Origin: Pseudomonadota bacterium
Lineage (GTDB): Bacteria; Desulfobacterota; Binatia; Binatales; Binataceae
DNA: 64,000 nucleotides
Assembly: GCA_021324755.1 (NCBI GenBank)
Contig: JAJPIL010000007.1
Span: 186,001 to 250,000, forward strand
Direction of reading: 5' to 3'
In this document: positions 1 to 64,000 of the stretch, one piece after another
Position numbering within the stretch: the first letter of the stretch is position 1
Layout: each line of letters starts with the position of its first letter
Notes under the pieces: model-generated
What the model was told of the DNA's origin: nothing
The model's database searches: none
What the model saw: only the letters and a program-made list of their open reading frames with translations
Made by a program: the position numbers and the translations under genes

Positions 1-109
1 GCGCAGCGGCCACCGTGACTTGGCCGTTTACAACTTCTCGCCGCTTGATTAGTGAGTCAAGCCAATGCCGAAACTCTGCGCCGTCGGATTTAAGTAACCG
101 AACTGCCAT
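1..109 (-). CDS. hisD: Histidinol dehydrogenase, N-terminal fragment (runs off the window)
   Basis: An ATG at the minus-strand position 109 opens a frame that stays open to the window edge. It gives about 36 residues beginning MAVRLLKSDGAEFRHWLDSL and continuing with IKRREVV and a run of V/A residues. This resembles the N-terminal helix of histidinol dehydrogenase (F..L..L..RR...V..AV), the enzyme of the last two oxidations in histidine synthesis. The start lies 9 bases past the murA stop, so the two are probably co-transcribed. No catalytic residue is inside the window, so the call rests on a short N-terminus and on the known murA-his gene order in Desulfobacterota-like genomes. It could be another protein with a similar leader helix. 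Confidence 0.5.
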   Translation of the reverse strand, partial: MAVRLLKSDGAEFRHWLDSLIKRREVVNGQVTVAAA

Positions 110-118
110 CGATGTTCC

Positions 119-1375
119 TCACTCTTTGACCCGCTCGATATCTGCACCGAGAGCCGCGAGTTTACGCTCCAGAGCCTCGTACCCTCGGTCAAGATGATAC
201 ACCCGGCTTACTTCAGTCTGATTGTCGGCGGCAAGCCCGGCTAGCACGAGCCCCATGCTGGCGCGCAAGTCGGTCGCCATAACCGGCGCTCCACTCAGAC
301 GAGGCACGCCTCTTACGATTGCCGTCGAGCCTTTTACCACGATATCGGCGCCCATCCTGCATAACTCGAGCGCGTGCATAAAACGGTTCTCGAACACGGT
401 TTCGTTGATTACGGAGGTACCCTCGGCTTTGGTTAAAAGCGCCATCATCTGGGCTTGCAAGTCCGTCGGGAAACCAGGATAGGGAAGCGTGCGAAGCTCG
501 ATCGGGCGGATCGGACCGCTTCGTCTGACCCGAAGTCGCCCGTTCTCTTCGAAAACTTCGGTACCAGTCTCCTGAAGCTTGGCGATCACCGCATCGAGAT
601 GCGAACGCGGGGCGTTTTCAAGCACGACGTCTCCCCCAGTAATCGCCGCCGCGATCATCATCGAGCCCGCTTCGATCCTATCTACGATTACCGTATGGTC
701 TGCTCCGCTCAACCGCTCTACGCCTTCTACTTCGATCACGTGCGTGCCGGCGCCGTAAATCTTGGCTCCCATTCGGCTTAGCATGTTAGCCAGGTCGACA
801 ACCTCGGGCTCTCGGGCAGCGTTTTCGATAATCGTGCGTCCTTCTGCCAGCGTCGCAGCCATCATGATGTTCTCGGTGGCGCCGACCGATGGCGTATCGA
901 GCCAAATTCGCGCGCCCCGTAGACGGTCCGCCCGAGCCTCGTAGTAACCGTGTCTGAGCTGAATGCGTGCGCCGAGCTGGCGAAATCCAGCGATATGAAG
1001 ATTGACGGGCCGAGCGCCGATAGCACATCCACCAGGCGTGGCAACTCTAGCACGCCCCAAGCGCGCAAGCAGCGGACCCATTACCACGAAGGACGCCCGC
1101 ATCGTCTTTACCAGGTCGTAGGGCGCTTCGTGCGATACAAGCTGACGGGCGCACAAGCGAAGTTCGTGCTCGCCAATCCATTCGTGCTCGACCCCGAGGC
1201 TTTTCAGTAGCGCAAGCGCAGTCTGAACGTCGCGAAGGCGAGGCACGTTGCGCAAAGTAATTGGCTCCTCAGTTAAAATCGAGGCCATTAGAATCGGCAA
1301 CGTGGCATTTTTGCTGCCGCTCAGCCTGACGACGCCCCTCAGTGGATTGCCACCGCGAATTACCAGCTTGTCCAC
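119..1375 (-). CDS. murA: UDP-N-acetylglucosamine 1-carboxyvinyltransferase MurA
   Basis: MurA transfers enolpyruvate from PEP to UDP-GlcNAc in the cytoplasm, the first committed step of peptidoglycan synthesis. The protein is 418 residues, the normal family length. It has the conserved N-terminal Lys22-Asn23 pair ([12 protein letters not shown]) and the catalytic cysteine at about residue 117 in [12 protein letters not shown]. The cysteine is the residue that fosfomycin alkylates; lineages with Asp here are resistant, so this copy is predicted to be sensitive. The start is a GTG. It sits between prmC upstream and a hisD-like start 9 bases downstream on the same strand. Confidence 0.96.
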
Positions 1376-1767
1376 GCGCTTTTTCCAGTTCGGACTAATG
1401 CTTTTATACTATTTAATAAAACTGCTTTCCTAAGTACCAAAACTTGTCATCGCGTTCGAAGCATCGCCGGAGTTCGAGGTCAGACAGACAAAGTCAAGAA
1501 GCGAAGTCGGACGCCTAAGGTCGCCCAGAATCCACTGTAACAAAGTGGGTTTGCGCGAACGCATACAGTATCGATCTGACCCGTACCGCGTATCGAGCCT
1601 TCCAAAATCCTTGAGGATTCCCAACCGGGCGCCTCGTCGCTCCTTAGGCACTATATCAGTATGCGTTTTAAAGCGCGAATTTATTACGTTTTAGAACTTG
1701 CCGCTCCCAATCGGCCGTCTGGCCTGGGGCTGCAACAGAGGAGAGCTAGGTCCTAACGGCGGTGGAT
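1376..1767 (-). other. Intergenic region between prmC and murA
   Basis: 392 bases without a convincing gene. A 73-codon minus-strand frame at 1430-1651 has no recognisable domain, is basic and of low quality, and I do not call it. The AT-rich stretch at about 1400-1430 (minus strand reads TTATTAAATAGTATAAAAGC) is the best place for a murA promoter, but I cannot define -35 and -10 boxes with confidence. Confidence 0.4.
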
Positions 1768-2646
1768 TCAAAACTGCGCAGAGACAACGCGCTCAATACC
1801 AGCCAAGTCCTTTAGCCGCTCTACCTTGCGTGCGCCAGCATCAAGGCATATTTGAGCAACTCGTTCGGCCTGACCTTGGCCTACCTCGAGAAGCAAAAGC
1901 CCACCGGGCACAAGACGCTGCTTGGCGCCGTATGCGATCCTGCGGTGATAAAAAAGGCCGTCCGGGCCGCCCAGTAGCGCGATTTTTGGCTCGTAATTTT
2001 TAATTTCGGGCGCCAGCTCTTCGAACTGATCTTCAGGAACGTATGGCGGATTCGACACGATGATATTGAACAGAAGTCCGCTGTACTTCTGCTGCTCGAG
2101 CGCCTTCCAGAGGTCGCCCGCAACGAAATCAATTCGGTCAAGCACGCCGTGACGCATTGCGTTTCGCCGCGCTAACGCCAGTGCTTCGGTTGAAATGTCG
2201 ACGCCGACGATATGAACTTTGGGCAGATGGACCGCCAACGCGATTGCGATTGCGCCCGAACCTGTGCCAAGGTCGAGGATCTCATCGACAGCCCGCTCGC
2301 CGCTCCATCGAAGCGCGGCTTCCACTAAGAGCTCGGTTTCTGGTCTGGGGATCAACACCGCCGGCGAAACGAAAAACTCTAGTGAAAAAAATTCCTTGTG
2401 GCGCAAAATGTACGCGATCGGCTCGCGAGCCGCACGCCTTCTAAGCATCGCCTTAAAAACCGCTACCTGGTCGAGCGTTAGGCAGATTTTGCCCGCTAGT
2501 ATCGCGCTTCGCTCGACCCCGCACGCCTCGGCAAGAAGGAGCGAAGCCTCGAGCTCGGCGCTTTCGATCCCCGCGGCACTTAGCACTTCGGTTCCGAATC
2601 GCAGCCAGTCGCGGGCTTTAGCTTGAGCGGATTTTACGTCTGGCAA
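1768..2646 (-). CDS. prmC: Peptide chain release factor N5-glutamine methyltransferase PrmC
   Basis: PrmC methylates the glutamine of the GGQ motif in release factors 1 and 2, using S-adenosylmethionine. The 292-residue product has an N-terminal helical substrate-binding domain (about 1-95), the SAM-binding motif ILDLGTGSGAIAIALA and the diagnostic NPPY motif in IVSNPPYVPED, which contacts the target glutamine. The start is a TTG 8 bases after the prfA stop, so it is probably translated by coupling to prfA, its substrate's gene. No better-placed ATG exists. Confidence 0.95.
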   Translation of the reverse strand: MPDVKSAQAKARDWLRFGTEVLSAAGIESAELEASLLLAEACGVERSAILAGKICLTLDQVAVFKAMLRRRAAREPIAYILRHKEFFSLEFFVSPAVLIPRPETELLVEAALRWSGERAVDEILDLGTGSGAIAIALAVHLPKVHIVGVDISTEALALARRNAMRHGVLDRIDFVAGDLWKALEQQKYSGLLFNIIVSNPPYVPEDQFEELAPEIKNYEPKIALLGGPDGLFYHRRIAYGAKQRLVPGGLLLLEVGQGQAERVAQICLDAGARKVERLKDLAGIERVVSAQF

Positions 2647-2654
2647 GTCTGCAG

Positions 2655-3725
2655 CTACGCGCCAAGGGCGAGCGAATGTTCGTGGGTAGCGAGCGCGTCG
2701 ATTATCGGATCGAGCTCGCCGTCGAGCACGCGATCCAACTGATGCAATGTAAGATTAATCCGATGGTCCGTTACGCGGGACTGGGGGAAATTGTAGGTCC
2801 GTATTCTTTCGGACCGGTCGCCACTGCCTACCATCGACCGGCGAGTTTCGGCAATTTTCGCCTCTTGCTCTTGGCGGGCACGCTCGAGAAGACGCGCCCG
2901 CAAGATCTTCAACGCGCGCGCCTTATTTTTGTGTTGCGACTTCTCGTCCCGGCAGACGATAACGATACCTGTTGGAATGTGCGTAATTCGTACGGCCGAG
3001 TCCGTCGTGTTGACGCTCTGCCCACCGGGCCCCGAAGCGCGCATCACATCGATACGCAGGTCTTTTTCCTCGTTGATGTGTACTTCGACTTCGTCAGCCT
3101 CGGGCAACACTGCTACGGTGACAGCAGAGGTGTGGATTCGGCCCGAGGCCTCTGTCTCAGGCACTCTCTGTACCCGATGCACGCCGCCCTCAAACTTGAG
3201 CCTGCTGTAGGCACCCTTACCGCTAATTAAAACTATCGCCTCCTTAACTCCGCCAAGACCCGTGCTACTCAAACTCAAAATTTCAAAACGCCATCCTCGC
3301 TCTTCAGCGTAACGCGTATACATCCGAAGCAAGTCTGCAGCAAACAGGCAGGCTTCCTCGCCTCCGGTTCCTGCTCTGATTTCCAAGATGACGTTGCGCT
3401 CGTCGTTTGGGTCCTGTGGGGCTAATAACTTCTTGAGTTGGGCTTCGAGCTCGGCTTGGCGGGCAAGTAATCCCGGAAGCTCCTGCTTTGCAAGCTCCCT
3501 AAGCTCGCGATCCTTATCTTCAAGTAAAGCTTTATGTTCCTGAATATCCTTGAGCACACGCTCATATTCGCGGGCTCGCTCGACTAGCGGTTGAAGCTGG
3601 GCATGCTCGCGGGCAAGCTGAGCGTACTCTTTGGCATTGGTTATCACCGACACGTCGCCCAGCTTTTTTTCCAGCTCAGCGAAACGCTCCTCAATCGCCT
3701 TCAGTCGGTTTAGCAACACGGCCAA
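2655..3725 (-). CDS. prfA: Peptide chain release factor 1
   Basis: RF1 terminates translation at UAA and UAG. The 356-residue protein has the N-terminal coiled-coil domain, the codon-recognition domain with [15 protein letters not shown] typical of RF1, and the peptidyl-hydrolysis motif GPGGQSVN near residue 232. The likely start is TTG at 3725, preceded by an AAGGA sequence 8 bases upstream; a GTG two codons inside is an alternative. It is followed by prmC, which modifies the GGQ glutamine, the usual gene pair. Confidence 0.96.
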
Positions 3726-3808
3726 AGCCTAGTCCTTAAACACCCTACTGTCTACCTGGCTCGAGGTCAGATAGCCGACCGGGAATCAGGCAAGTTGAAT
3801 GCGCGGCG

Positions 3809-4009
3809 TTACTTCGTGCCGTATTTGCGGCGGAAACGCTCGACTCGCCCGGCGGAGGTAACCAGCCGTTGCTGGCCCGTGTAAAACGGATGGCAGTTAG
3901 AACAAATTTCGACCTGTATCGACGGCTTTACCGCCCGAGTTTCGAAGGTGTTGCCGCAGGCGCAAGTCACGATACATCGACGATAGATTGGATGGATCCC
4001 AGGCTTCAT
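3809..4009 (-). CDS. rpmE: 50S ribosomal protein L31, zinc-binding form
   Basis: A 66-residue L31 protein of the large ribosomal subunit. It begins [20 protein letters not shown] and contains [12 protein letters not shown]; Cys16, Cys18, Cys36 and Cys39 are the expected zinc ligands, so this is the zinc-containing (C+) paralogue. The gene is 83 bases upstream of prfA on the same strand, an arrangement seen in many proteobacteria-like genomes. No zinc-free paralogue is in this window. Confidence 0.95.
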
Positions 4010-4382
4010 AAGAAAAGCGCTCGCGTGACGAAAATTACGTTACTCTTCTCAAATAATATAACTTGCGCCAGAGGTCGAAACAATGTTCCCGCGGTCAATC
4101 GCTAATTTAACCAAAGCGTGGCTAAAACCTTCGCTCATGACGCTAGTTCCAGCGTCACTGGACCTCCCTTCAAGCACGCAACTTCTACGCGAGGTATCTT
4201 CAGGTCGGTAGCTAGTCGGCTCGGGCAAAATGCCACCTAGCAGCTATCGCAACTCACAGCGCCGCCCAAAAGAGGCAACTCTCCATACTGCAGCCTAGCT
4301 AGAGCGAGTCTGTCGGCTGCTCGGCACAAAAAAGGTGGAGTTAAGTTAGTTCTGCTGGCCTAAAGCAAGCTGGTTTGGTTTT
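4010..4382. other. Intergenic region upstream of rpmE
   Basis: 373 bases with no recognisable gene or RNA. The rho gene often found upstream of rpmE is absent here. A T-run on the minus strand near 4328-4333 lies downstream of the CoA-transferase, but I see no strong stem before it, so I do not call a terminator. Confidence 0.4.
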
Positions 4383-5627
4383 CTAGATGACGCCTTCTTC
4401 GCGCAGTTGGGCAATCTCCTGTTTGCTCAAGCCGGCGAGCTTTCCATACACAAGCTCGTTATCATGGCCAACCCGCACCGTGCCGCGCCAAATTTTGCCA
4501 GGAGTAAGCTGGAACTTCGGAATAATACCAATACCTTTGACCTTGCCCACCTGCGGGTCGTCCCATTCGATGTGGACGTTGCGCGCTTGGTAGTGGGGGT
4601 TTTCCGCGATATCCTTGCTGGTCATCACCGGGCAGCACGGTACTTGCGCTTCATTAAAGAGGCGTTCGACCTCTTTAACCGTGCGCTCGCTGACCCAGCC
4701 GCGCAAAATAGCGTCGAATTCGATCCCTTCGATTGATTCGACCTCACGCTGAGCTTTTCGCCATTTCGGATCGGTCGGGTCGAGGCCTATGACTTTGCAC
4801 ACACGCTCGAACACAGGCATCGTGACAGCCCCGATTAACACCCATCCATCTTTCGCCTGGAACGTATCATACGGCTGAAACGCGGTGGCTTTATTTCCGG
4901 TTCGTTCGCGAATAATCCCCTTGTGGAAATATTCGATCATCGTTCCGCCGAGGGTGCGGTGGATCGCTTCGTAATGAGCCAAATCGATGACCTGCCCCTT
5001 CCCGGTCGATCGAGCGTAAATAAGCGCAGCCAATGAAGCACCCAGGCACATGTAAGCGCAGAGATAATCGCCAGTCCAAGGCGCGGCGCGTACTGGTGGA
5101 CTTGGGTCGGGAAATCCCGTTTGATACATCATCCCGCCGAACGCCTGACCGATAAAATCGTACGCGGCCCGGTTGATGTAATCGGGATGGCCGTACTGGC
5201 CGTAGCCGGCAACGTGCGTGATCACGAGCTTCGGGTTCACTTTAAGCACGGTCTCATCGTCAAGTCCCCATCGCTTGTAGGTGCCAGCCTTTCCGCTTTC
5301 CATCCAGATATCAGCGTGGGGAATCAGCTTAAGGAAAAGATCCCTACCCTTGGGTTTCGAAAAGTCGAGTGAAACGCACAGTACGTTGCGTCGCTCCTGC
5401 AACCACGTTGCCGAAACTGGAGGGCCGCCGTCGATCGCCTCCAGGCAAATACCTACAGTGCGCCACCCGACGTCGCCCTGGCCCGGCTGCTCGACATTGA
5501 TCACCTCAGCCCCCCATTCCGCAGCGAGCTCGGCAGCGAAAGGCTGCGCGATAAGCCGACCTGAGGAAATGATTCGAACGCCCTGAAGCGGGCCGAAACG
5601 CTCGGGCAACAGCCAATCCTCTCTCAT
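4383..5627 (-). CDS. Family III CoA-transferase (CaiB/BaiF type)
   Basis: Family III CoA-transferases move CoA between carboxylic acids through an aspartyl-CoA thioester. The 414-residue protein has the N-terminal Rossmann-like motif (AAELAAEWGAEVINVEQPG) and a catalytic-site Asp at about residue 157 in AAYDFIGQAFGG, matching the SYD..AQ..GG motif of formyl-CoA and carnitine CoA-transferases. A strong GGGAGG precedes the ATG. The substrate cannot be read from the sequence. It stands alone between rpmE and the FHA gene; a second, more racemase-like family member is at 12189-13400. Confidence 0.88.
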   Translation of the reverse strand: MREDWLLPERFGPLQGVRIISSGRLIAQPFAAELAAEWGAEVINVEQPGQGDVGWRTVGICLEAIDGGPPVSATWLQERRNVLCVSLDFSKPKGRDLFLKLIPHADIWMESGKAGTYKRWGLDDETVLKVNPKLVITHVAGYGQYGHPDYINRAAYDFIGQAFGGMMYQTGFPDPSPPVRAAPWTGDYLCAYMCLGASLAALIYARSTGKGQVIDLAHYEAIHRTLGGTMIEYFHKGIIRERTGNKATAFQPYDTFQAKDGWVLIGAVTMPVFERVCKVIGLDPTDPKWRKAQREVESIEGIEFDAILRGWVSERTVKEVERLFNEAQVPCCPVMTSKDIAENPHYQARNVHIEWDDPQVGKVKGIGIIPKFQLTPGKIWRGTVRVGHDNELVYGKLAGLSKQEIAQLREEGVI

Positions 5628-5919
5628 TGGTGCCTCCCTCGAAACGCGATGCTATCGACCGGTTTGTGTCCCCAAGGCGTAAAAAAGTCTATAATTTCAA
5701 ACTACATTAAACAAGTTTTATTGCTGGAGAAGCGCGAGGGCCACGCGACGTCCGAGAGTGCGAGCCACCGCGGCTTTAGGTTGCGCAATTCCTAGAGCTC
5801 CAGAGAGCCTTTGCGAACGTCCTTGCTAGGTTTGAAACGAGTTATGCGCTTCCTTTGCTTAGCCGGCAGGATTAAACCCTTAAATCTTTTCGTTTTGGAA
5901 ATGTAAAGGGAAGGCAACA

Positions 5920-7206
5920 ATGGAGGGCGAACTTAATCGGCGCCACCTTCTAACTAAGGCGCTGGCCGGCTTAGCAGCTGGCGCTTTGGGATGGGTGCCA
6001 AATGAGCTTGTAATGCACGGCCATCGCCTTGGCCAGCCTCTAAGCCCAGCGCTAGTAATAGGAGATTACATTGCCCAGGCAATTCTGGCTGGTCTTATAG
6101 GCGGGTTTGTGCTTTCGGCCGAGCCCCCGGCCATCGAGTTTACCGCGCGCACTAAGCGGAGGCTTGTGCAGGCTTTCGTTATATGTGCGCTTTTGTCGTT
6201 TTTTTCGAGTTACTACTCGGACCGAGTCTTCAATTCGGTGCTTCAAGCAGGTGGCGTTCGCTTTAACGCGCAAGGCGAGATGATAAGCGGCTCAATTGTG
6301 ATGCTCGTTGTTGCGCGGGTCCTTGGTTGGGGAATCGAAGGTGCGTTGGTCGGGCTCGGTGTAGGAGTCGCAAGTTTTGTCGGAGCTAACCTCGTAAAAG
6401 GTCTCATTGGAGGATTAATCGGCGGCGTAATCGGTGGCCTCTCCTTCGATGTTATCGCTGTGGTTACCGGAGGAGGCCTAGCGGCGAGGTTTTTCGGGTT
6501 TAGCGCAGTCGGGTTAGCGATAGGACTTTTTATCGGACTGGTGCATGAGCTTACTAAGGTGGCCTGGCTTAAGGTCGAAGCCGGGCGATTACGTAACCGT
6601 CAATTCGTTATTGAGAAGAGTACTGTTGCTATCGGTCGAGCAGAGGAGAACGACGTGGGCTTGTTTGGCGACCCCGAGGTAAAGCCGCGCCATGCCGTTA
6701 TCTCGCGTTCTGGCCAAAGCTTCATTCTTAAGGATGTCAGCGGGGGTGCGGGTTTGTGGGTGAACGGACGCGCCGTGAGCAACGCAACCCTCAGTGACGG
6801 TGATCGGATCCGGATTGGCAACTACGAGCTTAGCTTTCATCTAAAGAAAGCCGCTCAAAGAGTTTCGGCAGCTGAGTCTATTTCGCAAGTGGCCACGCAA
6901 CCGACTAGCGCCCCTGCGCCGTCAGGGCCGACGCCGCGTCTTGTCGACGAAAACGGGAAAGTTTACGACTTACGGCGAGACGGACCGACTCATTTAGGCA
7001 GAGACCTTGGAAACGACGTCGTCTTGATGATGTCTTCCGTGTCTCGGCGACACGCCGTACTCGAGCCGCGCAATGGCGTCTTTTACATAAAGGACCTCGG
7101 CAGCCACAATGGCACTTACGTTGGAGGTCAGCGTGTCAGCGAGGCCCCACTCAAAGATGGCGATGTGATTGAGCTTGGTGATGCGAGGCTGGTTTTCCGA
7201 ACTTAG
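5920..7206 (+). CDS. Membrane protein with two C-terminal FHA domains
   Basis: 428 residues. The first 215 or so are hydrophobic and Gly-rich with several predicted membrane segments, including GLIGGLIGGVIGGLSF. Two forkhead-associated domains follow, at about 228-308 and 345-428. FHA domains bind phosphothreonine. The second has the canonical residues (LGRD, SVSRRH, SHNGTYV). The first keeps IGR, the His and WVNGR but has Lys where the phosphate-contacting Ser is expected (EVKPRH), so it may bind weakly or differently. A good ribosome site (GGGAAGG) precedes the ATG. A protein kinase gene follows on the same strand, so this is plausibly its substrate or docking partner. The membrane half resembles no family I can name. 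Confidence 0.85.
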   Translation: MEGELNRRHLLTKALAGLAAGALGWVPNELVMHGHRLGQPLSPALVIGDYIAQAILAGLIGGFVLSAEPPAIEFTARTKRRLVQAFVICALLSFFSSYYSDRVFNSVLQAGGVRFNAQGEMISGSIVMLVVARVLGWGIEGALVGLGVGVASFVGANLVKGLIGGLIGGVIGGLSFDVIAVVTGGGLAARFFGFSAVGLAIGLFIGLVHELTKVAWLKVEAGRLRNRQFVIEKSTVAIGRAEENDVGLFGDPEVKPRHAVISRSGQSFILKDVSGGAGLWVNGRAVSNATLSDGDRIRIGNYELSFHLKKAAQRVSAAESISQVATQPTSAPAPSGPTPRLVDENGKVYDLRRDGPTHLGRDLGNDVVLMMSSVSRRHAVLEPRNGVFYIKDLGSHNGTYVGGQRVSEAPLKDGDVIELGDARLVFRT

Positions 7207-7213
7207 CGAAGTT

Positions 7214-7230
7214 CGGCGTTAGACACGCCG
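7214..7230 (+). other. Short hairpin between the FHA and kinase genes
   Basis: CGGCGT and ACGCCG form a 6-bp perfect stem with a 5-base loop, starting 8 bases after the FHA stop codon. No T-run follows, so it is not a classical terminator. It could act as an mRNA 3' stabiliser or partial attenuator inside the two-gene unit. It may also be chance. Confidence 0.3.
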
Positions 7231-7418
7231 CAAGCGCTTGAGTTTGAACGGTTTCAAAACCCGTCCGACGTCGGAACGCAGCTTAAACTAGCGAGGGAAT
7301 AGGCGATTTTCACGCAAAGTCGTCAGTCGCGCCTGAGCGGCGGCCGCTCGAAAGCGTGCAGCGCAACGTCAAGGCGCGGCGTAAGATCGGTCACACGAAG
7401 GCCAATTCGGCACGGGCG

Positions 7419-8912
7419 ATGATTAGTCCTAACACGATTGTCGGCAACCGCTACAAGGTGATAAAGCTGCTGGGCGGCGGCGGAATGAAGCTGGTTTACC
7501 TTGCCGAAGACCTGCGCCTGGCTTCGCGTCGGTGCGCATTGGCAGAGATGGTCGACACTTTCACCGACCCTCAAGCCCAACAAGCTGCACTGATCAGTTT
7601 CCAGCGCGAGGCAGACATGCTAGCCCAGCTCGATCACGAGCACATCCCGCACATATACGACCGTTTTAGCGAGCAGAATCACCATTTCTTGGTGATGGAG
7701 TACATCGAGGGGGTGACGCTAGAAGAGGCGCTCAAAGCGGCGGGAGGGCGTCTTGAGCAAAAGCAAGTGATCGACATCGCCCTACAGATTCTCGATACGC
7801 TGGAGTATCTGCACGGTCTGAATCCGCCGGTCATCTACCGCGACCTAAAGCCGTCGAACGTGATGCTCACGCCCACAGGCAAGGTCAAGCTCGTCGACTT
7901 CGGTATCGCTCGCTTCTTTCAGCCCCGCGGCAACGCTACGTTAATTGGAACTCAAGGCTATGCTCCGCCTGAGCAATACCGGGGTCAAGTCGAGTGCTGC
8001 TCGGACCTCTACGCGCTCGGCGCTACGATGCATCATTTGCTATCCGGACGCGACCCGGCGAGCGAGGCGCCGTTCAGTTTTCCCCCTTTAGCTCAGCTGT
8101 GCCCCAACGTTGACCCAGTGCTTGCGGCGCTGGTGGATCACGCCTTGGCTTACGACGCGAGACGGCGAATCCAAAGCGCTAGCGAGTTCAAAGCCCGCCT
8201 TATCGCGATTCGCGACAGCTTGGCGTCCACCAGTAGCGCGCCTCATACCCAAGGGCCGGCACCGGCGCAAGCTAGCCAAGGGGACGTTGCTAACGCGCCG
8301 ACAATGCGGTTGTCCGACAAGGAAATAGCTTGCCCTTCCTGCGGTGCTTTGATTCCTAGCGATTCGCACTTTTGTTCCTACTGCGCTTCCGATTTGCGTC
8401 TTGTGCTCGGAGCTGACCACCTTGCGCAAACAACGTCGGCGCATGATTCCGCTCGAGCAGCTGGCGCACTGAACAGACCACAGTCACAGGCGCAAGTGCA
8501 CCGCGTAGCGCGCCGACGGCGCCGCCATCCGATAGCCACCTTTCTCCTCACGGTTATCTTGGGCGTTTTGGTTCTGCGCGTCATTCCATACATTTTCATG
8601 GGGTTTGCAGCTATTCTGGCGTTTTTAGCCGGACATGACGACACGCCTGCCCCGGGCGCTCATCCGCCCGCTGAAGAAAGCCTCGAAGTTTCCCCTGCCG
8701 ATACTGTCCGCGCCTTTGCGTTGCGTCGTATCCTTGACGCGCAGGGATACCGTTCCGTGAAAGTAAAAGTGCAGGGGCAAAACGTCGAGCTTTGGGGCAC
8801 GGTCCCTAGCGAGACCGACCGCCTTGCTATCGAAGCGACTGCTTTCGCGGTTACAGGCGCGATAACACTTAACGACCATATAGTGGTAAAAGATCCAGGC
8901 ACCGTCGAGTAG
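7419..8912 (+). CDS. Membrane-anchored Ser/Thr protein kinase with WNK-like lysine placement, zinc ribbon and BON-like domain
   Basis: From the ATG at 7419 the product is 497 residues; a GTG at 7356 would add 21 basic residues. Order: kinase domain (about 12-275), zinc ribbon CPSCG...CSYC (about 305-322), basic segment, membrane helices (about 374-407) and a C-terminal BON-like domain (about 430-497). The catalytic loop YRDLKPSN (Asp142), the DFG motif (Asp160) and the helix-C Glu64 are present. The VAIK lysine is replaced: the strand reads CALAEM with Ala42. A lysine sits instead in the glycine loop, GGGGMKLVY (Lys24), the position used by WNK kinases. It is therefore probably active rather than dead. 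The zinc ribbon and kinase face the cytoplasm; the BON-like domain would face the periplasm. It pairs with the upstream FHA gene. Confidence 0.88.
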   Translation: MISPNTIVGNRYKVIKLLGGGGMKLVYLAEDLRLASRRCALAEMVDTFTDPQAQQAALISFQREADMLAQLDHEHIPHIYDRFSEQNHHFLVMEYIEGVTLEEALKAAGGRLEQKQVIDIALQILDTLEYLHGLNPPVIYRDLKPSNVMLTPTGKVKLVDFGIARFFQPRGNATLIGTQGYAPPEQYRGQVECCSDLYALGATMHHLLSGRDPASEAPFSFPPLAQLCPNVDPVLAALVDHALAYDARRRIQSASEFKARLIAIRDSLASTSSAPHTQGPAPAQASQGDVANAPTMRLSDKEIACPSCGALIPSDSHFCSYCASDLRLVLGADHLAQTTSAHDSARAAGALNRPQSQAQVHRVARRRRRHPIATFLLTVILGVLVLRVIPYIFMGFAAILAFLAGHDDTPAPGAHPPAEESLEVSPADTVRAFALRRILDAQGYRSVKVKVQGQNVELWGTVPSETDRLAIEATAFAVTGAITLNDHIVVKDPGTVE

Positions 8913-9113
8913 CCTCGATATTGCACCGCCGTGGCAAGATACCCCTGCTACGCCATGAAAGACGCCGGTAGGGTTAACGTATGCGGTGAGTTTTGCAGCG
9001 CATCAAGGCGCACCTGGGTCCTTAAATAGACAGTTCGACATTTCCTCCCAGTATTTAATTCGAGGCGAAAGTGCTTGCGATGAGCGAGTCTATACCTGGT
9101 AGGTAAGCAACAA

Positions 9114-11189
9114 CTAAGACCCAGCCGCGGTGGGTGTTTGACCGATAGACTCAAGCTCTCGCTGGAAGAGACGAAGCGCACTCGGGCGGGCTGCAGCGAC
9201 AATAAGAACGTCGCCCTCATTGAGCGGCCTATCCGGGTCGGCCAGCGTGAACCCTTCAGTGGGTTTGGAAGCGTCTCGAATAGCAAGCACGCTTACGCCG
9301 AACTTCGCCCGTGGTTGGAGCTCTCGGAGAGTTTTGCCTGACGCGGCGCGGGGAACGGTAAGGCGTATCGCTCTATAACCTGACGACCACGGTATCTCAA
9401 CGTCTGTAAGCGACATTGCGGATAGCGAAATCGCCGCTCGCGAGGCTGCCTGGGCAATCGCATGGCGTGTTACAAGGCCAAGATAACGTCGGTTCCTTGT
9501 GTCTTCTATCACAGGAAGCTCGTCGAGCCCTTCCGCATTCATCATTTGCAGCGCTTCGTCCAGGTTCGAACTTGGGATGACTGCTTGAGCTTGCGCGCGG
9601 CACAGGTCGTGCGCATTAATCAACGTTCCTAGGTCGACGCCGAGCGAAAGTAGCGCCAGAAGGTCTCGCACTACGATAACTCCAACGAGCGACCCACGAT
9701 TGTCAACCACGGGCAAACTGCTCACGGGAACTTCTCCAGCTAGGCGCAACACGTCAGGCAGACTCAACTTGTCGGACACTACGGGCACGTTTGAACTCAT
9801 CACATCGCTGACCGGGATTTGTCTCATGATGAGGCGCTCGCGACCAATTGCGAGACTTTTTCCTTCAAGGGCCAGTGCATACGTATCCAACGACTCTCGC
9901 TGGAGCATGCGGGATACCAACAGCGCTAACGTGCTGCTGATGAGAATCGGCAAAGCGATGGTATAGCTATGGGTCATCTCGAAGAGAAGGAAAGCTGCCG
10001 TCAACGGGGCGTGCGTTGTGGCGGTCAAAAAGGTGCCCAACCCAACCAACGCATACGAACCTCTAGGTCCGGTAAGTCCTGGGGCGAGCATCGTAGAAAC
10101 TCCACGAAACATTCCACCTACCATTGTCCCGATGTAAAAGATCGGGCCAAAAATACCGCCAGGCACACCCGAGCCGAGCGCGAGCGGGCACGACAGGATC
10201 TTCGCAATCGCCAACATAGCCATTCTTTGCGGCAGCAGTTTGCCCGCTAGCGCGAGATTTATAACCGGATAGCCGTCCGACAGATTTTCCGGAACTACCG
10301 TGGCGATTAGGCCTCCAATTAGCAGGCCAACACACAAACGAAGCGCCAACGGATAACCGCTGCGGCGAAATACCTGAGCGACCCAGTGAAACAGTTTGAT
10401 AAAACCCGCAGCCAACCCTCCCATCACCAGACCCATCGTTGCGTACGTGACGAGCTCGATGTTGCGCACGAACTCGAACGTTTGCACCTTAAAGACGGTG
10501 GCGCCGCCGAGAATCGCCCGAGAGGTCACCACCGCGCTGGTGGTCGCTATTATCAGCAGGGTAAGGTTCGCCAGCTCCATATCCCCCAGCAAGATGATCT
10601 CCTGCGCGAAAAGAAGACCTCCTATAGGCGCGTTGAACGTGGTGGCAATCGTCGCGCCAGCCCCGCATGCTATCAACACCTTGGCCCTGTTTTGATCGAG
10701 GCCTAAAAGCCTAGCCAATGTGGCACCCAGCGAGCCGCCGACTTGTGCCACTGGACCCTCGCGGCCAACCGACGCTCCGGCACCCAGCGAAACCGCGGCG
10801 GCAGCAGCTTTTACGAAGATTGACCGCGCCGGGAGCTTGCCCCCGCCCAGATGAATCGAGGCCAAAAACTCCGGAAAGCCGTAGCCTAAAACTTCACCCG
10901 GAAAGAGATAATGCAGGGTCAAAAGGGGAATCGCGCCGCTTAGAAACACCAATGGCAACGGTATACCTAGTTGTTGCCGTTCCAGCGCCTGAAAAAGCCA
11001 AGTGCTTTGCGCGATAAGCCAGCGAAATCCCAGGTTCGCCAGCGCCCCGAAAACTCCAACGATTACCGCCGCGCCTATCAGGCGAACATACTCTAATTGT
11101 TCGCGTTCGACCTGTAGTGCCTTGCCGATCTTGGGCCCAACTGTCGACGTCGTAAGCCCGACGTCTCTACTTTTGCCGTTCACAGCCAA
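9114..11189 (-). CDS. CLC-family anion channel/transporter with CBS pair and RCK_C domain
   Basis: The 691-residue inner-membrane protein has the CLC signature GREGPVAQ with the gating Glu144, the GGIFGP motif, and FNAPIGGLLFAQEI. Two CBS domains (about 460-590) and a TrkA-C/RCK_C domain (about 605-685) follow, suggesting nucleotide or ligand control from the cytoplasm. Two functional positions differ from the E. coli antiporter. The anion-contacting Ser of GSGIPE is Tyr103 (GYGFPE), and the inner proton glutamate is Ile198. The second change is typical of CLCs that work as channels, so coupled H+ exchange is doubtful. The start overlaps the upstream hydrolase stop by 23 bases, so the two genes are translationally linked. 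Confidence 0.92.
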   Translation of the reverse strand: MAVNGKSRDVGLTTSTVGPKIGKALQVEREQLEYVRLIGAAVIVGVFGALANLGFRWLIAQSTWLFQALERQQLGIPLPLVFLSGAIPLLTLHYLFPGEVLGYGFPEFLASIHLGGGKLPARSIFVKAAAAAVSLGAGASVGREGPVAQVGGSLGATLARLLGLDQNRAKVLIACGAGATIATTFNAPIGGLLFAQEIILLGDMELANLTLLIIATTSAVVTSRAILGGATVFKVQTFEFVRNIELVTYATMGLVMGGLAAGFIKLFHWVAQVFRRSGYPLALRLCVGLLIGGLIATVVPENLSDGYPVINLALAGKLLPQRMAMLAIAKILSCPLALGSGVPGGIFGPIFYIGTMVGGMFRGVSTMLAPGLTGPRGSYALVGLGTFLTATTHAPLTAAFLLFEMTHSYTIALPILISSTLALLVSRMLQRESLDTYALALEGKSLAIGRERLIMRQIPVSDVMSSNVPVVSDKLSLPDVLRLAGEVPVSSLPVVDNRGSLVGVIVVRDLLALLSLGVDLGTLINAHDLCRAQAQAVIPSSNLDEALQMMNAEGLDELPVIEDTRNRRYLGLVTRHAIAQAASRAAISLSAMSLTDVEIPWSSGYRAIRLTVPRAASGKTLRELQPRAKFGVSVLAIRDASKPTEGFTLADPDRPLNEGDVLIVAAARPSALRLFQRELESIGQTPTAAGS

Positions 11190-12057
11190 AGAACGATCTT
11201 ACGGTCCGCAAGAATTCTTCCAGTTGATCGTGATGGACCCAGTGGTCAGCTCCTTTGATCGTTACCTTGGTAGCGTGGGCAAAGGCGTCGGTACGTCGGT
11301 CTTTTTCCCAGTCTATGCTCCATTTGCGCGACCTGTCGCCCTGGATTAGAAGAGTCGGGCATGCGATTCGGCTCCAGATTTCCATCGCTTCTTGGAGATT
11401 GAATCGATAAGGCGAGGTAGAGCGGGTGTAATTGTCGAATTTCCACGAGTAGGTCCCGTCTTCGTTGCGGCGAACTCCGTGGACTGTCAAGTGACGCGCC
11501 TGCTCCTCGCTGAGATTAGGATTGGCTTGGCGCATCCGTTCTATCGCGTCTTCGATCCGCGCGTAGCGGCGAACCTGGCGCGAGGCGAGCGCTCGCATGT
11601 CTGCCACCCATTGGCGCATCCGCTCTGGCGCCGGCGCATTACTGATCATCGAAAGCGGAGGACCGAGCCCTTCGATCGACACAACCCTTTTGACCCGTTC
11701 AGGAAAAACGCCAGCATATTGAAGCGCTACGGCGCCTCCCAACGAATGGCCGATCAGATGGACCTCCTGATTACCGAGCACTTCCATGAGTTGGACGACG
11801 TCCAATACGTAGTCAATTAGCGCATAACTCCCACCGATCGCCCAATCGGAATCGCCGTGTCCCCGCAAATCAGGCGCCACGACATGAAAATTCTGGCGCA
11901 GGTCAAGCGCCACCCAGTCCCAACTTCGGCAATGGTCCTGGCTGCCGTGGATAAGCAGTAACAACGGCTTGTCGTGATTGCCCCAGTCCACGTAGTGAAG
12001 CTTGAGCCGCTGGGAGTAAAAGTAATGAGAAGTCGGACCCAGGATATGCTCGCTCAC
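11167..12057 (-). CDS. Alpha/beta-fold hydrolase
   Basis: A 296-residue cytoplasmic alpha/beta hydrolase. It shows the oxyanion region LLIHGSQDHCRSWD, the nucleophile elbow LIGHSLGGAVAL and a C-terminal catalytic His in KGADHWVHHDQLEEF. The closest described relatives by pattern are haloalkane dehalogenase/epoxide hydrolase-like esterases, but the nucleophile is Ser, so an esterase or C-C hydrolase is more likely. A GGAGG 9 bases before the GTG supports the start. Its 3' end overlaps the CLC gene by 23 bases. Confidence 0.88.
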   Translation of the reverse strand: MSEHILGPTSHYFYSQRLKLHYVDWGNHDKPLLLLIHGSQDHCRSWDWVALDLRQNFHVVAPDLRGHGDSDWAIGGSYALIDYVLDVVQLMEVLGNQEVHLIGHSLGGAVALQYAGVFPERVKRVVSIEGLGPPLSMISNAPAPERMRQWVADMRALASRQVRRYARIEDAIERMRQANPNLSEEQARHLTVHGVRRNEDGTYSWKFDNYTRSTSPYRFNLQEAMEIWSRIACPTLLIQGDRSRKWSIDWEKDRRTDAFAHATKVTIKGADHWVHHDQLEEFLRTVRSFFGCERQK

Positions 12058-12188
12058 GCTCTATTGCCTCCTTGTCGTTGGCTTTAGACCTCTCGGTACG
12101 CTTCTGGCCCTGCGCCGGTCGAGTTGCAGCCTTTCTAGCTTCGCAGACTTGCTGCTTTACCCTTGCGGCACGAGGCTATTAGCGTCGA

Positions 12189-13400
12189 TTATTTTATCGC
12201 GCCTAGCTCGCGCCATCGGGCTATATCTGCATCACGATAGCCCAATTCGCGAAGAATCTCGTCCGTATGTTGGCCGACCTTCGGGGCCACGGTTCGCACT
12301 GATCCAGGAGTAGCCGAAAACTTTAACGAGATGCCAATTTGTTTGACGCGTTGACCCTCGTCGGTCTCAAGTTCGACGATCATCTGTCTTGCTTTGACCT
12401 GCGGGTCCTGTTCGACCTCGTCGAGCGTTAACATCCGACCGACGCACACATCTACCGTCTTGAGCAGCTCGAGCCACTCATCGCGGGTTTTGGTTCGGAA
12501 AATCTCCTCGAACGCTTTTCGTAACTCCGGATAACGTGCCTTATCCGCGCGCAGAGGGGCCAAGTCCTCGCGACCGAGAGCTTTGCACAGATTGGCGAAA
12601 AACCAAGGTTCGATCGCCGCGATCGTAATGTATTTGTCGTCCTTGGTGAGAAACGCCTCGTAGAAGGGCGAGCCGCCGTCAAAAGGGCCCTCCCCGCGCC
12701 CTGGAATCCGGCCGGTAGCAAAGTAGGTCGAAAATGTCTGCGCCATCACTAGCATCGTGCCGTCCATCATCGCTACGTCTATATACTGACCTCGCCCCGT
12801 TTGGTTTCTTGCATAGAGCGCAGCGAGGATGCCGATTGCAGCGTGCATGCCGCCGCCGGCGTAGTCCGCCAACAAATTGTGGGGAATCGTAGGCGGTTGA
12901 TTTGGCCGACCGAGCACCGACAACGCGCCCGCAGTGGCGATATAGTTAAGATCGTGACCGACCATGTCTCGGTATGGCCCGGTTTGACCATAACCCGTGA
13001 TAGCGCAGTAAATTACCCTCGGATTACGCAAAGATACGGTTTCGTAATCGATTCCTAGACGCTTGGCAACTCCAGGGCGAAACTCCTCGACGATGACATC
13101 GGCTCGCTGAGCGAGGCGTAGATAAATCTCCTTGCCCGCCTGGGTCTTGAGATTGAGCGCGATCGAACGTTTGTTGCGCGCCAAGGCGTTAAAGGGCGAG
13201 GTTAGATGGCTCGTTATGTGCTCGGGCGCTATGCCGGCAGCCTTGGCCTGTTCCGCTCGTCTTCCGGTGGGTGGACCCGGCTCGTCTACTCTTATCACCT
13301 CCGCTCCCAAGTCGCCCAGGATCATCGTGCAATGCGGTCCAGGAGCAAGCCGCGAGAGGTCTAGAACCTTGATTCCACTTAACGGTCCTTCGCTTCCCAT
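12189..13400 (-). CDS. Family III CoA-transferase, alpha-methylacyl-CoA racemase-like
   Basis: From the ATG at 13400 the product is 403 residues and starts MGSEGPLSGIKVLDLSRLAP; an upstream extension to 13514 is open but has no family similarity. The N-terminal LAPGPHCTMILGDLGAEVIR, GHDLNYIA (His149-Asp150) and NLLADYAGGGM match alpha-methylacyl-CoA racemases, which use a His/Asp pair for proton shuttling. CaiB-type transferases share the fold, so the reaction is not certain. Either way it acts on an acyl-CoA in the cytoplasm. The neighbouring alpha/beta hydrolase on the same strand could act in the same degradation path, by inference only. Confidence 0.87.
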   Translation of the reverse strand: MGSEGPLSGIKVLDLSRLAPGPHCTMILGDLGAEVIRVDEPGPPTGRRAEQAKAAGIAPEHITSHLTSPFNALARNKRSIALNLKTQAGKEIYLRLAQRADVIVEEFRPGVAKRLGIDYETVSLRNPRVIYCAITGYGQTGPYRDMVGHDLNYIATAGALSVLGRPNQPPTIPHNLLADYAGGGMHAAIGILAALYARNQTGRGQYIDVAMMDGTMLVMAQTFSTYFATGRIPGRGEGPFDGGSPFYEAFLTKDDKYITIAAIEPWFFANLCKALGREDLAPLRADKARYPELRKAFEEIFRTKTRDEWLELLKTVDVCVGRMLTLDEVEQDPQVKARQMIVELETDEGQRVKQIGISLKFSATPGSVRTVAPKVGQHTDEILRELGYRDADIARWRELGAIK

Positions 13401-13852
13401 CTTGAGACGGCCCCTTTCGTCGTTGAATTTTAATTTGATTTGCTTAGTCTGGTTGCCGTTTAAAAGTCCTACCTGAAAACTTCCGCAGAGCTGAGGCGTC
13501 TTGCGGTTTTGCAAGTTTTAGTAGCTGCCAAAGCGTATTCGTCATCCGCGGCGCTCGAGATCAAGTGCCCGGTTATACGCTCCGACGTGAGCGCGAACGC
13601 TTCCAGGGAATTCTAATCCTTTTGTGTCGGCTAAGCACTTGCCGGTCCGCTTATTGTAAGACATTGTTAGACATTTTCTTAAGAGTGAGCGCTAGGCACA
13701 GAACGGCAGCGATTCTTATGAAAGCTGGTGGCAGTTAATTGAGCCAATAGCGATACTTCCGGTTTACGAACGGAGCTTTCAGGCTCAAAGTTGAACCGGC
13801 CTCTCAAGCCCGGTTATTTAAACAAACCAGAATGAAGTTACAATCGCGTTTG
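13401..13852. other. Intergenic region upstream of the racemase-like gene
   Basis: About 450 bases, including the unlikely 114-base N-terminal extension of the downstream gene. No gene, RNA or strong hairpin seen. The sequence near 13655-13690 is AT-rich and could hold a promoter for the minus-strand gene, but no clear boxes are visible. Confidence 0.35.
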
Positions 13853-14692
13853 TCAGGTCAGTGAGGCTCTCACTTTGTTCAATAAAGTGGCCAGATTACT
13901 TAGACCCGTTGCCATGTGCGCACCGTACCAATGCAGGTCTCGCCCACTTATCAAAACCACACGGCGCGCTAAGGCTGGAGGCAATGCTTGCTTGAGCTCG
14001 TCGACGTCCTTCGGCCGAAACCGATAGGGTTCGTCGGGCAACAATATTAGGTGGGGCTGACGGTTGAGTGCTTCTCCTATCGTGACTCTCGGATACCGCT
14101 CTGCAGCTTCGGCGAAGATGTTTTTAAGTCCGATTAGGCGCAGCACGTCGTGAGCGTACGTGTCCGAGTTGAACGTTATCCATGGAGATTTCCAGACCGG
14201 GCAAAAAACTCGCAAGTTGAGCTTGCTCCAGATGCCGAGCTGCATCTCGATGTGGCTTACTGCGCTTACAATTTGACGCGCAAGAAGCGAGGCTTTAGTC
14301 TCTCGACCCGTAATCTTGCCTAACGCGAGAATTGTTTCGACCGCCCCTCCCACGCTTCGAGGGTACGTTACATATACAGGGATGCCTTTGCTGCGCAGCC
14401 ATTCCACGTCTTCTCGCCGATTTTCCTCGGCGTTAGCGATCACCAAATCGGGGTCAAGCGCGACAATAGCGCTAAGGTCTGGGTTTTTAGTCCCCCCTAC
14501 TTTAGGTAGGCGCTTGACCGCGTCAGCTGGGGCGACGCAAAACCGAGTGACCCCGACAACCTCTTGCTCGAGCCCCAGCGCAAACAACGTCTCCGTTAAG
14601 CTCGGCACGAGCGAGACGATCCTTTCGGGCGTCCCGTTCAGTTCCACCGTATAGCCGGTTTCATCCACGAACGCCCTGCTAGTTCTCAGCAT
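13853..14692 (-). CDS. Cobalamin/metal-chelate substrate-binding protein, BtuF-like, no signal peptide
   Basis: A 279-residue helical-backbone binding protein. The N-lobe has RIVSLVPSLTETLFALGLEQ and GVTRFC, and the middle has GGTKNPDLSAIVALDPDLVIAN, all characteristic of the BtuF/cobalamin-binding family (TroA-like fold). In transport systems this protein sits in the periplasm, but here the first residues (MLRTSRAFVDETGYTVEL) are not a signal peptide. No BtuC or BtuD gene is adjacent. It may therefore be cytoplasmic, or the true start is lost. The genome also has a B12-dependent ribonucleotide reductase, so a corrinoid ligand would make sense. Confidence 0.8.
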   Translation of the reverse strand: MLRTSRAFVDETGYTVELNGTPERIVSLVPSLTETLFALGLEQEVVGVTRFCVAPADAVKRLPKVGGTKNPDLSAIVALDPDLVIANAEENRREDVEWLRSKGIPVYVTYPRSVGGAVETILALGKITGRETKASLLARQIVSAVSHIEMQLGIWSKLNLRVFCPVWKSPWITFNSDTYAHDVLRLIGLKNIFAEAAERYPRVTIGEALNRQPHLILLPDEPYRFRPKDVDELKQALPPALARRVVLISGRDLHWYGAHMATGLSNLATLLNKVRASLT

Positions 14693-15013
14693 ATGCGCCC
14701 CGTTACTTGAATACTTTTAAGCATACGGCGTTTCTCAAGCGTCAATCAAAGCCGACAGGCGCGACTGCAGCTTTTTAAGCTTTCCGTCGAGAATAACGAA
14801 ACTGCCCGTGCAGAGGTGCTGCAATTTTTGCGAAAAACAAGCGCGGCATCCTCGACAGCTTGCCTTAAGGGCGTTTTGTCGGGAGCAATTATGTTAGGAA
14901 AATCGAACCGCTCAGCGCGAGAACGGACAAAGCAATGACGGGAGCCAGGGCCAAAGCCCAAAAATACATGCAAAGTTTTGCCAGTTGGCGAACTGTGAAA
15001 GACCGTTTGTCGC
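14693..15013. other. Intergenic region upstream of the BtuF-like gene
   Basis: 321 bases. I looked for a cobalamin riboswitch because the next gene is BtuF-like, and did not see its conserved core. A 125-codon minus-strand frame (14746-15123) overlaps the reductase gene, is Ser/Arg/Cys-rich and is not protein-like. Confidence 0.35.
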
Positions 15014-16285
15014 CTAGCCCTTAGCGCGACTTCGCAAGACAAAGTCGCGCAACCACTCGAGCACGAAGCGGCGAAGCGGACGTTCGTCGAGCTGGCGGAC
15101 GCCGTTATACCAGTCGAGCGCAATCTCTCTCGCCGAACGGCTAAGCGCGAGCAGATGGCACAAAAGCTTATGCCGAGGTCCGTAGAAGAGGCGAGCAGCT
15201 AGAGCAAGGCGAGCGAGTTTATGCCCGATCGCGCCTTGATGCAAAGCGGCGTCGTAGTCAGAAAGCGCGGCGCGGTCTCCGTCAAGGAACCGCGCGATAG
15301 CGTTTGCGGCAAGCTTCCCGTGTTCAAAAGCAACCGAGATCCCCTCCCCCATCATCGGATCCACTCCGGCCGCATCACCAACGAGCAGCGTTTGCCCGCT
15401 GACAAAGCGCTGTTCCCAATCGTACCATCTAATCGGCGCGCTCCGAACGATAGTTCGACCCGCACCATGTTTGGTCGGTCGATGTTCAGGAAACGCTCTC
15501 CATAGTGCCCGTTCCAGTTCCGCCCTGGACTTGTGGTCATCGAGGGCACGACTTGGCGCCTGCTCATAGATGCCCAGGTTTAGATGGGGAAGTCCGCGGA
15601 TCAAACACGGAAATGCCCACGCATAACCAGAAACATTCCATCCTACGCAGCGAAAATCGAACTTGTAAAGCTGAGAGGCGAACTCTTGGCTCACCGCCGG
15701 GTCGACTGGCACGTCGGCGACTAACGCTCTGCCGACCGCTTTTTTCATCCCGCCGAACAATGTGGCCCGCACCTTGCTGCTCGATCCATCTGCGCCCACC
15801 AAAACGTCGGCCTCGACGCAGCCCTTTGGCGTGATGACCAGCATCGTGCGCCCTCTGCTCACGATTTGCTCAGCAGGTGTGTTTTCGCACAGAAGAAGCC
15901 CCCGCTGGCGAGCCTCTTGTGCGAGCCACCCGTCAAATTCGTCGCGCCTTACCACATAGCACAAAGCCTCTTGGCGTTCGTGCTCGAAGATCCCAGCTTC
16001 GGTGATCGCCCTGCCACGTCGGACCTCGACTGACGGTACCGCAAGCTTTAGACCGAGCTCGGCGAGCAAGTTTTGCGTCTTTGGAATCAGCCCACCGGCG
16101 CAAACTTTCGGCCGCGGATGCTGCCGCTTTTCAAGTGCCACGACATGACCAGCAAGGCTTGGCTTAAGCTTAAGAAGGAATAGCGCAGTGGCAAGTCCGG
16201 CCGGACCGGATCCGACGATAAGGACCTTGCAACGCTCGGGCAGAAAATTCTTAGCCAACAACGGTTTCACATCTTTCTGTAACAC
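15014..16285 (-). CDS. Geranylgeranyl reductase family FAD-dependent oxidoreductase
   Basis: 423 residues with the FAD dinucleotide motif KVLIVGSGPAGLATALF near the N-terminus, the family segment RPKVCAGGLIPK, and the second FAD motif LLVGDAAGVDPMMGEGISVAFEHG. These are typical of geranylgeranyl reductases, which saturate isoprenoid chains of lipids, quinones or chlorophyll. No photosynthesis gene is nearby, so quinone or membrane-isoprenoid saturation is more likely. The start is a weakly supported GTG, and another start may lie within the first 18 residues. The C-terminal helical tail is basic. Confidence 0.85.
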   Translation of the reverse strand: MLQKDVKPLLAKNFLPERCKVLIVGSGPAGLATALFLLKLKPSLAGHVVALEKRQHPRPKVCAGGLIPKTQNLLAELGLKLAVPSVEVRRGRAITEAGIFEHERQEALCYVVRRDEFDGWLAQEARQRGLLLCENTPAEQIVSRGRTMLVITPKGCVEADVLVGADGSSSKVRATLFGGMKKAVGRALVADVPVDPAVSQEFASQLYKFDFRCVGWNVSGYAWAFPCLIRGLPHLNLGIYEQAPSRALDDHKSRAELERALWRAFPEHRPTKHGAGRTIVRSAPIRWYDWEQRFVSGQTLLVGDAAGVDPMMGEGISVAFEHGKLAANAIARFLDGDRAALSDYDAALHQGAIGHKLARLALAARLFYGPRHKLLCHLLALSRSAREIALDWYNGVRQLDERPLRRFVLEWLRDFVLRSRAKG

Positions 16286-16586
16286 TTTGCCAGGATGTCA
16301 CAGACATTATGTTCTTGACACCCACTTGCGACGCAAAATCGATGGTTGGTCTGCCTTGCCAAAGTTCAATTGTATGGGGTTACGCAGCGAGAAGAGATGG
16401 GCTCCTGAACGCAGTTTGCTTTCGTTTATCCATTATCAGGGAGCGAATCGAAATCGGTTCCTCTCGTGCAGGTTTCCCGGCCTTCTTGGATACCCGCGAG
16501 CGTGCCGAAAATTTTGACCAAGCCGACGTTTCAGCTGCGCCAGGAGCCAGCCAGCAGATTGTTGGCCCCTGGCGCTCAGCTAGAAA
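16286..16586. other. Intergenic region between degP and the reductase gene
   Basis: 301 bases, containing the hairpin listed at 16537-16575 near the degP end. The rest shows no gene. A 109-codon plus-strand frame crossing into the reductase gene (16188-16517) has no domain and is rejected. Confidence 0.4.
16537..16575 (-). terminator. Strong 3' hairpin after degP
   Basis: GCGCCAGG (16537-16544) and CCTGGCGC (16568-16575) form a perfect 8-bp stem, and the interior can pair further (TGGC with GCCA). It begins 11 bases past the degP stop on the minus strand. No clear U-run follows, so it may be a Rho-assisted end or an mRNA-stabilising hairpin rather than a classical terminator. Confidence 0.5.
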
Positions 16587-18167
16587 CTACCCTTGAGGCT
16601 TGAGGGTCAGAAACAGCGAGATATTGCCCCGTTGGACGAGTAGCAAGACAGGGTCTTTTTGCTTTTTGGCCTTGTTGGCCTCGTCGATGAACTGCTGGAT
16701 CGAGTCGATTTTGTGGCGATTGATTTCGAGCAAGACATCGCCTGGCTGTAACCCCGCGTCCGCGGCTGGCGTGTCGGGCCGGACGTTTTTGATCACTACG
16801 CCCTTATCGGTTTGCAAATTGTATTGACGCGCGAGTTCAGGCGAGTTAGGCGCCACCTGAAGGCCCCAATCGCTACTCGGCGTTTCGCTTTTAGCGCTAG
16901 CTACTTCGGTGTCTTTGAGCTCGCCGACTTTGACCTGGATGGTTTGCTCCTTGCCGTCGCGCAGAACCTTGACCGTGGCGACTTTGCCGACCGGTGTCTC
17001 CGCGACAAGCTCGGGCAAGTCATGCTCCTCTTTGACCGGATGGCCGTCGAACTCGATAATTATGTCCCCGCGTTTTATACCGGCGCGCTCAGCTGGACTA
17101 TCTTTCTGGACGTTGGCGACGAGCGCTCCTTCGGGCTTGGCCAGGCCAAAAGACCGTGCCAGATCAGGCGTTACTTCCTGAATTTCGACGCCAAGCCATC
17201 CGCGAATCACCCGGCCATGTTCCTTTAGCTGCTCCATGACGCTCTTGGCCAGGTCGATCGGGATCGCAAACCCGATCCCTGCATATTCGCCGGTGCGACT
17301 GTAGATCGCCGTGTTGATACCGACGACGTTACCGTACACGTCGAACAGCGGACCGCCTGAGTTGCCCGGATTAATCGAAGCATCGGTCTGGATGTAGTTG
17401 TCGTAGTTGCCGCCGAGAACTCGGCCTTTAGCACTGACGATGCCGGCAGTGACGGTGAGGGAAAAGCCGAAGGGATTGCCGATCGCAACCACCCAATCGC
17501 CAACTTGCGTTTTAGCAGAACTTCCCAACGTGGCGGCTTGAAGCGGCTCTTTGGCGTCAATTTTGATAAGCGCTAGGTCAGTTTTTGGGTCTTTGCCGAC
17601 GACTTTGGCCTTGAACTCGCGCTTATCCATCAAGGTTACGTTAATCTCCTCAGCACCGCCAATCACGTGATTGTTCGTTAGGATGTAGCCGTCGGGAGAC
17701 ACGATCACGCCGGAGCCGAGCCCGTGCTGCTTGAATTCGCGCGGCATCGGTTGGCCAAAGAAACGACGGAATTGCTCAAATGGGTCTAGGGGTCCGAACG
17801 GAGAGGGTCCCGGTGGGCCTTCCTGCGGCCCTTCAGGTTGTCCTTCGCCTCCAAACCCGGGGAAAGCTAGGCCTTTGACACGTTGCGTTACCGAAACGTT
17901 GACCACGGTCGGCATTACCCGTTTGACCAGCGGCGCAAAGGACGCAATGCCCACGGGCGGATTCGTCGCTTCCACGGCTACCTGGGAGGCTGGCAATTTT
18001 TGTGAACTCTCACTGGACGCTGCGCCCGGGGCTGAAGCGCCTGGGGATGAACCAGACGTGTCGGCATGCTTTTCGGAACCCCAAAGCGAGAAACCATAGA
18101 CCAGCGCCTGGCCAAGAACTAACCCCACGATCAAGCAACTTGCCAGACTGGCTATCTTTTTGAACAT
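16587..18167 (-). CDS. degP: Periplasmic serine protease/chaperone of the DegP/HtrA family
   Basis: 526 residues from the ATG at 18167, which has AGGAGG 6 bases upstream; a GTG one codon earlier is too close. Order: N-terminal signal anchor (to about 30), a Pro/Gly-rich linker, a trypsin-like protease domain with His (TNNHVIGGA), Asp (KTDLALIKID) and Ser (NPGNSGGPLFD), then two PDZ domains (about 300-400 and 420-520). It degrades or refolds damaged envelope proteins. The length and PDZ pair fit the Do subfamily. The Pro-rich segment GEGQPEGPQEGPPGPSPFGP occupies the regulatory LA-loop region, a common place for variation. Other Do-family names (DegQ, MucD) cannot be excluded. Confidence 0.93.
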   Translation of the reverse strand: MFKKIASLASCLIVGLVLGQALVYGFSLWGSEKHADTSGSSPGASAPGAASSESSQKLPASQVAVEATNPPVGIASFAPLVKRVMPTVVNVSVTQRVKGLAFPGFGGEGQPEGPQEGPPGPSPFGPLDPFEQFRRFFGQPMPREFKQHGLGSGVIVSPDGYILTNNHVIGGAEEINVTLMDKREFKAKVVGKDPKTDLALIKIDAKEPLQAATLGSSAKTQVGDWVVAIGNPFGFSLTVTAGIVSAKGRVLGGNYDNYIQTDASINPGNSGGPLFDVYGNVVGINTAIYSRTGEYAGIGFAIPIDLAKSVMEQLKEHGRVIRGWLGVEIQEVTPDLARSFGLAKPEGALVANVQKDSPAERAGIKRGDIIIEFDGHPVKEEHDLPELVAETPVGKVATVKVLRDGKEQTIQVKVGELKDTEVASAKSETPSSDWGLQVAPNSPELARQYNLQTDKGVVIKNVRPDTPAADAGLQPGDVLLEINRHKIDSIQQFIDEANKAKKQKDPVLLLVQRGNISLFLTLKPQG

Positions 18168-18173
18168 CACATT

Positions 18174-18193
18174 CCTCCTGACCCTTTAGGGTC
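18174..18193 (-). promoter_or_regulatory. degP ribosome-binding site abutting a small palindrome
   Basis: On the minus strand the AGGAGG of degP (18174-18179) is immediately preceded by GACCCTAAAGGGTC (18180-18193), a 6-bp inverted repeat with a 2-base centre. As RNA it could form a weak hairpin next to the Shine-Dalgarno site and melt with heat, which would suit a stress protease. This is inference from position alone. Confidence 0.3.
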
Positions 18194-18581
18194 TCAAACT
18201 TTATTTTTTGACTAGTGGACGCCAATGTAGAGTAGGTTTCAAATAAAACTTTCCACGGCGAGCTTAGGCGCCGTCGCCCGCGTTCAAACAATGCCACGCG
18301 TCCGCGTGCGTGTCGGGGACGGCACAACACACCTGCAAAAAGCGTTCATCTAACTATAAAGTCAAGATGATTATTTCAAGACTCGCCGTTAATTCAAAGC
18401 CTTCCTTCGAGCTAACGCGGCACGCCTGTAAGCTTCTTGTGTTGCATACCGGCCCAGCAGCAACGTAAAGGCTTGCAGGCTAAACTCATTTCAAGTGGCA
18501 TCGTCGTTTTCTCAGCACGCCGAACGGAAACAACCTAACCGGCGCTTGCAGCGGCATTTCGACAAGGCGCATAATAAAAAC
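18194..18581. other. Divergent region between degP and the hydroxylase-like gene
   Basis: About 390 bases that must contain the degP promoter (minus) and the hydroxylase promoter (plus). No CIRCE element or other recognisable heat-shock operator was seen. The plus-strand frame from GTG 18495 could extend the hydroxylase by 29 hydrophilic residues, which I consider unlikely. Confidence 0.35.
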
Positions 18582-19121
18582 ATGCTCCTTCCCGTGCTTG
18601 CGTTCGTTCTTGGTATCGTCAGTTGGACCTTCGTTGAATATGCCGTTCATGGCTGGATGGCTCACCTGTACCCAACGTTTGTCCAGCGAATCCATGCCGT
18701 CCACCATCGCGATCCACGGGCAGTGTTCGCGATCGGTGCGTGGCCGTTCGTGGCGCTGCTTTTGATTGTGCCAGCGGCAGTGTGGGGAATTTGCTTGAGC
18801 ACTCTATTTTTGTGTGGTCTGGTAAGCGGCTTTGCTAGTTACGAGATAATTCATTACCGTCTGCACTTCGCCCGTGTTCTCACGCCTTTCGAGGAACGTC
18901 TCCGTCGCCGCCACCTGGTACATCATTATGCAAACCCCGAGGTCTGCCTGGGTGTCAGTACATCTTTTTGGGACCGCATTTTCCACACGGAACCAAATCC
19001 CGAGCAATTAAAGAAACTACTTCCGAAAATTGCAAAGTTCGCCCCGCTTGAAGGCCCGACCAACCTTAGGCAAGCCCCTCGACTAATGTTCGGGGCGTGG
19101 CTTCAAAGCGTGTGGCGATAA
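18582..19121 (+). CDS. Fatty acid hydroxylase / sterol desaturase-like membrane protein
   Basis: 179 residues from the ATG at 18582. The protein has membrane segments and the histidine clusters expected of the di-iron hydroxylase superfamily: HGWMAH, HAVHHRDPR, HYRLHFARV and HLVHHYANP, followed by FWDRIFHT. These enzymes hydroxylate or desaturate lipid chains in the membrane. It is short compared with full sterol desaturases but matches the compact FA_hydroxylase domain. It is followed by a 411-base gap, so it is probably monocistronic. The substrate is unknown. Confidence 0.8.
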   Translation: MLLPVLAFVLGIVSWTFVEYAVHGWMAHLYPTFVQRIHAVHHRDPRAVFAIGAWPFVALLLIVPAAVWGICLSTLFLCGLVSGFASYEIIHYRLHFARVLTPFEERLRRRHLVHHYANPEVCLGVSTSFWDRIFHTEPNPEQLKKLLPKIAKFAPLEGPTNLRQAPRLMFGAWLQSVWR

Positions 19122-19532
19122 TCGAAGCTTACGTCGCGCCTCCAGACAAGCGAGCTCAACCCGCCTTCTTAAAGCCCATCAAGTGGCGCATTGCCAAATG
19201 TTTACCTTCGTGAGCACCCTCTTTTTTATAGACAGCTTTTCGTGATTTCGCTTCAACTGCGTACTTGGCCGTCTACTCGACTTAATCGACGAACAGTCTA
19301 AGGTGACGTTTGAGCCCGCTGCGAACGGGCCTTAGCAGCTGCCATTTTGGCCCCGCCAAGATACGACCTTGCGCGGACATAGCGCTCTTTGTTAAGTTTT
19401 TCTTAAGCAGCAGGCGTACTTTTACCAGTTTAACCGCGCGATAACTTACTTTATCCCTGAAGCGGAAGGGTCTCGATAGCACTCTAAAGTTGTCGTTTTC
19501 AGTGGTGCCGAGAATAACGGATAATATCCATC
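19122..19532. other. Intergenic region upstream of nadA
   Basis: 411 bases. A T-run (CTCTTTTTTATAG near 19228-19240) lies about 110 bases after the hydroxylase stop, but I see no strong stem before it. The 66-codon minus-strand frame at 19282-19482 is very basic and not protein-like. No nicotinamide-related riboswitch recognised. Confidence 0.35.
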
Positions 19533-19535
19533 GTG

Positions 19536-20555
19536 ATGGGTATCACAACTACTAGCTGTGTCGACGTAACTCCCGAACAACTATATCGCAAGTTTGCCTC
19601 GCTCGACGGCCAATACTACGACCGGGCTAGATGTGAGCGCTACGCTGTCCTGATTAAGGAAATAAAGCGTCTCAAGCAACAGCGCAGAGCGATTATTTTG
19701 GCTCACAATTACCAAAGACCCGAGATTTTCGAAGTCGCTGATTTTGTGGGCGATTCCTTGGAACTGGCCCGACAAGCCCGAAATGCCCGGAACGCCGATG
19801 TAATCGTGTTTTGCGGGGTGCACTTTATGGCCGAGACGGCCAAAGTACTGAATCCTGAGCGCACGGTGCTGCTACCGGACATGCGCGCTGGATGCTCGCT
19901 GGCCGACAGTATCAGTGCTGACGATCTAGCCGAGCGCAAGGCCGAGCTGATGAAGATTTTTCCCGACCTTAAGGTTGTTTCGTACGTAAATACAACCGCA
20001 GAGGTCAAGGCTCTATCTGACGCATGCTGCACGTCAGCGAACGCAGTTAAAGTGGTCGAGGCGCTGGACTCGCAAAACATCCTTTTCGTACCCGACCAAA
20101 ATCTTGCGCATTATGTGCAGACGCAGACCAAGAAGCGGATAATTTCCTGGACCGGAAGCTGCTACGTCCATCACCAGATAAACGCCGAGGAAATCGAAAA
20201 AGTCCGGCGCGCGATGCCGGATATCAAGGTTTTGGCGCATCCTGAATGCCGCGCCGACGTCCTGGCGCTTGCCGACGCGGTTTTGTCGACCAGCGCAATG
20301 GCCCGCTACGCGCGTGAGAGCTCGGCGTCTCGGTTTCTTATCGTCACTGAATGTGGCCTTTCGGACCGGCTGTTGATGGAAGTGCCTGGCAAGCAGTTTT
20401 TCAAAGCGTGCAAACTTTGTATGTACATGAAGATGATCACGCTCGAGGGCACGCTCGAATCGCTGCGCACGATGCGCCATGAGATTGTACTGAGCGACGA
20501 GGTTAGAGAGGGAGCGAGACGAGCTTTGGAGCGGATGCTCGAACTTGCCGCTTAA
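19536..20555 (+). CDS. nadA: Quinolinate synthase NadA
   Basis: NadA condenses iminoaspartate with dihydroxyacetone phosphate to quinolinate in NAD synthesis, using a [4Fe-4S] cluster with three Cys ligands. The 339-residue protein shows the three conserved cysteine sites, in MRAGCSLADS, TGSCYVHH and CKLCMYMKM, and the substrate motif AHNYQRPEI. The start is ATG 19536; a GTG directly before it (19533) is equivalent. nadB and nadC are not adjacent in this window. Confidence 0.96.
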   Translation: MGITTTSCVDVTPEQLYRKFASLDGQYYDRARCERYAVLIKEIKRLKQQRRAIILAHNYQRPEIFEVADFVGDSLELARQARNARNADVIVFCGVHFMAETAKVLNPERTVLLPDMRAGCSLADSISADDLAERKAELMKIFPDLKVVSYVNTTAEVKALSDACCTSANAVKVVEALDSQNILFVPDQNLAHYVQTQTKKRIISWTGSCYVHHQINAEEIEKVRRAMPDIKVLAHPECRADVLALADAVLSTSAMARYARESSASRFLIVTECGLSDRLLMEVPGKQFFKACKLCMYMKMITLEGTLESLRTMRHEIVLSDEVREGARRALERMLELAA

Positions 20556-20786
20556 GTCCCAAAAGCGACGGCGAGAAAAGAAAGCGCACTTTTTCAACGA
20601 CCCGGCCCGGTAGGCGAAACGCTCCAATGCGTACCGACGCGTAACGACGGTCGGAACTTCGCGGTCGCATCGACCTGTTTTTCTGCCATCAGGGTTTCGA
20701 TGTCGCTAGCCCGACACGGGGATGGGAAGGTCGCAAAGGTCCTCAGTTTATAAAAGAGGCTCGTCCCAGGATGGGAGAATCGCGAA

Positions 20787-21266
20787 ATGGGTAGAGGCGT
20801 TAAGCGAGAGCGGACAAAGACTCATTTGTTAGTAGGCGGCGCTGCTATCGTGCTGCTTTGCGTGGCCGTAGGGTGGCGACAGATGAACTGGGCCGGTCAA
20901 GACGCTCTGAGACCCGATTGTTGCACAAAATCATGCTGTGTTTCCTCAAAAGCTGCGGACAAGTTAGCCCAAGCGAGTGATATCACAACGCTTGACCCGG
21001 ACCTTTTCGAAGGCGACGTGCGTGAGGCCTACAAGGTCGCCCGCGAGAACCCCGATCTACTCGCGCAACTTCATTGCTACTGTGGATGCGACCGCTACGA
21101 GGGACATCGCAATCTCCTCGATTGTTATCGTGATCAACACGGCAGCCGATGCGAGATTTGTGTGGGCGAAGCTCTAGATGCACAGAGACTTTTTGCCCAA
21201 GGCACGCCGGTGGAACAGATTCGCGATATTCTGCGCGCGAAATGGGGCCGAAGTCACGGGGGGTAG
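20787..21266 (+). CDS. Membrane-anchored Cys-rich HCYCGC-motif protein
   Basis: 159 residues: a basic N-terminus, one membrane helix (about 13-30), then an extracytoplasmic region. It has 11 cysteines, at 25, 45, 46, 50, 51, 97, 99, 101, 113, 122 and 125. The core is HCYCGCDRYEGH followed by LLDC and RCEIC, which resembles the PCYCGC-motif family of Gram-positive and environmental bacteria. The paired CC...CC cluster near 45-51 is separate. A metal-binding role (copper, zinc or heme) is plausible but not shown. The next gene, a DedA protein, starts 16 bases downstream, so they form one operon. Confidence 0.75.
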   Translation: MGRGVKRERTKTHLLVGGAAIVLLCVAVGWRQMNWAGQDALRPDCCTKSCCVSSKAADKLAQASDITTLDPDLFEGDVREAYKVARENPDLLAQLHCYCGCDRYEGHRNLLDCYRDQHGSRCEICVGEALDAQRLFAQGTPVEQIRDILRAKWGRSHGG

Positions 21267-21282
21267 CTCCATCTAGGGCCCG

Positions 21283-21888
21283 ATGGCTTTAGTATCGAAC
21301 TATATTGAACATTTCACTTACTTAGGTCTTTTCGTAATTCTAATCCTTTGTGGGATGGGGCTTCCTATTCCGGAGGACATTGTCCTTTTAGCTGGCGGCT
21401 ACCTCGTCCATCGCGGCGTTATACGCTATACTTTGACCTTGGGAGTATCGTTCATCGGCGTAGTGAGCGGAGATTGCTCGCTGTTTCTGCTCGGGCGCCA
21501 CTTCGGGCAAAATGTGCTTCGCTATTTGGAGTTATGGAAGCCTGCGGCACGCGCTCAAATCGTCAAACTTGAAGATTTTATGCGCCGCCACGGCCATAAG
21601 GCGATCCTTTACGCGCGTTTTCTGGCAGGGATGAGAGCCCTCATTTATATCTCAGCTGGAATGCTCGGGGTGCCGCTAAGCCGCTTCCTAACGTTTGACT
21701 TCCTCGGTGCACTGCTCTCCGTGCCTATCGTGGTATCGATTGGTTACTTCTTCGGTGGGCAAATTGAAACGGCGGTCGAATGGCTCGGTGGGGTCGAGCG
21801 CGCCGTAATTTTAGTGACCGCGATCTGTTTTGCGGTTTATATTGCGCGGCTGGTGGCAGCTCAGCGGCAATCGCGCGCCGTCATTTGA
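21283..21888 (+). CDS. DedA/VTT-domain membrane protein
   Basis: 201 residues with the DedA family pattern: GMGLPIPEDIVLLAGGYL near the N-terminus and the conserved YARFLAGMRALIYISAGM loop, followed by three hydrophobic segments. DedA proteins act as phospholipid or undecaprenyl-phosphate scramblases/transporters in the inner membrane. The start follows the Cys-rich protein by 16 bases, and the sensor kinase gene begins 84 bases later on the same strand, so these four genes may be one transcription unit. Confidence 0.9.
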   Translation: MALVSNYIEHFTYLGLFVILILCGMGLPIPEDIVLLAGGYLVHRGVIRYTLTLGVSFIGVVSGDCSLFLLGRHFGQNVLRYLELWKPAARAQIVKLEDFMRRHGHKAILYARFLAGMRALIYISAGMLGVPLSRFLTFDFLGALLSVPIVVSIGYFFGGQIETAVEWLGGVERAVILVTAICFAVYIARLVAAQRQSRAVI

Positions 21889-21972
21889 TCCCATTCATCG
21901 CAGTTCTTGCGACCTTGCTCAGTCCTTTGATCCAACTTTCGCTGGCTACTTTCGCCAAAAAGAGGCTGTCGA

Positions 21973-23442
21973 ATGAAACTCTATTTTCCAGCCTTTAACC
22001 TTAAAGCCAAACTCGTCTTGATAATGGTGGTGCTGTTGGGCCTAACGCTTGGGGCAGAGGTCCTTGCAAGTCTTAGCACCCAAAAAGCGATTGTCGACGC
22101 GACCGAACAGAACGTTCGCGCCCTTGCGGATGCGATACACATAAGCGTTCGCGAGCTTACGGCTGTAGGAAAGACCGATCGTGATTTATTGCAGAAGTTC
22201 CTCAACGAGCACGCCAACAGCAAGATCGAGGTCTCCATCGTTTCGACCGAGGACTTGGTAATAAATAGCTCTAACCCCAAACTTATCGGCACGGCGTTCA
22301 GGATGGGGCCGGCCACTCCGTTGCCCGCTGTTGACAGTGGCAGCAAGGCGAAAAGCGGCGCTACGCCGGTTTACTACAGCGTGGACGAGGCTGGTCTGGG
22401 CGTTTACCGCATTCCGGTGGAAATCGAAGACCATTTGATGGGCTACATTTACGTGATGGTGAGGTTCGGCAATCTAACCGAAGCCTTGCATCAGAACCAG
22501 GTTCGTCTCATTATCCTGGCATCGGTTATTTTCGCAGTAGGAATCGGCTTTGCTTACTTTCTGGCCGACCGCTATGTTCGCCCAGTTCACGCTGTGGCTG
22601 ACGCCGCTAAAAATATTCCGGCAAAAGGGCTGGAACCGGTTCCCGAGACCTCGCGCCGGGACGAAATTGGGCTACTTACGCGCAGTTTTAACGACATGGT
22701 GATGCAACTGCGCCGCGCCCGAGAACGCGAGCAAGAATTGAATCGGCTCGAAAGATTTACCGCGCTCGGGCAACTGGCCGGGAGTCTTGCTCACGAAATA
22801 AAAAATCCGCTGAACTTTATAAGCCTGGCCGTGGATCAGATCCGTAATCGCTACGCTCCAAGCGGCGAGGCGGAGCGCGCTACTTTCCTGCGCCAGATCG
22901 CGCTAATCAAGGACGAAGTAAAGCGCCTGTCAGCGCTCATCCAGAACTTTCTCGACTATGGTAGGCCGATCGAGATTCGGCCAGCGCCAACCGACGTTCG
23001 GGCGTTGGTGCGCGACGTGCTCGCGCTCGGCGAATCGAAAATGAAAAGCCAAGGCATCGTGGTGCACGAATCGTGCGAAACCGACGACACAGTGCTTAAC
23101 GTCGACGCTGAAAAACTGAGGACTTGCTTCATGAATGTGGTCTCGAACGCGATCGCGGCGATGCCTGACGGAGGCAGCTTGACGGTCAGCTTTCGCAGGG
23201 AAAATGGCCAAATGGTGATCGCTTTTAAAGATACTGGCGTGGGAATGACTCCCGAGGTAGCCAAACGCGTGTTCGAGCCTTTTTTTACCACTAAGCTCGA
23301 CGGTATCGGTTTAGGGCTGTTTATTACCCAGGCGATCGTCAAAAAACATGGAGGGACGGTCAGGATCGCCCCGAACGATCCGCCGCCTGGCGCTGAAGTC
23401 GTATTCTCTTTTCCGTTAGACGGGACGGAAAATAAGGCATGA
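21973..23442 (+). CDS. Membrane sensor histidine kinase (NtrB-like output)
   Basis: 489 residues. A first membrane helix (about 14-33), a periplasmic single-Cache-like domain (about 40-172), a second helix (about 178-198), a HAMP segment, a HisKA dimerisation domain with phospho-accepting His274 in SLAHEIKNPL, and an HATPase domain with DTGVGM and GIGLGLFI. It should autophosphorylate and pass the phosphate to the response regulator, whose ATG overlaps its stop codon (ATGA). The ligand of the Cache-like domain is unknown. Confidence 0.93.
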   Translation: MKLYFPAFNLKAKLVLIMVVLLGLTLGAEVLASLSTQKAIVDATEQNVRALADAIHISVRELTAVGKTDRDLLQKFLNEHANSKIEVSIVSTEDLVINSSNPKLIGTAFRMGPATPLPAVDSGSKAKSGATPVYYSVDEAGLGVYRIPVEIEDHLMGYIYVMVRFGNLTEALHQNQVRLIILASVIFAVGIGFAYFLADRYVRPVHAVADAAKNIPAKGLEPVPETSRRDEIGLLTRSFNDMVMQLRRAREREQELNRLERFTALGQLAGSLAHEIKNPLNFISLAVDQIRNRYAPSGEAERATFLRQIALIKDEVKRLSALIQNFLDYGRPIEIRPAPTDVRALVRDVLALGESKMKSQGIVVHESCETDDTVLNVDAEKLRTCFMNVVSNAIAAMPDGGSLTVSFRRENGQMVIAFKDTGVGMTPEVAKRVFEPFFTTKLDGIGLGLFITQAIVKKHGGTVRIAPNDPPPGAEVVFSFPLDGTENKA

Positions 23443-24857
23443 AACAGGCAACCGTTTTAGTGGTCGAGGACAACGAGCGCGAACGGCTTATCACGGCCGA
23501 GACCCTGCGCGAAGAGGGCTTTGTTGTGGAAGAGGCGCCCAGTGCAAAGCGCGCCTTGGAGCTGATTGCGTTGAGCCAATTCGACGTTGTGCTCACCGAT
23601 CTGATGATGCCTGGGATGAGCGGGGAACAGTTGCTGCTCGAGCTTCGCCAGGCCTACCCAGCAACACAGGTCGTTCTGCTCACTGCTTACGGCTCGATCG
23701 ATAGCGCCGTCAAGGCGATGAAAAACGGCGCCTTCTACTACCTCACAAAACCGATCGATCGAGAAACGCTCGTGATGACCGTAAGCAAGGCTGCCGAACT
23801 TGCCAATCTCCAGCAGGAAAACATGCTGTTGCGCTCGAGTCTTGAAGGCAAGCTCGAGGTGCCTGGAATGATTGGCCAGGACCCGGCGTTTCTCGAAGTG
23901 ATCAAGGTCGTGCGTAAAGTTGCGCCCTCGAACACCACCGTGCTCATAGAAGGCGAGAGCGGAACCGGAAAGGAAGTAATCGCACGCGCCATTCACAAGC
24001 TTTCGCCGCGTGCGCAGCGGCCGTTTGTAGCTATCAATTGCTCGGCCATACCAGACAGTTTGATCGAGAACGAACTGTTCGGCCACGAGCGGGGCGCATT
24101 TACCGGCGCCACGGAACGAAAGATCGGCTTATTCGAGGCCGCCGACCGCTCCACGTTGTTCTTGGATGAGATCGCCGACCTCGGCATTGGGCTTCAGGGA
24201 AAGATACTGCGTGTTCTCCAGGAGAAGGAAATTCGCCGCGTCGGTGGCAACGAGTCTTTCCCGATCGACGTCCGTCTGATCGCCGCCACGAACCGCGACC
24301 TTGCTCAAGAGGTGGCCGAAGGTCGCTTCAGGCAAGACTTGTACTACCGGGTCAACGTTGTGCAGATTGTTTTGCCACCGCTTCGCGAGCGACGCTCGGA
24401 TATCCCGTTGCTTGCCAACCACTTCTTGCGCATGTTCTCCCATTTATCGGGCGGTCGCGTGAAAGAGATCAGTCGCGAAGCGATGGAGGCGCTGCTCGAC
24501 TATTCTTGGCCAGGCAACATTCGTCAGCTCGAGTCAGCGATCGAACGAGCCGTTCTGCTGTGCGAGGGCAGCACTATTACGCTAGCCGATCTGCCCAACG
24601 AGGTACGAGAGCGCAAGCGACCAGGTGTCCGCACTGACAGAGGCCGTTCCGACCGGTACGAATTGCCCCCCACGGGCATCAACTTCGAAAATTTCGAGCG
24701 CGACCTGATTCTCCAAGCGATGGATCGCAGCGATTGGGTGATTGCAAAGGCCGCGAAACTTCTCGGAATGAGTTACCGGACGCTGCAGTATCGCCTCGAG
24801 AAATTCGGCCTCAAAAAACCTGATACGAGCGTTCCCCAGTCGACTGAGAAAACCTAG
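23439..24857 (+). CDS. NtrC-family sigma-54-dependent response regulator
   Basis: 472 residues: receiver domain with Asp54 in VLTDLMMPGMSG, an AAA+ domain with Walker A GESGTGKE (about 172), the sigma-54 contact loop GAFTGA (about 220), and a C-terminal Fis-type helix-turn-helix (about 425-465, AAKLLGMSYRTLQYRLEKF). It activates sigma-54 promoters when phosphorylated by the kinase encoded just upstream; the genes overlap by 4 bases. I searched by eye for TGGCAC-N5-TTGC promoters in the window and found no clear one, so its targets are probably elsewhere. Confidence 0.95.
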   Translation: MKQATVLVVEDNERERLITAETLREEGFVVEEAPSAKRALELIALSQFDVVLTDLMMPGMSGEQLLLELRQAYPATQVVLLTAYGSIDSAVKAMKNGAFYYLTKPIDRETLVMTVSKAAELANLQQENMLLRSSLEGKLEVPGMIGQDPAFLEVIKVVRKVAPSNTTVLIEGESGTGKEVIARAIHKLSPRAQRPFVAINCSAIPDSLIENELFGHERGAFTGATERKIGLFEAADRSTLFLDEIADLGIGLQGKILRVLQEKEIRRVGGNESFPIDVRLIAATNRDLAQEVAEGRFRQDLYYRVNVVQIVLPPLRERRSDIPLLANHFLRMFSHLSGGRVKEISREAMEALLDYSWPGNIRQLESAIERAVLLCEGSTITLADLPNEVRERKRPGVRTDRGRSDRYELPPTGINFENFERDLILQAMDRSDWVIAKAAKLLGMSYRTLQYRLEKFGLKKPDTSVPQSTEKT

Positions 24858-25004
24858 AACCTCAGAGAATGACTGTTGCGCTTTCCCGTAGCCCTATTAC
24901 ACCATCATTGGGCTATCATCTGGCGGTCTTGTAAACGCGGAATTAAGCCGACTTGTGGCTGTAGCGGCGAGCGAAACTGTCAGCGTATCTAATTCAAGTT
25001 CTAA

Positions 25005-26477
25005 CTATTCGCCCGAGATCTGCTCGTCGTCTCCGCAAACCTTAGCGCCGGCGGCCTCTGCCGTATCAGATCTCAGCTTTTGGGCGGTCGTGTTGATTTT
25101 GTCGAGCCCTGATAACTCCTTCCTGCTGCTTACGCCCAGCTCTTTGAAGCCTTGAGCAGCGGGCAGCACCCGCGATTCAAAGGAGCTGACGACTCGGTTG
25201 TAATGCTCAACGGACTGGTTAAGCGACCGGCCAAGCTTTTGCACGTGTTCCAACATCACGGCCAGCCTTTCGTGCAACGTTTGGCCGAGCCGCCTAATTT
25301 GTTCTGCATTCTGGGCAAGTTTTTCCTGACGCCATCCATAAGCCACGGCTTTGAGCAAAGCAATCAGCGTTGTAGGAGTGGCCAGAATGACCTTGTTTTT
25401 GGCGCCCTCTTCGATCAAGCTTGGATCGTATTGTAACGCCGCGCTAAAAAGCATCTCGCCGGGCAAAAACAGCACCACAAATTCGGGCGCGCGCTCGAAT
25501 GCGTCCCAATAAGCTTTCGACGCGAGTTGCTCGATATGCTTTTTGACTTGCCTTGCGTGCTCCGTTAGCTTGGCCTGGCGCTCTTGTTCGTCACTAGCAT
25601 CGAGCGCTTGCAGGTATGCCTCCAGCGGGACTTTGGAGTCGACTACAATAATTTGGCCGCCTGGCAGCCTTATCGTCATGTCCGGGCGCAGCTTTCCGTC
25701 GGAACTTTGTACCGGGGTCTGCTCCCAAAAGTCGCAATGCTCTACCATTCCGGCGATTTCGACTACGTTGCGCAACTGGATTTCACCCCATCGCCCTCTC
25801 ACGACTGGACGAGACAGCGCTTGGGCCAGTTGCCTAGTTGCGGACTCGAGGTCGGTTAACTGAGCTCTAAGCTGAGCCTGTGCCTCGCGACGCTCCTGGT
25901 CGATCCGGTGCACCTCTTGATCAAGACGACCAAGCGACTCGCTTATCGGAGCAAACAGTTTTTCGAAGTCGCGTCGACGCTGGTCAAACTCTGCAACCAT
26001 CTCGCTCTTCAGCGCGCCAAGTCGTTCGCCAGCAAGCCTCAAAAACTGGTCGCTGTTTCCCTGAAGAACCTCGGACGCCAGCGAACGGAAAACGTCGGTA
26101 AGCTGCTGGCGCGTTTGTTCGAGCAACTCCTTTTGTTGCATAAGGTTACGTTGTGTTTCCTCAAGTCTGGTCTCCACCGCGCGGTTGTAAGCCTCGCTTT
26201 GCGAGAGCTTTTCTCTAAGTTCGTTGAGCTCGCGCAAGTGCTGTTGCTGGCCTTCTACTAGCTCCTCGCGCCGTCTTTCCAATTCCTCCAGTTGGCCCTG
26301 CAGCCTAGCGCTTTCACTTTGTACCTGCTCGAGTCGCACTTGCAACTCGCGACCCCGCTGCTCTGCACGCTCAAGCTCGGCACTCTTGGCTCGCAAGCCC
26401 ACAAACCAGCCAGCGATAAAAGCCACTACGCTTCCCACAGCGGAGACAAGCGTCGTCAACAAAGTCCACTTTTGCAT
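25005..26477 (-). CDS. rmuC: DNA recombination protein RmuC
   Basis: 490 residues: an N-terminal membrane helix (about 5-27), a long charged coiled coil (about 30-150), then the RmuC nuclease-like domain with GRWGEIQLRNVVEIAGM, the conserved IVVDSKVPLEAYLQAL and FVVLFLPGEMLFSAAL. RmuC limits inversions at short inverted repeats. The gene converges on the NtrC-type gene with a 147-base gap that holds only a weak 6-bp stem (24889-24894 with 24910-24915). Confidence 0.93.
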   Translation of the reverse strand: MQKWTLLTTLVSAVGSVVAFIAGWFVGLRAKSAELERAEQRGRELQVRLEQVQSESARLQGQLEELERRREELVEGQQQHLRELNELREKLSQSEAYNRAVETRLEETQRNLMQQKELLEQTRQQLTDVFRSLASEVLQGNSDQFLRLAGERLGALKSEMVAEFDQRRRDFEKLFAPISESLGRLDQEVHRIDQERREAQAQLRAQLTDLESATRQLAQALSRPVVRGRWGEIQLRNVVEIAGMVEHCDFWEQTPVQSSDGKLRPDMTIRLPGGQIIVVDSKVPLEAYLQALDASDEQERQAKLTEHARQVKKHIEQLASKAYWDAFERAPEFVVLFLPGEMLFSAALQYDPSLIEEGAKNKVILATPTTLIALLKAVAYGWRQEKLAQNAEQIRRLGQTLHERLAVMLEHVQKLGRSLNQSVEHYNRVVSSFESRVLPAAQGFKELGVSSRKELSGLDKINTTAQKLRSDTAEAAGAKVCGDDEQISGE

Positions 26478-26731
26478 CTGTCAAACACCCCCAAATTGGC
26501 ACCACTTGCAGCCCATAGCTCCGCCGAAGAGTCGAACGTCTGGGGCTATTTTGGGCGAAGCTGCGACGAAAAGCCAGCCGCGCTATTTAGCAACAATCTC
26601 AATTAATTTGAGATATGGCACTTTTTCGAGCAAAAGCCTCGTTTCTCTTGAAAATCGCTCAGCGCCGACGAGTGCGCCAGAAGCTTGCTTGCAAGAATAA
26701 GACAGGCGGATTAGGCTTGACTGTGGGAACC

Positions 26732-27520
26732 ATGCTCGTGACTAGAGTCAGAAAGACGCGCCGATGGGGGGGTTACCTGATTCTGGTGACTATTGGGGTT
26801 ATTTGCCTCGCCGGATGTCTATATCCGATGGGGCCAGGTTTTCAAAGCTTCTCTGCTCCGTCTCCCACCGGTAGTTATCAGTATTCCTACACGAATTTTG
26901 GTCCTTCGGCTACGTTCGGTACCAACGGCGCTGAGGACGAGCATCTGAGCACTCCTCTCGATTCAATGTCTGATCAAGAGCTCAGCAGTCGGATTACTGA
27001 TTACCTACATCGACATAAGCTGCCCCTAGTGCAGGCAACCGTGAACAGAGACAAGGACGGACAGCGAAGGCTCGTCTTGTCGGGTTTTGTTGCAACCGAT
27101 TTTGGCAAGATTGACGCGGTGAACAAAGTCATGAGCTATCTGAACCATCCCAATTGGCAGGTATCGAACTTTATCCGCGTTAGCCCCGACCTCGCTGCCC
27201 TCAACGCGAACTATCGCAAGACCCATCAAACTCAAGACAACGGTGGAACCTTTACCTCGTCGGATGGGTCCTTATCATCTGCACCGGCTAGTAGCAGCGT
27301 CGATCCGTCGCAGCTCCCCCCTGGTGCTCAAGCCTACATCCAGCAGCAACAGGCAGCTCAAAGTATGATGATGCCGCCAGTGATGATGCCCATGGGTGGT
27401 ATGATGATCGGTAACGGTTTCGGGTTTGGCACTGGCGGATTCGGCTTCGGCACCGGCTTTGGCCCATACCCGTTCGGCGGCTTCGGTATAGTACCAGGCT
27501 TCGGTTTCTTCCCACCGTAA
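26732..27520 (+). CDS. Lipoprotein with BON-like domain and Gly/Phe-rich C-terminus
   Basis: From the ATG at 26732 the product is 262 residues with a clean lipoprotein signal: basic MLVTRVRKTRRWGG, a hydrophobic helix and the lipobox CLAGC. A longer frame from 26615 would bury this signal. The middle (about 85-160) resembles a BON fold (RLVLSGFVATDFGKIDAV ... VSNFIRV), a small domain often found in envelope proteins that bind lipids. The last 50 residues are Met- then Gly/Phe-rich, with repeats such as GFGFGTGGFGFGTG. I do not recognise the family as a whole. It is divergent from rmuC. Confidence 0.7.
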   Translation: MLVTRVRKTRRWGGYLILVTIGVICLAGCLYPMGPGFQSFSAPSPTGSYQYSYTNFGPSATFGTNGAEDEHLSTPLDSMSDQELSSRITDYLHRHKLPLVQATVNRDKDGQRRLVLSGFVATDFGKIDAVNKVMSYLNHPNWQVSNFIRVSPDLAALNANYRKTHQTQDNGGTFTSSDGSLSSAPASSSVDPSQLPPGAQAYIQQQQAAQSMMMPPVMMPMGGMMIGNGFGFGTGGFGFGTGFGPYPFGGFGIVPGFGFFPP

Positions 27521-27964
27521 GGCTTTCTTATTCTCCCAACCCAGGCGTGTTGAGTTAGCGCTGAGAGTTCAGCGCGGGAAATTCTTTTCGTTGGGAAATA
27601 ATTTACCTAGGTCTCGGAAATAGTGAGTCATCGGTGACGCGGCTGGGGTGTTTCTTGGCGTCGCGAGGCTTTGAAACTAGAACCTACGGCCCAATAACCT
27701 TACTTATCGACGCGCATAAGCTAGCAAAAAGCTGCTCCATCCTGGGTTTTGCCTGACGATAACGACGCGAAAAGTTATGGTTGGATCGCTTCGGTCGGCT
27801 TTCAATAAGTGCGTCGTCCTGCGCGTCTTGCCCCGGAACACCGTTTAACTAAACGAGGCTTGGCTTTTCTCCTCCCTTGAGGCTGTGACCATCTAAAATC
27901 TTCCGCGACTTTGAATTTCTGGCACGAAGTCTATCCCATGCCGGTCACGACCATCGAGTCTGAG
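27521..27964. other. Intergenic region between the lipoprotein and TolC-like genes
   Basis: 444 bases between convergent genes. It contains the hairpin listed at 27558-27575. I see nothing else: no open frame of quality and no RNA gene. Confidence 0.4.
27558..27575 (+). terminator. Terminator-like hairpin after the lipoprotein gene
   Basis: GCGCTGA and TCAGCGC make a perfect 7-bp stem with a GAGT loop, 38 bases past the stop codon. The downstream sequence is GGGAAATTCTTTTCG, so the T-run is short and starts several bases late. An imperfect intrinsic terminator is the best reading. Confidence 0.4.
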
Positions 27965-29887
27965 CTAGAAGCGCCCGTACCACGGGATGTTGGTATGGGG
28001 ATTTTCCAGCTCGAAGTCGATTCCGAAATGTGAAAGCAAGCGCCCCTCCGCATGAAGCAACTGTAACTTGGCTTGCTCGAGGTCGACCTCAGTCTGAACT
28101 TGGTTGCCTTCGGCGCTAACCAATTCCTGTTCGAATTGAAGCAGGTCGTGCGTCGTCGCCATTCCGACGCGGAACCGCTGTTGCTCGTTGCGGAGAGCCT
28201 GACGGGCATACTCTTGCGCGGCGGCAGTAGCGGTCACCCGCTTGAGGTCGGCCCGCAAGTTAGCGATCGAGTTCTCCACCTCAGTAATGATCTGAGATAG
28301 TAGGTCGCGATACTGCATCCGCTGTTGCTCGTAGATGACCCGCGTCTGGGCCAGAGCGGCTTTCGCGGTCGCATTGTCGAGCTGCATTTCCCAGCTAAAG
28401 AAAGCGGCGTAGTTGTAAAAGGCGAAGTCGAACATTTTGCTTAGCGCCGTGCCGTATTCGCCTTTAAACGGAAATTGAAAGCCAGGTTGACCCGCCGACG
28501 TGCCTAAGGTCTGGATGCAGTTTGGCGTGACAAGACCAAATGTTGGGCCGCACTCGACATTCCCCGATTCGTTAGTAATGCCGATTTGAGTTTGAGCATT
28601 GAGCTGGGGCAAAAGCTGGTTTTCCTGGAACCTGACCTGTAACAAATCCATCTGAATTGCCTCTCGCAAGTTATGCAAAGCCGGCCGGTAAAGCACGGCT
28701 TTCTCCAAAGCGTCGTCGACATCCAGTTGGACCGGCTCACTCGGGTTCGGCCGGTCGGCTGGCTCGATGTCGTCTGGAATAAACACGCCCTGCGGATTTA
28801 GCATAACGTCCTGACGCAGAACGACACGCGCAGTTTGAAGATTAGCCTCGGCGGTGTAAACGTTTGCGCGGGCAGTTTCAGCGGCGGACTGTGCCTCTTG
28901 TACGTCGATCGGGGCTAATGTGCCGACGCGGAGGCTTATCGTGTTTTGCCGCACTAGGTCTTCGTTAAACTTGAGCGATTCCTGTGCCACTCTGAGATTC
29001 TCCTGGGCTCTGACAACGTTCCAGTAATCGTTAGCCACCCGCTGCACAAAATCCTCCATCGCTTGCGCATAAGCCCATTGCGCTTGCTTTTGTTGCGATT
29101 CAGCAATCTCTACGCTCAGCGTCGCGAACTTCCATCCGAAGTTACGCAAAAGCGGTTGCGAGAGCGAAAGTTGAAGCACCGGGTTGTAGAATGGATTGAC
29201 CGTCTGGGTCAAATTGTTGGTGCGCTCGAACAAGTTGTTGAACTGAGCACTGAGCGTGCCGTTTGTGGTTGCGAGGATTTTGTTGATGGCGAAATTCCAC
29301 TCGTACTGGCGGGTTTCAAGGCCCAAAGCGCCACCAAAAGTTTCGAATGGAGTAGTGGTCGGAAAGTTACTGTAAATCGTACCCAGATTGGCCACCGAGT
29401 CGGGATCGAATTCGGCCCATTGCATGTTTACGTTTTCTTGCGCTTCGATAGGGTTGAGCCGAGCAACCTTTACAGCGGGGTTGTTCATCAATGCGATATA
29501 AATTGCCTGCTTAAGCGTCAGTTGACGGCGGGTGCGAGAGCGAGTCCGCAAGTAAGCTCGACTTATAATGCTCTCTGCCGGCACTTCTCTTACTGGCGAC
29601 CATTGATGCCGAAACACCGAGGGAAGTGATAAGACACCTTGTCCACGCTCGAAGGGAGCGGTCTCCGAGGAGGGTATGCTTATTTGTGGCGCACCCTGTA
29701 AGCCGCCGATGGGCGTAGGCGGCGTTGTCGAGCTTGTAGCACTAGAACGGACCGATCCCGCGGAACCGGTGACGGAACTCGAAGGGTACCCGCTAACTCC
29801 CTGGGCGAAAACGCTTGTACAAAGCGACCCCAGAGCCAACACAAGCGTCATCGCTGCGAAAAATGCCCACTGAGTTCGCCTATCCAT
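27965..29887 (-). CDS. TolC-like outer-membrane efflux channel, paralogue A
   Basis: 640 residues with a signal peptide ending near SVFAQ. Residues 30-122 form an extension, the first part Ser/Thr/Pro-rich and the second part (ETAPFERGQGVLSLPSV ... AYLRTRSRTRRQ) shared with the next gene. The TolC domain follows from about 123 (LTLKQAIYIALMNNPAVKVA), with two long helical repeats marked by QPLLRNFGWKFATL and LRVGTLAPIDVQEAQ. It ends in PWYGRF, whose terminal Phe fits a BAM recognition signal. It should trimerise as an outer-membrane duct for an efflux or secretion pump. The gene follows paralogue B on the same strand (81 bases apart). The two RND pumps at 37.9-44.5 kb are the obvious partners. 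Confidence 0.9.
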   Translation of the reverse strand: MDRRTQWAFFAAMTLVLALGSLCTSVFAQGVSGYPSSSVTGSAGSVRSSATSSTTPPTPIGGLQGAPQISIPSSETAPFERGQGVLSLPSVFRHQWSPVREVPAESIISRAYLRTRSRTRRQLTLKQAIYIALMNNPAVKVARLNPIEAQENVNMQWAEFDPDSVANLGTIYSNFPTTTPFETFGGALGLETRQYEWNFAINKILATTNGTLSAQFNNLFERTNNLTQTVNPFYNPVLQLSLSQPLLRNFGWKFATLSVEIAESQQKQAQWAYAQAMEDFVQRVANDYWNVVRAQENLRVAQESLKFNEDLVRQNTISLRVGTLAPIDVQEAQSAAETARANVYTAEANLQTARVVLRQDVMLNPQGVFIPDDIEPADRPNPSEPVQLDVDDALEKAVLYRPALHNLREAIQMDLLQVRFQENQLLPQLNAQTQIGITNESGNVECGPTFGLVTPNCIQTLGTSAGQPGFQFPFKGEYGTALSKMFDFAFYNYAAFFSWEMQLDNATAKAALAQTRVIYEQQRMQYRDLLSQIITEVENSIANLRADLKRVTATAAAQEYARQALRNEQQRFRVGMATTHDLLQFEQELVSAEGNQVQTEVDLEQAKLQLLHAEGRLLSHFGIDFELENPHTNIPWYGRF

Positions 29888-29968
29888 AATTACGTTCCTC
29901 TCTCGGGCGTTGGCTTTATCCGCCCCGCAATCACGCTCCAGCTGCCAAAACCGTAGCGCACCAATCCT

Positions 29969-31915
29969 TCAGAAGCGCGCATACCATGGAACCTCTTCGC
30001 TCGGATCCTGAACCTCGAAGTCGATATCGTAGTGTGAAAGAAGTCCGCCGGTAGCACGCAGTAACTGGATTTTCGCCTCCTCCAGGTCAACTTCAGCTTG
30101 GATCTGATTGCCTTCAGCGCTAACCAGCTGCTCTTCGAACTGGAGCAGATCGTGGGTAGTTGCCATGCCGACCTTGAAGCGCTGCTGCTCGTTATACAAC
30201 GCCTGGCGCGCATAAGCGGTCGCCGCAGCAGTGGCTGCAACCCTTTGTTGGTCAGCGCGCACGGCAGTGATGGCTGACTCAACTTCTGTAACCACCTGAG
30301 ACAGGGTGTCTCGGTAAGCCATTCGCTGCTGCTCGTAGGCAACACGCGCCTCAGAAACCGCAGCTTTTGCGGTGGCGTTGTCAAGCTGCATCGACCACGT
30401 AAAAAACACCGAGTATTCGTAGAAGCGCACCTGGAACATGTCACCCAGAGCCGAGCCGTAACCGCCCTGGAAGGGAAAACGAAAGCCTGGTAGGTTGGGG
30501 AAAGGTGGACCCGTAACGCAGTTCGATACCACCAGTCCGAAAGCTGGTGCGCAGGTTACGCTTCCTTGCTCGGCAGTGAGCGCAAGCAGCCCGGTCAAAT
30601 TGAACTGTGGAAGAAGCTGATTCTCCATAAATTTTTCTTGCAGCCTGTACGTCTCAATCGCCTGCCTCAGACCATGTAATACCGGTCTATAAAGCACAGC
30701 ATGCTCAATGGCGCGTTCGTCGTTGGTTTCCACCGGCTCGTTTGGGTTTGGATTGTCGACGGCTTCGACGTTGTCGGGAATAAAGTCATTCGACGGGTTA
30801 ATCATAACGTCCTGCCTGAGAGTGGTGCGGGCGCTATCCAGGTTGGCCTCAGCGGTATAGAGATTGGCCCGCGCTGTCTCGGCAGCTGCCTGGGCCTCCT
30901 GGACATCGATCGGAGCTAGCGTGCCAACTCGGAGGCTTATAGTATTTTGCCGCACCAGATCCTCGTTGAACTTTAGTGCCTCCTGAGCCACCTTGAGGTT
31001 TTCTTGTGCCCGCACGAGATTCCAATAATCGTCGGCCACGCGCTGAACGAAATCGTCCAAGGCTTGTTTATAAACCCATTGCGCTCGTTTTTGCTGGGAC
31101 TGCGCGATCCGAACGCCGATCGTCGCAAACTTCCATCCGAAGTTGCGCAAAAGCGGCTGCGAAAGAGACAGGATAAGCTGCGGTTGATAATAAGGGTTAA
31201 TCGTTTGGATGAAGGCGTTGGTTGATTCGTAAAGATTAGTAAGCTGCAGGCTTGCCAACCCATTGGTAGTGCTTAAGACTTTGCTGATCCCGAAGTTCCA
31301 TTCGTACTGCCTAGTGAGAAACACGAGTCCCGGTGCTACAACCCCGTTAGGTAAAGTTTCAGGAAAAGTTTGAAGCGCGGAGACGGCAGGCGTCGTGTTC
31401 TCGATATATCCGACTGACGCTTGAGTATCAGGGTCGAACTCGGCCCAAGCCATGTTAACCGCCTCTTGCGCCGCAACCGGGTCGAGGCGTGCCACTTTGA
31501 CCGCCGGATTATTACGCAGCGCCAAATAGATTGCCTGCTTTAGCGTTAGCGGATGTCGCGCGCGCGAGCGGGTCCGTAAGTATGCACGGTTCACCACGCT
31601 TTCCAGCGGAACTTCCCGCACTGGCGTCCACTGTTTAGTCAGCACCGAAGGAAGCGACAGGACGTCTTCGCCTTTTTCGAAGGGTGCTGTATCGGTGATC
31701 GGGATATTGACGTCAGGCTTACTTTGGAGACCGAGAGGCGGTGCGACAGGATCGGCGCTCGCCGGCTTGCTGGCCGTGGGCAGCGTTGGCGTGGCCGAGC
31801 CAGCCACCACCGCAAGCGCACCGGCAGTTTGGGCGCTCAGGGTACCCTTGCCACACGCGAAGGTCGCGATCCAGGCAGCAAGCAAGCTTGCGAGCGCTAC
31901 ATGCCACCTCGCCAT
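29969..31915 (-). CDS. TolC-like outer-membrane efflux channel, paralogue B
   Basis: 648 residues, closely similar to the next gene over its whole length beyond the signal peptide. The shared parts include DTAPFEKGEDVLSLPSV, REVPLESVVNRAYLRTRSR, QPLLRNFGWKFATI, LRVGTLAPIDVQEAQ and the C-terminal PWYARF. The signal peptide ends near LSAQ and is followed by an Ala/Pro-rich stretch unlike that of paralogue A. A Shine-Dalgarno-like GGGGGAAAAAGGG precedes the ATG. The pair is a tandem duplication; paralogue B is promoter-proximal. Substrate and partner are not readable from sequence. Confidence 0.9.
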   Translation of the reverse strand: MARWHVALASLLAAWIATFACGKGTLSAQTAGALAVVAGSATPTLPTASKPASADPVAPPLGLQSKPDVNIPITDTAPFEKGEDVLSLPSVLTKQWTPVREVPLESVVNRAYLRTRSRARHPLTLKQAIYLALRNNPAVKVARLDPVAAQEAVNMAWAEFDPDTQASVGYIENTTPAVSALQTFPETLPNGVVAPGLVFLTRQYEWNFGISKVLSTTNGLASLQLTNLYESTNAFIQTINPYYQPQLILSLSQPLLRNFGWKFATIGVRIAQSQQKRAQWVYKQALDDFVQRVADDYWNLVRAQENLKVAQEALKFNEDLVRQNTISLRVGTLAPIDVQEAQAAAETARANLYTAEANLDSARTTLRQDVMINPSNDFIPDNVEAVDNPNPNEPVETNDERAIEHAVLYRPVLHGLRQAIETYRLQEKFMENQLLPQFNLTGLLALTAEQGSVTCAPAFGLVVSNCVTGPPFPNLPGFRFPFQGGYGSALGDMFQVRFYEYSVFFTWSMQLDNATAKAAVSEARVAYEQQRMAYRDTLSQVVTEVESAITAVRADQQRVAATAAATAYARQALYNEQQRFKVGMATTHDLLQFEEQLVSAEGNQIQAEVDLEEAKIQLLRATGGLLSHYDIDFEVQDPSEEVPWYARF

Positions 31916-32216
31916 TCCCTTTTTCCCCCTGCGACCATCAAGCTAACCCACTCGTCGGCTCACCTCATCCTCGCGCTCCACGAAGTACCGAGGTTTGCAA
32001 CCTTTCGCAACGTAACATGCGGATCGAAAAAGTGCCTCGCCTTCCGAGCAACGGTCAACCCATCAAAATCGTCGGCGTGCCAACACAATAGGCTTGCCCA
32101 ACCCTGCTCAAACGTTGATGATAGCGAATATACACTACGAGAGGTCAAGGCAAAACGGACCGACGAGTTCCAAAATTCGAGGAGCTGAGCCGAAGCTTTT
32201 GCTATTTACTTAGCGG
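31916..32216. other. Divergent intergenic region between TolC paralogue B and the Pro-rich protein
   Basis: 301 bases that must hold promoters for both directions. Several open frames cross it but overlap the TolC signal peptide and are not protein-like. No palindrome strong enough to call an operator. Confidence 0.35.
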
Positions 32217-32855
32217 ATGGCGCAAGGGATGGGAAAACGCATAGCAGCAACGGCACTGCTTGCCCTTATAGTGGAAGTATGTCTTTGGTCGCTCACAGCG
32301 AGCCGTCCAGACAACGGACGCGCGCTGGCACAAGTTGGAATTGGCGTGCCGCCGTCGCCGGTGGTGCTTCCACCGCCGGTTTTGCCTGGTGCGCCGCCGC
32401 AACAGCTTCCTCCCGGCGCGCCCTCTACTCTAGCTCCGCTCATTCCGTTGACCACAGCGACATTAGCGGCAACTCCAACGCTTATCTCGCCGCAAGCGGT
32501 CGCTACGCCGAGCGCTTCGCCCACGCCACGTGTCTTTGCGTGCACGTGCTATGGTTTCGCCTCGCGTCCGTTCTGGAGCGGCAACGTCACGGCCAACAGC
32601 TACTACGCGGCGCGAGCGGCTGCCGAGAATGCCTGCCTTACTTTTCAGTTCAGTCGGACGCCAGCAACGGTAAATATTCCCACTCCGGTCTTTGCCTTTT
32701 TCCCCACGCCGATACCGCCCGTGGGAACGATTCAGGGTGTTCCTGGATTGCCGAACCTAAATGTCGCCCCGGGAGGAGTGAGCGGTTTTGCGCTTTTGCA
32801 AAGCCGACGGGGGCAAGCTTTCATTCCTCGCTGTGCCCAGTGTGCGTGCAATTAG
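32217..32855 (+). CDS. Hypothetical secreted Pro-rich protein with paired Cys motifs
   Basis: 212 residues, family not recognised. A signal peptide (MGKRIAATALLALIVEVCLW..., cleavage near ALAQ) is followed by about 60 residues dominated by Pro, Ala and Thr. A compact domain (about 103-212) has CTCYGF near its start and ends with RCAQCACN. The middle part FASRPFWSGNVTANSYYAAR may be the folded core. Two other frames (32279-32899 plus, 32210-32545 minus) overlap, but only this one has a signal peptide. It is divergent from the TolC pair. Confidence 0.6.
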   Translation: MAQGMGKRIAATALLALIVEVCLWSLTASRPDNGRALAQVGIGVPPSPVVLPPPVLPGAPPQQLPPGAPSTLAPLIPLTTATLAATPTLISPQAVATPSASPTPRVFACTCYGFASRPFWSGNVTANSYYAARAAAENACLTFQFSRTPATVNIPTPVFAFFPTPIPPVGTIQGVPGLPNLNVAPGGVSGFALLQSRRGQAFIPRCAQCACN

Positions 32856-33077
32856 AGCATTTCTTCGCTAGTGCCGGAGCTTGGCCTGTTTTCATGTAGC
32901 TTTTTATCAGGTGTCAACCGATATGATGGTCCTCCCGCACGCACGTGACTTCGAGTCGCAGCGACGGACCATGATCCGTCAAGCAAACATTTCTCGTTCG
33001 ACAAACTTCGATACGGGAGCGGCCTCGCGCACGATGGTAGTTGGACGGAACCAATTCGCGCGTCTCGCTTTACGTCC

Positions 33078-35090
33078 CTATGCTGGAGGCCGGCGATCCA
33101 TCGCAGTTTGGTGCTTTTTCGCTTTGTCGGCGCCTTTTAGACTGCGTTGCACTGCTTGAGCTTGAAGTTCCTGAACAAGCTTTGGAACCTCAGGAATACG
33201 CAAAACGATTTCTCTGCAGGTCTCTTCTTCGGCGCGCATCAAACGTATATCTCGCAGAGCCTCCACCAGGTTAATTCCTGATTCAAGAAAGATGTCCACC
33301 AGCACGAAAGCGGGCCGAATGATCAGTGCGTAGCGACCGCCCGAAGCTTTAATAAGGTCCTTTCCGTTGGAGGTCGATACCATACGGATTCGCAGCCCAA
33401 CGGTCCATCCACCGATCAAAAAGACGTAATATCCGTCATATCTAGACACGTGTCCATAGACTACAGCGTCCACGTCGAGCCAGGATCCCAGCTGTTGCGG
33501 CGACACTCGCATCAAATCTCCGAATGTCCGCACGCCGTGTTGGGCCAAAACCGCGTCCACCTCGAGCGGGCTTACGATCTCGAACTCTCGTTGAGCCAAA
33601 AATGCAACAAAAACGCGGCGCACTCTGTTACCGACAGTCCATCGCCACCTTTCGATTTCATCCCCGGAATGAAAAGTCACGGGAATCATGTCCACTTTGA
33701 GGTTGTCGCCCTGAGTGTAACTAAACGGCAACACCGCTACGCGGCGAGGCGGATTAGCGTAATATTGGGGAGAGACCTCGATCGGGAAAGTCTCGGGATC
33801 GGTTTCGATTAAACGATCCAGAATCGTCTTCCGGCCGTGGCGGAAGATTCTCTTTTCCTTGCGAAAGAATATTTCCGGGCGCTTGTCCGTTTGGCCCGAT
33901 ATCTCGGAGACCCAGCTAGGCGTTTGCGGACAATAAGAATTATCGGAAACAGCTTCCGCTTGAGGGTTTGTTAGCCGCGCAGACCTCGGAATTGAAAGAC
34001 CCGAAACTTCCTTCGAGCCTAAAGGTACTCCCCAGGCCGAGCCGACCTCGACACCGGCCGGCGAAGCGTGCCCCCCTTGCGTGCCATCTTCGGGCAAGTG
34101 GGATTGGGCCGAGGTTGAAGGCGACGAGTCGTTCGCCTTTATATCCACATTCGACGGACCAAGTGCCACGCTTTGACCTTGGGCGAAATTCGACGTCTGC
34201 TCTTCCTTGACTTTGGCTTTGTTCGGTGTTTGCACATTCCTATGTCCGGCTGAGGCGCTGCTTGACCGTGCCAGCGTAGCAAGCTTAGCCAGCGTTGCAC
34301 TTGCATAGTTGGTCAGTGGAATTCGCCAAACCAGCTCGCGCGCGACCTCCTCTTCTGCCCTTCTGAGATCGACATCGCGCAAATCGGTGAGATTCACCGC
34401 CGAGTTGAACGCGATGTCGCGCAAGGCAAGAGCTGGCGTGATTTCGTTCTTGTTGCGGGTGCCGATCCCAGCGACCAAAGTGCAGCCGGTCTCTGTCGAG
34501 ACCATTTTCAGGCGAAGCGTCACTTCCCAACCCACGAACAGCATGAAGTAGTAGACCTCGTAGTGGGTGACCTCGCCGTACACTACGGCGTCGACGTCAA
34601 GCCATCGTCCCAGCTCCTGGGGTGTGACGCCATCGAGCTTGACGTCATTGTCTACGCCTCTGGCGGCCAAAACCGCGTCGACCTCAAGTGTGTTGACCGT
34701 TTCGAACTCGCGCTGCGCAAGATATCCCTCGACATCCTTGCGCAATCGATTCGAATCGGTCCATCGCCAGTCAGCAAGCTGCTCAGCTCGCCGTATCGTT
34801 ATCGGAACCTTGTCCAGGACATAGTTGCCGCTTCCCTTGTCGGTGAACGGCAACACGGCCACGCGTCGAGGTGGGTTGGAACGGTATTCGGGACTTACGT
34901 ATATGCGAAACGTACCAGGATCGAATTCCACTACGCGGTCAAAAAGCGTTTTGCTGCCGTGAGAGCGCGCGCTGTACTCAGGAAGGAAAAGGGGTTGTGG
35001 TGGGGGATTGGAGCTGGTAGACCGTAGCGCGCAAGAGCTCCCGAGCCCCAGGGCCGCTGCAAGTAATAGCGATATCAGACGAAATGCCAT
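33078..35090 (-). CDS. Envelope protein with two GNA1162-like halves (internal duplication)
   Basis: 670 residues. A hydrophobic leader ends at Cys20 in LGLGSSC, an imperfect lipobox, so a lipoprotein is possible. Two homologous halves follow (about 45-270 and 410-640), each opening with DR..E.DP.TF.I.VSP.Y and NPPRRVAVLPF and carrying REFE.V..LEVDAVLA, LG.WLDVDAVVYG and R.VSTE or equivalent. This pattern fits the GNA1162/DUF799 lipoprotein family, related to the CsgG/LpoB fold. The linker (about 275-400) is Ser/Gln-rich and low complexity. Single-domain members are the usual form; a tandem fusion is not. Its neighbours are envelope efflux genes. Confidence 0.75.
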   Translation of the reverse strand: MAFRLISLLLAAALGLGSSCALRSTSSNPPPQPLFLPEYSARSHGSKTLFDRVVEFDPGTFRIYVSPEYRSNPPRRVAVLPFTDKGSGNYVLDKVPITIRRAEQLADWRWTDSNRLRKDVEGYLAQREFETVNTLEVDAVLAARGVDNDVKLDGVTPQELGRWLDVDAVVYGEVTHYEVYYFMLFVGWEVTLRLKMVSTETGCTLVAGIGTRNKNEITPALALRDIAFNSAVNLTDLRDVDLRRAEEEVARELVWRIPLTNYASATLAKLATLARSSSASAGHRNVQTPNKAKVKEEQTSNFAQGQSVALGPSNVDIKANDSSPSTSAQSHLPEDGTQGGHASPAGVEVGSAWGVPLGSKEVSGLSIPRSARLTNPQAEAVSDNSYCPQTPSWVSEISGQTDKRPEIFFRKEKRIFRHGRKTILDRLIETDPETFPIEVSPQYYANPPRRVAVLPFSYTQGDNLKVDMIPVTFHSGDEIERWRWTVGNRVRRVFVAFLAQREFEIVSPLEVDAVLAQHGVRTFGDLMRVSPQQLGSWLDVDAVVYGHVSRYDGYYVFLIGGWTVGLRIRMVSTSNGKDLIKASGGRYALIIRPAFVLVDIFLESGINLVEALRDIRLMRAEEETCREIVLRIPEVPKLVQELQAQAVQRSLKGADKAKKHQTAMDRRPPA

Positions 35091-36247
35091 TCAAGGCTAA
35101 CCCGTTTTTTTGGTGATGCGGTCTCAAGTTGACCCACATGTGAAATTAGCTTCGCGAGCATCGAAAGTGCTCAGGCTGAGGCGCAAACCCCTTTTGTTCA
35201 CCACGCTGGCGACTCTACCGCAACGGTGTTAGCTTTTCAACGCACGAAAGCTCGCGTAAAGACTTTTAGTTCCCCAGTATAGTTCCTGCAGCCTTTTCCT
35301 TACGCGCCAAGTAAGATCGCCTGAGCTCAATGTCGCGCGTCATGTCAGCTGGTCCGTCTGGACGGGTCACTAGGCAAAGGTTAACTGTCGACCCTTCTGC
35401 CGCTCAAGCACCCGTCAAAGTAAGCACGATCCGCTGTGCTGACCCCAGCCAGACAAGTGTTATCGCTCAGGCTCGACATTGGCTGAGCCCACCACTTTCT
35501 GCGTAGTGGTTCCCCAAATCCTGTTAGTTATTGCTCAACACGGTCTGAAAGCTCGAATAGAAGACTGTTATGCCTCAAGACCAATCAGGCTTTGCTTAGT
35601 ACTCGTCGCCAAGCCAGCCTGGGCCGACAAAGTCAGTTAAGGGGCGCGACGACTGGGGGATCCTGGGATCCTCCCGACCGACATCTTAGCGAACGCACTC
35701 TTGGAAGCTTTAAGCCCTGCTGGCCCACAGCCATTGTCACAATGTCAAGGGCCGCATTAAGTGCCGCACGATGCGAAGCTAGTGGCCTGCATCGGGAAGC
35801 GTCTCGCAATTACAGAGTTAAATCGCGATGGACCTATGATGTCTAGCGGAGGAGCAAGCCCTTTCCAAGCGGGCCAGCGCAAGGATGAACTCGGTCGTTG
35901 CTGTAACCTTCTGTGAAGAGCTTTAAACTCACCACCTCTTCTATCCCGACAACGCTTGGCTTGTACGGTTTGAAGACTCTTTTGCGCGTTTATGCCATAG
36001 TCAAAATAGTAGCCTAATAAATTGCCGGACTGGCCTAGGACCTACACGAGGACAGCACACACATTTTCAGGATTGAGCTAGGAGAAATAAGCGGATAAGC
36101 GAACATAATGCAGCGTAAATTGGTTACTTGCCCCCTCGAACCGTCATCCCCAGCAAAGTATATATCGTCATGTGTTTTAGGTGTTGTATGCTTGCCATAT
36201 TCGAAATGACTTGCGTTGGATTTTGGCAAACCTCGTAAGAGGGCGCG
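35091..36247. other. 1.16 kb region without genes upstream of the RND operon
   Basis: The longest gap in the window. Open frames at 35592-35846 (plus) and 36035-36229 (minus) are rich in Arg, Ser and His, lack any domain and are rejected. A duplicated GGATCC (GGATCCTGGGATCC, within about 35658-35680) is the only obvious symmetry. The last 150 bases are AT-richer and probably hold the promoter for the adaptor gene. It could contain a decayed gene or an unrecognised RNA. Confidence 0.4.
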
Positions 36248-37645
36248 ATGTTTGACGACGGCTCTGCCGGCATATCCGAGTCGAACCTCGGGGCGAAAGC
36301 GCTCAAGTGGTGGTTAGTGGTTATCGGGCTAATTGCTGCCCTGGGGATTCTTTCATATTTCGCCGCAAAGCAACGCGCTGCGGAAAAAACTAGTCGTACC
36401 CACCGTGCCATTCCGGTCGTAACCGTGGTTCGTCCAAAGCGACGTGACTTGTCTCGTCGAATCACTCTGACGGGCGACGTTCTAGGCATAAAGCAAGCGG
36501 ACCTGACCGCCAAGGCCCCCGGTTTTATCGAGGCGATTTACGTCGACCGTGGAGACTACGTGAAACGTAATCAGCTCCTTGCGGTCCTGACGTATCCCGA
36601 ACAGGAGAAAGCCTATCGACAGGCCAAGGCGAATTTCGAGTTGGCGAAGGCGAATTACTTACGCTCGGTTCAGCTTTGGAAAGAGCACGTCATTTCGCAG
36701 CAGGACTACGACACCGCGCTGGCAAATTACAAATCGACCAAAGAGGCGTATAAAGAGCAAGAAGCGCTTTACAGTTACCGTATCATCCGCGCGCCGTTTT
36801 CGGGGTACATTATTCAGCGTAACTACGACCCAGGCCATCTAGTTTACCCTGGAGTCAGCCAGTCGCCGTTATTCGTGCTGGCGGATTCCAGTAAAGTCAA
36901 AATTTTCGTCTACGTACCAGAAGAAGACTTGGGCCATCTTAAAATCGGACTTCCAGCCGAGGTTCGAACTGACGCCTATCCTGAGAAGGTTTTCTCTGGA
37001 AGCGTTGTAAGGCTTGCCCAGGGGTTAGACCCATCGACGCGCACGATGCAAACCGAAGTCGACCTGCCGAACCCTGAAAACCTCCTCAAACCCGGTATGT
37101 TTGCGCGAGTCACCTTGAAGTTGTTTACCGAGCACAACGTCTTGACGCTAATTCCAAGCGCCGTGCTGCACGGTGATCAGGGAAGCTTTGTTTACGTAGT
37201 GAAAAATGCTCATGCGCACAAGGTGGCGGTAAAGCTCGGTTTGCAGGAAAGCGATGCCGTGCAAATTGTCGATGGGCTTGTAGGCGACGAGATGGTGGTA
37301 AGTTCGGGCGCTGAGTTGCTTGATGATGGTTCGCCGGTAAGGGTGGCGGCAGTGCTCGACGAATCTAAGCCATATGCCGCCGCACCGACTCCGAATGTTA
37401 CTTCGAGGCCGATTGCCCGGGAGGCTAATGGACGCGCGCTGTCGAGCGATGGAACCAGAACTTTCGTCGATCCTGAGAAAGCCTCGGCAACGCGTAGCAC
37501 AACGCCCGGAATGACGCCGGTAGAAGGCGTTGAGTCCGGAGGCCGTTTTACCCGCAGAACCTCGGGCGGCACTCGCCACACCGATCGGGAGGTGGGCGAA
37601 CCTCGTCACGCCGAACAGAGGAATTCGGCGTCGGCTCCGAACTGA
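36248..37645 (+). CDS. RND efflux periplasmic adaptor (membrane fusion protein, HlyD/AcrA type)
   Basis: 465 residues: an N-terminal membrane helix (about 20-38), a lipoyl/barrel-sandwich segment (LTGDVLGIKQADLTAKAPGF), a helical hairpin (about 105-180), and the return lipoyl strand YRIIRAPFSGYIIQRNYDPG. The beta-barrel domain with LAQGLDPSTRTMQTEVDL and a membrane-proximal domain follow. The last 90 residues are a disordered, Ala/Thr/Arg-rich tail not found in AcrA. It links the inner-membrane pump to an outer-membrane channel. Two RND pumps follow on the same strand, so it may serve both. Confidence 0.93.
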   Translation: MFDDGSAGISESNLGAKALKWWLVVIGLIAALGILSYFAAKQRAAEKTSRTHRAIPVVTVVRPKRRDLSRRITLTGDVLGIKQADLTAKAPGFIEAIYVDRGDYVKRNQLLAVLTYPEQEKAYRQAKANFELAKANYLRSVQLWKEHVISQQDYDTALANYKSTKEAYKEQEALYSYRIIRAPFSGYIIQRNYDPGHLVYPGVSQSPLFVLADSSKVKIFVYVPEEDLGHLKIGLPAEVRTDAYPEKVFSGSVVRLAQGLDPSTRTMQTEVDLPNPENLLKPGMFARVTLKLFTEHNVLTLIPSAVLHGDQGSFVYVVKNAHAHKVAVKLGLQESDAVQIVDGLVGDEMVVSSGAELLDDGSPVRVAAVLDESKPYAAAPTPNVTSRPIAREANGRALSSDGTRTFVDPEKASATRSTTPGMTPVEGVESGGRFTRRTSGGTRHTDREVGEPRHAEQRNSASAPN

Positions 37646-37875
37646 AGCACAATCTTTTCGCAGCATCTGCCTTCACGCGCCGAGGCGGAAGGCGCATGGC
37701 GATGTCGCCAGAGGATTTGGGTTTCCTTATCAGAGAGCGCGCAAACGTATTACCTGGGTGTGGCCGAGCGAAGCTAATCAAGAGCGTCAAGATGGTATGA
37801 CATTCTCAGAGCGACCACGAGAAGATTCACTTGCAGAGTTGTAATGTAGCAGCTTAGCTGCGGGATAAACAAACC

Positions 37876-40800
37876 ATGTGGCTTACGCGTCTCGCCCTTC
37901 GCAACCCTATCTTCATTTTGATGGTTTCTCTTGCGGTCGTGATTCTCGGCGCGACGTCGGCAGCGCGAATGTCGGTCGACCTGTTTCCGAACATTTCTCT
38001 GCCGGTTTTGATAGTGGGCACCATTTACGAGGGCGCGAGTCCAGAGGATGTAGAAAAGACGGTGACCTACCAGGTCGAGAAGGCCGTGGCGTCAGTGTCC
38101 AACGTCGACCACGTTCAATCTTACTCCAAGGAAGGGCTTTCTATCGTGCAGGTATGGCTGCGATGGGGCGCCAATATCGAAAGCGGCATGGTCGAGGTCA
38201 CTCAGCACATCCAACAAATCTTAAACATCTTGCCTGCCGGCGTGCAGCAACCATTCGTTATCAAGTTCGACGTTTCGAATCTTCCGGTTTGCGACGTGAC
38301 GGTTTCGGGCGCAGGGCTGGATGAGCGTCGTTTGTATGACCTTGCCTATAATCAGATCGCGCCCCAGCTAGAGCAACTTCCGGGCGTAGCGACGGCAACG
38401 GTTAACGGAGGCAAAATCCGCCAGATAACCGTTTTTCTCGACCGAGAAAGGCTACGCGCTCGAGGGTTATCGATTCTTGACGTAGTCAACGCTATCGGGA
38501 ACTCCAATTTGATTCAGCCTTCGGGCTGGATACGAATCGGCGAACGGCAATACAATATCTTCTCCAACGCGCAGTTTCGCCTCGTATCGTCCATCGGCAA
38601 AGTGGTGGTCGCTACGGTTGGCGGCGTTCCCGTGCACGTGGCCGATCTTGGCAGAGTCGTGGATGGGGCGGAAGAGCAGACCAATATTGTGCGTGTTAAC
38701 GGGCGCAGAGCGGTTTATTTGGCCGTAAACAAGCAGCCAGGAGCGAACACCGTCGATGTAGTTGACGCCGTGCGCGAACGTCTAAAGCATCTGGTTGGAA
38801 TTCCGCGCTCGGTAAGACTCGATCTAACATTCGACCAATCGGTCTACATTCGCGACGCCATTCGCAATCTGGAGCATGAAGCCCTAGAAGGGGCCATTCT
38901 TGCTTTTGTCGTCATCCTGGTCTTCATCCAGAGTCTAGCCGGTACGCTGATCGTATCGGTGGCGATTCCGCTGTCGATCGTAGCAACGTTCTTGCTGCTT
39001 TACTTTTCCGGGCAGGCGATCAACGTCTTCACACTTGGCGGCCTTGCTTTGGGCGTGGGGCGACTAGTCGATGACGCTATTGTGGAGCTGGAGAATATCT
39101 CGCGTCATTTCACCGCAGGTGAGCAAGGCACAGCCGGCGTCCTGGCGGCAGCACAGGAGGTTGCGATGCCCATCCTGGCGTCGACCGTCACCACGATTGT
39201 CGTTTTTCTTCCTATAATTTTCATCACCGGCGTCTCCCAATTGCTTTTTATTCCGATGGCGCTCGCGATCAGTTACTCGCTGACGGCGAGCTTCCTCGTA
39301 TCGCGCACCGTAACGCCACTTTTGTGTCTCAAATATTTGGGTCCGGAGCGCGAGCGCGACCCTCACAGTCGCAATCCAGTCGAGCGCCTGGCGGCCACGG
39401 TTCAGGCGCTTTTGCGCAGGTTAGAGCGGGGGTATCAGCGAGCTCTCGAAGCCGCCCTGAACTATCCCACGGCCACCGTAGTAGCTGTCGCGCTTCTATT
39501 CGTTTTATCGCTTGGACTGGTGCCTTTTATCGGGACGGAATTTTTCCCCAGCTCGGATGAAAGTCATTTCGAAGTGACCGTGCGGGCTCCTGTCGGTTCG
39601 CGAATTGAGTACACCGAGCAGCTTGTCCAACGGCTCGAGGACGCGATCAAGCGAGAGCTTCCCCCAGGAACGCTCAAAATGATGCTTTCCAACATCGGTC
39701 TTCTCACGACTGCCGGCAAAGTCAACGCTCAAGCGGCGGTCTATTCGCCCAACACCGGGCCCCATTCAGCTTTCATCGACGTCGAGCTCGTACCCCGCGA
39801 CAAGCGCGATTTCTCCACCACGGAGATCGTCGACCGACTGCGCAACCGTCTTATTGCCGCGTTTCCTGAGGCGCAGCTTTACATCCGACCTACCGGCACC
39901 GTGGAGAGCGTATTGAACTTCGGCTCCGAAGCGCCAATCGACGTCGAGGTGCTCGGCTACGATCTGGCAAAGGCGCGGTCCATAGCGGAGGCTGTTGCAG
40001 AAGTGATGCGGACTACGCCGGGACTGGCAAGCGTACGCATCGCCCGAGAGCCGGATTTTCCGAAATTCAACATCGCGATCGACCGTGTCAAGGCAGCGCT
40101 GATGGGCGTCAATGAACGGGACGCAGCCAATGCCATTCTTTATTCCCTGAACGGCAACACTCTCAACCCGCCGGTTTTTACCGATCCGGTTAGCGGCAAC
40201 GAGTACAACATAATCGTGCAGCTAAGGCCGGAAGACCGCTCGCACATTTCGGATTTGGGCGAAATTTTTCTAGTTAATCGAGGCTTACAACCTTTTGCCT
40301 CGGTCAGTGGCCAACCGGCGTCGCTGAACCTTATTACCTCGGGCGTGCCTGGAGCCGGTCAAAACGGAGGAGGGGAGCTGCCCGGCGGAGGCGAGCAACC
40401 ACCTCCGGCACCGCTGGGACTAGTTAACGCGAGCGCGGGGGCGTCGAGTAGTCCGGCTCCGAACCAGGTCGTTCCGATAAGGAACATCGCGCGTATTACG
40501 CCTGGTGCGGGTCCGCTCGAGATCGACCGCAAATACCTCCAGCGAGTAATCGATGTCACGGCTTCGCCGGCTGGGCGCGATTTGGGTTCGCTTGCCGCAG
40601 AGCTACGCGCGCGTTTGGACCAGATTCCGTTACCCCCTGGCTTTGGCTTGCGCATCGCCGGGCAAGTTGCACAACAACAAAGCGCTTTTGGCAGCCTTTA
40701 CTTTGCGTGCATTTTAGCCTTGCTACTGGTTTATATGGTCATGGCCTCGCAGTTTCAATCGCTGCTCGACCCTTTCATTATCATGTTCACTGTGCCTTTC

Positions 40801-41232
40801 GGGATGATGGGCGTAATCTGGGCGCTTTACCTTACGGGGACGACGTTTTCGACGAGCTCGTTCATGGGGGTCATCATGATGGCGGGAATCGTTGTTTCCA
40901 ACGGGGTGCTGCTCATAGATTATACCAATCTTTTGCGCCGGCGCGGGCTTCCCGCGCGCGAAGCGCTCATGAAGGCTGCCAGCACTCGCCTGCGCCCCAT
41001 CCTGATGACAACGGTCGCTACACTGGTCGGCCTTTTACCGATGGCGCTCGGCTTAGGCGTAGGCAGCGAATCCAACGCGCCGTTGGCGCGTGCGGTGATC
41101 GGAGGGCTTTCCGTCTCTACACTGCTTACGTTGTTTTTCGTGCCGGCATTCTACGAGCTTATCGAGAGAAATTTCCCCCGAAGGCTAAGGCCGTATGATG
41201 ATGACTTGGATTTGATCGCGTCAGATTCGTGA
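37876..41232 (+). CDS. RND efflux pump, inner-membrane subunit 1
   Basis: 1118 residues with the RND layout: 12 membrane segments and two large periplasmic loops. It starts MWLTRLALRNPIFILMVSLA. TM4 carries the proton-relay Asp pair in GVGRLVDDAIVELENI. TM10 reads MAGIVVSNGVLLIDY, with Ser-Asn where AcrB has the relay Lys. An extra Gly/Pro-rich segment of about 50 residues (about 808-865, GQNGGGELPGGGEQPPPAP) lies in the second periplasmic loop and is missing in subunit 2. It uses the proton-motive force to export hydrophobic compounds or lipids. Subunit 2 follows 65 bases downstream. Confidence 0.94.
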   Translation: MWLTRLALRNPIFILMVSLAVVILGATSAARMSVDLFPNISLPVLIVGTIYEGASPEDVEKTVTYQVEKAVASVSNVDHVQSYSKEGLSIVQVWLRWGANIESGMVEVTQHIQQILNILPAGVQQPFVIKFDVSNLPVCDVTVSGAGLDERRLYDLAYNQIAPQLEQLPGVATATVNGGKIRQITVFLDRERLRARGLSILDVVNAIGNSNLIQPSGWIRIGERQYNIFSNAQFRLVSSIGKVVVATVGGVPVHVADLGRVVDGAEEQTNIVRVNGRRAVYLAVNKQPGANTVDVVDAVRERLKHLVGIPRSVRLDLTFDQSVYIRDAIRNLEHEALEGAILAFVVILVFIQSLAGTLIVSVAIPLSIVATFLLLYFSGQAINVFTLGGLALGVGRLVDDAIVELENISRHFTAGEQGTAGVLAAAQEVAMPILASTVTTIVVFLPIIFITGVSQLLFIPMALAISYSLTASFLVSRTVTPLLCLKYLGPERERDPHSRNPVERLAATVQALLRRLERGYQRALEAALNYPTATVVAVALLFVLSLGLVPFIGTEFFPSSDESHFEVTVRAPVGSRIEYTEQLVQRLEDAIKRELPPGTLKMMLSNIGLLTTAGKVNAQAAVYSPNTGPHSAFIDVELVPRDKRDFSTTEIVDRLRNRLIAAFPEAQLYIRPTGTVESVLNFGSEAPIDVEVLGYDLAKARSIAEAVAEVMRTTPGLASVRIAREPDFPKFNIAIDRVKAALMGVNERDAANAILYSLNGNTLNPPVFTDPVSGNEYNIIVQLRPEDRSHISDLGEIFLVNRGLQPFASVSGQPASLNLITSGVPGAGQNGGGELPGGGEQPPPAPLGLVNASAGASSSPAPNQVVPIRNIARITPGAGPLEIDRKYLQRVIDVTASPAGRDLGSLAAELRARLDQIPLPPGFGLRIAGQVAQQQSAFGSLYFACILALLLVYMVMASQFQSLLDPFIIMFTVPFGMMGVIWALYLTGTTFSTSSFMGVIMMAGIVVSNGVLLIDYTNLLRRRGLPAREALMKAASTRLRPILMTTVATLVGLLPMALGLGVGSESNAPLARAVIGGLSVSTLLTLFFVPAFYELIERNFPRRLRPYDDDLDLIASDS

Positions 41233-41297
41233 TTGGCCAGAGAGCCCTGGAAATGCGAAAGGTAGAAAAATCGAGCGTGCCCTTACGGTAAAGCCCC

Positions 41298-44200
41298 ATG
41301 TGGCTCACTCGTCTTGCGCTGCGAAACCCTACGCTTATTGCGATGGTGACTTTGGCGGTCGCCATTCTAGGGGCGGTATCGGTGAACCGTCTACCGATCG
41401 ACCTTTTCCCCAACATCAATTTGCCGGTGCTGCGCGTGGTAACTTTGTACCCAGGAGCAGGCCCCCAAGATATTGAGCATACCGTGACGTACCCGATCGA
41501 AAAGGGCGTCTCCGGCTTGTCCAACGTTGACCATATCGAGTCGGTTTCCAAGGAGGGCGTGTCGCTCGTCAGCGTCTACCTGGATTGGTCTGCCAACCTA
41601 GACGCCGCGATGATCGAAGCCAACAATCGGATTCAGCAGATTTTGAACCTGCTTCCCGTCGGCGTGCAGACGCCCTTCATTATCAAGTTCGACCTGGCCA
41701 ATATCCCGGTGTGCGCGGTCGACGTTTTTGGTGCCGGGATGGATGAGCGCCAGCTCTACGACCTGGCGTACAATGTCATCGAGCCCCAATTCGAACAGCT
41801 CCCTGGAGTAGCAACGGCGGCCGTTTCGGGAGGCAAGATCCGCCAGATATCGGTCGCGGTGGATCGCGAGCGCATGGCAGCGGTGGGGTTGTCGCTACTC
41901 GATCTCTCGGCAGCGATTAACGGCGCAAATCTGCTCGAGCCGGCCGGCTGGATCAAGGTTGGCGACCGCCAATATGGTGTTACTACGAATGCCCAACTCA
42001 AAGTGGTCGATAGAATCAATGATATCGTGGTGGCTCGTCGCAACGGCGTGCCGATAACCGTCGGAATGCTCGGGCGAGCTACCGACAGCTACGAGGACCA
42101 GACCTATATCGTCCGCATCAACGGTCAACGCGGCGTCTTTATGGCGATCTACAAGCAGCCGGGGCAAAACACCGTTGAAGTGGTCGATGCGGTCAAGAAA
42201 GCATTGGGCCATCTGGTTGGTATCCCGCCGGGTATCAAACTCAGCATTTTTTTTGACGAGTCGACTTATATTCGCAGGTCGATCGAATCGCTTCGAGGCG
42301 AGGCTTTTCAAGGTGCGCTTTTGGCGTTCGTGGTGATTTTGTTTTTTCTTCAAAGCCTCCGCGCCACAGTAATTATTTCGCTTGCGATTCCGCTTTCGAT
42401 CCTTGCCACTTTTCTGTTGCTGTTCTTGGGCCATCAATCGCTCAACGTTTTTTCCTTGGGCGGGCTTGCTTTGTCGGTTGGACGAATGGTCGACGACTCG
42501 ATCGTGGAGCTCGAAAACATTGCGCGCCATTTCAATAAGGGGGGGCCGAGGCGCAAGGCAGTTTTGGAGGCAGCGAGCGAAGTATCGATGCCCATCCTTG
42601 CCTCTACGGTAACGACCGTCATCGTCTTTTTGCCCACGCTTTTCGTTCAAGGCATAGCGCGAATTCTTTTTACTCCTCTCGCGATGTCGGTTACTTGCTC
42701 CTTATTGGCCTCGTTTTTGGTTTCGACCACCGTGACGCCGCTCTTATGCCTTCGCTTTTTGACCCAGACAGAACCAGCCGAGAAGCGAAGCGCTCTTTTA
42801 ACGCGTCTGGCAGCGGCCTGTAGGATGGCCGTTGACTGGCTTGAGCGCAAGTACCGCCAAGCCTTGACGCGCTCGCTAAGGCATAAGGCCCTGGTGCTGT
42901 TCGGGGTGATCGGGTTTGCTGCTTGTTCGACGCTGCTGTTGCCCGGGATCGGCGTAGAGTTCATGCCCGCTTCGGACGAGAGCCAATTTCATTTGAGCGT
43001 TAGACTTCCTGTCGGCTCGCGAATCGAGCTGACGGAGCAAATTGTCGGAGAGATCGAGGATGAGATCAGACGACAAATTCCGCCTCAATGGATCACCGTA
43101 ATCCAGTCAAGCATCGGCCTTCTAACCACTGCTGGCCGCGCTTCAGCGCGCCAGGCCACCTATTCATCTAACACCGGGCCTCATGCGGCCCAGTTGAGCA
43201 TCCATCTGGTGGATCCCACCAAGCGCAGCGAATCGAGCGAGCAGATCGTCAATCGCCTAAGGCCCGTTTTGCTTCGGAAATTCCCTTACGTCAAGCAGTA
43301 CATGGATAAGGGCGGACTTGTTACCCATGTGCTTAACTTCGGTTCGGCAGCTCCCGTGGACGTACTCGAGCTGGGTTATGACTTGCGCGACGCGGCGCGC
43401 TTGGCGCGAACTATCGCGAGGATGATGCGCTCGATGCCGGGACTGGCGGACGTCCAAATAAGCCGTGAGGAAAACTTTCCGGAATTCGACATTACGGTCG
43501 ACCGCGAAAAGGCAGCTCTAGCCGGCATTTACCAGTACAGCGCAGCCCATCTCATCCTTGACTCGACTAACGGCTCGACCAGTTCTCCTTCGATCTATAT
43601 CGATCCGACGACGGGCAACGAGTACAACATCGTAGTGCAATACCAGGATCAATATCGGAGTCACATAAGCGACCTAGAGAACACCTTTCTGGTAAACCCG
43701 CTCGCAGCCGGCGATCCGTCGCGCAACATGGGGGTCATTCGATTACGTACGATCGCGTCGGTCAAACCGAATGGTGGACCGATCGAAATTGACCGCAAGT
43801 ACCTTCAGCGCGCAATCGACATTTCAGCCAACACCGTGAACACGGACTTGGGAACCATAGCGCGAGAACTCGAGGCTCGTCTGGCCAAGCTGCAACTCCC
43901 GCCGGGCTTTAGCGTGCAGCTCTCCGGACAGATCGTGCAACAAAGGGGCATTTTCACCTCGCTCGGCGCCGCTGCGCTGCTCGCCACCGTGCTTGTCTAT
44001 ATGGTGCTAGCCTCGCAATTCCGCTCGCTCGTCGACCCCTTCATAATTATGGTCTCGGTACCGCTTGGGATCGCAGGCGTTATTTGGGCCTTATTTTTGA
44101 CGCACACCACGCTTTCCGTCGCCTCGTTTATGGGCGTCATCATGATGGTGGGAATCGTTGTCTCCAACGGCGTGCTGATGGTACATTATGCCAACGTTTT

Positions 44201-44465
44201 GCGGGACAAAGGTCAGGGCCTATTACAGGCGGTGGTAGAAGCCTCTCAGGTTCGGCTAAGACCAATTCTGATGACCACGGTGGCGACTCTTGCTGGTCTT
44301 TTGCCGATGGCTTTGGGTCTTGGAGTAGGCAGTGAAAATAACGCGCAACTGGCGCGAGCCGTGATCGGAGGTCTGTCGGTTTCTACCATCCTGACGCTCT
44401 TTTTCGTTCCTGCATTGTACGTGACAATTGAAGAGCGCGCCACACGGCGGCGAAAAGTGCGGTAA
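41298..44465 (+). CDS. RND efflux pump, inner-membrane subunit 2
   Basis: 1055 residues, paralogous to the preceding pump and sharing its first 11 residues (MWLTRLALRNP). It has TM4 SVGRMVDDSIVELENI and TM10 MVGIVVSNGVLMVHY, the same Lys replacement as subunit 1. It lacks the Gly/Pro-rich insert. Two pump subunits behind one adaptor recall MdtBC, where a heterotrimer forms. That analogy is inference; two separate homotrimers are equally possible. The TetR gene follows on the same strand. Confidence 0.94.
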   Translation: MWLTRLALRNPTLIAMVTLAVAILGAVSVNRLPIDLFPNINLPVLRVVTLYPGAGPQDIEHTVTYPIEKGVSGLSNVDHIESVSKEGVSLVSVYLDWSANLDAAMIEANNRIQQILNLLPVGVQTPFIIKFDLANIPVCAVDVFGAGMDERQLYDLAYNVIEPQFEQLPGVATAAVSGGKIRQISVAVDRERMAAVGLSLLDLSAAINGANLLEPAGWIKVGDRQYGVTTNAQLKVVDRINDIVVARRNGVPITVGMLGRATDSYEDQTYIVRINGQRGVFMAIYKQPGQNTVEVVDAVKKALGHLVGIPPGIKLSIFFDESTYIRRSIESLRGEAFQGALLAFVVILFFLQSLRATVIISLAIPLSILATFLLLFLGHQSLNVFSLGGLALSVGRMVDDSIVELENIARHFNKGGPRRKAVLEAASEVSMPILASTVTTVIVFLPTLFVQGIARILFTPLAMSVTCSLLASFLVSTTVTPLLCLRFLTQTEPAEKRSALLTRLAAACRMAVDWLERKYRQALTRSLRHKALVLFGVIGFAACSTLLLPGIGVEFMPASDESQFHLSVRLPVGSRIELTEQIVGEIEDEIRRQIPPQWITVIQSSIGLLTTAGRASARQATYSSNTGPHAAQLSIHLVDPTKRSESSEQIVNRLRPVLLRKFPYVKQYMDKGGLVTHVLNFGSAAPVDVLELGYDLRDAARLARTIARMMRSMPGLADVQISREENFPEFDITVDREKAALAGIYQYSAAHLILDSTNGSTSSPSIYIDPTTGNEYNIVVQYQDQYRSHISDLENTFLVNPLAAGDPSRNMGVIRLRTIASVKPNGGPIEIDRKYLQRAIDISANTVNTDLGTIARELEARLAKLQLPPGFSVQLSGQIVQQRGIFTSLGAAALLATVLVYMVLASQFRSLVDPFIIMVSVPLGIAGVIWALFLTHTTLSVASFMGVIMMVGIVVSNGVLMVHYANVLRDKGQGLLQAVVEASQVRLRPILMTTVATLAGLLPMALGLGVGSENNAQLARAVIGGLSVSTILTLFFVPALYVTIEERATRRRKVR

Positions 44466-44470
44466 ACGAT

Positions 44471-44508
44471 TGTAGCTCGACGCTGCGCAGCAAAGTGGTG
44501 TAGCTCGA
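44471..44508 (+). promoter_or_regulatory. Direct repeats and palindrome before the TetR gene
   Basis: TGTAGCTCGA occurs at 44471-44480 and 44499-44508, spaced 28 bases, and the palindrome GCTGCGCAGC (44482-44491) sits between them. The block starts 5 bases after the pump stop and ends just before the TetR frame. It could be a TetR autoregulatory operator or an mRNA processing site. TetR operators are usually inverted repeats, so the direct repeats argue for caution. Confidence 0.3.
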
Positions 44509-44515
44509 ACGCAAT

Positions 44516-45358
44516 TTGTCACGTTTCGCGACGCAACGGCTAGATGATTGGAGCGAACCAAGAGAACTTGCGAAATTGGTTACGGGGAAAGTTAAGCGCG
44601 CAGGTAAAAACCAATCGTCTACTGAGTCGGAAACTCGGCTTCTAAGCCTGCCGTGGCTTGCGCAAAACGGCCAGACAGAAGCCTCCGAGGACGCAGCAGG
44701 TAGTGAGAATGACTTGACTCGTCCTCTTAAGCGTCGTCCAGGACGGCGACCTGATCCACATCTTAGGCAACGAATAATCAAATCTGCCTGTCAGCTTTTT
44801 GGCGCTCGCGAGTTTCACCGCGTGCGTGCCCAAGAGCTTGCCGAGAGAGCCGGCGTCGGCAAAGGGACCCTTTACCGCTGTTTCCGTTCCAAGCGAGAGT
44901 TATATTTGGCTGCTATTATCGATGGCTTTGCGCAACTTCAGTGCAAGCTCGCGCAAGCCATGGCACAGGCCCATTCACCACGGCAAAAAGTCGAAACGAT
45001 TATACGCCAAACCACGGAATACTTTTGGGATAGAAAATACTTTTTTGTCATTCTGCAGAGCGTCGAGCCTGGCTCAGGCTCGCTCTACAACCGTTTTTAC
45101 GCTGAGCGGACTAAGCTCGTGGAAATGCTTCAGTCTACGATTTCGCTCGGAATTGAAGCTGGCGAGCTGCGCTCAGACCTAGACCCTCGCCTATGTGCAG
45201 AGGCCTTGTTGGGCATGGTGCGCGCATTAATTCGTTTTCGTAACCGCACAGACACCCCGGAGCTAGCAGTGCAAACGATCCTTGCGATCTTTTTCGGTGG
45301 CATGGAAGCTAAGTCAGGCGGGCGCGAAATAATCACGAGGCGAAAACGCAGCGGTTAG
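44516..45358 (+). CDS. TetR/AcrR-family transcriptional regulator
   Basis: The frame from TTG 44516 gives 280 residues, but the first 80 are polar and unlike any TetR protein. TTG codons nearer the domain, for example at about 44713, would give a product of the usual 200-215 residues, and there is no ATG in this region. The DNA-binding domain is clear: RIIKSACQLFGAREFHRV and ELAERAGVGKGTLYRCFRSK (about 90-135). The C-terminal ligand domain is helical. It lies directly after the two RND pumps on the same strand and is probably their repressor. Confidence 0.85.
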   Translation: MSRFATQRLDDWSEPRELAKLVTGKVKRAGKNQSSTESETRLLSLPWLAQNGQTEASEDAAGSENDLTRPLKRRPGRRPDPHLRQRIIKSACQLFGAREFHRVRAQELAERAGVGKGTLYRCFRSKRELYLAAIIDGFAQLQCKLAQAMAQAHSPRQKVETIIRQTTEYFWDRKYFFVILQSVEPGSGSLYNRFYAERTKLVEMLQSTISLGIEAGELRSDLDPRLCAEALLGMVRALIRFRNRTDTPELAVQTILAIFFGGMEAKSGGREIITRRKRSG

Positions 45359-45713
45359 CCTTGTCGCCCTGCAAGACGGACGTTCTGGGGCTGCGTTGGT
45401 ACGACACCTACATCGTGTCAGGCCTCTACAGCGATAGCCTCTGCCTTGCTGCGGCGAAATGACAGTTTCTTCGCAATGCATTCCTCGCCATGCATTCCTT
45501 AAAGGAAAGAGTCAAAAAGCCGTTACGCATCTTTCTGTTGCGTCCTGCTTGCAACTATAACCTGGTTACAAGCAGTCTTCTCGTCCTAAGCACGAACCTT
45601 GGACGCTTGGTATTATTATTTGAGCGCATGCGGTAAACTAATCGATTAATAATTCGAGCTGTGTGTCAAACACCTGAGTGGGAGACGCAAGATTGACTTT
45701 GGAGGATTCGGGC
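45359..45713. other. Intergenic region upstream of the Spy-like gene
   Basis: 355 bases. ATGCATTCC is repeated twice near 45477-45499 and a 13-base palindrome TTCCTTAAAGGAA lies at 45495-45507. The stretch 45610-45660 is AT-rich and is the likely promoter for the downstream gene. Nothing else recognised. Confidence 0.35.
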
Positions 45714-46136
45714 GTGAAGCGTAAGATTAGGCTCTGGGCCGTTTTGGGTGCGGTTCTGGGTAGCTTATTGATGATTTCACCTGCCGCGCGAGCGCAGGCG
45801 CAAGCTGCACCACGAGCTGACGACCAGATGAAGAAATTAAAGCAAGAACTCGGTTTAACCGAGCAGCAATCGAGTCAGCTGCAAGCCTTGGCATCGTCCG
45901 GTCAACAGCAAGGAGCGATTCTACAACAAAAAATTTCAGCGGCTCGTCGAAACCTAATGGCCGCCGTACTGGGAGGCGCTGACCAAGCTACGGTACAAGC
46001 CAGAGTTGACGAACTCAAGCGACTTACAAATGAAATGATCGACTTGAACACCCGCGAGATCGCAAAACTGGCTAAAATCCTAACGCCAGAGCAACGCGAA
46101 AAGCTTCTAGGAGCGCCGGCTGCGCCATCGCAGTAA
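45714..46136 (+). CDS. Small secreted Spy/CpxP-like protein
   Basis: 140 residues from a GTG at 45714 that has GGAGG 8 bases upstream; an earlier start at 45678 would put acidic residues before the signal peptide. The signal peptide is KRKIRLWAVLGAVLGSLLMI, with cleavage after ARA or AQA. The mature part is helical and charged with ELGLTEQQSSQLQAL and ILTPEQREKLL, the LTxxQ pattern of the Spy/CpxP family of periplasmic chaperones. Similarity is limited to these motifs. It may respond to envelope stress, as family members do. Confidence 0.7.
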   Translation: MKRKIRLWAVLGAVLGSLLMISPAARAQAQAAPRADDQMKKLKQELGLTEQQSSQLQALASSGQQQGAILQQKISAARRNLMAAVLGGADQATVQARVDELKRLTNEMIDLNTREIAKLAKILTPEQREKLLGAPAAPSQ

Positions 46137-46540
46137 GTCGACGGCTACGTTTTGCGAAGAGCTCCACGCCGAAGCGTTCGGAGGTAAGTCGCGACGGAAC
46201 AAAAGGTGCGATGGCGACGAAGCTTTTCTCAATCGTTTTCACCATCCAGTCTCTCGCCGCGCGAGCGTCGCGCTTTCAGCTGATCCGAAGTTAGAGCCGG
46301 CTCAGTTTGACTTTGAGCCGGCATGGCGAACTCGGTAACCAAGTCACCAGAGCAGTCGAGAAGCTGTTTAATTCAGGATCGCTGTTGAAAGTGGGGGTGG
46401 GTCGATACCTATCCGTCTTATTAGTACCACACCTGTCAGACTGTGTGCGTAGTCGTTTACTCGCGCCGCGTCTGTGCACAAATTGACGTCCGCCTAGCAG
46501 GGGAAGGTGAGCGAGGCGATTGAGCTCGAATTATTGATGC
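46137..46540. other. Intergenic region with a 9-bp-stem hairpin
   Basis: 404 bases. GCCGGCTCA (46296-46304) and TGAGCCGGC (46314-46322) form a perfect 9-bp stem with a 9-base loop, 160 bases after the Spy-like stop. The following bases are not T-rich. A small frame at 46291-46479 (minus) is not protein-like. The hairpin may be a weak terminator or part of a small RNA. Confidence 0.4.
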
Positions 46541-48235
46541 GTGCTCGACGCCAGAATAGTGCTTGCGGCCCAGCTTTCGGTGAGCAATAAAAAATCCGCC
46601 CGTCATATAGACGTTTTCGAGGCCGTCCTGTTGGGCGTCTTGTGTTCGCTTACGCAAACGGGCGGCACGATTGCGCTTGTTCAAGGAGGTCTCGGAGCGC
46701 TTGATCGGCTGAGCAGCGTTGGCGCAGGAGCGATAGGTCTGACCGCGCTGAGCGGCATTTTGGCCGAAATTTTCCGCCTAATTGGACTAGGTTCAAGTTC
46801 TCGCGGGTTGAGAACCTCTCCCGTCGCACGTTCGGTAGCTTTTGGACTTGGCTTCGGCGCAGCGCAGTTTTTAAACGCTTCTTTTGCGCTGGTCTCCGTG
46901 CCGCGACCCATCGCGCTTACTCTGTTGAGCGTACCTCTTACCGTTCGCATCAGTTTTAAGGGCGTTATGACGAGCGCTCTTCTGGAGGTAGGTTTGTCGG
47001 TTCTCGCTACGCGCGCGCTCAATGCGAGGGCCAAGAGGCTGTTGGTGCTCATACCATTGTGCCATGGCGCTTTGAACGGGATTGCACTCAGAGTCTTTTT
47101 TGAGGCTGGATTTGGACCCGCAAGCTACGTAATTTTGGTCGCAGCGCTAGCGAGCATCATCGCAGCGCTCCCTGTGGCGCGTGTCGAAAGCCCGACGGTG
47201 AACGCTGAATTTTCTCCTTCGCGTATCCCAAAGCCAAGCAACGAAGCGGTAATGGCTCGGGAAGTAATGTGTAGTTACTCTGTCGGCGGCAGTTGGTCGC
47301 AGCGAACGTGGCTTGGACCGCTAAACTTGCAAATCGGCCTAGGGGAAAGTGTCGCACTTGTGGGTCCGAACGGGGCAGGCAAAACGACCATTTTGAGGCT
47401 GCTTGCGGGCCTGCTTCCACCTAGCCGGGGCGAGCTTCGCGTTTTCGGTACCGATATGGCCGGGCGGCACTCGGACGAGCTGCGCAAGCTCATAGGGTAC
47501 GTGCCAGACGAAGACGGCTTGTATCCCAAGATGCAGGTAGGCAAGTATCTGGAGTTTTTCACCCACCTGTACGGATACAACAGCCTGCAAGAAGTTGATG
47601 AGTTCGATAAACTGCTCGACTCGCTTGGGCTTAAGAAGCTCCTCGAGGCGCGGATCGATTCGCTCTCCAAGGGTACGCGGCAAAAACTTGTGCTAGCGCG
47701 CGCGTTAATTCCCAGACCAAAGTTGCTCTTACTCGACGAACCAACCACGGCGCTCGACTTACCCTCTATGCTCGAGTTTTTCCAATACATAGCTCGACTT
47801 AAAAGAGCGGGATGCGCCGTCGTACTGTCCACTCACGATTTCGAGGAAGCACGGCAGCTGGCCGACAGGATAGCGTTGGTGCATGCAGGCCGTATCGTTT
47901 GGGAGCTGCCGCCTGCAGAGGCTGAGCAAGCTATTTCTGGGAGATGGACCTTTAGGCTTCGACTTGTAGCCAACGCTACACAGGCTGCGCAAGCATTAGA
48001 AGTTCTGCAAAAACTCGCGCGCCAAGGGATACTGGAGGACCCTGTTTTATCCGTTTCGAACGACGGTCAGATGCAGGAACTGCTTTTCGCGACCCGGCAA
48101 CCGATTACGACCAATCCGAGGATCCTTCAAGCTATGATCGATTTGGGCCTCGAGCCCTATCTTCTTGCGCCGGTCTTACGCCAGTGGAGCAACGAAGTCG
48201 AACGGTTCGATGATAGCGGGAAGCGAGTTCCGTGA
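46541..48235 (+). CDS. ABC transporter ATPase fused to an N-terminal membrane domain
   Basis: 564 residues from GTG 46541; a GTG at 46580 is an alternative. Residues about 20-225 form a hydrophobic region with roughly six membrane segments (for example FEAVLLGVLCSLTQTGG and RAKRLLVLIPLCHGALNGIA), family not recognised. The ATPase domain (about 236-470) has Walker A GPNGAGKT (about 276), signature LSKGTRQKL (about 375), Walker B LLLLDEPTTALD (about 396) and H-loop STHDFEEA (about 431). The KGTRQKL form is typical of NatA-like exporters. A separate ABC-2 permease follows and overlaps its 3' end. Exporters of this class normally have a soluble ATPase, so the membrane domain is unusual. Confidence 0.85.
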   Translation: MLDARIVLAAQLSVSNKKSARHIDVFEAVLLGVLCSLTQTGGTIALVQGGLGALDRLSSVGAGAIGLTALSGILAEIFRLIGLGSSSRGLRTSPVARSVAFGLGFGAAQFLNASFALVSVPRPIALTLLSVPLTVRISFKGVMTSALLEVGLSVLATRALNARAKRLLVLIPLCHGALNGIALRVFFEAGFGPASYVILVAALASIIAALPVARVESPTVNAEFSPSRIPKPSNEAVMAREVMCSYSVGGSWSQRTWLGPLNLQIGLGESVALVGPNGAGKTTILRLLAGLLPPSRGELRVFGTDMAGRHSDELRKLIGYVPDEDGLYPKMQVGKYLEFFTHLYGYNSLQEVDEFDKLLDSLGLKKLLEARIDSLSKGTRQKLVLARALIPRPKLLLLDEPTTALDLPSMLEFFQYIARLKRAGCAVVLSTHDFEEARQLADRIALVHAGRIVWELPPAEAEQAISGRWTFRLRLVANATQAAQALEVLQKLARQGILEDPVLSVSNDGQMQELLFATRQPITTNPRILQAMIDLGLEPYLLAPVLRQWSNEVERFDDSGKRVP

Positions 48236-49004
48236 GGCAACTTTTGAGCGAACTCGCAACGGGAGCTTGACAGACGGACTATTCGACGAGATGGCAAGAA
48301 TCGTTCGCGACATTTTGATCGTTGTAAAGCGAGAACTTAGCGATTTCTCGAAAGAGAGGGCCGTGTTGGCGGCCGACGCGTTCAGCGCGGTGGCGCTGCC
48401 GCTTTATCTGGGACGCCTTGCAGCGAGCGTTCACCTTGCGCCTGCTCGGGTATCGATATGGGTGCTTATGATCGCGCTGGCGCAGGTTTTCATCGTTTCC
48501 ACCTCTGCGCTTCAAGCGCTTGCCTTAGAGCGCGAACATCGGACGCTGGCACCATTGCTGATGACGCCCCTGTCGGAGCGGGCAATTTTTCTCGGCAAGA
48601 CATTGCCTACCGTTGCTATCGCGGTATTTCAGGGCGTGTTCTCGGTGACTCTGTTCTTATGTGCGACACACTTCAGCGCGCATTGGCCAGTGGCGTTAGC
48701 TGACTGGGGTTCGATCGCGCTTGCGATTGCCTTGACGGTAAGTACTGCGTTCCAATGTGCTGGATGGGGCGTAGTGGTTGGCTCGTTAATTCGTTCAAGC
48801 CGCGCAACCGGACTTGCAGTGACCCTTCTTTCGCTTGCGTTCTCCGCCTTTGCAGCTAACCTCGGCTTGTGGGCGCTTGCAGATCCGCTTGGGCGTGAGT
48901 TTCGTCTCGAGGTCATCCTGACGCAGCCCGCTCTTGGCTTGGGGATGTTTTTATTGGCGGCCTCAATGTACCGGCGAACTACGCTTCTAGCCAGAATTTG
49001 GTAA
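48210..49004 (+). CDS. ABC-2 type permease (NatB-like)
   Basis: 264 residues from ATG 48210, overlapping the ATPase by 26 bases; ATG 48291 would give a product starting MARIVRDILIVVKRELSDF, which is closer to the usual NatB N-terminus (RELxxxxKER). Six hydrophobic segments follow. The pattern ALALEREHRTLAPLLMTPLS is characteristic of ABC-2 permeases that partner NatA-type ATPases. The substrate is unknown. The gene converges on glyA. Confidence 0.82.
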   Translation: MIAGSEFREATFERTRNGSLTDGLFDEMARIVRDILIVVKRELSDFSKERAVLAADAFSAVALPLYLGRLAASVHLAPARVSIWVLMIALAQVFIVSTSALQALALEREHRTLAPLLMTPLSERAIFLGKTLPTVAIAVFQGVFSVTLFLCATHFSAHWPVALADWGSIALAIALTVSTAFQCAGWGVVVGSLIRSSRATGLAVTLLSLAFSAFAANLGLWALADPLGREFRLEVILTQPALGLGMFLLAASMYRRTTLLARIW

Positions 49005-49138
49005 TCGAGGTACCGGACAAACGCGCAAGCTCGGCTCTGGCGACTTGCCAGATAACCACGAACCTGAACCTAAGCTTAGTGATGCTACCTTCGAGCGGCT
49101 TTCTCGCTTCTCTGTATAAGACGCAAGTGGCGCTTCGA

Positions 49139-50431
49139 TTAACGGTTAATTTGACTCTGCGTCGAAGGCCTTGAGTCTTCAAAGTCCTCGAGCAAAATCC
49201 CTGGCGCCGGAAACTGTCGGCACATTTCTCGAACTTCATGTGCCACTTTGGCGATGCGGGCTTCGTCGTCGATATGGCTTATCACCTCGTCGATCCACGA
49301 GGCAATTTGGCGCATTTCGCTCGGCCCCATGCCGCGCGAAGTTACGGCAGGGCTGCCAAGCCGAATACCACTAGGATTGAACGGCTTGCGGGGATCGTAC
49401 GGCACCGTGTTGTAGTTGCAAACTATACCCGCGCGGTCCAATGCCTTCGCAGCCTGTTTACCTGTTACGCTCTTGTTGCTCAGGTCTACGAGGATAAGGT
49501 GATTATCAGTGCCGCCCGACACCAAATTAAACCCCCGCGCCAGAAGCTCCTCGGCTAAGACTTTGGCGTTGATCACCACTTGCCGCGCGTAGTCGCGAAA
49601 CGCTGGCGTGCTCGCCTCCTTGAGCGCCACGCCGATCGCTGCAGTGGTATGATTGTGCGGTCCTCCTTGGAGCCCCGGAAACACGGCTCGGTCGATCTGC
49701 TCGGCAAGTGCGGCTCGACACATGATCATCGCGCCTCGAGGACCACGCAAAGTTTTGTGGGTTGTAGTGGTCACGACGTCGGCATAAGGGATCGGACTGG
49801 GATGCACGCCGCCGACGATAAGGCCTGCGATATGGGCGATGTCGGCCAAAAAATAGGCGCCAACCTCACGCGCGATCTCACCAAAGGCCTTGAAATCGAG
49901 TGTGCGGGGATACGCCGTTGCGCCAGCGACGATAATTTGCGGCTTTTCCTTTTTGGCCAGGTCTCTTACCGCGTCATAGTCGATTCGCCCGCTTTCGCGG
50001 TCGACAGTGTAGCGCACAGCACGCCAAAACCGCCCCGTGACGCTAACGTCCCAGCCATGCGTTAGATGGCCGCCATGAGGTAAAGAAAGCCCCATAATTG
50101 CGTCCCCAGGTTTGAGCAGTGCTAGGTAGACGGCTAGGTTCGCTGGCGAACCGGAGTAAGGTTGAACGTTGGCATGCTCTGCTCCAAAAAGCGCGCAGGC
50201 GCGCTGGCACACGAGCGTCTCTAGTTGGTCGATGTAGCGCTGGCCCTCGTAATACCGCCTGCCCGGATAACCTTCCGAGTATTTGTTGGTGAAGATAGAG
50301 CCACTTGCCTCCAATACCGCTTTTGAACAGTAGTTTTCCGAGGGAATCAAACGGATCGACTCGAGCTGATAGCAGCTCTCCTGAAGCAAGAGATTGTAAA
50401 TCTCCGGATCGACGCTCTTTAGTGCGTGCAC
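49139..50431 (-). CDS. glyA: Serine hydroxymethyltransferase
   Basis: GlyA converts serine and tetrahydrofolate to glycine and methylene-tetrahydrofolate. The 430-residue protein has the PLP-binding lysine in TTTTHKTLRGPRGA, the conserved RLIPSENYCSKAVLEA and YSEGYPGRRYYEGQ. The start is a GTG with GGAGT 8 bases upstream. It contains a short polar tail (about 12 residues) beyond the usual end. No glycine riboswitch motif was seen upstream. Confidence 0.96.
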   Translation of the reverse strand: MHALKSVDPEIYNLLLQESCYQLESIRLIPSENYCSKAVLEASGSIFTNKYSEGYPGRRYYEGQRYIDQLETLVCQRACALFGAEHANVQPYSGSPANLAVYLALLKPGDAIMGLSLPHGGHLTHGWDVSVTGRFWRAVRYTVDRESGRIDYDAVRDLAKKEKPQIIVAGATAYPRTLDFKAFGEIAREVGAYFLADIAHIAGLIVGGVHPSPIPYADVVTTTTHKTLRGPRGAMIMCRAALAEQIDRAVFPGLQGGPHNHTTAAIGVALKEASTPAFRDYARQVVINAKVLAEELLARGFNLVSGGTDNHLILVDLSNKSVTGKQAAKALDRAGIVCNYNTVPYDPRKPFNPSGIRLGSPAVTSRGMGPSEMRQIASWIDEVISHIDDEARIAKVAHEVREMCRQFPAPGILLEDFEDSRPSTQSQINR

Positions 50432-50572
50432 GGGCGGTACTCCTTGTTCGTTTTGTAAAAGTCCGCAAAATCTCGGGTTTCCATCTGTGGATCAAACTGA
50501 TCAAATTAAATGCGCCTGACTCTTTCGGATGCGGCTTTATTTTTCTCCCAGAATGTAGCGCGCGAGGGTTCC

Positions 50573-51937
50573 TCAAGACAGAGCGTTATGGCTTACGCGA
50601 GCTATCCAGCGAGCATAGTCGCCGTCGTAGCCAACCGCCTTCCAGCGCTGATGAACCCGTGCGATGATCGCCGAAACACGCTGTGCGCTCAACGGTCTCC
50701 TTGCGCTAATCAGAGCGGCTTGCCGTTCGCCGAATTGAGCGACAACAGCACGCTCAGCCTCACCCACGCCGAAGCCGCCGGGCTCGAGGCCCAGGTATCG
50801 CTCCACAATGTAAGTCCCAGTCTCGACCGCGCTGTCCAATGAATCTTTGATGTTGCCCTTGCCGGTAAGCACGTTGCCGGTGGCAAAAACGGCCGTCGGA
50901 CCGTCGCTTAGTAAACCTAGTTTTTCGTCGATATATTTATAGACTTCGCCTTGTTGAGGGATACCTGGAATAGGCTCGGGGATACTGCCAATCGAACTGA
51001 TAACGAGTGGAGCGCGTTCTTCGGTTTCTGAACCCGGCACGACTTTGACTTTTCCCTCGCTCACCTGGGTTCTTGCAATTCGAAGTCCAGCGAACTGCTC
51101 GTTTTCGATAATCAAACCTACGGGCAGGCTGAGCTCCTGAAAGTCAAACAGGTACTTGCGTTGCGCCTTTTCGAGAATCTTAATTTTCGCGCGCCGAATA
51201 GCTTCAACTTTTTTAGCGTCGGCGTTTGGCGGAATATCAGCCAGCGGCATATCGAGTACCGTGCGACGATAGAAAAGCTTGCACGGTTTGACGTCCAGTT
51301 GTTGCCAGGTCAAGTTATGGGACTTAAGGACCGGTTCGATGCCCTCTCGCTCCAGGCGAAGCAAGTCTTCCTCGATTCCGCGCCTGGCCAAAGCGCGAAG
51401 CGTAGCTTCGAGTTGAAGAACTTTTACGACGTCGATCGACGCTAAGCCTCCTCCTACAACTAGCGTGCCGGGCAGGATCTCGTACTGGGGCCCCGCGTAA
51501 TCGGGTTCGAGATAGTGGTTAAACCAATAAATAAACGGGTTTTGGTACACCACGCCGCGATTGATCCATTGCTCTGCTCCGTCCACCGGTAGTGGGCGGT
51601 CGCGCCAAGCACCGTTAGCCAACACCACGGCGCTAAGCCCCCAATCGTTTACGAGCTCCGGGAATTGAAGGTCACGTCCGAGGCGAGTTAACGGCACGTA
51701 GAGCACGTTGGGATGGGACAGTCGGCGGTCGATTTTGGCGTACTCTTCGCGCCGCTGCTCCACATGCCATCGTGGCAAGCCGTCCTCGATCTTACCGTAA
51801 GGTCTCGCGTTTTGTTCAAAGACTATGGCGAGGGCGCCGCGTTCAGCAAGGATTCGCGCAACCTCCGAGCCTGCGACCGCGCCGCCGATTACTGCCACAA
51901 CGTGACATTCCCTTGTTTTGAGTTGAGATAAATCCAT
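50573..51937 (-). CDS. FAD/NAD(P)-dependent oxidoreductase (ferredoxin-NADP reductase/FprA-like)
   Basis: 454 residues with an N-terminal FAD motif VAVIGGAVAGSEVARILAE, the sequence RPYGKIEDGLPRWH characteristic of the adrenodoxin-reductase/GltD-like group, a second dinucleotide motif LVVGGGLASIDVVKVLQ for NAD(P)H, and the C-terminal FATGNVLTGKGNIKDSLDSA. It probably passes electrons between NAD(P)H and a ferredoxin or similar carrier. No Fe-S domain is fused. The CDGSH protein and SHMT are near but not evidently linked. Confidence 0.82.
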   Translation of the reverse strand: MDLSQLKTRECHVVAVIGGAVAGSEVARILAERGALAIVFEQNARPYGKIEDGLPRWHVEQRREEYAKIDRRLSHPNVLYVPLTRLGRDLQFPELVNDWGLSAVVLANGAWRDRPLPVDGAEQWINRGVVYQNPFIYWFNHYLEPDYAGPQYEILPGTLVVGGGLASIDVVKVLQLEATLRALARRGIEEDLLRLEREGIEPVLKSHNLTWQQLDVKPCKLFYRRTVLDMPLADIPPNADAKKVEAIRRAKIKILEKAQRKYLFDFQELSLPVGLIIENEQFAGLRIARTQVSEGKVKVVPGSETEERAPLVISSIGSIPEPIPGIPQQGEVYKYIDEKLGLLSDGPTAVFATGNVLTGKGNIKDSLDSAVETGTYIVERYLGLEPGGFGVGEAERAVVAQFGERQAALISARRPLSAQRVSAIIARVHQRWKAVGYDGDYARWIARVSHNALS

Positions 51938-52148
51938 AAAAACCAGTTAAGTTTCCTCGATAGCCGGTCTTTTTCTGTTTGCCCTTCCGTGATCGTGACC
52001 TACCCGGAACGGCCTCGCATCTTCTCAGCCTACTAATTATATTTTACATTCACACAATCGCAGAATTAGCTGAGGTTTAGCCTACGTTTCTACCTCGTTA
52101 GATTCCATCGCCGACTAAGTGATTCAAAGGCGGCGTTATTTTACCAAA

Positions 52149-52814
52149 ATGCGAAGAGAAGCTTGCTACAAGAGTGCGGCGTTTTTGAGCGCTGTTCTGG
52201 TTGCCCTTGTTACGGTGTCAATTCTTTGGTCGCAAGTTGTCGCAGATGCTGCGCAGGTGGCAGCTCTGGAAGAACACGAAGTGAATTATTCGGCGTCAGA
52301 CTCGATGAAGACATTGAAAGGCGTTTTGCGTGGGGAAGGGATTTTGTTCGACGAAACCTCGTCTCACGAGCTCGTCACATTGTGGTCAAAGGCCGACGAG
52401 TCGCCAACGTTTTTCCAGAGTCTACTAGGCCAAGAACCACGCTACCGTTACCGGATAACCCTGCTACCCGAAGGCCAAAACCGAACGAGGCTGCGCGTTG
52501 AACTCGAAACTGAACATCTGCCTCCCGCTGATGCTGAACGTTACAAAGCCAGCACTCGGTTAAACCTGTTCAAGAAGTTTGACGAGCTGGCAGCGCAGTT
52601 TCCTCCGACACCGAGCACCCCGAAGAGCGGAGGAGTTATTTTTTCGCTGTTGCCGAACGAGGACCTAAAAGCCTTCGCGAAGCGAACGACAGGCAACGAG
52701 GCAAATTGGCGACAAATAGCGCAAGACAACGGAATCGCTTCACCCGCAGACGTCAAACCTTTTCAAACGCTGTGGGTCAGAAACAGCCTCTTGAGCTCTC
52801 CTACGAGCAAGTAA
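52149..52814 (+). CDS. Secreted protein with C-terminal LysM-like domain
   Basis: 221 residues from ATG 52149; a GTG ten codons earlier is possible. The signal peptide (CYKSAAFLSAVLVALVTVSI, cleavage after VADA) is followed by a domain of about 130 residues not recognised, rich in charged residues and with LLPEGQNRTRLRVELE. The C-terminal 50 residues (NEDLKAFAKRTTGNEANW ... PFQTLWVRNSLL) look like a LysM peptidoglycan-binding motif. It could be a periplasmic peptidoglycan-associated factor. Partial resemblance to BamC-type lipoproteins is too weak to name. Confidence 0.65.
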   Translation: MRREACYKSAAFLSAVLVALVTVSILWSQVVADAAQVAALEEHEVNYSASDSMKTLKGVLRGEGILFDETSSHELVTLWSKADESPTFFQSLLGQEPRYRYRITLLPEGQNRTRLRVELETEHLPPADAERYKASTRLNLFKKFDELAAQFPPTPSTPKSGGVIFSLLPNEDLKAFAKRTTGNEANWRQIAQDNGIASPADVKPFQTLWVRNSLLSSPTSK

Positions 52815-52952
52815 AACCAATCGAATGCGAAGCCCTGGCCGAGCGCCGAGCTTTTGCGGCTCAAAGCAGAAAACCTCTTGTGCCTACCTGTACCTCGGAC
52901 TGTCCAGCTCCGTTACCGGCCCATGAAAACAGCCGCCTCCGCTGGATAATCA

Positions 52953-53309
52953 TCAAGCACGAGGGGCGACGTCTATTGCCCGGGGGGTACTTCTTTGTAC
53001 CTCTTCTTCGTACTCAGGGAAAAGCCCCGCAGGCGCAAGCACCGCCACTACGGCCAGAAACTGCTCAAACGTCATTTGCATGTTAGCGAAGCCGCCTTGG
53101 CAGAAAACCCAGCCGTAGTAGTCCAACAGCTCGTCAGGAATTGCTGCGGGAAACTTTGGCAAAGTCGATACAACAGGGAATTTTCGAGGGCTTCGGACCT
53201 GCGCTCCGTCCTCCGCTTGTGGACGCTCAACCCGCTCCCAGGGAGCCGGATCTTCCGTTTCGCGGAGCGAAATCACCTTAGTCCTTTTTTGTTTCACCAT
53301 TTCTTTCAT
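52953..53309 (-). CDS. Small hypothetical protein
   Basis: 118 residues, family not recognised. The N-terminal third is charged (KQKRTKVISLRETEDPAPW), the middle has IPDELLDYYGWVFCQGGFA followed by MQMTFEQFLAVVAVLA, a compact hydrophobic segment, and the tail is basic. The middle reads like a real folded protein. The opposite-strand frame across the same bases (52995-53411) is His/Arg-rich and looks like a shadow. There is no strong ribosome site. It may be a stand-alone regulator or an accessory subunit. Confidence 0.5.
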   Translation of the reverse strand: MKEMVKQKRTKVISLRETEDPAPWERVERPQAEDGAQVRSPRKFPVVSTLPKFPAAIPDELLDYYGWVFCQGGFANMQMTFEQFLAVVAVLAPAGLFPEYEEEVQRSTPRAIDVAPRA

Positions 53310-53764
53310 CGGGCCACAGCTCAGCCCGGCAAGCGGGCCTTGAGCTTACGATTCAATTCTAAGCCGCTGATAAGTTTGGTCAAGATGCGTACTGCGCAAG
53401 TTTGTCGCTAATTCAACCACATTCACGCTCGTTTGACTAGTTATGCGTCATAATTAGCCAATTTTAGATAAAAAGACGCACCCGCAGCCAAAAATAAGCC
53501 CGCTTTCCACAGCTATTCAGAGCGCACACTTAAGCCTTTACGCCTGACCCTATCGGTCGTGGAATGGTTTATCTGGCTTTCCCCGTGTCAAAACACCTGA
53601 TCTCAGAACCAAACACTGCAAACGGCTCCAACGCCTGATAGCCAGTTGCGTCTTAAGACGCTAGGTAGCCAACGAAATATAAGAGCGACCGAGTTAACTG
53701 GTTTCGCTAACTGATCCCGCTGAGGCAAGAAACGTCTGGAGCCGAGCGTTGAAGGCCAAATAAA
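53310..53764. other. Intergenic region with a near-palindrome
   Basis: 455 bases. CTAGTTATG (53437-53445) and CATAATTAG (53449-53457) form an inverted repeat with one mismatch and a 3-base centre, 128 bases upstream of the small hypothetical gene, so it is a candidate operator. GCCCGGCAAGCGGGC near the gene start forms a 5-bp stem. No gene or RNA seen. Confidence 0.4.
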
Positions 53765-53968
53765 TTAGTACTCCTTCTCTACCTTTACCCTTCCGTTTGC
53801 GTCGTAAATGTAAAGCTCGCCCGCCTCTTCATCCCGGGTCTTTTTGTGCGAGCCATCACAAAACGGCTTGTTCTTTGAAAGACCACATCCGCAGATAAAC
53901 ACCGGCAACTCGGTCCCCTCAGGGATTTCGTAAGGTCCTTGTCTTTCATGCTTGACTAGGCGTGCCAT
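53765..53968 (-). CDS. CDGSH-type iron-sulfur protein
   Basis: 67 residues with the CDGSH motif: [20 protein letters not shown]. The three Cys and one His bind a [2Fe-2S] cluster, as in mitoNEET-like proteins. No membrane anchor is present, so it is cytoplasmic. Role in electron transfer or cluster delivery is family knowledge, not evident here. It is flanked by non-coding stretches and looks monocistronic. Confidence 0.92.
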
Positions 53969-54197
53969 TATATTCCCAACCTCCGATAGTCAACAGTTAA
54001 AGTTGATGCTTGCAGCCGTTAAGACCGCCATCTCGAAACGCACAGCGCCGTCCCCAATAGCCACGCTTAACTAGAGAGGGCCGGAAAGCCTCCGCGGTGC
54101 AGCACTTTGCCGCACCTAAGGCTTACCGCGATTAGGTATAGCTTACTCCTTTCTTCTTTTCTATGCATGACGCGGAAGCCCGATCTTTTAAACTGAA

Positions 54198-55085
54198 CTA
54201 AAGCTGGTAATTCAGGCTACGAAGCTTGGGCTCCGCCCCGCAATTAGCCACAACTGCTTGAAGAGAGCCTCTATACCAGGTCGCTTTCCCGATCTGGTGG
54301 CTCTTTCTCGCCAGAAAAAGAGCACATACGGCGAATGCCAGCGCGAGCCGGTACCAGGCGAACGGCGCATATGTTCTCGTACGCACCAAATGAACCAAAG
54401 TAGCGATAGCCAGAAGACCACACAGGGCTGCGGCTGCAAACCCTATCGCGAGCGCACCAAGTTCAGGGTAATTGAGGGCTTCGCGTATTTTCAAAAGACC
54501 CGCACCTGCAATGATTGGGGTAGCCATGAGAAAAGAGAAGTTTGCCGCGTCTTGTCGCTCGATTCCCAATGCTCGTGCGACGGTAATCGTGATTCCTGAC
54601 CGAGAGACGCCCGGAATCAGGGCCAGCGCTTGAAAAAGCCCGATTATCAGAGCGTCCAGAATACTGATTGTGCGAACAGAGCGTAGTCCCGGTGAATGTT
54701 TGTCAAAAAACCAAAGAGCGATCCCCATCGCAGAAAGCGCCGCTGCTACAAGCAATGGCGAACGGAAAGTAGTCTCCGCATACTTCTCGAGCAGCACGCC
54801 AAAAATCGCCCCAGGAATCGACGCGACAATCAGCAGAACCAGCAGCTCGCGCCCTTTTTGCTCGCCCGTTACTATCGACGAAGCGATGTTCGCCCATTCG
54901 CGCCGATAATAGATAAGTAAGGCCAATAAAGTTCCTAGATGGAGCGCCACGTCGAAGGCTAGGCCTGGATCCTCCCATCCAAAAATCCACGGCACCAATG
55001 CGAGATGGGCCGAACTGGAGACAGGTAAAAACTCGGTAAGTCCTTGAACCGCCCCGAGAACGAGCGCCTGAAAGTAACTAATCAT
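54198..55085 (-). CDS. uppP: Undecaprenyl-diphosphatase UppP (BacA)
   Basis: 295 residues from ATG 55085; the frame extends six more codons upstream. It is an inner-membrane protein with the two diagnostic motifs EFLPVSSSAHL and PGVSRSGITI, which form the active site. It removes a phosphate from undecaprenyl diphosphate so the carrier can be reused for cell-wall synthesis. The C-terminus is about 25 residues longer than usual (KSHQIGKATWYRGSL...), ending in a polar tail. Confidence 0.95.
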   Translation of the reverse strand: MISYFQALVLGAVQGLTEFLPVSSSAHLALVPWIFGWEDPGLAFDVALHLGTLLALLIYYRREWANIASSIVTGEQKGRELLVLLIVASIPGAIFGVLLEKYAETTFRSPLLVAAALSAMGIALWFFDKHSPGLRSVRTISILDALIIGLFQALALIPGVSRSGITITVARALGIERQDAANFSFLMATPIIAGAGLLKIREALNYPELGALAIGFAAAALCGLLAIATLVHLVRTRTYAPFAWYRLALAFAVCALFLARKSHQIGKATWYRGSLQAVVANCGAEPKLRSLNYQL

Positions 55086-55481
55086 CCGCTCGGTGCCCTC
55101 CAAAGACGCCTCTGTTGCTCAATTGCAAAGACGATGAGTTCCTGGACCGCTTGCGTCAAGTTGAAAAAATCAATCGGCCACACGGAGTGCCCTGGTACAC
55201 GCCGCGCAGACCATAACTGCGTGCAACTCGAGCCAGTAGCTCAGCCTCGAACCATACTCCGTATCGGCCTTGGCACGACAACCACCCCTTCAATTGCGTC
55301 GCACTGTCGTTTCATAAAAAAGGAGTTGACGCAACCCACCTACAATCACGACAGACCCTTTTGGCTAATTTACTTGCCAGCTAGCACGACTTGGGCCAGG
55401 CGATTGCACAGAGCTAAACTTTCCCTAAAAGCCCCGCCAGAAAGGCCAAGTCGGATAGGCGCATTTTGCCGAGCTCAGAGC
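55086..55481. other. Intergenic region between nrdJ and uppP
   Basis: 396 bases. It contains the terminator listed at 55316-55337 for nrdJ and presumably the uppP promoter. A plus-strand frame through here (55044-55589) is not protein-like. Confidence 0.4.
55316..55337 (-). terminator. Intrinsic terminator for nrdJ
   Basis: On the minus strand GGGTTG pairs with CAACTC across a 3-base loop (one G-T wobble), then C and six T follow directly. It lies 145 bases after the nrdJ stop and before the uppP start. The stem is short but the T-run is clean. Confidence 0.5.
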
Positions 55482-58289
55482 TCACGAGCAACCCGAGGTC
55501 GTACCGCAGTTCAAGCATTTGTAGCACGTGCCGTTTCGCACCATCAGGCACCCGCAGTCGGGACACGGCGGCGCGTCCTGCTGATTTAGAAACGGCTCGC
55601 TCGCAAGCACACCCTGACTCAACGTCGAAGCTGCGCCTGAGGGGAAATCGTGAGCACTATGATTGCCCATCTCACCTGCAGCCGAGAGGTCTCCAGGCGA
55701 CGAAGCTTGAGCCTGCAAACCGGCAGGTTGATTTAGTATTACGCCCACTTCTCGTCTCGCTTTCTCATCGAGAAACTTCGCCGCAAGCCATCGGAACAGG
55801 TAATCTACAATCGACTTTGCGTACGGAAGCTGTGGGTTTTTGGTGAACCCGGACGGCTCGAACCGCATATGCGCGAACTTATCGACAAGGAACTGGAGCG
55901 GCACGCCGTACTGCAGAGCGTAAGAAATCGCGGTTGCAAAAGCGTCCATCAGCCCTGATATGGTCGAGCCTTGCTTGGACATGTTGACGAAAATCTCGCC
56001 TGGCGTGCCGTCTTCGTACATGCCGACGGTGATATAACCTTCGAAGCCGGCTATATCGAATTTATGCGTAATCGAACGTCGTTCATCGGGTAGTTTACGA
56101 CGAACGGGGCGATACTCGGGTGTGGTATTTTGCGTCGCAGCGCTCATCTTCGTTGCACTTGCCGCTTCCTTACCGGTGCTGAGCGGCTGAATCCGCTTCG
56201 AGCCGTCACGGTAGATCGCCACCGCCTTAAGCCCCAGTTTCCACGCCGTAATAAAGGCGTCCGCAACGTCGTCCACCGTGGCTTCGTTCGGCATATTGAT
56301 GGTTTTGGAGATAGCGCCCGAAACGAAAGGCTGAACGGCCGCCATCATCTTGAGATGTCCCATGTAGTGGATCGAACGCTTGCCGTTGCGAGGCCGAAAC
56401 GCGCAATCGAAGACCGGTAAGTCTGCATCGCGAAGATGAGGTGCGCCTTCGATCGTCTCATGCTCCTCGAGATATTGGATTATCTCGTGCACCTGCTTAT
56501 CGTCATACCCAAGACGCTTTAGAGCTCGTCCGACGGCGTTGTTGACGATCTTGAGCACGCCGCCGCCGACCAGTTTTTTGTACTTGACTAAAGCAATGTC
56601 GGGTTCGATGCCGGTTGTATCGCAATCCATCATAAAGGCGATAGTCCCGGTCGGGGCGATAACCGTGGCTTGAGAATTGCGGAATCCGACTTGCGTGCCC
56701 AGGCTCAAAGCTTCGTCCCAAACCTCGCGCGCAGCGTGCAAAAGTTCAGCCGGAACATGGTCGGGATTGAGCTTATAAGCGTAGCTTCGATGGCGCTCGA
56801 TCACCTTGAGCATCGCCTCTCGATTAGGCGGGTATCCGGGAAACGGTCCCATCGCCTCGGCAATACGCGCCGACTGCAGGTACGCCTCGCCCGTCATCAG
56901 CGCCGTTATCGCAGCGGCGTAGCTACGTGCCTTGTCCGAATCGTAGGGTAGTCCCAGCGACATCAGAAGCGCGCCCAAATTGGCGTAGCCAAGCCCGAGT
57001 TCGCGATAGTTGTGTGCGTTCTCAGCGATCTCAGGGATTGGATAAGAGGCGTTGTCGACGATAATTTCCTGCGCCGTAATCATGATATCCACTGCGTGGC
57101 GAAACGCTCGGACATCGAAGTTCCCGCCCTCGTCGACAAAGCGCATCAAATTCAGCGAGGCTAGATTGCAGGCGGAGTTGTCGAGATGCATGTACTCGCT
57201 GCACGGGTTGGAGGCGTTGATCCGTCCAGCAGCCGGGCACGTATGCCAAAGGTTGATCGTGGTATCGAACTGCATCCCGGGATCGCCGCAGGCGTGCGCT
57301 GCCTCCGCGATCATCCGCATCAAATCCCTTGCCCGGTAGCGATCGGCGACCTCTCCCGTGGTCACAAAGCGCGTAACCCACTCACCGTCGTTTAAGACCG
57401 CCTGCATGAATTCATCCGGTACCCGGACCGAATTGTAGGCGTTCTGGAAGAAAACCGAGCTATAAGCAGGTCCGTCGATCGACGCGTCGTAACCGGCGGC
57501 GATAAGCGCCTGTGCTTTGCGCTCTTCCTCAACCTTGCACTTGATGAAATCGACGATGTCCGGATGGTCGACATTGAGCACAACCATTTTGGCTGCTCGC
57601 CGAGTCTTGCCCCCGGACTTGATTACGCCCGCCGATGCGTCGGCCGCTTTCATGAAACTCAACGGTCCCGAAGCGGTTCCCCCTGAAGACAAGGGTTCGC
57701 GGCATGAGCGGATCGCGGACAAATTGACGCCGGAGCCTGAGCCGCCTTTGAATATCATCCCCTCGTTACGGTACCAGTTCAGGATCGACTCCATGTTGTC
57801 CTCCACCTTCAGGATGAAACAGGCGGAGCATTGCGGCTTGGGTTCGATCCCGACGTTGAAATAGACCGGACTGTTAAAAGAGGCCTTTTGGAATAAAAGT
57901 AGATGGACCAGCTCGTCGCGAAACGCGTTGCGATCGGCGCTACTGGCAAAGTAGCCCTGCTGCTCACCCCACGAAGTTATCGTGTCCACCACCCGGCTGA
58001 TCAGCTGCTTTACGCTGTACTCCCGTTTAGGGCTGCCGAGCTGGCCGCGAAAGTATTTCGAGGCGACAACGTTGGTAGCTGTCTGGGACCAAAAACTAGG
58101 CACCTCCACGTCGCGCTGTTCAAAAACTACACGCCCGCCCTCGCCCGTAATAATGGCCGACCGACGCTCCCATTCGACCTCTGTCATCGGGTCGACCCCT
58201 TCACGGGTGAAAAACCGTTTGATTTCAAGCCCTCTTCGGTCTTGCCACACCCCGTTGGTTATGGGCATCTTTTCGGTGCTTTGTCCCAT
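55482..58289 (-). CDS. nrdJ: Adenosylcobalamin-dependent (class II) ribonucleotide reductase
   Basis: 935 residues. Class II enzymes make deoxynucleotides using a B12 radical, with or without oxygen. The catalytic barrel is visible: SACFILKVED with a redox Cys, GGSGSGVNLS, NPCSEYMHLD carrying the radical Cys and Glu, and SACNLASLNL with the second redox Cys. The phosphate-binding region ATVIAPTGTIAFMMDCD is also present. The C-terminal tail has a zinc ribbon (CPDCG ... CYKCLNCG) typical of NrdJ. I see no ATP-cone domain at the N-terminus. A GGAGG site precedes the ATG. The upstream region carries NrdR-type and DnaA-type sites shared with dciA. Confidence 0.96.
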   Translation of the reverse strand: MGQSTEKMPITNGVWQDRRGLEIKRFFTREGVDPMTEVEWERRSAIITGEGGRVVFEQRDVEVPSFWSQTATNVVASKYFRGQLGSPKREYSVKQLISRVVDTITSWGEQQGYFASSADRNAFRDELVHLLLFQKASFNSPVYFNVGIEPKPQCSACFILKVEDNMESILNWYRNEGMIFKGGSGSGVNLSAIRSCREPLSSGGTASGPLSFMKAADASAGVIKSGGKTRRAAKMVVLNVDHPDIVDFIKCKVEEERKAQALIAAGYDASIDGPAYSSVFFQNAYNSVRVPDEFMQAVLNDGEWVTRFVTTGEVADRYRARDLMRMIAEAAHACGDPGMQFDTTINLWHTCPAAGRINASNPCSEYMHLDNSACNLASLNLMRFVDEGGNFDVRAFRHAVDIMITAQEIIVDNASYPIPEIAENAHNYRELGLGYANLGALLMSLGLPYDSDKARSYAAAITALMTGEAYLQSARIAEAMGPFPGYPPNREAMLKVIERHRSYAYKLNPDHVPAELLHAAREVWDEALSLGTQVGFRNSQATVIAPTGTIAFMMDCDTTGIEPDIALVKYKKLVGGGVLKIVNNAVGRALKRLGYDDKQVHEIIQYLEEHETIEGAPHLRDADLPVFDCAFRPRNGKRSIHYMGHLKMMAAVQPFVSGAISKTINMPNEATVDDVADAFITAWKLGLKAVAIYRDGSKRIQPLSTGKEAASATKMSAATQNTTPEYRPVRRKLPDERRSITHKFDIAGFEGYITVGMYEDGTPGEIFVNMSKQGSTISGLMDAFATAISYALQYGVPLQFLVDKFAHMRFEPSGFTKNPQLPYAKSIVDYLFRWLAAKFLDEKARREVGVILNQPAGLQAQASSPGDLSAAGEMGNHSAHDFPSGAASTLSQGVLASEPFLNQQDAPPCPDCGCLMVRNGTCYKCLNCGTTSGCS

Positions 58290-58491
58290 CGCTGTGCCTC
58301 CTCTTTCCGAAAAACGCCTATCAAGGTTTCTCCGCGCCCGCCGCTGAACGCTGATGCCTTAGGCATCCCTTCCCGCTCTCACGTTTTTATCTTTGTCCTC
58401 GGGCACGAATGCAAATATGTTCACACGCACACGCTGACCTTATTGTTAGAGCCAGTATTCAGCACCGATCGCTCAAAAGTCAATATCCCAA

Positions 58492-58507
58492 GCACAATAT
58501 ATTGTAT
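58492..58507. promoter_or_regulatory. NrdR-type box
   Basis: The 16-base site contains the perfect palindrome ACAATATATTGT and matches the NrdR consensus (ACACWATATATWGTGT-like) at 14 of 16 positions. NrdR represses ribonucleotide reductase genes when dATP is high and usually binds a pair of boxes 31-32 bases apart. A weaker half-site (10 of 16) starts 32 bases to the right at 58524. Confidence 0.65.
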
Positions 58508-58524
58508 CCACAGCCTGTGGATAA
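58504..58524. promoter_or_regulatory. Inverted pair of DnaA boxes
   Basis: GTATCCACA on the plus strand (58504-58512, 8 of 9) and TTATCCACA on the minus strand (58516-58524, perfect) are separated by 3 bases. The pair overlaps the right end of the NrdR-type box and fills the space between the two NrdR half-sites. DnaA binding here could tie nrdJ and dciA transcription to replication initiation, as known for E. coli nrdAB. Confidence 0.6.
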
Positions 58525-58619
58525 CTCAATTAGTTGGCTCCCGTCGCGGCTTTGCATTAGTTAGCTTGCTTAGCAACCCGATTTAGGCTTGACGCCTTAC
58601 CTTCGCCAGTACTAGCTAT

Positions 58620-58665
58620 TAGCTTAGTTGCGCTGGAGTCGGATAGCTTAGTTGCGTTAGTCGGA
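58620..58665 (+). repeat. Tandem imperfect repeat at the dciA start
   Basis: A 24-base unit (58620-58643, TAGCTTAGTTGCGCTGG then AGTCGGA) is repeated with small changes as a 22-base unit (58644-58665). The second copy's end runs into the ribosome site GGAGG. It is a recent local duplication; each copy carries a Shine-Dalgarno-like GGAG. Confidence 0.7.
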
Positions 58666-58671
58666 GGCAAC

Positions 58672-59106
58672 TTGAATACTCGGCCAGAGCGAATCTCCGA
58701 AAGCTTGGAAGCCTTGCTCAGGCGCCTTGATCCAGGGGGTACGTGGATTCTCTTTAGGTTGGTCAAGGCCTGGCCTGAGATCGTTGGCGAAGCGATAGCG
58801 CGCCGAACTGAGGTCGTCGCCCTAAAGGGGCAGACAGCTGTGATAAAGGTTTCTAGTGCGCTTTGGATTCAGGAGCTCGGTGCACTGAAGGGTTCGATTC
58901 TTCAAAAGCTAAAGGAAAAGTTACCCGATGTGGCGGTATCCGATCTGCACTTTGTCTACGGGCGTCTAAAGCGTAAACCTTCGAGACTGCAAAGAATGCC
59001 GCCACGGGAATTGAGGGTCGCTATCACGGGAATCGAACTGAAAGACCCGCAACTGCAGCAGGCTTTCGATAGGCTAATCGAGCGCTGGGGTAGAGCTCCT
59101 CGTTAA
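58672..59106 (+). CDS. dciA: DciA-like replicative helicase loader (DUF721)
   Basis: 144 residues from a TTG 4 bases after GGAGG (58663-58667). The DUF721 domain is clear: AWPEIVGEAIARRTEVVALKG, LWIQELGALKGSILQKL and DVAVSDLHFVYG. DciA loads the DnaB helicase in bacteria that lack DnaC/DnaI. The C-terminal tail is basic and helical. It is divergent from nrdJ across 382 bases that contain NrdR-type and DnaA-type sites. Confidence 0.8.
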   Translation: MNTRPERISESLEALLRRLDPGGTWILFRLVKAWPEIVGEAIARRTEVVALKGQTAVIKVSSALWIQELGALKGSILQKLKEKLPDVAVSDLHFVYGRLKRKPSRLQRMPPRELRVAITGIELKDPQLQQAFDRLIERWGRAPR

Positions 59107-59160
59107 GGGTTTTTGCTGGAACGCAGCGAAACGCTCTTCGGCCTACTGAAGATGCACTGC

Positions 59161-59194
59161 GCGATTACTGCTAATAGGGCGATTACTGCTAATA
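59161..59194 (+). repeat. 16-base direct repeat after dciA
   Basis: GCGATTACTGCTAATA occurs at 59161-59176 and 59179-59194. It lies between dciA and the convergent HEAT-repeat gene and is a minor local duplication. Confidence 0.7.
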
Positions 59195-59298
59195 CGTTGG
59201 TCTACTAGCTCGAGGCTCGGCCCACCTGTTAACCGTTCACCCATAACCAAGAAGCTACAGTCGAAAAAAGGCCTGAGTAGCAGTGAAGATCTCGGGGG

Positions 59299-60144
59299 CT
59301 AAAACGGTTGCAAGTGTTCCTGGCGCATCTTGTTTTCCATCTCGCGGAACTTTGCCAACTTCTGGTCGGTCGTCATCAAGGGCTGCGCATTCTTGGCCAC
59401 TGGTGCATGGTCGCGCGGCAACTCGCCGTCAATCTTGGCTAATGCTTCTTGAGCAAGGCGGCGAACCTGTGAACTTGGGTCTTCGCTTGCAACTCGCATG
59501 AGGAGCTCACGAGCCCGACGGTCGCCTATCTCACCCAAAGCATAGACTGCGGTACCGCGTGCTCGCTCGTCGCGCGCTTTCTCCAAAAAGTGCATCACCG
59601 AAAGCGTTCCTCTAGGGTCCCCAATATTTCCCAAAGCAGAAACTAGGTGAACTTTCTCCTCTTCTGGAGTCGAACGCATGAACAGACACTGGCTCATCAG
59701 CGGCACTGCATCCGTCATCCGCCGCTTACCCACAATGTCGGTCGCCCGCACCTGAACTCGCAAGTCGGGATCGGTCAACGCCTTTAGCAGTAGGTCATCA
59801 ACTTGCGGATCCTGAATCGTTGCGACCTCATTGAGGCCCTCGATCCTGACCACGGGGTCTTTGCTTTTTTCGTCGTTTTGAGCGTCAGCGATTTTGGAAG
59901 AAACATCCGCCTTATCTTGGCCGAATGAGCCAAAGCTTGGCAGCGAGGTTAACGCGTTCAAACCTGATGGCAAATTGTTGCTGGTAGTGTTGACGGGAGG
60001 TCCAACCGTAGTTCCTCCGGGACCGTTCGCGCCCGGCATAGGGCCCATCATCCCGGGAAATTGCGCCCAACAATTGCGGCTGAGCAGGAATATCGAGGCG
60101 GCCGCAAGGAGCAGAACGACTATCCGCTTGTTCGACGTCCTCAT
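59299..60144 (-). CDS. Secreted HEAT-repeat protein
   Basis: 281 residues with a signal peptide (KRIVVLLLAAASIFLLSRNC, cleavage near CWAQ). A Gly/Met/Pro-rich linker (about 28-70) precedes four to five HEAT-like helical repeats (about 85-250), for example DLRVQVRATDIVGKRRMTDA and ARGTAVYALGEIGDRRAREL. The tail is charged. HEAT repeats act as protein-binding scaffolds; the partner is unknown. A GGGAG site supports the start. It may be periplasmic. Confidence 0.75.
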   Translation of the reverse strand: MRTSNKRIVVLLLAAASIFLLSRNCWAQFPGMMGPMPGANGPGGTTVGPPVNTTSNNLPSGLNALTSLPSFGSFGQDKADVSSKIADAQNDEKSKDPVVRIEGLNEVATIQDPQVDDLLLKALTDPDLRVQVRATDIVGKRRMTDAVPLMSQCLFMRSTPEEEKVHLVSALGNIGDPRGTLSVMHFLEKARDERARGTAVYALGEIGDRRARELLMRVASEDPSSQVRRLAQEALAKIDGELPRDHAPVAKNAQPLMTTDQKLAKFREMENKMRQEHLQPF

Positions 60145-60353
60145 TTTACTGCTCCCTCAGTATAGCCTTATAGCCTTGCCCTGCTACCGCTCAAAAATTA
60201 ACTCACAATGGCGGATCTGCTGGTGTCAATTCGCCATTTTGCGAACAAAACCTCTGGTTCGATACCGGTTTAACCGCCAAGTATCCGAAGTTCAAGTAAA
60301 CGGTCCTTTAGTATATCTTTTTAAAATCAGCTACGCTTGCTCAAGGGCACCGC

Positions 60354-61298
60354 TTGAACACTAGACGGCGATTAAAAGCGTTTTTTGTTTCGGCCACTGT
60401 GGTCTTTACCCTTTTTCTGTATGAAGCGCAAGCTGTAAAAGCTCAACTTGTCTCAAGAACGGGCAATTCAACGAATCTTGTGTCAGAAAAGGTAATACCA
60501 ATCGGACCCGGACAACAGTTGCTTTATGAAGCAACTTGGATGGGCGTTCCGGTAGCAAGTGCGAAACTCAAGTTCGAGCAACAAAGTAAAGGTAAGGTCT
60601 CGATCTGGCGCGCAATCGCGCAACTCAGAACCCACCCTGTTCTCGATCCCGTTTTCAGGTTGCGCGACAGTCTGTGCGAAAATTTCGATTCATACACATT
60701 AGCGCCGCAAGAAATGGTGATTAGTCAACACGAAAATCGCACCAAGAATCAGTATTTTGTGAGGTTCGGGCCGCAGCCCGGCCATATCGAGACAGTGCAA
60801 AAGAGCCCGCGCGGCATCCGCCGCCGTCATTTTTGGCTAAACAACGCGTTTGGCCCCTTTTCTGGTGCGCTTACGCTACTGTCTCAACCGCTTTCCGTTG
60901 GGGACCGCCGTCGCGTGCTAGTTTTCACTGGAACGGCTTATTATACGGTCGAGATAGCCGTAGAGGGCGAGGAGCCAGTGGTATGCCTGTTCGGGAAAGT
61001 TCGCGCTCTAAGGCTAGCGCCTAAGATCGTTGCGGCGAGCGATCCGTCAGTAACTCGCGCCGCCTCACGGGTCACAATATGGGTATCGGCCCGCGAGCCC
61101 CGCATTCCTGTCCGAATCGAGGCTCAAAGCTATGTCGGTCCAATCCAGGCCGAGTTAGTAACGCTCAACGAGTCGACCACCCGCTTGCGGCGAACGCCGC
61201 AATCAAGATCAGTCTGCCCGCAGCTGGCAGAAAGCGAACCAGCGCTGGATGAGCAATCGGGGCTTGCGCCAGAAAATCTAGGATTTTTGGGATTATAA
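60354..61298 (+). CDS. DUF3108 envelope protein
   Basis: 314 residues from a TTG 6 bases after AAGGG. The signal peptide (RRRLKAFFVSATVVFTLFLY, cleavage after VKAQ) leads to a domain with LLYEATWMGVPVASAKLKFE, RDSLCENFDSYTLAPQEMVI and VRALRLAPKIVA. These fit the DUF3108 family of periplasmic/outer-membrane proteins with a lipocalin-like beta fold. The C-terminal 50 residues are polar and probably disordered. It is divergent from the HEAT gene. Confidence 0.78.
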   Translation: MNTRRRLKAFFVSATVVFTLFLYEAQAVKAQLVSRTGNSTNLVSEKVIPIGPGQQLLYEATWMGVPVASAKLKFEQQSKGKVSIWRAIAQLRTHPVLDPVFRLRDSLCENFDSYTLAPQEMVISQHENRTKNQYFVRFGPQPGHIETVQKSPRGIRRRHFWLNNAFGPFSGALTLLSQPLSVGDRRRVLVFTGTAYYTVEIAVEGEEPVVCLFGKVRALRLAPKIVAASDPSVTRAASRVTIWVSAREPRIPVRIEAQSYVGPIQAELVTLNESTTRLRRTPQSRSVCPQLAESEPALDEQSGLAPENLGFLGL

Positions 61299-61507
61299 GC
61301 CTTGGCACTTCGAGCGCAAATTTGTCGAGCTAGCATGATAAGCATACACGTTGACCGGCGCATTAGGGCCCATCTCTTCGTTTCTACACGGTTTCTACAT
61401 GGGAAACCGAGAACTCGGCATAGTCTGCAATTGGAGTGCTAGAGCGCTCCGCTAATAAAAGGCATGCGCAACCGCGAACGTGAGCTGACGGTTTGCCATA
61501 GCAAGCT

Positions 61508-62131
61508 ATGGGGGAAAAGCAAGACATAGTCATACAATCGAAGGCTGACTTTCTCGAAACACTTCCGAGTACGATTCGGGCTTTCGTGGCGATCAAGCCA
61601 GAAGAACACATCGTTCGTGCCATCGCTAAGTTTATCGAAGAGCTGCGGCCGCTCGGCGCAGATGCCACCTGGGTCAAACAATCAAACTTACATCTCACGC
61701 TTCGTTTTTTAGGCGACCGAGCGGAGAGCTCGCGGGTCAGGAGCCTGTGCTTGGCGCTGGAAAGGGTATGCTCGGCTTTCCCACCATTTGAAGTAAGCGT
61801 TTCGGGGGTGGGCGCTTTGCCGAACTTAAAGCAGCCTCGTGTGGTATGGTGCGGGCTCAAAAGCGGCGACCTGATCTCACTCGCTGAGAAAGTGGAGCAG
61901 TGCGCCCGCGAGGTGGGATTCGATCCTGAAGAGCGTCCGTTCGCGCCGCACCTTACCTTGGCGCGGCTTCGAAGTCGCAGGGGCTTTACGCCAACTGCGG
62001 AGGCTCTGGCAAAAGCGGCCGACAAAGAGTTCGGTCGGTTCCGCGTAACTGAGGTGATGGTTTTTCGCAGCCAGTTGTCGCCTTACGGTGCAGTGTACAC
62101 GGGACTTTTCGCCACCAAACTGACGGCTTGA
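61508..62131 (+). CDS. thpR: RNA 2',3'-cyclic phosphodiesterase (LigT/ThpR)
   Basis: 207 residues with the two HxTx motifs of the 2H phosphoesterase family, HLTLRFLGD (first) and HLTLARLR (second), which form the active site. It opens RNA 2',3'-cyclic phosphates in the cytoplasm. Fifteen N-terminal residues before TIRAFVAIKPEEH are extra. The start ATG has no strong ribosome site. Confidence 0.9.
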   Translation: MGEKQDIVIQSKADFLETLPSTIRAFVAIKPEEHIVRAIAKFIEELRPLGADATWVKQSNLHLTLRFLGDRAESSRVRSLCLALERVCSAFPPFEVSVSGVGALPNLKQPRVVWCGLKSGDLISLAEKVEQCAREVGFDPEERPFAPHLTLARLRSRRGFTPTAEALAKAADKEFGRFRVTEVMVFRSQLSPYGAVYTGLFATKLTA

Positions 62132-62561
62132 ACCTACTCAAGTGCAAACAGGTAGCCTGCCGAGCTGTCGTCGCGTCCAGTAACGCAACGCGAACCCTGA
62201 GCGTCGTCAAAAGCCCCTCTTCAACAGCGAGGGTCAACAAATTCGGTCTGTCAGGGAATTGTTTGTGCCGAAGGAATATACGACCTAGACGTTTCCCGGA
62301 GCCGCGCTTCGCCCGCAAAGTTTTACACCCGTCGCCGTATCGCCCCGCCCGAGCAGGCACTTCTGGCTTTGGCCAAAAGTCGCTTTTGGGTCTATCCGCT
62401 ATTCAAGTACAAAGCTAAAAAGACTAAGCGCCGCGGCTATCTCAATTGTAGGATTTAGCTATCGTCACCTGCGCTGCTAGCACTTCTGCAACGTTTGCAC
62501 TACCTCTTGCTCCCAAGACAGGATATGAGTCAGCTACAAAAAGAATCGGCGTCGTGGGAGT
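62132..62561. other. Intergenic region upstream of the SIMPL-domain gene
   Basis: 430 bases. A 96-codon plus-strand frame (62128-62418) and a 149-codon frame (62495-62944) overlapping the SIMPL gene are basic and without domain. No RNA gene recognised. Confidence 0.35.
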
Positions 62562-63332
62562 GTGATCAGTCAAATGAGCTGGAAACGAACCGCAGACAGG
62601 AACCCGAACTTTACTTCTGCGCGCGCATTTGCGCTAGTTTTCTTTTCCCTTACATGTCTTTGCCCGGGCATCGCAGGTGCGCAGGCCAAAGACTCGAAAT
62701 TGCGTGCTACGCTGACGGTTTACGGCCACGGGGAAAACCGTGTAAAGCCGGACTTGGCTTTGTTGGACGTCGCGGTCGAGACCACCGGCCCAACGGCTCA
62801 AGAAGCAGCCAGGCTCAATGCTCAGCTGTCGCAAAAGGTGATCGTCGCGCTCAAGGACCAAGTCGGCAACGACGGTTCGGTTGGGACGGGAAGTTACAAT
62901 TTGTTTCCAGAATACGCGCCCAAGGCAGAGGGTGGCGCAACTAAACTCATTGGTTATCGAGTCGAAAATTCGGTTACAGTGCGGACCAGCGCTTTACAAA
63001 AAATTGGCCATCTAATCGACGCTGCGATCGCGGCCGGAGCCAATCGCGTCAATCGCCTGTCGTTCACCATACGTGACGACACTGCGGCGCGTAACGCAGC
63101 AATAGCTCTAGCGGGCAAGGATGCAGAAAGCAAGGCTCAGGCGCTCGCCTCCGCTTTAGGGGTTAAACTAAAGCGTGTCGTAAGCGCGTCGATCGAAGGG
63201 CCGGTCCAGCGTGTTCCACTTGCGATGACTTCGTCGTCCGCTTTCGGAGCCAGCGGCAATGTTCCCACGCCGGTCGAGTTAGGACTGATCGCAGTGCCTG
63301 CGACCGTGTCGGTGGTTTACGAAATTGAGTAA
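62562..63332 (+). CDS. SIMPL-domain (DUF541) secreted protein
   Basis: 256 residues from GTG 62562; ATG 62574 four codons later is at least as likely. A signal peptide (SARAFALVFFSLTCLCPG, cleavage after GAQA) precedes the SIMPL domain with TVYGHGENRVKPDLALLDVA, YRVENSVTVRT and GANRVNRLSFTIRDD. The family is named after a mammalian kinase-associated protein; bacterial members such as BP26 and YggE are periplasmic and oligomeric, some linked to oxidative stress. Function here is unknown. Confidence 0.85.
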   Translation: MISQMSWKRTADRNPNFTSARAFALVFFSLTCLCPGIAGAQAKDSKLRATLTVYGHGENRVKPDLALLDVAVETTGPTAQEAARLNAQLSQKVIVALKDQVGNDGSVGTGSYNLFPEYAPKAEGGATKLIGYRVENSVTVRTSALQKIGHLIDAAIAAGANRVNRLSFTIRDDTAARNAAIALAGKDAESKAQALASALGVKLKRVVSASIEGPVQRVPLAMTSSSAFGASGNVPTPVELGLIAVPATVSVVYEIE

Positions 63333-63453
63333 AAAGGGAGGGCGGCACAAACGGAGCATTAAATGCGCAGGCTTGAGTTTGAGACAACTGCGGACCAATA
63401 AAGCTTAGCGGTCTATGCCAGAATAAGTTAGCTTGCGGCTTCAACTCATACCA

Positions 63454-64000
63454 TGTTGATTTATTTGGCGAAGCGGATCGCGTTCGCATTGTTGGTGCTG
63501 TTAGGCGCCTCGCTTATAACCTTTTGCATCGCTTTCGTAATTCCAGCCGACCCAGCAGTTGCGATCGCAGGGGTCAAGGCTGATCCCCAGACGCTTGCGG
63601 CGATCAGAGCGCAGCTCGGCTTGGACCAGCCTCTGTATGTGCAATATGTGCGTTACTTATCTCGTGCGCTTCATGGTGACTTAGGACGGTCCTATGTCAG
63701 GCGCCAGAGTGTCACTTCGCTGATTCTGGCGCGCTTCCCCGCAACTGCCCTTCTGGCCATATGCGCAATGGGGCTTTCTCTTCTACTCGGCGTGGTCGGA
63801 GGAATGGTAGCTGCGGCCTATCGCGGACGCCTGCTCGACACCCTTCTGCTTACGGTCTCGCTGGCGCTGGTCTCAATTCCGGTGTTTTGGCTTGGTACGA
63901 TGTTTTTGGTAGCGGCTGCAGCGTATTTTCGTTGGCTTCCCTTGGGAGGTTTGGACGGGGCGCGAAGCTTGATTTTACCCAGCCTGGCCTTGGCCCTTGG
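63454..64000 (+). CDS. Peptide/nickel-type ABC transporter permease (OppB/DppB), 5' part
   Basis: The frame from ATG 63454 is open to the window edge (182 codons). The product begins MLIYLAKRIAFALLVLLGAS, with the family's first membrane helix, then the periplasmic segment LGLDQPLYVQYVRYLSRALH and GDLGRSYVRRQSV, and later helices. This is the DppB/OppB N-terminal pattern. It imports small peptides or similar solutes with other subunits presumably encoded just beyond the window. Confidence 0.9.

Follow-up and report, generated by a model that had tools for sequence, protein, structure and literature searches.

The closest described parallel to the protein considered here lies in the WNK family, which Kannan et al. 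regard as the sole functional ePK family without K72 (PMC1821047). In WNK1, Lys233 occupies position 55 of PKA (Kannan et al. 2007, PMC1821047), and the enzyme is active with its lysine at that position (PMC1821047, PMC4718504). The moved lysine has been proposed to permit halide binding in WNK1 (PMC4718504), and the L369F mutant of WNK1 is insensitive to chloride (PMC7606576). A review of the WNKs states that they are lacking in Bacteria and Archaea (PMC7606576). We found no bacterial WNK-type kinase in the open-licence literature searched, and reports outside it are possible. A 2025 review of bacterial pseudokinases recognizes the ActPs1-3, GLW, CP1, DYD and DLHK families, none of which has the combination of a lysine at position 24 and an alanine at position 42 that is described below (PMC12599244).

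We analyzed a window, the whole stretch of 64,000 nucleotides, that contains a gene coding for a kinase-like protein with an unusual N-lobe (Table 1). The original prediction, made from the letters of this DNA, held that the VAIK lysine of this protein has given way to an alanine (CALAEM) and that a lysine in the glycine loop (GGGGMKLVY) stands at the WNK position. Both parts are borne out. The translation reads GGGGM-K24-LVYLAED in the glycine loop and C39-A40-L41-A42-EM in beta3; the G-x-G spacing puts K24 at PKA position 55, that of WNK1 Lys233, and alignments with StkP and within the family place A42 on the beta3 lysine, a pairwise alignment with S. aureus PknB being one off in beta3. Helix-C Glu64, YRDLKPSN and DFG, which had been reported as intact, are likewise seen in the translation, and their catalytic residues are invariant across the clade to which the protein belongs. 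The sole 16S rRNA match in the genome is a fragment ending at a contig end (contig C17, 59781-60674, L153).

Table 1. Coordinates of the kinase gene, its motifs and domains, and the gene upstream (positions of the window)
Feature	Positions	Strand	Basis
Complete gene, 497 aa, with kinase, zinc ribbon, TM and BON-like regions	7419..8912	+	Translation, Pfam, orthologues
Kinase domain, about residues 12-265	7452..8213	+	Pfam Pkinase and AlphaFold2 model
Lys24, relocated lysine, glycine loop / start of beta2, PKA position 55	7488..7490	+	
Ala42, replaces the beta3 VAIK lysine	7542..7544	+	
Glu64, helix-C glutamate	7608..7610	+	Invariant in 81/81 domains
YRDLKPSN catalytic loop, residues 140-147	7836..7859	+	R141, D142, K144, N147 invariant
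DFG motif, residues 160-162; Phe161 at the WNK1 Leu369 position	7896..7904	+	Invariant
Activation-loop T174 to T178	7938..7952	+	Both invariant in the K24/A42 clade
Zinc ribbon, two CxxC pairs	8331..8393	+	Pfam, just below cut-off
Hydrophobic TM segment after Arg-rich stretch	8526..8636	+	Hydropathy
BON-like domain	8700..8891	+	Pfam E 1.1e-5, just below cut-off
Gene upstream, coding for a tandem-FHA protein with multiple TM segments	5920..7206	+	FHA E 1.1e-37, two stretches

The open reading frame of the kinase extends upstream to a GTG at 7356, and in alignments its orthologues all begin at the codon corresponding to the ATG at 7419. Pfam recovers the Pkinase domain (residues 12-215, E 4e-37), as well as a zinc ribbon (residues 305-325, 24.4 bits against a cut-off of 25) and a BON domain (residues 428-491, 26.1 bits against a cut-off of 27); with a hydrophobic segment at about residues 370-406, these last two matches agree with the zinc ribbon, membrane anchor and BON-like domain of the original prediction. 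Both CxxC pairs are kept by all full-length orthologues, hydropathy calls the TM segment in all of them but one, and roughly 85-120 residues trail it. A single-sequence model of the tail (pLDDT 84.2) displays the element order H-E-E-H-E, and its best structural matches are the BON proteins OsmY and DolP. The hydrophobic segment is preceded by an Arg-rich stretch, which, read by the positive-inside rule, suggests that the BON-like domain is probably located outside the cytoplasm.

The kinase domain displays the features of the Hanks-type enzymes, namely the glycine loop, the helix-C Glu, HRD, DFG and the P+1/APE-like motifs, with only the beta3 (VAIK) lysine absent from this set. An AlphaFold2 model built on eleven sequences (pLDDT 82.9, pTM 0.80) places K24 at the start of strand 24-31 (beta2), A42 within strand 37-45 (beta3) and E64 within helix 51-69 (helix C). 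The best structural match of this model is M. tuberculosis PknB (Z 26.2, 246 residues, 2.6 A), followed by other bacterial kinases; no WNK is among the matches listed in this comparison, and such a listing cannot exclude one. Among proteins of solved structure, those closest in sequence are S. aureus PknB, StkP and M. tuberculosis PknB (1e-35 to 3e-34), with WNK3 at 3e-20, and a search of solved structures with the N-lobe fragment returned StkP, PknB and receptor kinases. The protein scores 203.7 bits against the PASTA-kinase profile NCBIfam NF033483, whose cut-off is 450, and no Pfam match to PASTA repeats was obtained; nor does the OSR1_C domain appear in the Pfam results at E values of 0.1 or lower. 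Sequence and tree together indicate homology to the Hanks-type (PknB-like) Ser/Thr kinases, of which we take the protein to be a variant. Membership in the WNK family was considered and rejected on the basis of the DFG motif, the ranking by sequence, in which PknB and StkP stand far above WNK3, and the domain content. We accordingly classify it as a PknB-type kinase convergent with the WNKs, and not as one of them.

Orthologues were recovered from 39 of the 40 other genomes of the family of the window, the one genome without an orthologue being only 53% complete, and the K24/A42 residues are present in 40 genomes spanning 16 genera. We aligned 81 related kinase domains, comprising these orthologues, several paralogs and relatives. 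In this alignment every kinase with K24 has A42 (47/47), and all remaining relatives have K42 (34/34) with G, A, S or N at position 24; intermediates with two lysines or none are absent from the 81 domains. The original prediction had proposed a search of homologues for whether the lysine in the loop and the alanine in VAIK always co-occur: among these domains they are found together in a single clade and never apart. Within that clade E64, R141, D142, K144, N147, D160, F161, G162, T174, T178, P184 and E185 are invariant. At the level of DNA, Lys24 is encoded by AAG (35) or AAA (13) and Ala42 by GCC (36), GCG (6), GCT (4) or GCA (2), and the tree requires at least 9 codon changes at Lys24 and at least 12 at Ala42, all of them synonymous. 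If the sites were free to vary, the chance of synonymous-only change would be about 5e-7 for Lys24 and 2e-6 for Ala42 under a simple equal-chance model with a transition bias of 3. Close pairs yield dN/dS values of 0.02-0.15 for the kinase domain, which is under purifying selection. A substitution by chance, a fault of assembly or gene decay confined to a single genome, which might have been entertained as long as a single sequence was read before homologues were at hand, is rejected with near certainty by the presence of the pair in 40 of the 41 family genomes and by the synonymous-only change of its codons.

In maximum-likelihood analysis all 47 K24 kinases form one clade (support 100/98), which is recovered in 100% of bootstrap trees. 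Next to this clade in the tree stands a canonical paralog from the same family, which carries GGGGMG together with CAIKEM or CALKEM; its placement as sister has a support of 88/84. A DNA pattern for the loop with the lysine matches 40 of the 41 genomes of the family of the window, none of the 107 other genomes of its class, and nothing outside its own family in a sample of 395 genomes of the phylum. It found 10 matches in 292 cyanobacterial genomes and one in 149 genomes of another phylum, none of them a kinase; as the pattern requires GGMKx[VI]YxA and is blind to GGQK, KLAY and VW variants, the range elsewhere may be wider. Relatives from Sericytochromatia and Tanganyikabacteria (44-49% identical) retain the normal beta3 lysine, and none of the relatives returned by a search of plasmid proteins exceeded about 41% identity. 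Most simply, the swap had a single origin, no later than the ancestor of one bacterial family, and has been retained since. As a single event, it makes the co-occurrence of K24 and A42 in 47 sequences one evolutionary instance plus its maintenance. The retention of both substitutions by these 47 proteins suggests that a WNK-like layout of the active site has been reached a second time, in bacteria. The K24/A42 paralogs (L139, L142, L124, L061, L064, L065) have differing C-terminal regions, including TPR, NfeD-like and weak BamE-like repeats, and two of them have GGGGQK in place of GGGGMK. We also observed an unusually large set of kinases in the 5 Mb genome G531, from which L018 derives (Bacillota bacterium UR.bin48): at least 87 PknB-like matches there have E values of 1e-40 or lower.

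The gene for the multi-TM protein with tandem FHA domains lies directly upstream in all 38 loci with enough flank. In 35 of these a gene for a small zinc-ribbon membrane protein is inserted between the FHA and kinase genes; it is missing only in the three-genome branch to which the window itself belongs (7207-7418 in the window; L155, L156). FHA domains bind phosphothreonine, so this linkage is most simply read as pointing to a functional neighboring kinase. We posit that the tandem-FHA protein is likely to be a phosphothreonine-reading partner of the kinase. The canonical kinases of the genome could also supply phosphothreonine for the FHA protein. Elsewhere in the same genome, on contig C22, L005 (739-2877) codes for a zinc-ribbon protein whose kinase domain is degenerate. 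A canonical kinase flanks it on either side, and an FHA gene belongs to the same run; in L005 NDICPASVALT and LTGLEW replace HRD and DFG, and its sequence makes it a probable true pseudokinase.

We consider it probable that the protein of the window is an active PknB-type kinase that uses the relocated Lys24, in a WNK-like arrangement reached independently, because no other catalytic residue varies, positions 24 and 42 have changed in concert, and the pseudokinase of the same genome, L005, has by comparison lost both HRD and DFG. In such an enzyme the phosphate-positioning lysine would have left beta3, where Ala42 now stands, for the glycine loop / start of beta2. From there Lys24 should contact the alpha and beta phosphates of ATP and form a pair with Glu64; Asp142, Asn147 and Asp160 would then act as in any kinase. 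We infer both the catalytic activity and the contact of Lys24 with ATP. T174 is a possible autophosphorylation site, and T178 might represent the GT of the P+1 loop. The BON-like domain might serve as an outside sensor or as an envelope anchor, and the adjacent tandem-FHA protein would read the phosphothreonines made by the kinase.

The principal alternative is a nucleotide-binding pseudokinase, in which Lys24 holds ATP so that the protein can act through its conformation or as a scaffold, for instance by recruiting the FHA protein, without useful phosphotransfer. The missing beta3 lysine is the usual criterion for such an assignment, several families of bacterial pseudokinases exist (PMC12599244), the mycobacterial MviN, itself a pseudokinase, recruits an FHA protein, and some pseudokinases retain conserved nucleotide-binding pockets. 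However, the HRD Asp and its Asn, the DFG Asp, the helix-C Glu and the activation-loop Thr are invariant in 47/47 members of the clade, whereas the described bacterial families, like L005, lose several motifs, and we accordingly regard this alternative as rather unlikely. It is also conceivable, at a much lower probability, that the kinase is active with Lys24 kept for a different reason, another basic residue or none at all taking the place of the beta3 lysine. In keeping with this, several kinases are reported to bind nucleotide without needing Lys72 (PMC4718504); but Lys24 is seen only where the beta3 lysine is lost, and exactly at the WNK position, and the other clade-specific residues offer no obvious basic replacement in the pocket. 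An active kinase working through Lys24 is thus the reading that we favor.

On the other side of the kinase gene, and convergent with it, lies a gene for a ClC chloride channel/transporter with a CBS pair and a TrkA_C domain (9114-11189, - strand). The two are linked in 25 of 32 loci and unlinked in the other 7; the ClC gene is present in single copy in 40 of the 41 family genomes, and the metabolic genes beside it are equally conserved. One could envisage a WNK-type kinase in which the vacated beta3 pocket acts as a small-ion or osmotic sensor, with the BON-like domain and the ClC protein completing an ion-homeostasis module; we hold this to be very improbable. Despite the ClC neighbor, WNK-type chloride sensing is disfavored by the sequence, since the invariant Phe161 occupies the position of the L369F substitution of WNK1, where the WNK enzyme has the DLG leucine that lines its chloride site.

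A bacterial clade with a WNK-style movement of the lysine, together with a canonical sister paralog surviving in the same genomes, provides a second natural experiment in relocating an active-site residue. With it one can ask whether catalysis survives the swap and whether the two substitutions suffice, and further whether relocation of the lysine alone creates a halide site or DLG is needed as well. In practical terms, an annotation that relies on the VAIK lysine would wrongly class all of the K24/A42 clade as pseudokinases.

Within this framework, the comparison with known systems can be drawn as follows. WNK1-4 and the bacterial kinase are alike in having a lysine at PKA position 55 in the glycine loop/beta2 and none at position 72, while keeping the helix-C Glu and HRD; they differ in that the bacterial protein has DFG where the WNKs have DLG, Ala in place of Cys in beta3, and a zinc ribbon, TM segment and BON-like domain without the OSR1_C domain of the WNKs. 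The WNK analogy ends at the lysine and, if active, the bacterial kinase works like a WNK there. PknB, StkP and Stk1 are its closest solved relatives and share with it the plan of a membrane-anchored kinase with an outer domain and an FHA partner nearby, but they retain the beta3 lysine and carry PASTA domains. The canonical sister paralog (L002, L132, L136) of the same family genomes has Gly at position 24 and Lys at position 42 (GGGGMG...CAIKEM/CALKEM). In the CAK-chloro kinases and POMK, too, a positive charge in the glycine loop substitutes for the beta3 lysine (PMC1821047, PMC12599244); these lack the helix-C Glu that the bacterial kinase keeps, and the targets of CAK members and POMK are not proteins, being small molecules and O-mannose respectively. 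Finally, the published descriptions of the bacterial pseudokinase families from ActPs1-3 to DLHK, which feature family-specific loss or alteration of HRD, DFG or the helix-C Glu, or a Lys-to-Arg change, set the K24/A42 kinase apart from all of them.
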